34,782 bases of DNA from Candidatus Solibacter sp. Lineage in GTDB: Bacteria; Acidobacteriota; Terriglobia; Bryobacterales; Bryobacteraceae. The stretch is from contig JANYAH010000067.1 of NCBI GenBank assembly GCA_025361425.1, forward strand, positions 1 through 34,782, in the 5' to 3' direction. This document shows, in pieces, positions 1 to 34,782 of this stretch; the stretch's first letter is position 1, and each line of letters begins with the position of its first letter. The notes below the pieces were generated by a model that was not told the DNA's origin, did no database searches, and saw only the letters and a list, made by a program, of their open reading frames with translations. The translations under genes and the position numbers were made by a program.

Positions 1-10
1 AGCGCGCTCG

Positions 11-259
11 ATGAACATCGACTACCTTCCTCGGGCGATGCAGGCCCTCAGAGACGCCCCTGCCGACGTTCGCAAGGCGTTCTTCAAGCAGGTCACGTTC
101 CTCGCCGGCAACCTCCAACACCCTTCTCTTCACGCCAAGAAGTACGACGAATCAAGAGATCGCTGGCAGGCTCGCGTCAACAAGAACTGGCGGTTCTATT
201 TCAGCATCGTGGGCGACACCTACGTCATCCGCGATGTCGTTCCACACCCCAAGAAATGA
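11..259 (+). CDS. RelE/ParE-superfamily toxin-like protein
   Basis: Small basic protein of 82 residues. The C-terminal half, with the run WQARVNKNWRFYF followed by VGDTYVIRDVVPHPK, is the typical beta-sheet core of RelE/ParE/HigB-type toxins, many of which are ribosome-dependent mRNA interferases. The length is normal for the family. The ATG at position 11 is only ten bases from the window edge, so neither its ribosome binding site nor an upstream antitoxin can be seen. The gene just downstream is a tRNA on the other strand, so any partner antitoxin must lie upstream, outside the window. Family assignment is by motif recognition. Whether it is an active toxin is not shown by the sequence. Confidence 0.75.
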   Translation: MNIDYLPRAMQALRDAPADVRKAFFKQVTFLAGNLQHPSLHAKKYDESRDRWQARVNKNWRFYFSIVGDTYVIRDVVPHPKK

Positions 260-356
260 CCGGCCGCGCCGCCACGCAGAAGGTCTCAGCGCTTACGCCA
301 CCTTATATGACACCTGTGGCGTACACTACCAAAACTCAGAAGTCTTTTAGTTTGAA

Positions 357-433
357 TGGTGGGCGCGACAGGACTCGAACCTGTGACCTCCTGCGTGTGA
401 AGCAGGCGCTCTAACCAACTGAGCTACGCGCCC
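357..433 (-). tRNA. tRNA-Val (anticodon CAC)
   Basis: The minus strand folds as a complete cloverleaf. The acceptor stem pairs GGGCGCG with CGCGCCC. The D arm contains AGCTCAGTTGGTTAGAGC. The anticodon stem CCTGC/GCAGG encloses the loop TTCACAC, giving anticodon CAC (plus-strand positions 397-399), which reads GUG valine codons. The T arm contains GGTTCGAGTCC. Discriminator A and a genomically encoded CCA end are present (positions 357-360 on the plus strand read TGGT). No intron or truncation is seen. Confidence 0.96.
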
Positions 434-829
434 TCTTTGGGGGCAGTTCTCCGCGGGACGGCGTGAGTCCCGCGAATTCCCTAGTCTAACTGAAATCAAA
501 ACTCGACGCTACCGGCAGCGAGTTGATTCATCACCTGGGGGCCAAGTTGCTGAACAAACCGCCCATCAGACCGACCAAATCACGGCCGCGGCACTTCAAC
601 GACAAGGGACGGGTCGAGAGCAAAGAAGAACTGGAGGAGGAATCCTCGTGATCGCTACCGGGATTTCACGAGTGGTGAGATTCCGGGCATCCGCAGAGCC
701 ACCGAATTTGACGGTGGGATGAAGAGGGCCGGCCTGATTCGTAGGTTACGAGTTCCTTGCGAAGCGTATCCTGAAGAAACTTGCGAGCCGAACGACGCAT
801 TCGGCGGCCTGCTTTGCTATTCATGGAGT
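434..829. other. Gene-poor stretch before clpB, with hairpins and a possible gene remnant
   Basis: No convincing complete gene lies here. A perfect inverted repeat sits at 452-459/467-474 (CGCGGGAC with GTCCCGCG, 7-base loop). A 12-bp stem allowing two G-U pairs lies at 658-669/675-686. A plus-strand frame open from 490 to the TGA at 649-651 has protein-like composition, ending in a hydrophilic acidic tail, but has no ATG. By eye its [11 protein letters not shown] segment faintly resembles the tail of glutamyl-tRNA reductase, so it may be a decayed 3' gene fragment. Two CTTGCGA copies at 756-762 and 780-786 precede clpB. No clear sigma70 promoter or CIRCE element was seen. Confidence 0.4.
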
Positions 830-3409
830 ATGGACTTCAACCGCTTTACCGAGAAGTTACAGGAAGCCGTACGGGCGGGTCAGGGAAAGGCCGTACGTTA
901 CGGTAACCAGCAAATTGATGTCGAGCACCTGTTGTCGGCGCTGTTGGAGCAGGAAGGCGGACTGGCGAGTTCCATCCTGACGCGCGCCGGCGTCAACGTG
1001 GAAGAATTGGGAAAGAAGTTGACCGGCGAACTGGAGCGGCTGCCGAAGGTTTCCGGGGGCGCGAGCGGAATCGATCAGATCTACGTCACACCGCGGCTCA
1101 ATAAACTGCTCACCTCGGCGGAGCACGAGGCGGCCAAGCTCAAAGACGAATACATCTCGGTGGAGCACGTGCTGCTGGCCGCCATCGACGTCAAAGACCT
1201 CGGGGCCACGCGAGAGCGCCTGATGCAGGCGCTGCGCGAGGTGCGGGGGAGCCAGCGGGTCACGTCGCAAAATCCCGAAGTCACGTACGAGGCGCTGGAA
1301 AAGTACGGGCGCGATCTGACGAAACTGGCATCGGCGGGCAAGCTGGATCCGGTGATCGGGCGCGATGAAGAGATCCGCCGGGTGATCCAGGTGCTCTCGC
1401 GGCGGACCAAGAACAATCCCGTGCTGATCGGTGAGCCGGGCGTGGGCAAGACGGCGATTGTGGAGGGCCTCGCGCTGCGCATCGTGCGCGGCGACGTGCC
1501 GGAGGGTCTGAAGAACAAGAAAGTGGTGTCGCTCGACATGGGCGCGCTGATCGCGGGCGCGAAGTTTCGCGGCGAGTTCGAGGAACGGCTGAAGGCGGTG
1601 CTGAAGGAAGTGCAGGACGCGGCGGGCGAGATCGTGCTGTTCATCGACGAACTGCATACGGTGGTGGGCGCGGGGAAGACCGAGGGGTCGATGGACGCCG
1701 GAAATCTACTAAAACCAATGCTGGCGCGCGGGGAACTGCACTGCATCGGCGCGACCACGCTGGACGAGTATCGCAAGTATATCGAGAAGGACGCGGCCCT
1801 GGAGCGGCGCTTCCAGCCGGTACGAGTGGACGAGCCGTCCGTGGAGGATACGATTTCGATTCTGCGCGGGCTGAAGGAGCGCTACGAATTGCATCATGGC
1901 GTGCGCATCAAGGATGCGGCGCTGGTCGCGGCGGCGGTGTTTTCGAACCGCTACATCGCGGACCGGTTCCTGCCGGATAAGGCGATCGACCTTATGGACG
2001 AAGCTGGGGCGCGCCTGCGCACGGAGATCGATTCCATGCCGGCGGAGCTGGACGAGACGCGGCGGCGCATCATGCAGCTCGAGATAGAGCGCGAGGCGCT
2101 GCGCAAGGAGAAAGACAAGGCGTCGAAAGGGCGGCTCGCCAAGCTCGAAAAGGAGCTGGCAAATCTCAAGGCGGAATCCGACGCGCTGATGGCGCAGTGG
2201 CAAGGCGAGAAGGATGCGGTGCAGCGCTTGCGCGCGGTGCGCGAGCAGGTGGAGCAAACCAAGGTGGAGATCGCGCAGGCGGAGCGGCACTACGATCTCA
2301 ATCGCGCGGCGGAGCTGAAGTACGGCAAGCTGGTGGGCCTGGAGCGCCAACTGGCGGAGGAGAACGAGAAGTTCGCCAAGACCCTCGCTGGTCCCAGGAT
2401 GATCAAGGAAGAAGTAGATGCGGAAGATATTGCCGAGGTGGTGAGCCGCTGGACCGGGGTGCCGGTGACCAAGTTGCTGGAAGGTGAGATGCAGAAACTG
2501 CTTCACCTGGAGGACGAACTGCACAAGCGGGTGATCGGACAGGACGAAGCGGTGACGGCGGTGGCGGAGGCGGTGATGCGCGCGCGCTCGGGGCTAAACG
2601 ATCCCGACCGTCCGGTGGGCAGCTTCATCTTCCTGGGTCCGACGGGCGTGGGCAAGACGGAGCTGGCACGGGCGCTGGCGGCGTTTCTGTTCGACGACGA
2701 GCGTTCCCTGATCCGCATCGATATGTCGGAGTACCAGGAGAAGCACACGGTGGCCAGGCTGGTGGGCGCGCCGCCGGGCTACGTCGGGTACGAAGAGGGT
2801 GGGCAGTTGACCGAGGCGGTACGGCGACGGCCGTATTCGGTGGTGCTGTTCGACGAGATCGAGAAGGCCCATCACGATGTGTTCAACGTGATGCTCCAGA
2901 TTCTGGACGATGGACGCCTGACCGACGGGCAGGGCCGCACGGTTGACTTCAAGAACACCATCGTCGTGATGACCAGCAACGTCGGCAGCGCCCAGATTCT
3001 GGAACATCGGGGCGGGTTTGAGGGCGCGGACTACGAAGCCATGAAAGAGGCCGTTCTGGAGGAAATGCGGAGTCACTTCCGGCCGGAGTTCCTGAATCGG
3101 GTGGACGAAATTATCGTATTTCACGCGCTGAGCGAAGCGCACCTTAAGCAGATTGTGGAGATTCAATTGGGGCGGGTACGCGCCCGTCTGGCGGACCGGC
3201 GCATCACCTTGACGTTGACGGACACGGCGCGCGGAGACCTGGTGCGCACGGGGTACGATCCGCGGTATGGGGCGCGTCCACTGAAGCGGGCGATTCAGAA
3301 AAAGATCGAGACGCCGCTGGGGAAGCTGCTGCTCCAGGGGGCGGTGAAGGACGGGCAGGCGGTAACAGTAGACGCGGGTGCCGGAGGAGAGTTGAAGTTC
3401 GGGGTATAG
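830..3409 (+). CDS. clpB: ATP-dependent chaperone ClpB (protein disaggregase)
   Basis: Hsp100 AAA+ hexamer that pulls proteins out of aggregates together with DnaK in the cytoplasm. From the ATG at 830 the product is 859 residues, matching the family's usual length of about 860. The N-terminal double Clp repeat (about 1-145) is followed by AAA domain 1 with Walker A GEPGVGKT at 201-208 and Walker B LFIDELHT. Next come the long charged coiled-coil middle domain that separates ClpB from ClpA/ClpC (about 400-530), and AAA domain 2 with GPTGVGKT at 603-610 and LFDEIEKAH. The frame is open back to 719, but homology begins at [16 protein letters not shown] sits only one base before this ATG, so the ribosome binding site is atypical. 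Heat-shock control is expected for the family, but no clear heat-shock promoter was found. Confidence 0.97.
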
Positions 3410-3420
3410 GCAGAAACCAT

Positions 3421-3446
3421 ATCACGCAAAGGCGCGAAGGCGCGAA
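3421..3446. repeat. Short tandem repeat between convergent genes
   Basis: Between the clpB stop and the stop of the convergent lipoprotein gene lie two adjacent GGCGCGAA units (3431-3438 and 3439-3446), preceded by CACGCAAA. A partly complementary stretch, TTGGCGTCTCCGCG, follows about 20 bases later. This resembles the imperfect CGC-rich inverted repeats often found between convergent genes. It may fold as a bidirectional transcription end, but it lacks a classical stem plus T-run. Confidence 0.35.
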
Positions 3447-3493
3447 GAAAACCGGATCGATTTCTTGGCGTCTCCGCGAAAAATGCTTTCTTT

Positions 3494-4123
3494 TTAGCGC
3501 AGGGTTTCCAGGTAATCGCCGGTGGAGGCGTCGATGAGGACGGAGAAGTTGGAAGTGCCGGCGGATTCGCCCCAGAGGATGCGCCAGGCTGGGTTGGGAT
3601 GCTTGCTGGTTCTTTCCATCAGGATGGTGATCGGCTTGCCGGGGTTCTTCTTATCGTATTCGGCGGCATGGCTGCGCGGGGTTTCCATGGCAGTCTTGTA
3701 AGCTGCGTCGGTGTCGATTTTGACTGCGGCCATGAGGGAGGGAGAGTCCATTCCGCTGGGCCCCCTCCAGCCTGCCTCGGGTCCCGCGAAAGCACCCTTG
3801 TGCAGGTTACCCTCGCCCTCCACGATGGAGAAAGTGTAGCTGCGCGACTGGCTCTTGGCCGCGGAGACGAATGTGGCCTCCCAGGCCGGGGCGGTACCGG
3901 GGGCGCCATCCTTGACTTCGGAGAGGTGCAGGCTCTGCATCTTCAGCAGCTGTGAATCGGGCGCCCAGGAACGGGCCATCTGGTACATCTTGTAGACGGC
4001 GGACTGCCCGGTGATCGGTTCCGGCTTTTCGGGCGCCTTCTTCACGGTGGGTGCCGACGTGTACGAACAGGCCGTCAGAATCGTCAAGAGGCCGAGGGCG
4101 GGGAAAATGGATGGTTTTGGCAT
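3494..4123 (-). CDS. Lipoprotein of unknown function
   Basis: Protein of 209 residues with a clear lipoprotein signal: a short hydrophobic stretch ending in the lipobox LTAC, with the lipidated cysteine at residue 19. It is therefore expected to be anchored in a membrane facing the periplasm. The rest is soluble with no recognised catalytic motif. The end, FSVLIDASTGDYLETLR, recalls the strand-turn ending of PepSY-like domains, but this is only a resemblance. The gene is divergent from the TPR protein gene at 4229, with about 105 bp between the starts, and convergent with clpB. No function is assigned. Confidence 0.8.
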   Translation of the reverse strand: MPKPSIFPALGLLTILTACSYTSAPTVKKAPEKPEPITGQSAVYKMYQMARSWAPDSQLLKMQSLHLSEVKDGAPGTAPAWEATFVSAAKSQSRSYTFSIVEGEGNLHKGAFAGPEAGWRGPSGMDSPSLMAAVKIDTDAAYKTAMETPRSHAAEYDKKNPGKPITILMERTSKHPNPAWRILWGESAGTSNFSVLIDASTGDYLETLR

Positions 4124-4200
4124 GAGTTCCTATAGCCTATTTTAGCAATGGGCGCGAGGCTACGGCAGGCTGTTCACATTCGTAACTCAGTTTTTGGTGG

Positions 4201-4228
4201 GATAATGCGGACAGTCAAGGGAGGTGGT
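4201..4228 (+). promoter_or_regulatory. -10-like box and strong ribosome binding site for the TPR protein
   Basis: GATAAT at 4201-4206 resembles a -10 box. It is followed by AGGGAGGT ending about five bases before the ATG at 4229. No good -35 lies at standard spacing. A transcription start just after GATAAT would leave out the in-frame ATGs at 4148 and 4205, supporting 4229 as the true start. Confidence 0.4.
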
Positions 4229-5500
4229 ATGGCCTCGAAGAACTGGGTGAGGGCAATCACAACGGCGGCAGCCATAGTTTTATTGATTCCGGCGGCCGTC
4301 TTCGGTCAACGCACAGGCGGAAGTGCGCCGGCTGGCGGCACCGGGGGTACGACGGGGGGGAGCACTGGAGGGGCAGCCGGGACCACTGGGCGCACTCCCA
4401 CACCCTCGCCGTCCACGACCAACCCAACGAACACTCCGGCGGCTGTCAACGTCGCGCAGCCCATCTTTCTCAGCGGCCGCGTGATGCTGGAGGATGGCAC
4501 GGCGCCTCCCGATCCGGTCACCATGGAAACCGTGTGTAACGGCTCGCCGCACCGCGAAGGCTATACGGACTCCAAGGGCTACTTCTCGATCGAGTTGGGC
4601 GCGCGCAACGGGGTGATCCAGGACGCCAGCGAATTCGGTGCGACTCGCAATTGGAACGGCTCCGACGTGACAGGCGGCAGCACAGCGCACGGGACACTCG
4701 GCAGTTCCCAATCGCCCGAGCGCAAGTACATGGGCTGCGACTTGCAGGCCAAACTGGCGGGATATCGCTCGCAGATGGTGTCGCTGTCGGCACGGCGTCC
4801 GATGGACAATCCCAACTTGGGGACCATTCTGCTCCATCGCAACGGACCCGCTGAAGAAGGCAAGACCATCAGCGCGGTCTCGGTGGCGGCGCCTAAGGAT
4901 GCCAGGAAGGCCTACGAAAAAGGGCTGGACGCGATCAAGAAAAAGAAATTCGACGATGCCCAGTCGAACTTCGAGAAGGCCGTCGAGGCGTATCCGAAAT
5001 ACGCCACCGCGTGGTACGAGTTGGGGATGCTGCAGGCAGGCCAGGGAAAGATGGACCTGGCCCGCAAATACTTTGACAAGGCGTCGGAATGCGACCCGAA
5101 GTTTGTCAAACCGTATCTGCAAATTTCGATTCTGGAATTGCAGGCGTCGAGGTGGCAGAGCCTGGCCGAGGTCACGGACAAGCTGGTGAAGCTGGATCCG
5201 TTCGACTATCCGCAGGCGTTTTTTTTCAATTCCGTAGCCAATTTTAATTTGCAGAACTTTGCAGCGGCAGAGAAGAGCGCGCTGGCCGCTGAGCGCCTGG
5301 ATACGCGGCACGCGATCCCCAAAGTAAGCCACATTCTGGGCCTGATCCTGGCGCTCAGGAAGGACTACACCGGAGCGGCGGAGCAGTTCAAGGCGTACCT
5401 GCAGTTCGCCCCGGCGGCGGAAGACGCCGCCAAGGTGCGAACACAGCTTGCCGAGGTGGAGAAGATCACGGCGGCCACGGCGGCGGCCAAAGAGCGGTAG
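4229..5500 (+). CDS. Secreted protein with carboxypeptidase-regulatory-like domain and TPR repeats
   Basis: Product of 423 residues from the ATG at 4229, chosen because of the strong AGGGAGGT just upstream. The frame is open back to 4148. Residues 1-26 form a Sec signal peptide (hydrophobic core AAAIVLLIPAAVFG). A Gly/Thr/Ser/Pro-rich linker follows (about 30-70), then a beta-sandwich region of the carboxypeptidase-regulatory type (FLSGRVMLEDGTAPPDPV, later GYTDSKGYFSIELG). The C-terminal part has at least three tetratricopeptide repeats (for example AYEKGLDAIKKKKFDDA and ATAWYELGMLQAGQGKMD). Such proteins usually mediate protein-protein contacts in the cell envelope. The partner is unknown. 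It ends about 70 bp from the convergent ctaF stop. Confidence 0.85.
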   Translation: MASKNWVRAITTAAAIVLLIPAAVFGQRTGGSAPAGGTGGTTGGSTGGAAGTTGRTPTPSPSTTNPTNTPAAVNVAQPIFLSGRVMLEDGTAPPDPVTMETVCNGSPHREGYTDSKGYFSIELGARNGVIQDASEFGATRNWNGSDVTGGSTAHGTLGSSQSPERKYMGCDLQAKLAGYRSQMVSLSARRPMDNPNLGTILLHRNGPAEEGKTISAVSVAAPKDARKAYEKGLDAIKKKKFDDAQSNFEKAVEAYPKYATAWYELGMLQAGQGKMDLARKYFDKASECDPKFVKPYLQISILELQASRWQSLAEVTDKLVKLDPFDYPQAFFFNSVANFNLQNFAAAEKSALAAERLDTRHAIPKVSHILGLILALRKDYTGAAEQFKAYLQFAPAAEDAAKVRTQLAEVEKITAATAAAKER

Positions 5501-5516
5501 TGCGCTTGTAAGTGGA

Positions 5517-5563
5517 GGAGATAACTTCTCCGAGCTTCGCTCGGATGCACAAGGCGGAGCCTT
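5517..5563. terminator. Nested hairpins between convergent genes (possible bidirectional terminator)
   Basis: Three small inverted repeats lie in the gap between the TPR gene and ctaF. They are GGAGA/TCTCC (5517-5531), the perfect 7-bp stem TCCGAGC-TTC-GCTCGGA (5529-5545), and AAGGC-GGA-GCCTT (5551-5563). There is no long T-run, so termination is inferred from position and structure only. Part of this sequence also matches the end of a repeat element found elsewhere in the window. Confidence 0.45.
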
Positions 5564-5570
5564 ATGCGAC
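5546..5570 (+). repeat. Terminus of a dispersed repeat element, abutting the ctaF stop codon
   Basis: These 25 bases match, at 22 positions by my alignment, the reverse complement of 25327-25351, one end of the element inside the glycosyltransferase gene. The shared core is CACAAGGCGGAGCC, followed by T/A-TATGC-G/C-AC. The outer end falls at position 5570, the third base of the minus-strand ctaF stop codon. The other end of this copy is not clear, so this is probably a partial or diverged copy. Confidence 0.6.
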
Positions 5571-5884
5571 TATTTCCCGGGGACGCCGAGAATGCCGCGG
5601 CTGGCGAAATCCGTCATGGTGAGCAGCAGCAGAATCGCCAGCCATAACAGGCCCCCCAACACCACCAACCTGGTGAGCTTCGTGCTGTGGCGGATGTGCA
5701 TGAAGAATAGCGCCACCAGGACCATCTTCGCCGACGCGATGCCCAGCGCGACCACGACGCTGAAGCCTCCAAGATCGACGCGAGCCACCGCGGTGGTCAC
5801 ACCGGTCGCCACCAATAGCGCCAGCAGGATCTTTACGTAAGTTCCGACGGAATCGATATGCGTATTTTCTTGTGGATCGCTCAT
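5570..5884 (-). CDS. ctaF: Cytochrome c oxidase subunit IV (caa3-type)
   Basis: Small membrane protein of 104 residues with three predicted membrane helices (around ILLALLVATGVTTAVA, VVALGIASAKMVLVALFFMHIRH and LVVLGGLLWLAILLLLTMTDF). The motif FFMHIRHSTKLT is typical of the prokaryotic oxidase subunit IV family, which stabilises heme-copper oxidases. It is the last gene of the operon, two bases after ctaE. Its first eight residues, MSDPQENT, and their DNA closely match the start of actB, 11 kb upstream in the same operon. The stop codon abuts a repeat end. Confidence 0.9.
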   Translation of the reverse strand: MSDPQENTHIDSVGTYVKILLALLVATGVTTAVARVDLGGFSVVVALGIASAKMVLVALFFMHIRHSTKLTRLVVLGGLLWLAILLLLTMTDFASRGILGVPGK

Positions 5885-5886
5885 GC

Positions 5887-6556
5887 TTATTTCACCAGGT
5901 GACGGTCGATCAGATAGAGCAGCGGGAACAGAAAGATCCAGATGATGTCGACGAAGTGCCAGTAAAGCCCGGCCACGTCAACCGGCGTGTAGTAAGACGC
6001 CGAGAACCTGCCTTTGCGAGCCTGCACGATCAGGGTGAGCAGAATTCCCACGCCGATCACCATGTGTAGCGCGTGCAAACCGGTCATCGCAAAATAGATG
6101 GAGAAGAACAACTGGGCATGGCCCTGGCCTTCGGGCAAAACGCCGTCCAAATGGAACGCAGCCTGGCCCGGAATGTGGTGCTCTTCGAACTTCTGGTTCC
6201 ACTCGTAGGCTTTCACGCCGAGGAAGATGCCGCCAAACAGGAGGGTCAGGATCAGGAAAATCACGATCATCTTCTGCTGTCCCAGTTGGCTGGCGCGCAC
6301 GGCCATCACCATGGTGAAACTGGAGAGCAGGAGCACGCCGGTATTGAGAGCGCCGATGATCTCATTTAGGCTGCTGGAGGCGATGGCAAACACGTTGGGA
6401 TACCAACTGCGGTAGACGGTGTAGACGGCGAACAGGCCGCCAAAGAACATGATCTCGGTGACCAGGAAAATCCACATCCCGAGCGTGGACGCGTCTTTCT
6501 GCTGCGCCTCGGTATCGAACTGCACCCGAAGCGCGAAGGTTTCGGTGGGCGCATGG

Positions 6557-6564
<8 letters not shown>
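5887..6564 (-). CDS. ctaE: Cytochrome c oxidase subunit III
   Basis: Integral membrane subunit of 225 residues belonging to the heme-copper oxidase subunit III family. The pattern [18 protein letters not shown] near the N terminus, the [11 protein letters not shown] segment and the C-terminal [18 protein letters not shown] are diagnostic. The subunit binds no redox centre and supports proton uptake and stability of subunit I. The start is a TTG at 6564-6562 that overlaps the ctaD stop by eight bases, which indicates translational coupling. The next gene, ctaF, follows after two bases. Confidence 0.95.
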
Positions 6565-8182
<1,618 letters not shown>

Positions 8183-8188
8183 AAGGTC

Positions 8189-9199
8189 CTAACGATTGGC
8201 GGGAGTGGAACCCGCGGTACTGGATTTCTCTGGCACCGGCTTCTGCCCGTTATCCACCGGGCCGGTCCCCGGTTTCGGGCCTAACGATTTCACGTACTCC
8301 ACCAATTGCACCAGTTGTTCTTCGGTCACCAGCCCCTGGAAAGTGGGCATCACCGGCTCAAAGCCGTAAACGATCTTGGCCTGGGGTTGGAGGATGGACT
8401 CGCGGAAGTAAGCCTCGTCGGCCTTCACCGAGCCGCCGCCAGCGAGTTGCACCTGCTTGCCAAAGAGCCCAACGAGGATGGGGCCGCGGCCGGAGTTGTC
8501 GTCCTTGTGGCAGTTGTTGCAGGCAAGTTGTTCGAACAGCTTCTTACCACTTTCGGCCATGGAGCCCTCGACGGCCCCGCCGCTTAGCCAGTTCTGGTAA
8601 TCCATGGGCTCCATCACGTAGACCCAACCGCCCATGCCGGAATGGTTGGTTCCGCAGTATTCGGCGCAGAACAGGTGATACTTGCCCGGCTTGGTGGCCG
8701 TGAACCAGGTGGTGGAATAGCGGCCGGGCACCACGTCCTGCTTGGTCCGGAAGGCGGGGACAAAGAAGCTGTGAATCACGTCCTCGCTGGCCATGGTAAG
8801 CCGCACCGGCGTGCCTATCGGGATGTGCAGTTCGTTGATTTCACGCTGCCCTTCCGCGTGCTCCAGCTTCCACATCCATTGCTTGCCCACCGCGTAGATC
8901 TGGATGGCGTTATTCGGCGGCTTGCTGGCGGTGAAGTAAATGCTCGCGCCCCAAGTGAACATCACCATGGTGAGACCGAACGGAATCACGCTCCACAAAA
9001 TTTCCAGCGTGTAGCCAGTGTGCTGGACGTGCGGCAGTTCGTTCTCCGAACGGCGCCGGTACCTGATGGCGAAATAGAAGATGGCCCCGAAGATCAGCAG
9101 CGTGAAGAACACGGCGACCGCGAGCAAAAAGTACAGCAGGTGATCCACCTCGGGAGCCAGCGTGGAGGCCTGTACCGGAAATAATTGAAATCGATCCAT
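8189..9199 (-). CDS. ctaC: Cytochrome c oxidase subunit II with fused cytochrome c domain (caa3)
   Basis: Protein of 336 residues. Two N-terminal membrane helices (about 20-45 and 65-90) are followed by a periplasmic cupredoxin domain with the CuA ligands His143, Cys178, Cys182, His186 and Met189 (CAEYCGTNHSGMGG). A C-terminal cytochrome c domain carries CNNCH at 227-231 and a likely axial Met284 in MPTFQGL. The fused cytochrome is what defines a caa3 oxidase, letting it take electrons directly from the partner complex. The end is a Pro/Gly-rich tail. The gene lies six bases after the SCO gene, in the operon with ACIII. Confidence 0.96.
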   Translation of the reverse strand: MDRFQLFPVQASTLAPEVDHLLYFLLAVAVFFTLLIFGAIFYFAIRYRRRSENELPHVQHTGYTLEILWSVIPFGLTMVMFTWGASIYFTASKPPNNAIQIYAVGKQWMWKLEHAEGQREINELHIPIGTPVRLTMASEDVIHSFFVPAFRTKQDVVPGRYSTTWFTATKPGKYHLFCAEYCGTNHSGMGGWVYVMEPMDYQNWLSGGAVEGSMAESGKKLFEQLACNNCHKDDNSGRGPILVGLFGKQVQLAGGGSVKADEAYFRESILQPQAKIVYGFEPVMPTFQGLVTEEQLVQLVEYVKSLGPKPGTGPVDNGQKPVPEKSSTAGSTPANR

Positions 9200-9205
9200 C
9201 GTGTG

Positions 9206-10144
9206 CTATCCAACCCGCTTGAGAATACGCCGGTCACGGCGCAGATCGCGGCGCAGAAAGATGAACAGGAACACGCCGCAGACCAGCGTGAAGCTTGCGC
9301 CGGCGAAGCGCACCAGGTTCATCGCCACCGCGCCGTACTTGCCCGTAGCCGGGTCATAGTGGTAACAGAACAACAGAATTTGATCCACCGCGCTGCCAAT
9401 CTTGTTTTGCGATGCTTCCACCAGACCGAGACGGATATCGGTGGGCGCATACTCCACTCCGTAAAAGTACCGCGAGAGGCGGCCTTCGGGAGTCAGCACC
9501 ATGATTCCGCTGGCGTGCGCGAACTGACCTGTGGCCGCATCGTACTTGTAGTGGTAGCCGATGGCGTCCATGAGAGCCGTGATGTTGGCCTGGTCGCCGG
9601 TCAACAGGTGCCAACCGTTGGCCGTGCCCGGCCGGCCGTAGCGGCGCAGGTACATTTGCTTCTTGCCGGCTGCGGTTTCCGGCGTATCCTTGGGGTCGAA
9701 GCTGACGGCGACGATTTCGAAATCCTTCCCGGGATCGAGCGAGACCGCCTTCAGGCTGCTGGCCAACCCGTTGAGGATCTGGGTACACAGCATGGGGCAA
9801 CGGTAATAGACGGGCACGAGAATCACCGGCTTGCCGCGCAGGAAGAAGGAGGAGAGCGGTACGCCGCGTCCGGATTCATCCTGGAACATGAGGTCGAGCG
9901 AGATTTGCTGGTCGAGCCGCTGATCGATGCCGACGCCTGCGAGCGCGCCGGGAAGAGCCGGCTTCAGATTGCTGTCCTGCATCCTGGATTGCTGCGCGGG
10001 GCCCAGCAACTGGCCCGGCTGGGCAACGGCGGCACCGGCAAGGGCGAGCACACACACGGCAACTTGGATGGTGTACTTGGCAGGCGAAAGCGCCTGCCCC
10101 ACCAGGCACGCGAGCGTCTGTGCAGCAGGGTGGATAAGTCTCAT
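9206..10144 (-). CDS. SCO1/SenC-type copper chaperone for oxidase assembly
   Basis: Protein of 312 residues with a thioredoxin-like SCO core. The copper-binding motif is YRCPMLC with Cys116 and Cys120, and a candidate histidine ligand lies in the AHASGIMVLTPEGR segment. Its expected job is to deliver copper to the CuA site of CtaC, the next gene. Beyond the core it has a C-terminal extension with one membrane helix (FTLVCGVFLFIFL). The ATG overlaps the preceding stop by four bases (ATGA). The N terminus is odd: residues 14-23, LVGQALSPAK, are encoded by a perfect palindrome just before the hydrophobic signal segment, which points to an inserted repeat that lengthened the signal region. Confidence 0.9.
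   Translation of the reverse strand: MRLIHPAAQTLACLVGQALSPAKYTIQVAVCVLALAGAAVAQPGQLLGPAQQSRMQDSNLKPALPGALAGVGIDQRLDQQISLDLMFQDESGRGVPLSSFFLRGKPVILVPVYYRCPMLCTQILNGLASSLKAVSLDPGKDFEIVAVSFDPKDTPETAAGKKQMYLRRYGRPGTANGWHLLTGDQANITALMDAIGYHYKYDAATGQFAHASGIMVLTPEGRLSRYFYGVEYAPTDIRLGLVEASQNKIGSAVDQILLFCYHYDPATGKYGAVAMNLVRFAGASFTLVCGVFLFIFLRRDLRRDRRILKRVG
10079..10098. repeat. REP-like palindrome translated inside the SCO gene
   Basis: GGCAGGCG (10079-10086) and CGCCTGCC (10091-10098) form a perfect 8-bp stem with loop AAAG. On the coding strand it reads through as part of VGQALSPAK, between the start codon and the hydrophobic signal core. Very similar GGCAGGCG-type palindromes are, from memory, common dispersed repeats in Solibacter-like genomes. 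That recollection needs a genome search to confirm. Confidence 0.6.
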
Positions 10145-10548
10145 TTCTTGGGCACCTCTTGGATTGCCGCCGGGACGCCGCGCGACGGAAGCCCGCGTTT
10201 GGCCAGAACTTCAATTGCCCGTTCCACCGGAATACGCACGACGCCTTTCGGCTGGTCCACCCAGGCGTAGCCGTTCAACAGTTTGTCTTCCTGGGCGCGG
10301 ATGGCCTTGAGGTCCGCAATCGGAGTTTTCTGCAACTGAGGTTCCGGGAACAATTTGGTGGGCTCCACGGTATTGGCGACGCTGGTCTCTTCGCGCGACT
10401 GGAAGAACTTCAGCAATCCGAACAGTAGCGCGATGGAGACGACGCACACGATGACCAGACCGATGGCGAATTTGCCGACCGCCCAGACGTTGACGTCGGT
10501 GGTTTCATGCCCGATCCCGGGGTTGTGGGGTTGCTTAGTCTCGTCCAT
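10141..10548 (-). CDS. Single-pass membrane protein of unknown function in the ACIII-caa3 operon
   Basis: Product of 135 residues. A short cytoplasmic N terminus is followed by one strong membrane helix (about 27-48, FAIGLVIVCVVSIALLFGLLKFF) and a soluble C-terminal part of about 85 residues with no cysteines, no heme motif and no metal-binding motif. The segment NGYAWVDQPKGVVRIPVERAIEVLAKRGLP looks conserved in style, because similar W-x-D-x-x-x-G-x-V-R-I-P-I-x-x-A-M motifs occur in small proteins beside cytochrome oxidase genes. It overlaps actF by 14 bases and the SCO gene by four, so it is translationally locked into the operon. It may be an accessory subunit or an assembly factor linking the two complexes. 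This is inference from position. Confidence 0.8.
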   Translation of the reverse strand: MDETKQPHNPGIGHETTDVNVWAVGKFAIGLVIVCVVSIALLFGLLKFFQSREETSVANTVEPTKLFPEPQLQKTPIADLKAIRAQEDKLLNGYAWVDQPKGVVRIPVERAIEVLAKRGLPSRGVPAAIQEVPKK

Positions 10549-11737
10549 GTGCCAAAACCTCCTCCAGGTGTGGTGCGTTTGTCGGCATCAGCGGGCGCTT
10601 CTCTAGTTGCGTGAGGAAATATGCCAGCCAGAGGCCCACCAGGCCAAGCGGAATCGTGAAATCCAGGAAGCTGAGGCCGAAGCTCTGCTGGCGGAAGCTC
10701 GGCGCGATCAGCCAGTAGAGATCGACGAATCGCATCAACAGAATGAACACCGCAATCGAAGCCAGTAGTTTGAAATTGCGTTTCAGATCGCGCGAGAGCA
10801 GGAGCGCGAAGGGCAGCGCGAAATGGCCGATCACCAGCAGAAGTCCGACATACTGCCAGCCATGATTGAGACGGGCCAGATACCAAGGAATTTCTTCGGG
10901 CAGGTTACCCGCCCAGATGATGAGGAATTGCGAGAACGAAAAGTACGCCCACACCATGACCATGGCGAGCAAAAACTTGCCGAGATCGTGCAGATGGCGG
11001 TGAGTCAGCACCTCCGACATAGGTCTTTGATAGGACAACAGGACCATGAGGGTGATCAGGAATGCCATCGCGGTGAGGCATTGGTTGACCATGAAGAGCA
11101 TGCCGAAGATGGTGGAGAACCACTTGGGATCCACCGACAGGATCCAATCGATGGCCATGAAGGTGACGCTGAATCCCCAGAAGAGGAGGCCGGGGCCGGC
11201 CATGCGGCTCATCTTGCTATGGACGGCATCGTGGCCTTCGAGATCTTCCTTGAGAGACCAGCGATTGAACCACCAAGCGAGGAACATCCAGCCGGCAAAA
11301 TAGAAGGCGGCGCGCCCCAGGAAGAACGGGACGTTGAGGTAGGGCGCCTTATGTTGGAGCAGCGGATCGGCGGCGACCAGGTTGGCGTGCGGCCAGGGAT
11401 AAAGGTTGTTGATGCCGATCGCGATGGGGAGAAACATCAATAGCACCAGCGGCAGCGTGCGCGTGGCAGCCTCGCAGGCGCGGCGGATGACCAGACCCCA
11501 GGCGCCGCCGGTGACGTATTGCAGCATGAGCCACGCCAGCGGGCCGATGGTGAGGGCGATGATGAAGATGTACGACCAGAGGTAAGAGCGATAAAACTGC
11601 GTAGGCCCCGCGGCGAAGAAGCCGGCGGCGCTCACAGCGGTCCCCAGCACGCCGGCGATCAGGGCGCGGGTGCGCCACTGGCGCAGGTCGGTGCGCAACT
11701 GCGGGGTGACGCGGTAATCCACGGCGTTGGCCATCAT
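10535..11737 (-). CDS. actF: Alternative complex III subunit ActF (NrfD-like membrane subunit)
   Basis: Polytopic membrane protein of about 400 residues, with roughly ten helices. It belongs to the NrfD/PsrC-like family and corresponds to ActF of the quinol:electron acceptor oxidoreductase ACIII. Helical segments such as SYIFIIALTIGPLAWLML and FLLAMVMVWAYFSFSQFLI are evident. The frame is open to 11836, but the ATG at 11737 follows GGGAGG at good spacing and overlaps the actE stop as ATGA. A second ATG at 11734 is also possible. ActF pairs with ActC in the membrane arm, and its exact role in quinol binding or proton movement is not resolved by sequence. Confidence 0.92.
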   Translation of the reverse strand: MMANAVDYRVTPQLRTDLRQWRTRALIAGVLGTAVSAAGFFAAGPTQFYRSYLWSYIFIIALTIGPLAWLMLQYVTGGAWGLVIRRACEAATRTLPLVLLMFLPIAIGINNLYPWPHANLVAADPLLQHKAPYLNVPFFLGRAAFYFAGWMFLAWWFNRWSLKEDLEGHDAVHSKMSRMAGPGLLFWGFSVTFMAIDWILSVDPKWFSTIFGMLFMVNQCLTAMAFLITLMVLLSYQRPMSEVLTHRHLHDLGKFLLAMVMVWAYFSFSQFLIIWAGNLPEEIPWYLARLNHGWQYVGLLLVIGHFALPFALLLSRDLKRNFKLLASIAVFILLMRFVDLYWLIAPSFRQQSFGLSFLDFTIPLGLVGLWLAYFLTQLEKRPLMPTNAPHLEEVLAHGRD

Positions 11738-12312
11738 TTCGCGCCTCCCAGTTGGTTGCGCGCCTCGGGCGGTACGTCGTTTATGGAAGCCTGCTGGCTG
11801 AGTTGCAGGGCGCGAATGTAGGCGACGATGGCCCAACGATCCGCTGGCTGGACCTGAGCCGCGTAGTCTGGCATGGCGCCGAATCCGTTGGTGATCACGT
11901 CGTAGAGGTATCCATTGGGCTGCTGTCGCAACCGGTCGCTGTGATAGGTGGGCGGACGCCGGTAGCCGCGGCGCACGATCATGCCGTTGCCGTTGCCGGT
12001 GCGGTCGTGACAGGGGGTGCAGTAGATGTTGTAACGCTGCTCACCGCGGAGAAGCAGCGCCTTGGTAACCGGCATGGGAAACTCCTGCGACGGTCTGCCG
12101 TCGGCGCCCTTGCCGGTGTAAAACAGCTTGTCGTCATTGAGGTGGCCGCGCGCCACCGTGCCTTCGGCGATGGGGCGGGCGGAGCGGCCGTCGGCGAAGA
12201 AATCGCTGGGCCGCAGAGGAACGTACTTCGGCTGGTCGTGCATGTCCTGGCGGCAGGCCGATAGCACGGCAAGCGACAAAGCTAGTCCGCCGAGAGTGAG
12301 CTTAGTGCGCAA
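11734..12312 (-). CDS. actE: Alternative complex III monoheme cytochrome c, ActE
   Basis: Lipid-anchored cytochrome c of about 192 residues. The open frame extends upstream to 12513, but that part lies over actD. The lipoprotein signal fixes the start: TTG at 12312-12310, eight bases after GGGAGGT, gives a basic start, a hydrophobic core and the lipobox LSAC with Cys20. A CTG at 12318 is an alternative. The heme site is CTPCH at 98-102, with a candidate axial methionine in GFGAMPDY. In ACIII this subunit sits on the periplasmic side and passes electrons from the pentaheme subunit toward the oxidase. The start overlaps actD by 11 bases and the stop overlaps actF by four. Confidence 0.9.
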   Translation of the reverse strand: MRTKLTLGGLALSLAVLSACRQDMHDQPKYVPLRPSDFFADGRSARPIAEGTVARGHLNDDKLFYTGKGADGRPSQEFPMPVTKALLLRGEQRYNIYCTPCHDRTGNGNGMIVRRGYRRPPTYHSDRLRQQPNGYLYDVITNGFGAMPDYAAQVQPADRWAIVAYIRALQLSQQASINDVPPEARNQLGGAK

Positions 12313-12835
12313 CTTCAGATACCTCCCTGGGCCCCAGCGTCTCCAGGAACTCGGACGTTTTGCGATGGTCGAAGAGCGGATCGTCGGATTCGATGCACAG
12401 GAAGAAACGGTTGCGGCTGGCCAGCGCAAATCGCGGCACATTAAAGGTGGGGTGATAGGGCATGGGCAATCCGCAGAGGCCAAGCATCCCGAAAACCGCG
12501 GTGAGCGCCGCAAAGAGAATGGTCATTTCAAAAGTGATGATGATGAAGGCGGGCCAACTGTGCAGCGGCCGTCCGCCGACATTGATGGGGTAATACATCA
12601 CCGCGACGAAATACTGCAGCGCGTAGCCTATGGTGCCGCCCACGATGCCGCCGATCAGCACCAAGAGCGGCAGCTTATTCTTGTGTAGATGCAGAGCGTC
12701 GCTTAACTCTTCGATGGGGAAAGGCGAATAGGCATCGAGTTTCCGGTACCCCTTTTCACGTGCCGCCCGCGCTGCGCTGACCAGTGCGGAGGGGTTGTCA
12801 AATTCGGCCATCACGCCATAGATCGGCTGATTCAT
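12302..12835 (-). CDS. actD: Alternative complex III subunit ActD (DUF3341)
   Basis: Protein of 177 residues with the N-terminal soluble portion typical of DUF3341 (YGVMAEFDNPSALVSAARAAREKGYRKLDAYSPFPIEEL). Two membrane helices follow (LVLIGGIVGGTIGYALQYFVAV and FIIITFEMTILFAALTAVFGMLG). This matches ActD of ACIII, a structural subunit lacking cofactors. Start and preceding actC stop overlap as ATGA, and the 3' end overlaps actE. The family match is clear from sequence and position. Confidence 0.93.
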   Translation of the reverse strand: MNQPIYGVMAEFDNPSALVSAARAAREKGYRKLDAYSPFPIEELSDALHLHKNKLPLLVLIGGIVGGTIGYALQYFVAVMYYPINVGGRPLHSWPAFIIITFEMTILFAALTAVFGMLGLCGLPMPYHPTFNVPRFALASRNRFFLCIESDDPLFDHRKTSEFLETLGPREVSEVAH

Positions 12836-14217
12836 CTGCGCGAATCCTCCTTGATTTTGGCCTGCGGCAAAAGGGTGCGGACTTCAAAAATCGAAATCAT
12901 AGGCAGGAGACGAATGAACAGCATGAACAGGAACAGGAAAAGTCCGATGGTGCCGAGATACGTGGCCCAATCCCAGCGGGTGGATTCGAAGACGCGCCAC
13001 GAGGAGGGCAGGTTATCCTGTGCCAGGCTGGCCACGATGATCACGAAGCGCTCCAGCCACATGCCCACCAGCACGATCAGCGACCAGATGAAGAGCACCA
13101 CCGAATTAGCGCGGACTTTCTTGAACCACAGAGCATTGGGCGCGATCACATTGCAGGCGATAAGCACCCAGTATTGGTACTTGTAGGGGCCGGTCATGCG
13201 GTTCCACATGGCGGCCTGTTCGTAAACGTTACCGCCGTACCAGGCGCTGAAGGCTTCCATGATGTAGGAGTAGCCTACGATCAGGCCCGTGGCCATCATC
13301 ACCTTAGCCGCGTTATCCAGATGCTTGTCGGTGATCAGGCCCTTCAACCCATAGACCGAGCGCAGCGGGATAGCCAGCGCCAACACCATGGCAAAGCCGG
13401 AATAAATTGCGCCGGCGACGAAGTAGGGCGGGAAGAACGTGCTGTGCCATCCGGGGACTATACCGACGGTGAAATCGAAACTGACCACGGTGTGTACGGA
13501 GAGCACCAGCGGCGTCGCCAGGCCAGCCAGCAGCAGCGACGCGGTTTCATAAACCGCCCAGTGTTTGGCCGAACCACGCCAGCCCATGGCCAGGATGCCG
13601 TAAGTCACTTTCAGCGCGCGATGCTCAGAGCGGTCGCGCAGCGTGGCCAAATCGGGCATCAGCCCGACGTACCAGAAGAGCAGCGATACCGTGGCGTAGG
13701 TGGATACGGCGAAGACATCCCAAATCAGCGGACTACGAAAGTTGGGCTCTATGCCCATGGTGTTGGGATACGGAAACAGCCAGTACATCAGCCAGGGGCG
13801 GCCCAGGTGGAGAATCGGGAACATGCCGGCGCAGGCCACGGCAAAGATAGTCATGGCTTCGGCGAAACGGTTGATGGAATTGCGCCACTGCTGGTTGAGC
13901 AGCAGGAGAATGGCGGAAATCAGCGTGCCCGCGTGTCCAATACCAACCCACCAGACGAAGTTGGTGATGTCCCAGGCCCACATGGTGGGTCCGCGAAGGC
14001 CCCAGACGCCGAGACCCTTGGTGAACAGAAGTCCCACGGCGAGCAGGAAGATCAACAGCAGCCCCATGGCTACGGCGAAAGTGCCCATCACCACATACGG
14101 CGTCTTCTTGGTGAGAACGACGCTCGCGATCTGGTCGGTAACGGTGCCGAACGTATAGCCAGGGGCGATAATTTGTTTCGACTCCGGCGAGTCGAGTACC
14201 TGTTGATCTTTCGCCAT
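12832..14217 (-). CDS. actC: Alternative complex III subunit ActC (NrfD/PsrC family)
   Basis: Integral membrane protein of 461 residues with about ten helices, in the NrfD/PsrC family. Recognisable segments include WGLRGPTMWAWDITNFVWWVG near the second helix and later GWHSTFFPPYFVAGAIYSGF. In ACIII this subunit packs against the iron-sulfur subunit ActB and is expected to form the quinol site. It starts with ATG three bases after the actB stop and overlaps actD by four bases. A 492-codon open frame on the opposite strand is a shadow of its codon bias. Confidence 0.95.
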   Translation of the reverse strand: MAKDQQVLDSPESKQIIAPGYTFGTVTDQIASVVLTKKTPYVVMGTFAVAMGLLLIFLLAVGLLFTKGLGVWGLRGPTMWAWDITNFVWWVGIGHAGTLISAILLLLNQQWRNSINRFAEAMTIFAVACAGMFPILHLGRPWLMYWLFPYPNTMGIEPNFRSPLIWDVFAVSTYATVSLLFWYVGLMPDLATLRDRSEHRALKVTYGILAMGWRGSAKHWAVYETASLLLAGLATPLVLSVHTVVSFDFTVGIVPGWHSTFFPPYFVAGAIYSGFAMVLALAIPLRSVYGLKGLITDKHLDNAAKVMMATGLIVGYSYIMEAFSAWYGGNVYEQAAMWNRMTGPYKYQYWVLIACNVIAPNALWFKKVRANSVVLFIWSLIVLVGMWLERFVIIVASLAQDNLPSSWRVFESTRWDWATYLGTIGLFLFLFMLFIRLLPMISIFEVRTLLPQAKIKEDSRR

Positions 14218-14220
14218 GGC

Positions 14221-17228
<3,008 letters not shown>

Positions 17229-17232
<4 letters not shown>

Positions 17233-17888
17233 CGGTGGCAAGTGGAACAGCTAGTCAGCGTGCGCGCGTTTTGAATCTTGTATTCGGCAACCAGTTTGCG
17301 GCCAATCTCTTCTTGATCGCCGGCTGGCTGATAACCCATGGTGGTAATGAACTCGCGCGGTCTTACGTATTTTTCGGGGTTTCGATGACAATTCAGACAC
17401 CACTCCATCTGAAGCGAGTTCACCTGATAGGTGAGCGGCATGCGGTCCACTCTGCCGTGGCAACTCTCGCAGCCCACGCCCTTGTTCACGTGAATGCTGT
17501 GGTTGAAATAGACGAAATCGGGCAAGTCGTTCACCTTGGTCCAACGAATCGATTGATTGGTACGGTAACTCGCACGCACCGGTTCCAGCGTGGGGCTCGT
17601 GCTCCATATCTGCGAGTGGCAGTTCATGCACGTCTTAGTAGGCGGAATGTTGGCGTAACTGGAGATTTCCACCGAGGTGTGGCAATACTGGCAGTCCACA
17701 CCAAGCCCGCCGACGTGGTGCGCGTGGCTGAACGGCACGGGTTGCTCGCGGGCTTGCGTTGCCCGCGTGACGTAGTCCGACCGGCTCAACCGGTCGATTG
17801 CCCAGACGGTGAGTCCCAGCATAAACACAGCGCCAAAAATGGTGGCCCGCGTGAAGGTATTCGTGCTGCGGCGAAAGATTTGGGACAT
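17229..17888 (-). CDS. actA: Alternative complex III pentaheme cytochrome c, ActA
   Basis: Protein of 219 residues with one N-terminal membrane anchor (about 15-32) and exactly five CxxCH heme motifs: 66-70 (CQYCH), 87-91 (CMNCH), 140-144 (CESCH), 164-168 (CLNCH) and 214-218 (CSTCH). Five hemes plus linkage to actB identify ActA, the periplasmic electron wire of ACIII. It is the first gene of the twelve-gene operon. The last heme motif lies four residues before the stop, and the stop overlaps the actB start. No strong Shine-Dalgarno lies at ideal spacing before the ATG. Confidence 0.96.
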
Positions 17889-18026
17889 GGCTTACCTGGG
17901 TCCCCTTCCAAGCGTCAAGGATGTGTTGTTTCGCATCAGGAAAACCGCCGCTCAGTTCTTGTTACCCGAGGAGGCTCTACGCGGCACACCTCAGTTGAAT
18001 GATGCAGTGACGAAGAGTTTGTCTTC

Positions 18027-18056
18027 ATTTTATCGGATCGCGGGCACGCCCCACAA
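18027..18056 (-). promoter_or_regulatory. actA: Candidate sigma70 promoter for the ACIII-caa3 operon
   Basis: On the minus strand TTGTGG (18056-18051) and TAAAAT (18032-18027) are separated by 18 bases, upstream of actA. This would give a leader of about 130 bases before the start at 17888. The region lies after the stop of the upstream asparaginase-like gene (18095), so the operon has its own intergenic space. The match is moderate and the -10/-35 pair was found by eye. Confidence 0.4.
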
Positions 18057-18094
18057 TTCGCGCTGATGTGTGCGAGCGGCGAGTTTTCCACAGA

Positions 18095-19216
18095 CTATTT
18101 ACGTCCTAGTAAGGAAAAGGAATTCTCGTGCCGGCTTCTGCCGTCCGCTGTACAGACCGCGAACTGGGCGGCCGGCGCACCTGGCCGGGGCCGGTCCCAT
18201 AGCGACCCGCCAGCGTATTCGCCGTCCTTGCGCACCGCGTAAAAGCTAATATCAATCTCCGCCAGCCGCGCCAAATCGTTGTCAAAATTACGCGACACCC
18301 GTTTCAAGGTGTCGAGAATCGCCTCTTTCGGCGACATCCCGTGCCGCATGTTCTCGACCACCGTGTGCGCGCCGCAAACCCTCAAATTCTCTTCTCCACG
18401 ACCCGTGGAACCAGCGCCCCCGACATCCTGGTCTAACCAGAGACCGCCGCCGAGAATCGGCGAATCGCCGCAACGGCCGGGGATTTTCCACGCCATCCCG
18501 CTGGTTGTGGTCACCGCCGACATTTCGCCCTTTTCGTTCAACCCGATGCAATTGATGGTGCCGTGGGGAGGGTGGACCGCCACCTGATACGCCCAGCCGA
18601 GCATATCGTCCTCCACGCCGGGAAACGCCTTCCTCAATTCGGCGATTTTCTTCTTCGGCGGAGCATCGGTGAGGGACTCCCAGTTAGTGTGTCCGTTCTT
18701 GTCGCGCATTTCGCGCTTCCAAGTGCGCCACGCCAGGCGCGAGCGCTCGGTGTTCAGGTCTTCTTCCTGAAATCCGTAGGCCTTGGCGAAACGCAGCGCG
18801 CCTTCGCCCACCAGCATCATATGCTCGGTTTCCGCCAGCACCAACTGCGCAATTTTCGAAGGCGTCTTGATGCCGCGCAGCGCCCCCACCGCACCACCGC
18901 GCCGCGTGGGTCCGTGCATGCAACTGGCATCCAGCTCCACCACGCCGTCTTCATTGGGAAGACCGCCGTACCCCACGCTGGTATCGCGCGGATCCAATTC
19001 CACGATATTCACGCCGGCGATCACGGCGTCCAGCGTATCGCCCCCGCCCTTGATCAGCTCCATGGCCTTGGCGCAGCAGTTGATGCCGCCGTTGAAAGCG
19101 TTGGCACTGGATACCACAACCGGTTTGGGGCGTGCTTGAGCGGCGGCCCGCTGCGCAATGGGAAGCGCAGCCACGCCCAACATCACCGCCCGCCTGCTGA
19201 GACTCATATCTGTCAT
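18095..19216 (-). CDS. Tat-exported N4-(GlcNAc)-asparaginase / isoaspartyl peptidase-like Ntn hydrolase
   Basis: Protein of 373 residues from the ATG at 19216, preceded by AAGGGGAA at good spacing. The frame is open to 19273. SRRAVMLGVAALPIAQRAAAQA at the N terminus is a Tat signal peptide. The mature part matches the glycosylasparaginase family: GGDTLDAVIAGVNIVELDP, VGYGGLPNEDGVVELDA, and the autocleavage site PPHGTINCIG, where Thr220 would become the N-terminal nucleophile. Then GRCGDSPILGGGLWLD follows, the substrate-binding region. The family cleaves the amide between asparagine and GlcNAc, or isoaspartyl bonds. Which substrate applies here is unknown. The gene starts divergently from the small secreted protein at 19532. 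Confidence 0.88.
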   Translation of the reverse strand: MTDMSLSRRAVMLGVAALPIAQRAAAQARPKPVVVSSANAFNGGINCCAKAMELIKGGGDTLDAVIAGVNIVELDPRDTSVGYGGLPNEDGVVELDASCMHGPTRRGGAVGALRGIKTPSKIAQLVLAETEHMMLVGEGALRFAKAYGFQEEDLNTERSRLAWRTWKREMRDKNGHTNWESLTDAPPKKKIAELRKAFPGVEDDMLGWAYQVAVHPPHGTINCIGLNEKGEMSAVTTTSGMAWKIPGRCGDSPILGGGLWLDQDVGGAGSTGRGEENLRVCGAHTVVENMRHGMSPKEAILDTLKRVSRNFDNDLARLAEIDISFYAVRKDGEYAGGSLWDRPRPGAPAAQFAVCTADGRSRHENSFSLLGRK

Positions 19217-19531
19217 GAAGATTCCCCTTCCGCCTGTGGCGGCACAACGGTTGCCCGCCGGGTGCGAACGCAACGGAGCGCTGAATATGCGAAAGTTTTC
19301 ACATTATGTCATACGCCAAGCGGGAGGGAGTAGTCCGGTGGCAAAGGCGCTCAGAGTTCAGCTCTCGGACTTCATTCGCTGGCGAGTGCCCGGCGCACTA
19401 CGTCCGGCTCTTTCGCAATGACGGTCAAGTACGCGCGGGCGGCCGAGTCCGGCTGACGCCCACCCTGTTCCCCGCGACAGACGGCACTCTGGGAACCCAT
19501 GTGCGGGAACGCACCTGATACACTGGGGCGC
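19217..19531. other. Divergent intergenic region between the asparaginase-like and small secreted protein genes
   Basis: About 315 bp with two divergent starts. It holds an AT-rich stretch around 19291-19315 (AAAGTTTTCACATTATGTC) that could serve the leftward gene. A small inverted repeat GTGCG-GGAA-CGCAC lies at 19501-19514, just before a -10-like GATACA and the start at 19532. The stretch 19370-19430 contains a CGCAATGACGG-type sequence of the kind seen in dispersed repeats. No convincing gene was found. Confidence 0.35.
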
Positions 19532-19921
19532 ATGAGGGTCTCGACCATCGCATTGCTACTCCTCGCTCTGTGCGCCGCCGTGGCGCAGCAGAAGGGGAAG
19601 AAACCGGCGGACGTCGAGATTCTGGAAACCAAGGCGGTGCGCGAACTCACCAAAATCTCGGTGGATGGCAAGGTCCGGGTCACCGCCGAAAAGCCGCTGA
19701 AAGGGTTGGTCATCGTCTTCGATTTCCGCTCGGCGGAGAAAGAAGTCGTGACCAGCCAAAAGGCCATCATCGACGAAGAGACCCTGGAAACGGGAGTGGA
19801 AGGCGTCTTCCACTCCGAAATGGCCGATTCCGCGCGCGCCGTCCGTTATACCCTCCGAGCCTTCGACATACACGAAAGAGAGCTCCGCGTGGCCAATCCG
19901 GGCCCCTATCCTGTCGAATAG
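19532..19921 (+). CDS. Small secreted protein of unknown function
   Basis: Product of 129 residues from the ATG at 19532. The frame is open to 19499, but only the inner start gives a proper signal peptide (MRVSTIALLLLALCAAVAQQ). The mature part is a single small domain of alternating strands (VRELTKISVDGKVRVTAEKPLKGLVIVFDF, with ALRYTLRAFD-like spacing later), which suggests a beta-sandwich of the kind used for structural or binding roles. There are no cysteines after the signal and no catalytic motif. I do not recognise a named family. Confidence 0.75.
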   Translation: MRVSTIALLLLALCAAVAQQKGKKPADVEILETKAVRELTKISVDGKVRVTAEKPLKGLVIVFDFRSAEKEVVTSQKAIIDEETLETGVEGVFHSEMADSARAVRYTLRAFDIHERELRVANPGPYPVE

Positions 19922-19940
19922 GCAAGAGCCCCCGCCCCTT

Positions 19941-19958
19941 TTTACAAAGTATTTACAA
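19941..19958 (+). promoter_or_regulatory. PhoB-box-like direct repeat upstream of the winged-helix gene
   Basis: TTTACAA occurs at 19941-19947 and again at 19952-19958, a centre-to-centre distance of 11 bp. OmpR/PhoB-family winged helices bind tandem sites spaced 11 bp apart, and TT(A/T)ACA is close to the Bacillus PhoP box. The site lies 65-83 bp before the start of a gene encoding just such a DNA-binding domain, so autoregulation is a reasonable inference. Confidence 0.4.
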
Positions 19959-20023
19959 GTTCACCATCACCTCATACCGGCCCGCTCGTAGCATTAATTT
20001 AGACGCCAACTCAAGGAGGGCGC

Positions 20024-20413
20024 ATGGCAATGCTTCAGGTAGGCAACGATCGTCAGGTGATGCCGTATTGCGACGAACACCTCGCGATGGACTTCACCCA
20101 ACAGGCTGTGATACTAGACTCGGAGCGCATGATTTTGACCCGTAAGGAATACGATTTGCTGGCGTTATTGGTGCAGCACGCGGGCGAAATTATCCCGCGC
20201 GAAGCGCTTTTGATGCAGGTCTGGGGCTACGGCGTGGAGATTCGCACGCGCACGCTCGACGTCCACGTGCGCCGGCTGCGCAAGAAACTGGGCGGCTATG
20301 CCGATCAGTACATCGAGACCATCTTCGGCATTGGATATCGCTTCCAGCCGTTCCATGCCCCGCGGTTCTTTCAGACCCACGTGGCCAAACCGGCCATGGC
20401 GTTCGGCGCGTAA
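20024..20413 (+). CDS. Stand-alone OmpR/PhoB-type winged-helix DNA-binding protein
   Basis: Product of 129 residues with a strong AAGGAGG before the ATG. Residues of about 28-105 are a complete C-terminal effector domain of the OmpR/PhoB family: LTRKEYDLLALLVQHAGEIIPREALLMQVWGY, then TRTLDVHVRRLRKKLG and IETIFGIGYRF. The receiver domain that normally precedes it is absent. The N-terminal 25 residues are too short for one, and there is no upstream gene it could have split from. It probably acts without phosphorylation or is controlled by abundance. No partner histidine kinase lies in the window. It precedes the gcv operon by about 94 bp in the same direction, but the link is not established. 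Confidence 0.88.
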   Translation: MAMLQVGNDRQVMPYCDEHLAMDFTQQAVILDSERMILTRKEYDLLALLVQHAGEIIPREALLMQVWGYGVEIRTRTLDVHVRRLRKKLGGYADQYIETIFGIGYRFQPFHAPRFFQTHVAKPAMAFGA

Positions 20414-20470
20414 GCCCCGCGCATTACGTTTCTCCCGCGCCGCTTGAGCGGGCGCACAAAGGTGGCTGAA

Positions 20471-20499
20471 TTGACACCCCCTTCTGGTGCTGTTAGCCT
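20471..20499 (+). promoter_or_regulatory. gcvT: Candidate promoter of the glycine cleavage operon, close to the start codon
   Basis: TTGACA (20471-20476) and TAGCCT (20494-20499) are 17 bp apart. The -35 is perfect and the -10 is weak. Only eight bases separate the -10 from the gcvT ATG at 20508, so the transcript would be leaderless or nearly so. No Shine-Dalgarno is visible before this ATG, which fits. Confidence 0.5.
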
Positions 20500-20507
20500 G
20501 AGTTTTC

Positions 20508-21611
20508 ATGCCAGCCCCGCCCGCTCTCCGCTACACGCCCTTGCACTCTGTCCATCGTTCGCTCGGCGCCAGGATGGTGGATTTCGGCGGGTGGGACATG
20601 CCCGTCCAATACTCCGGAATCATCGACGAGCACAAAGCCGTGCGCAACGCGGTGGGCATGTTCGATGTCAGCCACATGGGCGAGATCGAAATTCGCGGGC
20701 GCGAAGCCGCCAAACTCACCGATACCGTCACCACCAACGCCGTCCACAAGTTGAAGCTCGGCCAGGCCCATTACTCCGGCCTGCTGTATGAGCACGGCGG
20801 CTTCGTCGACGACATTCTGGTCCACAAGGTGGCCGACGATCATTACTTCCTCTGCGTCAACGCCTCCAATCAGGATAAGGATTTCGAGCACATCGTCGCC
20901 CAGAACCATTTCGACGCCATCGTGGAGAATACCGGCGAGCGCTACGCACAGATCGCCATCCAGGGGCCCAAAGCCCGGGCGACCCTGCAAAAACTGACGC
21001 CGGTGGATCTCAGCGGCATTCAGTATTATTGGTTCGCCGACGGCGAAGTCTCGGGCACGCCCGCGCGCATCGCACATACCGGGTACACCGGCGAGGACGG
21101 TTTCGAAATTTACGTGCCGCCGGCCGATGCCGAACGGATGTGGAAGCTGGTGATGGATGCCGGCGCCGAATTCGGCATCAAACCCTGCGGGCTCGGCGCG
21201 CGCAATACCCTGCGGCTGGAGGCCAAGATGGCGCTCTACGGCCACGAAATCGACGCCTCCATCTCGCCACTCGAAGCCGATCTCGAGTGGATCGTCAAAC
21301 TCGACAAGGGCGAGTTCGTGGGACGCGATGCGCTGCTCAAACAGAAGCAGAACGGTCTGCGGCGCAGGCTGATTGGTTTCGAAATGCGCGGCCGCGGGAT
21401 TGGCCGCGATGGCTACGAAGTCTTCCTCAACGGCGCCGCGGCCGGTTGGGTCACCAGTGGCGGCCCGGCGCCTACCCTCAACAAGAACATCGGATTGTGT
21501 TACCTTCCGGCACAGCAGTCGGTTCCCGGAACCAGCATTCAAATTATGATCCGCAACCAGCCAGTGGATGCGGTGACGGTGGAGACCCCGTTTTACAAAC
21601 GAGCGAAATAA
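20508..21611 (+). CDS. gcvT: Aminomethyltransferase, glycine cleavage T-protein
   Basis: Protein of 367 residues, the usual length for GcvT. It takes the aminomethyl group from lipoyl-GcvH, releases ammonia and makes methylene-tetrahydrofolate in the cytoplasm. Family marks include LHSVHRSLGARMVDFGGWDMPVQY, GMFDVSHMGEIEIRG, GGFVDDILVHKV (folate-binding aspartate region), GYTGEDGFEIY and NTLRLEAKMALYGHEI. The ATG at 20508 gives a standard N terminus. It heads a tight operon, with gcvH starting two bases after its stop. Confidence 0.96.
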   Translation: MPAPPALRYTPLHSVHRSLGARMVDFGGWDMPVQYSGIIDEHKAVRNAVGMFDVSHMGEIEIRGREAAKLTDTVTTNAVHKLKLGQAHYSGLLYEHGGFVDDILVHKVADDHYFLCVNASNQDKDFEHIVAQNHFDAIVENTGERYAQIAIQGPKARATLQKLTPVDLSGIQYYWFADGEVSGTPARIAHTGYTGEDGFEIYVPPADAERMWKLVMDAGAEFGIKPCGLGARNTLRLEAKMALYGHEIDASISPLEADLEWIVKLDKGEFVGRDALLKQKQNGLRRRLIGFEMRGRGIGRDGYEVFLNGAAAGWVTSGGPAPTLNKNIGLCYLPAQQSVPGTSIQIMIRNQPVDAVTVETPFYKRAK

Positions 21612-21613
21612 AT

Positions 21614-21997
21614 ATGTATCCAGATAATTTCCGGTATACGAAGGAACACGAGTGGGTGCTCGCCGATGGCGACGCCGGCACTATCGGCATCACCGACCAT
21701 GCGCAGCAGGAACTGGGCGACATCGTCTACGTGGACCTGCCAAAGGTGGGAACCAGAATCGAGGCGGGGAAATCGCTCGGCTCGGTGGAGAGCGTGAAGG
21801 CGGTTTCCGACATCTACGCGCCGGTCAACGGCGAGATCACCGAGATCAACGAATCCCTGGCCGATGCGCCGGAGAAGCTGAATACGGATCCCCACGGCGC
21901 GGCGTGGCTGGTGAAAATCCGGCTCAGCAACCCGGAAGAGATTCAGCATCTGATGTCGGCGGCGGACTATCTAAGTTATGTAGGAGCCGAAAAGTAG
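21614..21997 (+). CDS. gcvH: Glycine cleavage H-protein (lipoyl carrier)
   Basis: Carrier of 127 residues, the normal length. The ATG at 21614 begins MYPDNFRYTKEHEW, the conserved GcvH start. The frame is open far upstream, over gcvT, but that part is a shadow. Lys62 in SVESVKAVSD is the lipoylation site. The protein shuttles the aminomethyl intermediate between P-protein, T-protein and lipoamide dehydrogenase. The gene for the last of these (L-protein) is not in the window. The stop is immediately followed by the gcvPA start. Confidence 0.97.
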   Translation: MYPDNFRYTKEHEWVLADGDAGTIGITDHAQQELGDIVYVDLPKVGTRIEAGKSLGSVESVKAVSDIYAPVNGEITEINESLADAPEKLNTDPHGAAWLVKIRLSNPEEIQHLMSAADYLSYVGAEK

Positions 21998-23311
21998 TTG
22001 CGCTATCTTCCGAAATCCGCATCTGAGCGGCGGGCCATGCTGGAGACTTGCGGCGTGACTTCGCCTGATGAGTTGTTCGCCCACCTGCCCGAAGAGGTGC
22101 GGCTGAACCGGACCCTGAATCTGCCGCCGGGCATCTCCGAATACGAAATTGTGGAGTACTTCCGGAGCCGCGCGTCCCAGTGCGCCCTCGGCTACGCCAG
22201 CTTCCTCGGTGCCGGCGTGTACAACCATTTCCGTCCGGTGCTGGTGGATACCGTAGTTTCGCGCGGCGAGTTCCTTACGTCCTACACGCCGTACCAAGCC
22301 GAGATCGCGCAGGGCACGCTCACCGCCATTTTCGAATTCCAGACCATGATCTGCCAACTCACGGGCATGGACGTGGCCAACGCCTCAATGTACGATGGCT
22401 CCACTGCCGTGCCCGAGGCCGCCATGATGGCGGTGCGCGCCACCGGCAAGGCCCGCGTACTCATCGCCAAGAGCGTCCACCCTGAGTATCGCGAAGTGCT
22501 CAGCACCTACGCCAAACATCAAGCCATGCCGGTGGCGGAGTTCGGCTACGTGGCCGAATCCGGCAACCTCGATCTGGAAGACCTGGAGAGTAAGATGGAC
22601 GCTCTCACCGGCGCGGTCATCATCCAGACGCCGAATTTCTTCGGCATCGTGGAGCAGGTAAAGGCGGCGGCGGAAATCGCCCACCGTCACGGCGCGTTGC
22701 TAATAGTGGTATTCACCGAAGCCGTGTCGCTGGGCCTGCTGGAACCGCCCGCCGACGCCGATATCGTCGCCGGCGAGCTGCAATCTTTCGCCATTTCGCC
22801 GAGCTACGGCGGACCGTACGCCGGCATCATTGCGACCAAGGAAAAATATATCCGGCAGATGCCGGGGCGGCTGGTCGGCCAGACCACCGATTCGCGCGGC
22901 AATCGCGCCTTCTGCCTGACGCTCTCCACCCGCGAGCAGCATATCCGCCGCGAGAAAGCGACTTCCAATATCTGCACCAATCAGGCGCTCATCGCCCTCA
23001 TGGCGACGGTGTTCATGACGGTCTACGGAAAGCAGGGCCTGCGCGAACTGGCCGAGCAAAACCTAGCCAAGGCGCACTACCTCGCGGGCAAATTGAAGCC
23101 TCGCTTCAGTGGAAAATTCTTCAACGAATTCGTGGTGCGGGCCGAGGGCAAATCTCCGGAGGAGATTAACAAAACGTTGCTCAAGAAAAAGATTATCGGC
23201 GGCCTGCCGCTGGGCCGCTTCTACCCCGAATTGGCCGATTCCATGCTACTCTGCGCCACCGAAACGACCAAACGCGCGGACATGGACGCGCTCGTCGAGG
23301 TGCAGGCATGA
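21998..23311 (+). CDS. gcvPA: Glycine dehydrogenase (decarboxylating) subunit 1
   Basis: Protein of 437 residues, the N-terminal half of the split P-protein, similar in length to other GcvPA. Marks are [19 protein letters not shown], the early [55 protein letters not shown] and later [27 protein letters not shown]. It forms a heterotetramer with GcvPB that decarboxylates glycine. The start is a TTG placed directly after the gcvH TAG, with AGGAG about 11 bases upstream. The stop overlaps the gcvPB start as ATGA. Confidence 0.96.
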
Positions 23312-24786
23312 TCAAGAAGGTCACCACCCACCTCTCCCAAAATGAAGCGCTCCTCTTCGAGCGCAGTTCCCCCGGCAAGAAGGCCTACCAACTTCCCGAA
23401 CTCGATGTCCCCGCGGTGGACGCTGCTGTGGCGCTCGGCGCCGAAAACGTGCGCCAGGAAATCGAAGGCTTCCCCGAAATCAGCGAGGTGGAAGCCATCC
23501 GCCATTTCACGCGCCTTTCCACCTGGAACTACGCTATCGATTACGGCATGTACCCGCTGGGTTCCTGCACCATGAAGTACAATCCGCGGATCAACGAGGT
23601 GGTGGCGCGTACCGAGGGTCTGGCCTGGGCGCATCCGTATCAGCCCGAGTCGCTGTCGCAAGGCTGCATGCAAGTCATGGAAAGCCTGGAAGCGGCGCTC
23701 GCCGAAATCTGCGGCATGGACGCAGTCACCCTGCAACCCGCGGCCGGCGCGCATGGCGAACTTACCGGCATCCTCTTAATTCGCGCGCTGCTGGAAAAGC
23801 GCGGCAACCCGCGCCAAAAGATCCTGATCCCGGATTCCGCGCACGGCACCAACCCGGCCAGCGCAGCCATCGCGGGGTACGCCGTGGAAAGCATTAAGTC
23901 CAGCGAGACCGGCGGGGTAGATCTCAGCGCCTTGGAACAACTGGTAACCGGCGACGTCGCCGCCCTCATGGTGACCAACCCGAACACGCTTGGCGTGTTC
24001 GAAAACAACATCGTCCGCGTGGCCGAAATTCTGCACAAGAAAGGCGCCATGCTGTACATGGATGGCGCCAACATGAACGCCTTGGTGGGCATCGCGCGCC
24101 CCGGCGATTTCGGCGTCGATGTGATGCACCTAAACCTGCACAAGACCTTCTCCACGCCTCACGGAGGCGGCGGGCCGGGTGCGGGCCCGGTCGCGGTGAA
24201 GAAGGTATTGGAGCCGTTCCTGCCCACACCGCGCCTCAAGCGCGCCGGCAAGAAACTGGCCTTCGACTACAAGCGCAAGCACTCCATCGGCCGCGTCAAA
24301 GCCTACTACGGCAACTTCGGCGTGCTGGTAAGAGCCCTCGCTTACATCCAGGCGCATGGCGGTCCCGGACTGCGCAACGCCACCATGGATGCCGTGCTCA
24401 ACGCGGTCTACATCCGCAAGGCGCTGGAACCCTACTACGACCTGCCGTACCAATCGCCCAACATGCACGAGGTGGTCTTCAGCGACAGCCGGCAGGCGAA
24501 GCTCGGCGTCCGCACCGGCGATATCGCCAAGCGGCTGATCGATTACGGCTTCCACCCGTACACCGTCAGCTTCCCCATGATCGTCCACGGCGCGCTCATG
24601 ATCGAGCCCACCGAAACCGAAGGCAAGCTCGAAATCGACAGCTTCATCGACGCCATGATCTCGATCGCGCATGAGATTGAGACCGACCCGCGGATGGTGA
24701 AGAACGCGCCTTATAACACCCGCACCAGCCGCGTGGATGAAGTCACCGCCGCGCGCAAGCCGGTGCTGCGATGGAAGCCCGCGTAG
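23308..24786 (+). CDS. gcvPB: Glycine dehydrogenase (decarboxylating) subunit 2
   Basis: Protein of 492 residues, the PLP-binding half of the split P-protein. Lys279 in [18 protein letters not shown] is the Schiff-base lysine. Other marks are [55 protein letters not shown] and [13 protein letters not shown]-type sequence ([18 protein letters not shown]). It catalyses glycine decarboxylation and transfer of the aminomethyl group to GcvH. Translation is coupled to gcvPA through a 4-base overlap. The last 16 bases overlap the following membrane protein gene. Confidence 0.97.
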
Positions 24787-26681
24787 CGCGCCAATCCCTG
24801 CTGCTGTTGATGGGGCTGGTGCTGCTCATCCGGATCCCGTTCCTCAATCAGGCAATTCAGGGCGACGACCTCATTTATCTCACCGAGGCGCGGCACGCGC
24901 TGGTAGACCCGCTGCATCCCAGCGACGTGAATTACGTCTTCATGGGCGACGCGGTGGATCTGCGCGGCCACTCCCACCCGCCGGGCAATGCGTGGCCGCT
25001 CGCCGGGCTGATTCTCCTGTTCGGCGACGTCCGGGAGGTGCCGTTTCACACCGCGTACATCGTGTTTTCCATGATCGCGGTGTGGGCCATGTGGTCGCTG
25101 GCCCGCCGCTTTACTGGGCGCCCGCTGTGGGCCACGCTGCTCTTTCTCGCAGTGCCGGCGTTTGTGGTCAACGGAGGTTCGCTGGAAGCCGATCTCCCCT
25201 TCCTGGCCTTCTGGATGGCGTCGATCGCGCTCTTCCTTTCCGGCCGTCTCGCCATGGCGGCCCTCGCCATGGCCGCCACCACGATGATGGCGTATCAGGC
25301 CGTTTTCCTGATACCGATTTTGTTTTGTGGCATATGGCTCCGCCTTGTGCCGTGGGAAAGGCCCGCTGGCCTGCCGGCATGTGGAACACAAAGACAGGGT
25401 CGAAGAACCACCCCGCCCACCCGAGAATCCCCCGGGGCTCGCCGAGTTTTTCATGGGATTTCGCGGGCCGAAGGCCCATCACAACAGGCCGGGAGGCCTG
25501 TCCTACTTTATGCCACCCTGCTCACACCCCTACTCGTCTTCATCGCCTGGCAAATTTTCACGCGCCTCACCACCGGAACCATGCCCGCCGGCAAACTTGC
25601 CGAGTACTTCTCCACCTACGCCTTCCAGGCGATCGAGCACAAACTCCAGAACGCCCTGATGCTCTTCATCCATTCCTGGTGGATCGTCTTCCCCGCCCTG
25701 GTGCCCCTCACCGCGGCCTCCGCCTGGCGCAATCGCCGCGACCCCGGCACGCTATTCCTGCTCGCCTGGATGGGCATTTTCTTCGCCGGCGCCCTGGCTA
25801 TCTTCTTTTCCGGATCCGCCCGCTACCTGTTGCCGATGGCCGCGCCGGTCGCCATCCTCGCCTCGCGCCTCTCCATCAAATGGCTCGCTCCCGCCTTCGC
25901 CATCCAACTCGCACTCGCGCTCGCTCTCGCTACTGTCAACTACCAGCACTGGAACGGCTACCGCGCGTTCGCCGCCGAGTTGCGTGCCCCGTCCGCCGGA
26001 CGCCGCGTGTGGGTGGATAACGATTGGGGCCTCCGCTACTACCTGGAAAGCGACCACGCCCTGCCGGCGCGCAAAGGCCAACACACTCGGCCCGGCGACA
26101 TCGTCGTGAGCAGCGAACTCGGGCACAACGTGGAGTTCACCGCTCCGCTTTCATTGCTCACTAGCGTCAACATCCGAGCCACACTTCCGCTGCGGCTCAT
26201 CGGGCTGAATTCGCACTCGGGATACTCCACCGTGGATGAAGGCTTCCTCCCGTTCGGCGTGTCGAGTGGGCCCGTCGACCGGGTGATGGCGCGGGTCGTC
26301 ATGGAGCGCCATGCCACGCGGGAATACCTGACAATCAGTTCGCCCGAAGCCGCCGAGCAGGTGGTTAGCGGCATCTTTCCCGCCGATCGCTGGATGTCTC
26401 AAGCCGGAGTCGTCGTCCTTAAAACCCCCGCCGTCCCCAAGAAAGTCCGCGCGGAGTTCTATATTCCACCGAACGCCCAAGCGCGCCACGTCACGCTCCT
26501 GCTCGATGGCCGCGAAATTGCTTCCCACACGTACGCGGGACCGGGGCCCTACACGCTCACTTCCGCTGAACCGTTCCAGGGCGCGACCGTGGAAATCCGC
26601 GTCGACCGCACGTTTACCGCGCCGGGCGACCGGCGCGCGCTCGGCATGGTGCTGATCGGCGTGGGTTTCGCCCAACAGTAG
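24771..26681 (+). CDS. Membrane glycosyltransferase-like protein (GT39/ArnT-like) carrying an inserted repeat
   Basis: Protein of 636 residues. The N-terminal two thirds is polytopic, with many helices after QGDDLIYLTEARHAL. The paired acidic residues just after the first helix are typical of GT-C transferases that use polyprenyl-linked sugars. The C-terminal third is soluble and rich in strands, presumably periplasmic. Residues 186-249 do not fit: a hydrophilic, Pro/Arg/Gly-rich run (VPWERPAGLPACGTQRQGRR and onward) separates two helices. It is encoded by a 190-bp element with terminal inverted repeats. The gene overlaps gcvPB by 16 bases, so it is cotranscribed, although no link to glycine metabolism is evident. 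Substrate unknown. Confidence 0.75.
   Translation: MEARVARQSLLLLMGLVLLIRIPFLNQAIQGDDLIYLTEARHALVDPLHPSDVNYVFMGDAVDLRGHSHPPGNAWPLAGLILLFGDVREVPFHTAYIVFSMIAVWAMWSLARRFTGRPLWATLLFLAVPAFVVNGGSLEADLPFLAFWMASIALFLSGRLAMAALAMAATTMMAYQAVFLIPILFCGIWLRLVPWERPAGLPACGTQRQGRRTTPPTRESPGARRVFHGISRAEGPSQQAGRPVLLYATLLTPLLVFIAWQIFTRLTTGTMPAGKLAEYFSTYAFQAIEHKLQNALMLFIHSWWIVFPALVPLTAASAWRNRRDPGTLFLLAWMGIFFAGALAIFFSGSARYLLPMAAPVAILASRLSIKWLAPAFAIQLALALALATVNYQHWNGYRAFAAELRAPSAGRRVWVDNDWGLRYYLESDHALPARKGQHTRPGDIVVSSELGHNVEFTAPLSLLTSVNIRATLPLRLIGLNSHSGYSTVDEGFLPFGVSSGPVDRVMARVVMERHATREYLTISSPEAAEQVVSGIFPADRWMSQAGVVVLKTPAVPKKVRAEFYIPPNAQARHVTLLLDGREIASHTYAGPGPYTLTSAEPFQGATVEIRVDRTFTAPGDRRALGMVLIGVGFAQQ
25327..25516. 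repeat. MITE-like element inside the glycosyltransferase gene
   Basis: A 190-bp segment is bounded by perfect 8-bp terminal inverted repeats, GTGGCATA (25327-25334) and TATGCCAC (25509-25516). Inside are further palindromes: GGGCC-GAA-GGCCC (25465-25477), ACAGGCC-GGGA-GGCCTGT (25484-25501) and CCCCGGGG near 25430. One end matches 5546-5570 in this window. No coding capacity of its own and no obvious target-site duplication were seen. The host reading frame stays open across it. Confidence 0.65.
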
Positions 26682-26709
26682 TGGCGGCTAAGAGTAGTAT
26701 CCTAAATGC

Positions 26710-27048
26710 ATGGGATGTGGAAGCGGTGGAAGCAGTTTCAACCAGATCGATAACGCCATCCGGCCAGGTGCGCGCAAGGTCTTTTGCGTGAAGTTCCAGA
26801 AGGAACTGGAGGGCATGGACGAGATCCCCTTCGAGGGGCATCCGTTGGGGCAGAAGATCTTCGACAACGTCTCCAAGGAAGCCTGGAAGATGTGGGTGGA
26901 GCACATGAAGATGCTCATGAACGAGTACCGGCTGAACCTCGGCACCGCGCAAGCCCAGGAATTCATCCTCGAACAGATGGACAAGTATTTCTTCGGCGAG
27001 GGTGCGCAACTGCCGCCCGATTTCGTCGCGCCTAAAACGAAGGCCTAA
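26710..27048 (+). CDS. yggX: YggX-like iron-trafficking / oxidative damage protection protein
   Basis: Protein of 112 residues. From about residue 23 it aligns by eye along the whole of the YggX family: RKVFCVKFQKELEGMDE, GHPLGQKIFDNVSKEAWKMW, then MLMNEYRLNL and LEQMDKYFFG. The conserved cysteine near the start of the domain (Cys27) is present. YggX proteins are tied to Fe(II) handling and protection of Fe-S enzymes. The first 22 residues (MGCGSGGSSFNQ...) are an extension not found in E. coli YggX. No good ribosome binding site precedes this ATG, so the true start is uncertain. The 3' end overlaps the convergent ATP-grasp gene by 17 bases. Confidence 0.85.
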   Translation: MGCGSGGSSFNQIDNAIRPGARKVFCVKFQKELEGMDEIPFEGHPLGQKIFDNVSKEAWKMWVEHMKMLMNEYRLNLGTAQAQEFILEQMDKYFFGEGAQLPPDFVAPKTKA

Positions 27049-28252
27049 AGGTCTCTAGCGCAGTCGCAATGTGGAAGCGCAGTTCCGTGTGCGACCGCCG
27101 CAACGCAAGCTCCACCGCCTCCGCCGTATCTCCCCGCGCAAAAATGAACCCCAGATAACTGGACCCCTCCGGCAGAGGCATCAGCAACTGCCCCTCCGTC
27201 GCCGTAATGAGGACGTCCTCAATGTCGGGCACCGCCAACGCGCGTTCAATTCCTTCCACGCTCCGATAGATTCCGCCCTGGCGTGGCGTCGGAATCATCA
27301 TCACGCCCGACGCCGGCCCGTCCACCTGCGCCATCCACACATTGCCACCCAGCGCGTGCACCAGAATCATTTCCTCCAGCGGAATCCCGTCGGCCATCCG
27401 GATGGCGCGCGCGCAGAGCCCGCCGATGGGTCGCGCGTGCACCTCCAGGATCCACGCGCCTTCGTCGTTGTAGCGCAGTTCCGCATGCACCGGCCCGTGC
27501 CACAGGCCAAGCGCCGCTGCCGCCTGTGCGGTGGTCTCCGTCAACGCCGCCTGCACCGCCGCCGTTTCGCGCGAAGGCGTGACGTAGATGGTCTCTTCGA
27601 AAAACGGCCCTTCCAGCGGATCCGGCTTATCGAAGATGGCGAGGGTCTGGAGCTTTCCGCCCGTAACCAAGCCCTCCACGGCGAATTCGCGCCCCGGAAT
27701 GTAGCTTTCCACCTGTAGGTCGCGCTCGCCCATCTTCGCAATCCGCCGGAACGCCGCCACAAACTCGCTCGCATCGTTGGCGCGGATCACGCCCCGGCTG
27801 GCCGAAAGTCCCAGCGGCTTCAACACGCAGGGATAGGGCGCACGCGCGGCCAGCACCGCCGGGTCATCCGATAAGCTCGCCCGGAAAAAAGCGGGCACGC
27901 GCATTCCCGCCGCCTGAAACAACTGGCGAGAGAGGTGTTTATCGTGGCAGGCGCGCGCCGCTGCCAGAGGGTGGAACGGCACGCCGAGCATCTCTGCCGC
28001 CGCCGCTGCCAGCACCGCCGGACGGTCTCCCACAGCCGCCACTCCATCCACGTGCAAGCCGCGCAGCGCCTTGAGCGATTCCTCAATCTGATCGAACTTT
28101 ACCGCGATGGCGCGGTCGCCCCATGGGTCGTCGAGGATGTGGCAGCGATCCGTCGCCAAGGTGACGTCCACCCCGAGCCGCCGCGCCGCATCCGCAAAGA
28201 CGCGGATCTGGTACCCCGTAGTCGCCGCAAACAGGAGCAAATGTTTCGCCAC
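27032..28252 (-). CDS. ATP-grasp family ligase
   Basis: Protein of 406 residues starting with GTG at 28252, nine bases after the upstream crp-like stop. The N-terminal Rossmann-like portion (LLLFAATTGYQIRVFADAARRLG) is followed by the ATP-grasp fold, with PYPCVLKPLGLSASRGV (Lys145) and the metal-binding strand ILEVHARPIGG. A C-terminal domain of about 100 residues resembles that of L-amino-acid ligases and carnosine-synthase-like enzymes. Such enzymes join a carboxylate to an amine through an acyl phosphate. The substrates cannot be read from the sequence. It is the third gene of a CDF-regulator-ligase operon and converges on yggX with a 17-base overlap. Confidence 0.85.
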   Translation of the reverse strand: MAKHLLLFAATTGYQIRVFADAARRLGVDVTLATDRCHILDDPWGDRAIAVKFDQIEESLKALRGLHVDGVAAVGDRPAVLAAAAAEMLGVPFHPLAAARACHDKHLSRQLFQAAGMRVPAFFRASLSDDPAVLAARAPYPCVLKPLGLSASRGVIRANDASEFVAAFRRIAKMGERDLQVESYIPGREFAVEGLVTGGKLQTLAIFDKPDPLEGPFFEETIYVTPSRETAAVQAALTETTAQAAAALGLWHGPVHAELRYNDEGAWILEVHARPIGGLCARAIRMADGIPLEEMILVHALGGNVWMAQVDGPASGVMMIPTPRQGGIYRSVEGIERALAVPDIEDVLITATEGQLLMPLPEGSSYLGFIFARGDTAEAVELALRRSHTELRFHIATALETFRPSF

Positions 28253-28261
28253 TGGTCCGTC

Positions 28262-28939
28262 TCACCCCTGCGCTTCGGCTTCGCGTTCCAGGCTCTCGCG
28301 GTCCAAAATGCGCAACTGGTGCCCCTGAATCTGCAACAGACCTTCGGCGCGGAAACGCGCCAGGTTGCGGGACACCACTTCGCGCACGGTGCCCAATCGC
28401 GACGCCAGTTCCTGATGGGTCAGTGTCAGGTCGAACTCGTCGGCGCCGGCCTGCCGGGAGATATCGAGCAGGAGGCGTGCCAGACGTTGCGTGACGCTGC
28501 CGAAAGTCATCGATTCCACCACGCCTACCAGATGCCGCAGGCGCTGGCCCACCACCGCCAGCAGCTTTAACGCCACATCGGGGAACTGCCGGCAGACCTG
28601 GTGGAAGTCGCTCTTATTGATGAACAGCGCCACCACAGGCTCCACCGCGCGAACCGACGCCGGATAGGCTCCGCCATCAAATAACGGCAGTTCGGCCACG
28701 GTGCTGGGGGCCGTCTCCAGCGAGAGCATCATTTCGCGGCCGGCCGCGGAGGTTTTGAAAATCTTGACACTACCGTGGGTCAGCAGGAAAATGCCCGTAC
28801 ACGGTTCGCCTTCCCAAAACAGCATCTCGTTCTCCGCGAACCGGCGCTCCACAGAGCGCTGCGCCAGGGCCAGAATCTCGCTCTCACTCAGGCCCGCAAA
28901 CAGCGCCATCTGCGAGAGCGATTCGTGTTTGAGCGGCAT
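28262..28939 (-). CDS. Crp/Fnr-family transcriptional regulator
   Basis: Protein of 225 residues with an N-terminal cyclic-nucleotide-binding-like barrel (about 10-130) and a C-terminal Crp-type winged helix (LTLTHQELASRLGTVREVVSRNLARFRAEGLL, then a wing IQGHQLRILD). There is no FNR-type cysteine cluster. In the ligand pocket, CRP's Arg-Ser pair is replaced (LPLFDGGAYPASVRA), so cAMP binding is doubtful. AGGAGA lies about nine bases before the ATG. The gene sits between the CDF transporter gene (18 bases upstream) and the ATP-grasp gene and is probably cotranscribed with both. The signal is unknown. Confidence 0.92.
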   Translation of the reverse strand: MPLKHESLSQMALFAGLSESEILALAQRSVERRFAENEMLFWEGEPCTGIFLLTHGSVKIFKTSAAGREMMLSLETAPSTVAELPLFDGGAYPASVRAVEPVVALFINKSDFHQVCRQFPDVALKLLAVVGQRLRHLVGVVESMTFGSVTQRLARLLLDISRQAGADEFDLTLTHQELASRLGTVREVVSRNLARFRAEGLLQIQGHQLRILDRESLEREAEAQG

Positions 28940-28957
28940 TCCGGTTGGTCTCCTGGC

Positions 28958-29905
28958 CTAGCGGTCGTGTGGATGAGAATGCTCGCGATACGCGTTCACG
29001 GGAATCGCGCAGCCGCTTTCCGAAATCGCGCAGCTCACGTGTTCGAATTGCACGGTGGTGTGCGCGATGCCGAACCGCCGGTCTAGAAGTGCGTTCAGAC
29101 TGCGCAAAATGGTATCGCTGGCCGAAGGCGGCACGTCCTCTATCAACACGTGACAACTCAGTGCGTGCGTGTTAGACCCAAGGCTCCAGATGTGCAGATC
29201 GTGTACGCCCAGGACGCCCTCCACACTGCCCATCGCCTGCGCTACGTCCGCCAGTTGGATGCCGCGCGGCAGGCCCTCCAGCAGAATATTCAGCGATTCG
29301 CGGATGATATCCCACGCCGTCCACATAATCAACAACGCAATCAGAATCGAAAGGATGGAATCCAGCCGCATCCACCCGGTATAGCGAATCGCCACCGCGC
29401 CCAGGATGATCGCGATTGAGCCGAGCGCGTCACCCAGCATGTGCACGAAGGCGCTGCGGATGTTGATATCGTTGCGGCTGGCCGCGCGCAACGCCAGCAT
29501 GATGGAGCCGTTCACAGCGAGCCCGAGTCCCGCCACCAGCATCATGATGGTCTCATTCACCGGCTCCGGAGCGCGCAGTCGCAACACACTCTCGTACAGA
29601 ATCCAGACCGAGAGCGCCACCAGCGTCAGCGCATTGACGAACGCCGAAAGAACGCTGGCCCGATGATAGCCGTAGGTTTTGGTTTCGTCCGCCGGCTTGG
29701 ATTGCAGGTAGAAGGCGGCCCACGCGAGGCCCAGCGCCAGGGCGTCGGTGAAATTGTGACCCGCATCGGACAAGAGCGCCAGCGAGTGCGCCCGTAACCC
29801 CGCAATCAGCTCCACAAGAACGAACGCAGTGGTGGCCACCAGCGACCACCGAAGAATGCTTCCGGTCGCGTGTGCGTGCCCGTGACTGTGTCCGTGTGAG
29901 TGCAC
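28958..29905 (-). CDS. Cation diffusion facilitator (Zn2+/divalent metal exporter)
   Basis: Protein of 315 residues starting with GTG. It opens with a histidine-rich cytosolic segment (HSHGHSHGHAHATG), then six membrane helices. The two HxxxD sites of the transport metal centre are visible: LLSDAGHNFTDALAL in helix 2 and AFVHMLGDALGSIAII in helix 5. A C-terminal metallochaperone-like dimer domain follows (GVLGVHDLHIWSLGSNTHALSCHV). HxxxD in both helices fits Zn2+/Cd2+ selective members such as ZitB/CzcD. It exports metal in exchange for protons. It is the first gene of the operon. Confidence 0.95.
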   Translation of the reverse strand: MHSHGHSHGHAHATGSILRWSLVATTAFVLVELIAGLRAHSLALLSDAGHNFTDALALGLAWAAFYLQSKPADETKTYGYHRASVLSAFVNALTLVALSVWILYESVLRLRAPEPVNETIMMLVAGLGLAVNGSIMLALRAASRNDINIRSAFVHMLGDALGSIAIILGAVAIRYTGWMRLDSILSILIALLIMWTAWDIIRESLNILLEGLPRGIQLADVAQAMGSVEGVLGVHDLHIWSLGSNTHALSCHVLIEDVPPSASDTILRSLNALLDRRFGIAHTTVQFEHVSCAISESGCAIPVNAYREHSHPHDR

Positions 29906-29928
29906 CCTGTCTCTTCAGTGTACACGGG

Positions 29929-29941
29929 CGGCTAAGCCGCG
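29929..29941. terminator. Short hairpin between the secreted protein gene and the CDF gene
   Basis: GCGGC-TAA-GCCGC forms a 5-bp GC stem in the 97-bp gap upstream of the CDF start and downstream of the stop at 30003 (both genes run leftward). It could terminate the ECF operon reading through from the right. There is no T-run, so the call is weak. Confidence 0.3.
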
Positions 29942-30002
29942 GAAGACGGGGAGACCGCTTCGTTTTACGCCAAGGCGACTTCCTCCCCGGCCCAAGAAGT
30001 AA

Positions 30003-31151
30003 CTAGAACTTGCCCAACTCCGCGGCTAGCGCGTCGATGCCGCGCTTGCGGTAGATGTCAGTCAGGCGCTGCTCTTCGGCGGAGGGCGGCAGCACCTTCA
30101 GCAGAAGCGCGTTGTCCAGGTTTTGCCGGTTGGGCACCCAGATTTTGCCGTCGGCGAATTCCACCTGGTTGACGAAGCCCACCATCTTCCGCACGTTCAC
30201 GGGCTGGCCCTTGGCGGAGAAACTTAGCGTGGTTTCCTGTAGCAGGCGGGCGCTTTGCCCCGGCGGCAGGACGAGGTCGGAATCTGCTGATGGCAGCGAT
30301 CCGGCCATATATTGTTTACCCGACGAGTCGCTCACAATCCAGCCCATCTCCACATACTTCACGGGCCGATTGCTCTTATTGCGCACCTCGATGCGCGGCG
30401 TGCGCGCCTCGTTGCCAGAGATCCGCGCCGAGCCATTCATCGGCTCCACGGGGGAATCGGGGAATCGCAGAAAGGCGAACTCGGCGGTGTGCTCGGGCCC
30501 GGTAGCGGCGCTGGTCACGGCGCGGCCGGCGCGCCTCACGGAGACTGCGAGCTGCGAGACTTCGCTCTGTCGCGCCATGCTCTCCAGCATTTCGCGCTGC
30601 AAGCCGGCGCTGCCGGTTTGGGCTAGGATACGCTTGAAATGTTTGCGATCGCGCTGCGCTTCCATCTCGCAGGCCGTCATGGTGCGGCGCGAGTTGAGGC
30701 GGTCGGGCCCGAAGAAGCTCAGGTCCTGGAACAACACGCCGTCCAGATCCACTTGAACCAGCGGCCCTCCGGTGACATGCGACGGGCGCATGAGTTGCAT
30801 ATCGATGCGCACCTGGAAGGTCTCGCCCGGTCCCACATTGAGACTGGGATAAGTGACGGAGCCTTTGCCGCCGAGCGTCACTTCCTGGGCCACCACGCGC
30901 AGGGTCACGCCGTGGATGCGATGCGGTCCGTTATTGCGCAGCGTCGCCGACATGTGCAGATCCAGCGCCAGCGCCGCGCCGCGCGCCGTGGCGCGCGAAT
31001 CGGCCACGGTGAACGATTGCAGCGCGAGAGGCGAATTGTCCGGCAGATTGATGTTGACTGCTCCGGGCGGGATGGCCGCGTCCTGTGCCAGCAGACTGGC
31101 CGCGCCCACCAACACCATTGCCGCCGTCAGGGTTTTCACGTTACTCCACAT
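30003..31151 (-). CDS. Secreted protein of unknown function in an ECF sigma operon
   Basis: Protein of 382 residues with a Sec signal peptide (TLTAAMVLVGAASLLAQDAA). The mature part consists of at least two beta-sandwich-like regions, one around 65-130 (LHMSATLRNNGPHRIHGVTLRVVAQEV, GPGETFQVRIDMQLMRP) and one around 220-330 (PRIEVRNKSNRPVKYVEMGWIV, LPPGQSARLLQETTLSFS). The style matches domains describing how paired terms scale, as in extracellular binding modules, but I do not recognise a family. The ATG at 31151 overlaps the anti-sigma stop by 11 bases. A GTG four codons later, preceded by GGAG, is an alternative start. Confidence 0.75.
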   Translation of the reverse strand: MWSNVKTLTAAMVLVGAASLLAQDAAIPPGAVNINLPDNSPLALQSFTVADSRATARGAALALDLHMSATLRNNGPHRIHGVTLRVVAQEVTLGGKGSVTYPSLNVGPGETFQVRIDMQLMRPSHVTGGPLVQVDLDGVLFQDLSFFGPDRLNSRRTMTACEMEAQRDRKHFKRILAQTGSAGLQREMLESMARQSEVSQLAVSVRRAGRAVTSAATGPEHTAEFAFLRFPDSPVEPMNGSARISGNEARTPRIEVRNKSNRPVKYVEMGWIVSDSSGKQYMAGSLPSADSDLVLPPGQSARLLQETTLSFSAKGQPVNVRKMVGFVNQVEFADGKIWVPNRQNLDNALLLKVLPPSAEEQRLTDIYRKRGIDALAAELGKF

Positions 31152-31722
31152 ATACTTTCGTCATCGTTACATAGCCCGTTTCCGGGTCCGTGTAACGAGC
31201 TCCCATGGTTCCTTGCGCGCTTACCGTGTAGGTCACGCTGCTTGCACCGGAGTGCATCAGCCCAAATCCCTGGTCGCCGGAGCGCCGCTGAATTCCATCC
31301 TCCGTGGCCTGCGCCATCGGCTCATTCGATCTGGCCGGCCCACTCGATACGTCCGGCCCCGGCGCGGGACGCTCCAGCATCAGGCCCGTCACCATCAGCG
31401 CCAGGACGCTCGCCAGTGCCAGAGTGGCGCGGGCGCCGCTGAACAGCGGAGCGTGGCGCATTGGCGCATCGCTCGACCGCACGCACTCACCGGCGGCCAA
31501 CCCCAGGCGGATATTGGCACTCATCTCCGCCGCGATGCGGTTCCACGGTACTTCGGGGATCTGGTTCAGTTCCGGCAGCGTCTCGCGGAAGTCGCCGAAT
31601 GCGGCCACTTCCGCGGTGCAGCGATCGCAACCAGCCAAGTGGCGCGCCGTCTTCCACCGCGCCATCCAGCCCAGATCGCCGCCGGCGTGCAATGCCAAAA
31701 TTTCCTCACTCGGGTGCTTCAT
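31141..31722 (-). CDS. Anti-sigma factor with zinc-finger N terminus
   Basis: Protein of 193 residues. The N-terminal domain MKHPSEEILALHAGGDLGWMARWKTARHLAGCDRC carries the H-x3-C-x2-C zinc motif (His28, Cys32, Cys35) of ZAS-type anti-sigma factors. One membrane helix follows (about 96-113, ATLALASVLALMVTGLML), then an extracytoplasmic tail of about 75 residues. It would hold the ECF sigma factor, encoded four bases upstream, at the membrane until a signal releases it. The tail ends with VTYTVSAQGTMGARYTDPETGYVTMTKVYVE and overlaps the next gene by 11 bases. Confidence 0.88.
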   Translation of the reverse strand: MKHPSEEILALHAGGDLGWMARWKTARHLAGCDRCTAEVAAFGDFRETLPELNQIPEVPWNRIAAEMSANIRLGLAAGECVRSSDAPMRHAPLFSGARATLALASVLALMVTGLMLERPAPGPDVSSGPARSNEPMAQATEDGIQRRSGDQGFGLMHSGASSVTYTVSAQGTMGARYTDPETGYVTMTKVYVE

Positions 31723-31726
31723 CTTG

Positions 31727-32275
31727 CTACCGCTTCCTTCTTTTCATGTACCGCCGCAGTTTCGTGCGCGCGTTGGCAATATGCGAACGCACCGTAGCCT
31801 TAGAGCAAACCAGTATGCTCGCAACTTCCTCCGCGGGCAAACCCTCCACATCGCGCAACAATAATGCCTGCCGTTCGCGCGGGCTCAACAAACGCAATCC
31901 GTCTTCCAGGTATTCGCGATGCTCGCCGCGTAGCAGTTCCTGTTCCGGACTTTCGGCGTGGCTCACCGGAGCCTCGTCGAGTTCACAAAACGTGGCGCGG
32001 GAATTGCGCCGCAAGAAGTCAATCGCGGTGTTTGTAGCGATTCTCGACAACCAGTGCGCGGCCTTCCGTTCGTCCTTGAGCTGCTCCTGGTGCTGCAGCG
32101 CCTTGATGAAGGTTTCCTGTGTTAAATCCTGCGCGTCCGCGACGTTGTCGACAATTCGGTAAATCTGCACAAAGATCCGCCGTAAGTGTTCAGAAATAAA
32201 GCGGTTTTGCCGGTCTACCGCTTCCAGGCCGGACTCGACGACTTCGCTCATCTGTCTACAAACGGCGATTTCCAC
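31727..32275 (-). CDS. ECF-type RNA polymerase sigma factor
   Basis: Protein of 182 residues from the GTG at 32275, chosen because AGGAAG lies just upstream. The ATG at 32251 is the alternative. Region 2 contains IYRIVDNVADAQDLTQETFIKALQ and HWLSRIATNTAIDFLRR. Region 4 contains LSPRERQALLLRDVEGLPAEEVASILVCSKATVRSHIANARTKLR. It directs RNA polymerase to a dedicated promoter set and is controlled by the anti-sigma factor encoded next. Many members activate their own operon. I did not find a clear matching -35/-10 pair in the 185-bp upstream gap. Confidence 0.94.
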   Translation of the reverse strand: MEIAVCRQMSEVVESGLEAVDRQNRFISEHLRRIFVQIYRIVDNVADAQDLTQETFIKALQHQEQLKDERKAAHWLSRIATNTAIDFLRRNSRATFCELDEAPVSHAESPEQELLRGEHREYLEDGLRLLSPRERQALLLRDVEGLPAEEVASILVCSKATVRSHIANARTKLRRYMKRRKR

Positions 32276-32401
32276 TGGCTTCCTACCAAAGATGACGCCG
32301 AAAGACGCAAAACGTGGATAGGAAAGCGCGTGGTCCGCGCTAACGCCATTCTACCCCGGACTGCCGCCGGCCAACGGTGCCGGCGCGGAACATCGCCTCA
32401 G

Positions 32402-32440
32402 CACCCCCACCCCGAGGTGCTTTCGGTTAAGCTGGGGGTG
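32402..32440 (+). promoter_or_regulatory. Hairpin just upstream of the aminotransferase ribosome binding site
   Basis: CACCCCCA (32402-32409) pairs perfectly with TGGGGGTG (32433-32440), enclosing 23 bases. Inside is a second possible stem, CCGA (32412-32415) with TCGG (32423-32426). The outer stem ends about five bases before GGAAGG, the likely ribosome binding site of the aminotransferase. It could be a leader structure or the end of an upstream transcript. Confidence 0.4.
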
Positions 32441-32460
32441 TTCAGGAAGGTAAGGCGCCT

Positions 32461-33645
32461 ATGAAGCTCGCAGAACGAATGTCCCGCATCGGCGTTGAAT
32501 CGGCTTTCGACGTTCTGATGCGCGCCCGTGCGCTTGAAGCGCAAGGCCGCAGCGTGATTCACCTGGAGATCGGCGAGCCCGATTTCCCGACTCCCCCCCA
32601 TATCGTCGAAGCCGCCAAGCAGGCGCTCGACGAAGGTTGGACTCACTATGGACCCACGCAGGGCCAACCCGAATTGCGGGAAGCCATCGCCGCCCACATT
32701 TCGCGCACGCGTGGCATTCAGGTAGAGCCGCGGCACGTATCGGTAGTACCCGGCGGCAAGCCGATCATCTTCTTCCCCATGCTGGCGCTGCTCGAACCGG
32801 GCGACGAAGCGATCTATCCCAACCCGGGGTTTCCCATCTACGAATCGATGATCCGCTTCTGTGGCGCCACGCCCGTGCCCATGCCTCTCGAAGAGAGCCG
32901 CGGCTTCTCCTTCGACTTGAACCTGTTGGAGCACCTGTTGACCGATCGCACCAAGATGGTGGTGCTGAACTCGCCGCAAAACCCCACCGGCGGCGTGATT
33001 CCGCGCGAAGACCTCAAGGCGATCGCGGACCTGCTGCGCGAGCGCGACGTGATGGTGCTGAGCGATGAAATCTACTCGGAAATTTACTACGGCGAGCCGC
33101 CCGCTTCGATCGCCGAATTCCCCGGGATGCTGGAGAAGACCATCATCCTTGACGGCTTCTCCAAGACCTACGCGATGACCGGATGGCGCCTGGGCTACGG
33201 CGTGATGCCGGAGTGGCTGGTGGAGGCGGTCAACAAGCTGATGGTGAACTCCAATTCCTGTACCGCGAGTTTCACGCAGCGCGCCGGCATCGCGGCGCTG
33301 ACCGGGCCGCGCGATTGCGTGGACGCAATGGTGGCCGAGTTCCGCTGCCGCCGCGACATCATTGTCGCCGGGCTGAATCGGATTCCCGGATTCCACTGCG
33401 CTCTGCCCGGCGGGGCGTTTTACGCCTTCGCTAATGTGACAGGCACGGGGATCAGTTCCAGGGAACTCGCGGATTACCTGCTGTATGAGGCCGGTGTCGC
33501 CGGGCTCAACGGAGGATGCTTCGGTGAGTACGGCGACGGCTACATCCGTTTCAGCTACGCCAATTCCCAGGAGAAGCTGAGGGAAGCGGTGGCCAGAATT
33601 CAGAAAGTCTCGGCGCGTTGGGAAACGGCCGTGGCGACGCGCTGA
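32461..33645 (+). CDS. Class I/II PLP-dependent aminotransferase (aspartate aminotransferase-like)
   Basis: Protein of 394 residues, the usual length for fold-type I aminotransferases. PLP-site features are visible: the N-terminal IHLEIGEPDFPTPPHIVEAAKQAL, the segment PQNPTGGVIPREDL, the aspartate and tyrosine of VLSDEIYSEIYY, and the Schiff-base Lys235 in DGFSKTYAMTGWRLGYG. A C-terminal arginine (YIRFSYANS) would bind the substrate carboxylate. It transfers an amino group between an amino acid and 2-oxoglutarate or a similar acceptor. The donor cannot be assigned. GGAAGG precedes the ATG. It is divergent from the ECF gene. Confidence 0.93.
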   Translation: MKLAERMSRIGVESAFDVLMRARALEAQGRSVIHLEIGEPDFPTPPHIVEAAKQALDEGWTHYGPTQGQPELREAIAAHISRTRGIQVEPRHVSVVPGGKPIIFFPMLALLEPGDEAIYPNPGFPIYESMIRFCGATPVPMPLEESRGFSFDLNLLEHLLTDRTKMVVLNSPQNPTGGVIPREDLKAIADLLRERDVMVLSDEIYSEIYYGEPPASIAEFPGMLEKTIILDGFSKTYAMTGWRLGYGVMPEWLVEAVNKLMVNSNSCTASFTQRAGIAALTGPRDCVDAMVAEFRCRRDIIVAGLNRIPGFHCALPGGAFYAFANVTGTGISSRELADYLLYEAGVAGLNGGCFGEYGDGYIRFSYANSQEKLREAVARIQKVSARWETAVATR

Positions 33646-33828
33646 ACGCAGCCCGTGCCACAAATGGGATGCCGCTTGCTTTGCGCCGTGGAGTCAAACC
33701 GAGCCGCCATCTTCCGATCTGAGCCGCGACTTGTAGGAGAGCGGTCTTTCAGAGCGTGAGGGGACTTCGGGCCCGCGCAGGTTCACTGCTATTAGTAGGG
33801 CGTGATGTAGCCCAGTGACGGTGGCCTC

Positions 33829-34506
33829 TCAGCCAATCAATGTTGAAACACGCTGACGGCGCATCCGGGCCACCACTGCCAGACCGGCCAAACCAGTTCC
33901 GAGCAGAACGTACGACCCCGGCTCGGGAACTGTGCTATCGGCAGGCTGGGTCGGAACGAAGGACTGGACATTAGTCAAACTAGAGTTGAGACTCCCAGTC
34001 ACCCGGTTCTGTAAAGTTGCGTAGCCGCCGACAATCGGGCTTATGGCGAATAGTGTGCCCTGCATGTTCAACTCGTATGGAGAACCCTGGAACATGAAAT
34101 CGCTGACGAAAAAGAATCCATGGAAGCTGCCGTCTTTGTATTGGATAGCGGCGGATTGAATCGCGGCGGGCTCCACAACAGCGGAGCCGAGGTCGAAGGC
34201 TATCCCGCCACCCAGGTTTAGATAGAAGGCAGTCGCATTCGGAATATTCACGATGTCCGGAAAGTCGGAGAAGAATACATTCGCATAACCCGTCCCAGCA
34301 GCGGGAACAAGCTGGTCATCGAACACGAAACTACCCCCCACCGCACCACTCTGGCTAATGACGCTATTGAATGGCGCCTGCACATTCGCAGAACCCGGCG
34401 AAAGGTTACCAGTGAAGGTTGCACTGTGATAGGTACCCGCAAGTGCGGCGATCCCGGTGACACTCATGAGCGCGAACAGACGTATTGCGCGGCATTGGGA
34501 AAACAT
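33829..34506 (-). CDS. PEP-CTERM sorting domain protein
   Basis: Exported protein of 225 residues. The N terminus has a signal peptide (RLFALMSVTGIAALAG). The C terminus from residue 193 is a full PEP-CTERM signal: VPEP, a hydrophobic stretch (YVLLGTGLAGLAVVA) and a basic end (RMRRQR). This type of tail is processed by an exosortase and directs the protein to the outer surface, often into exopolysaccharide or biofilm material. No exosortase gene lies in the window. The mature domain is an all-beta protein of unknown role. GGAG lies about eight bases before the ATG. It converges on the aminotransferase gene with 183 bp between, in which I see no gene. Confidence 0.88.
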   Translation of the reverse strand: MFSQCRAIRLFALMSVTGIAALAGTYHSATFTGNLSPGSANVQAPFNSVISQSGAVGGSFVFDDQLVPAAGTGYANVFFSDFPDIVNIPNATAFYLNLGGGIAFDLGSAVVEPAAIQSAAIQYKDGSFHGFFFVSDFMFQGSPYELNMQGTLFAISPIVGGYATLQNRVTGSLNSSLTNVQSFVPTQPADSTVPEPGSYVLLGTGLAGLAVVARMRRQRVSTLIG

Positions 34507-34607
34507 TCTATATCTCCGTTTCTATGTGAGACCTTCTGCCCGACGCTCTTGTGAAGTCTAGGCTCTTTGGCTCATTTGTGAGTATCCCATATCAAGGCAA
34601 TGCCCAG

Positions 34608-34667
34608 AGTACTGAATCCGGTTGTCAAGTACTGCGAGAAGTCCTGCTAGAAGTACTACTAAGTACT
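34608..34667. repeat. Cluster of four AGTACT palindromes upstream of the PEP-CTERM gene
   Basis: The palindrome AGTACT occurs at 34608-34613, 34628-34633, 34652-34657 and 34662-34667. The last three are preceded by A, giving AAGTACT. A given 6-mer is expected about once per 4 kb, so four in 60 bp is unusual. The cluster lies 102-161 bp before the start of the PEP-CTERM gene and overlaps the end of the HicB-like gene, so it may be a regulator binding array. Confidence 0.45.
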
Positions 34668-34782
34668 CCACACGACGTCGAAGCTGGGGAAGCGTCGGAC
34701 AATTTCGGACGGGTCGGCCGTTTCGAAGAACAGGGTGAGCGCCTCAGTGAGGTTGACGAAACCCTCGTCCTCACGTCGGATG
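34659..34782 (-). CDS. HicB-like antitoxin, C-terminal part (cut by window edge)
   Basis: The last 40 codons of a minus-strand gene, entering from the right edge and ending with TAG at 34659. The segment EDEGFVNLTEALTLFFETADPSEI resembles the end of HicB/UPF0150 antitoxins, where a conserved EAL-rich helix follows the sheet. It was too short to be listed as a separate frame. The rest of the gene and any HicA partner lie beyond the window. The identification is tentative because only a third of the domain is visible. Confidence 0.5.
   Translation of the reverse strand, partial: IRREDEGFVNLTEALTLFFETADPSEIVRRFPSFDVVWST

What the first reader, a model, noticed from the sequence alone, without database searches (positions are those of the whole stretch)
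25327..25516. MITE-like repeat inserted in frame inside a membrane glycosyltransferase gene
Perfect 8-bp terminal inverted repeats bound a palindrome-rich 190-bp segment that encodes about 63 hydrophilic residues between two membrane helices, yet the frame stays open for 636 codons. An in-frame, apparently tolerated insertion would mean the loop can accept a foreign insert, or that the gene has been domesticated or is newly disabled. The repeat boundaries are seen directly. Mobility is inference.
Basis: partly seen in the sequence, partly recalled or inferred. Interest (0 to 1): 0.62.

Follow-up and report, generated by a model that had tools for sequence, protein, structure and literature searches.

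The report
Nested mobile palindromes inside membrane enzyme
In a soil-bacterium membrane sugar-transferase, a short loop has been replaced by layers of small copied DNA palindromes that stay in reading frame and would add about 50 probably floppy residues, apparently without breaking the gene; this kind of event is already known in other bacteria, but here relatives record several of the steps.

Summary
In detail: the ORF is open, and the 8-bp inverted repeats are exact and are real insert ends. It is not one MITE but a nested stack of REP-type palindromes with GTGG/GTAG heads: an outer REP-A pair (complete in sister L040, 31-nt arms), an inner REP-B pair (intact in L039) and an 85-bp block absent from L039, part of a ~117-bp composite with full or partial copies elsewhere in the genome. 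Of 34 orthologue rows readable at the loop, 4 from one Solibacter clade carry the insert and 30 do not. REP-B has 46 pattern matches (37 places) in the genome, reversed control 0; in three congeners it flanks a RAYT-like transposase gene on both sides, the likely mobiliser. No such gene was found in the window's own genome. The host protein has a GT-C glycosyltransferase fold; residues 201-240 are predicted disordered. dN/dS outside the loop is 0.18-0.19, so the gene does not look disabled. In-frame intragenic REPs, and REP heads supplying TAG stops, were reported by Di Nocera et al. 2013. This is a new, well-polarised member of a known kind. Transposition, translation and retained activity are inferred.

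The parts
24771..26681 (+). host gene: GT-C (PMT_2/ArnT-like) membrane glycosyltransferase, 636 aa
   Evidence: open ORF; PMT_2 at E<=0.01 in 15 of 33 aligned proteins but not in the window protein; Foldseek best hit ArnT 5f15, E 3.9e-6, then other GT-C enzymes
25293..25337 (+). helix before the insert (residues 175-189)
   Evidence: AlphaFold2 model
25327..25350 (+). outer REP-A, left arm (GTGGCATATGGCTCCGCCTTGTGC)
   Evidence: 12 sites in the genome with up to 3 mismatches, this one included, reversed control 0; shared with L039, L040 and partly L041
25509..25516 (-). outer REP-A, right arm, 8-nt remnant
   Evidence: 9 nt in L039, 31 nt at 97% in L040
25352..25375 (+). inner REP-B, left copy, degenerate (GTGG head)
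   Evidence: aligned with the intact left REP-B of L039; hairpin
25484..25506 (-). inner REP-B, right copy (GTAGGACAGGCCTCCCGGCCTGT)
   Evidence: pattern match at 25484-25503; its L039 counterpart pairs with the left copy, 25-nt arms at 96%
25392..25508 (+). ~117-bp composite repeat that ends in the right REP-B; full or partial copies elsewhere in the genome
25399..25483 (+). 85-bp block of the composite absent from sister L039 (net difference 90 bp, because the two L039 matches overlap by 5 bp)
   Evidence: the L039 match stops at 25398 and resumes at 25484
25371..25490 (+). residues 201-240, predicted disordered (block pLDDT 44-49)
25494..25574 (+). helices after the insert (residues 242-250 and 252-268)
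5547..5570 (-). another REP-A copy; its first base is the last base of the TAG stop codon of the gene call 5570-5884 (-)

Best explanation
A pair of REP-A palindromes (a REPIN-like unit) landed in the short, arginine-rich loop of a GT-C glycosyltransferase in the ancestor of a Solibacter clade, and the reading frame stayed open. A REP-B pair then landed inside the first, and a composite REP-B element of ~117 bp now fills its spacer in the window's species (or was shortened by deletion in L039). The most likely route is copying by a RAYT, an HUH tyrosine transposase that acts on single-stranded hairpins with a 5' GTRG foot (mechanism from established knowledge). The present insert has no stop in any forward frame, and its residues form an unstructured, basic loop, probably on the cytoplasmic side, so the enzyme tolerates it. 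Shown: repeat families, nested order of ends, inherited outer layer, open frame, purifying selection outside the loop, RAYT-like genes flanked by REP-B in congeners. Inferred: transposition by that RAYT, translation, loop topology, retained activity, no function for the insert.
For: Sub-blocks dispersed in the genome. REP loops only in window, L039, L040 and L041 of 34 readable rows. L040 keeps the outer 31-nt inverted repeat, L039 the inner 25-nt pair. The L040 insert has five other near full-length places in its own genome at 74-85% identity (three read). REP-B lies on both sides of a Y1_Tnp gene in L144, L154 and L160; the L154 and L160 proteins score 79.7 and 79.3 bits against NF047646 REP_Tyr_transpos, cut-off 80. 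dN/dS outside the loop 0.18 and 0.19. Insert predicted disordered, most other blocks above pLDDT 80. No stop in the three forward frames of 25327-25516. Loop net charge +7, against +3 or +4 in five short loops counted. The REP-loop species and partial L043 group together, support 99/96.
Against: Neither of the two Y1_Tnp genes of the window's genome has REP-A or REP-B nearby, so mobility there is unproven; no Y1_Tnp gene next to REP-A in the 30 loci examined. The two RAYT-like proteins fall just under the NCBIfam cut-off, and the L144 frame ends early. On the window branch, loop left out, 43 synonymous to 21 nonsynonymous codon changes, against 40:7 on the L039 branch; the N-half alone is 8:9. 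L041, sister to the window in the tree (94/93), lacks REP-B, which needs a loss or replacement; the fork joining L039 is weak (81/20). Gain in the window versus loss in L039 is unresolved.
Confidence: 0.88

Rival explanations
1. A classical MITE: a deletion derivative of a DDE transposon bounded by terminal inverted repeats, inserted once with a target-site duplication.
For: Perfect 8-bp inverted ends and repeated DNA.
Against: No target-site duplication is visible by eye at 25327/25516. The whole 190-bp unit matches only itself. The parts have GTRG heads and hairpins, and a RAYT-like gene lies between REP-B copies in three congeners. DDE transposase genes were not searched.
Confidence: 0.05
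2. The insert has newly disabled the enzyme and the open frame is a passing state.
For: Relatively many nonsynonymous changes on the window branch, 43:21 against 40:7, with 8:9 in the N-half; L041 has a frameshift elsewhere in the gene.
Against: dN/dS 0.18-0.19 outside the loop; 35:12 in the half downstream of the insert; the frame stays open to the C-terminus; the model keeps a GT-C fold with the insert disordered.
Confidence: 0.1
3. The enlarged loop is a natural variable loop of this protein family, and the repeats arose from it or by chance.
For: Loop length varies somewhat among orthologues.
Against: REP-A and REP-B occur elsewhere in the genome next to other genes; 30 of 34 rows lack them; reversed-pattern controls are 0.
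Confidence: 0.02

Closest known systems
GTAG-tagged REPs, including intragenic REPs (Di Nocera et al. 2013, PMC3733652; section 15 read whole, other passages incl. parts of the abstract)
   Same: GTAG foot (also GTGG in some families), short hairpin, inverted dimers, location near gene 3' ends, TAG of the head used as stop codon, in-frame intragenic copies of 20-30 aa and up to 43-82 aa, association with RAYT genes
   Different: Its main text does not mention Solibacter or the words membrane and glycosyl; its supplementary gene lists were not seen. Here three layers are nested in one loop and several steps can be read from sister species
REPIN/BIME, REP pairs linked to RAYTs (Nunvar et al. 2010, PMC2817692, passages read; the REPIN concept is recalled)
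   Same: two inverted REPs around a spacer; RAYT gene between inverted REPs in relatives
   Different: the window copy has an enlarged composite spacer, and no REP-B-flanked RAYT was found in its own genome
Rickettsia palindromic elements (RPE; from passages of Di Nocera 2013, otherwise recalled)
   Same: palindromic repeat translated in frame inside protein genes
   Different: GTRG foot here; Di Nocera 2013 gives a CGTC end for R. conorii RPE sequences; different phylum
Class 3 TnpA-Y1 structures, ~600 copies in Solibacter usitatus (PMC6006769, passages read)
   Same: same broad lineage; hairpins tied to a Y1 transposase
   Different: that class has a CnGA foot; the elements here have GTRG
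Enterobacterial RU elements found inside genes (PMC2759123; seen only as a listing with the start of its abstract)
   Same: small MITE-like repeats found intragenically
   Different: not compared here

Membership tests
GTAG-type REP / REPIN | 5' GTAG or GTGG foot followed by an imperfect palindrome | tested here: met
GTAG-type REP / REPIN | high copy, dispersed | tested here: met
   46 matches at 37 places in own genome, reversed control 0; strict pattern in 14 of 61 genomes, own included, with 112 matches in G005 and 15 in the own genome
GTAG-type REP / REPIN | mostly outside genes, near 3' ends | tested here: met
   of 47 distinct REP-B sites (relaxed pattern, only within the own-genome loci fetched, not a whole-genome scan), 16 have a gene's stop codon in the head and 16 more have a same-strand gene end 0-16 bp before it; 15 have neither; 5 of the 47 fall inside a gene call, three of them weak or N-terminal (simple codon-bias gene caller)
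GTAG-type REP / REPIN | inverted pairs | tested here: met
   L039 25-nt arms, L040 31-nt arms; a wider REP-B pair around the composite in L003
GTAG-type REP / REPIN | RAYT gene flanked by the same REP | tested here: met
   REP-B on both sides in 3 of 30 Y1_Tnp loci examined in the genus, on one side in L163 (33 matches listed); not in the own genome's two loci; none for REP-A
GTAG-type REP / REPIN | movement shown by experiment | not testable with these tools
   no experiment
classical MITE | target-site duplication | tested here: inconclusive
   none seen by eye at the ends; an old insert could have lost it
classical MITE | same TIRs on a full-length DDE transposon | not tested
   only Y1_Tnp genes were searched
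Rickettsia palindromic element | in-frame palindromic insert in a protein gene | tested here: met
Rickettsia palindromic element | CGTC terminal tetranucleotide (R. conorii) | tested here: not met
   heads are GTGG/GTAG
GT-C glycosyltransferase (host protein) | GT-C fold / PMT_2 profile | tested here: met
   Foldseek: ArnT, AftD, AglB, OST, ALG9, ALG12 at E<=5.5e-4; PMT_2 in 15 of 33 aligned proteins, not in the window protein at E<=1; no PDB sequence match

The most novel reading that the evidence does not exclude
This loop region is a recurrent landing and growth site: unrelated repeat families enter neighbouring loops of the same enzyme within one genus (REP-A and REP-B here; a different 32-bp high-copy repeat in the preceding loop of L046), and the added basic, disordered peptide has been put to use, for instance in regulating or anchoring the glycosyltransferase. 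REPs would then be a routine source of new protein loops in Solibacteraceae.
Probability: 0.12. Interest if true: 0.66.

Novelty: new member of a known kind. Interest (0 to 1): 0.42.

Why it matters
It gives one gene in which empty, once-inserted and nested states of mobile palindromes coexist in sister species while the enzyme as a whole stays under purifying selection. That makes the old question of whether palindromic repeats build protein sequence open to direct test. It also places a GTRG REP system with RAYT-like genes in a genus of Acidobacteriota.

Tried and rejected
Rfam at gathering thresholds over the window gave only a tRNA. Folding the whole segment gave no excess stability. The strict pattern GTGGCAYAAGGCN{2,8}GCCTTNTGCC found nothing in the own genome; a relaxed form found 12 sites. 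The two Y1_Tnp genes of the own genome were checked as cognate transposases: L030 and L031 carry no match to the REP-A, B, C or D patterns, and against the composite only short exact matches, the best 14 nt in L031 at E 0.002. The idea that the composite core derives from a RAYT end was not supported: no core match at E<=1e-8 in L144, L154 or L160. A PDB sequence search with the orthologue profile found nothing. NCBIfam gave nothing for the window protein. Single MITE, chance ends and disabled gene were considered and set aside as above. 'The REP head gives the stop codon' looked new at first; Di Nocera 2013 already states it. Seven searches of the held open library listed no paper that by its title or abstract start describes GTRG REPs in Solibacter; PMC3174227, on repeats and duplications in the Solibacter usitatus genome, was listed and not opened.

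Full report
Observation. ORF 24771-26681 (+) encodes 636 aa without a stop. The 8-bp inverted ends at 25327-25334 and 25509-25516 are exact. By themselves they carry little weight: 44 perfect 8-bp pairs with a span of 160-220 bp exist in the window, and the segment folds no better than shuffles (z -0.47). Genome and relatives decide the matter.

Repeat content. A search of the window's own genome (5.32 Mb, 377 contigs, 95.4% complete) with the 190 bp gave 29 matches at E<=0.001, the self match included; only the self match covers the whole, and most others lie within query positions ~59-183. Laid out, the 17 best show a ~117-bp composite that ends in a hairpin headed GTAGGACAGG, with several copies abutting gene ends. 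The hairpin pattern GGACAGGCN{0,16}GCCTGT has 46 matches, at 37 distinct places, and the reversed control 0. I call them REP-B and REP-A; the names are mine.

History in relatives. Eleven named loci encode a relative, three of them partial (L043, L046, L047); 7 of 11 are labelled Candidatus Solibacter or Bryobacterales. Of 151 genomes searched, own included, 70 have a match at E<=1e-60. I compared 35 rows at the loop, not all the genomes with a match; 34 were readable (L108 was not). Window, L039, L040 and L041 carry REP-A-derived loops; the other 30 do not, and many have a short basic loop such as FHRRxRARW. G005 (L043) is cut off before the loop and G001 had no match. L046 has instead an in-frame insert in the preceding loop, part of which is a ~32-bp repeat; the insert has 57 further matches in its genome, most of them to that part. 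L111 has a similar RDRKG stretch in this loop, noted by eye.

In L040 the REP-A pair is complete (31-nt arms, 97%, 35 nt between); in L039 a REP-B pair (25-nt arms, 96%, 17 nt between) sits within a shrunken REP-A pair (9-nt arms); L041 shows no inverted pair of 8 nt or more. The window resembles the L039 state plus an 85-bp block, 25399-25483 (90 bp net, since the two L039 matches overlap by 5 bp); a deletion in L039 between short ACAGG repeats could equally explain it. The L040 unit has five other near full-length places in that genome (74-85% identity), three of which I read. The arginine-rich codons of the short loop are not recognisable in the REP clade, so the insert replaced or eroded them. 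In the tree the REP-loop species plus partial L043 form one group (99/96), L041 is sister to the window (94/93), and the fork joining L039 is weak (81/20; bootstrap not settled). That L041 lacks REP-B is against the simplest one-gain story.

Associated enzyme. The own genome has two Y1_Tnp matches; neither has REP-A to REP-D nearby. In the genus, 33 Y1_Tnp matches were listed, in 9 of 9 genomes; 30 loci were examined, and REP-B lies on both sides of the gene in L144, L154 and L160 and on one side in L163. L154 and L160 proteins match NF047646 REP_Tyr_transpos at 79.7 and 79.3 bits, just under its cut-off of 80. The L144 frame ends early. The strict REP-B pattern occurs in 14 of 61 genomes, own included, with 112 matches in G005 and 15 in the own genome.

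Host protein. PMT_2 matches 15 of 33 aligned proteins, not the window protein itself. The AlphaFold2 model (33 sequences, mean pLDDT 87.8, pTM 0.84) leaves residues 201-240 at pLDDT 44-49 between helices 175-189 and 242-268. Its solved-structure matches at E<=5.5e-4 are GT-C enzymes, ArnT first (E 3.9e-6, TM 0.41/0.47); weaker rows include unrelated folds. The short loops counted are net +3 or +4 (5 counted) and the inserted ones +1 to +7 (4 counted), so by the positive-inside rule (recalled) the loop is probably cytoplasmic; this was not tested.

Selection. Outside the loop dN/dS is 0.18 against L039 and 0.19 against L040 (568 codons each); in the loop it is 1.59 and 0.43 (35 and 34 codons, alignment uncertain). 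Branch counts with L040 as outgroup, loop excluded: window 43 synonymous to 21 nonsynonymous codon changes, L039 40 to 7. The gene is constrained on the whole, perhaps less so on the window branch.

Why it can be tolerated. The 25327-25516 segment has no stop in its three forward frames; two of the three reverse frames are blocked. REP-B usually sits at gene 3' ends: among 47 distinct sites in the own-genome loci fetched (relaxed pattern; not a whole-genome scan), 16 have the stop codon inside the REP head (14 TAG, 2 TAA), 16 more start 0-16 bp after a same-strand gene end, and 15 have neither (simple gene caller). Five of the 47 fall inside a gene call; the window gene and a hypF-like gene (L058; named by eye, recalled) are the clear ones.

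Comparison. Di Nocera et al. 2013 (PMC3733652; section 15 read whole, other passages) report GTAG REPs providing TAG stops, intragenic REPs of 20-30 aa and up to 43-82 aa, and different REPs at about the same recB site in two Xanthomonas. The kind of event is therefore known. What this case adds is a nested, polarised series in one Acidobacteriota gene and REP-B/RAYT-like units in that genus. Novelty is set at new member of a known kind.

Noticed in passing
window 5547-5570 (-): A REP-A copy starts on the last base of the TAG stop codon of the gene call 5570-5884; L029 shows the same overlap and in L206 REP-A directly follows a TAG stop.
   Followed up: partly
own-genome REP-B sites (L002, L003, L005, L018, L053, L063, L067, L070, L073, L082 and others): The TAG of the REP head is the stop codon of the upstream gene call at 14 of 47 sites (TAA at 2 more); already described for GTAG REPs in other bacteria.
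   Followed up: yes
L058 (own genome C89:1850-1869): A REP-B copy lies in frame inside a hypF-like gene (name by eye), in what looks like a linker between domains.
   Followed up: partly
L160:1157-1801: A RAYT-like gene flanked by REP-B has a further REP-B copy at its own 3' end, which supplies the last codons.
   Followed up: no
L150, L153, L155, L157: Other Y1_Tnp genes lie near other hairpin families (REP-C, GTGGGACAGACGATCG...; REP-D, GTGGGGCAGGCG...), hinting at several REP/RAYT systems in one genus.
   Followed up: no
window about 10079-10105: A REP-D-like hairpin lies about 40 nt inside the 5' end of the gene call 9206-10144 (-); the true start codon may be further downstream.
   Followed up: no
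G008 contigs: Many copies of the core hairpin lie within about 150 bp of a contig start, so these repeats probably break the assembly and copy numbers may be underestimated.
   Followed up: no
L041: The orthologue carries a frameshift near residues 87-89; pseudogene or sequencing error.
   Followed up: no
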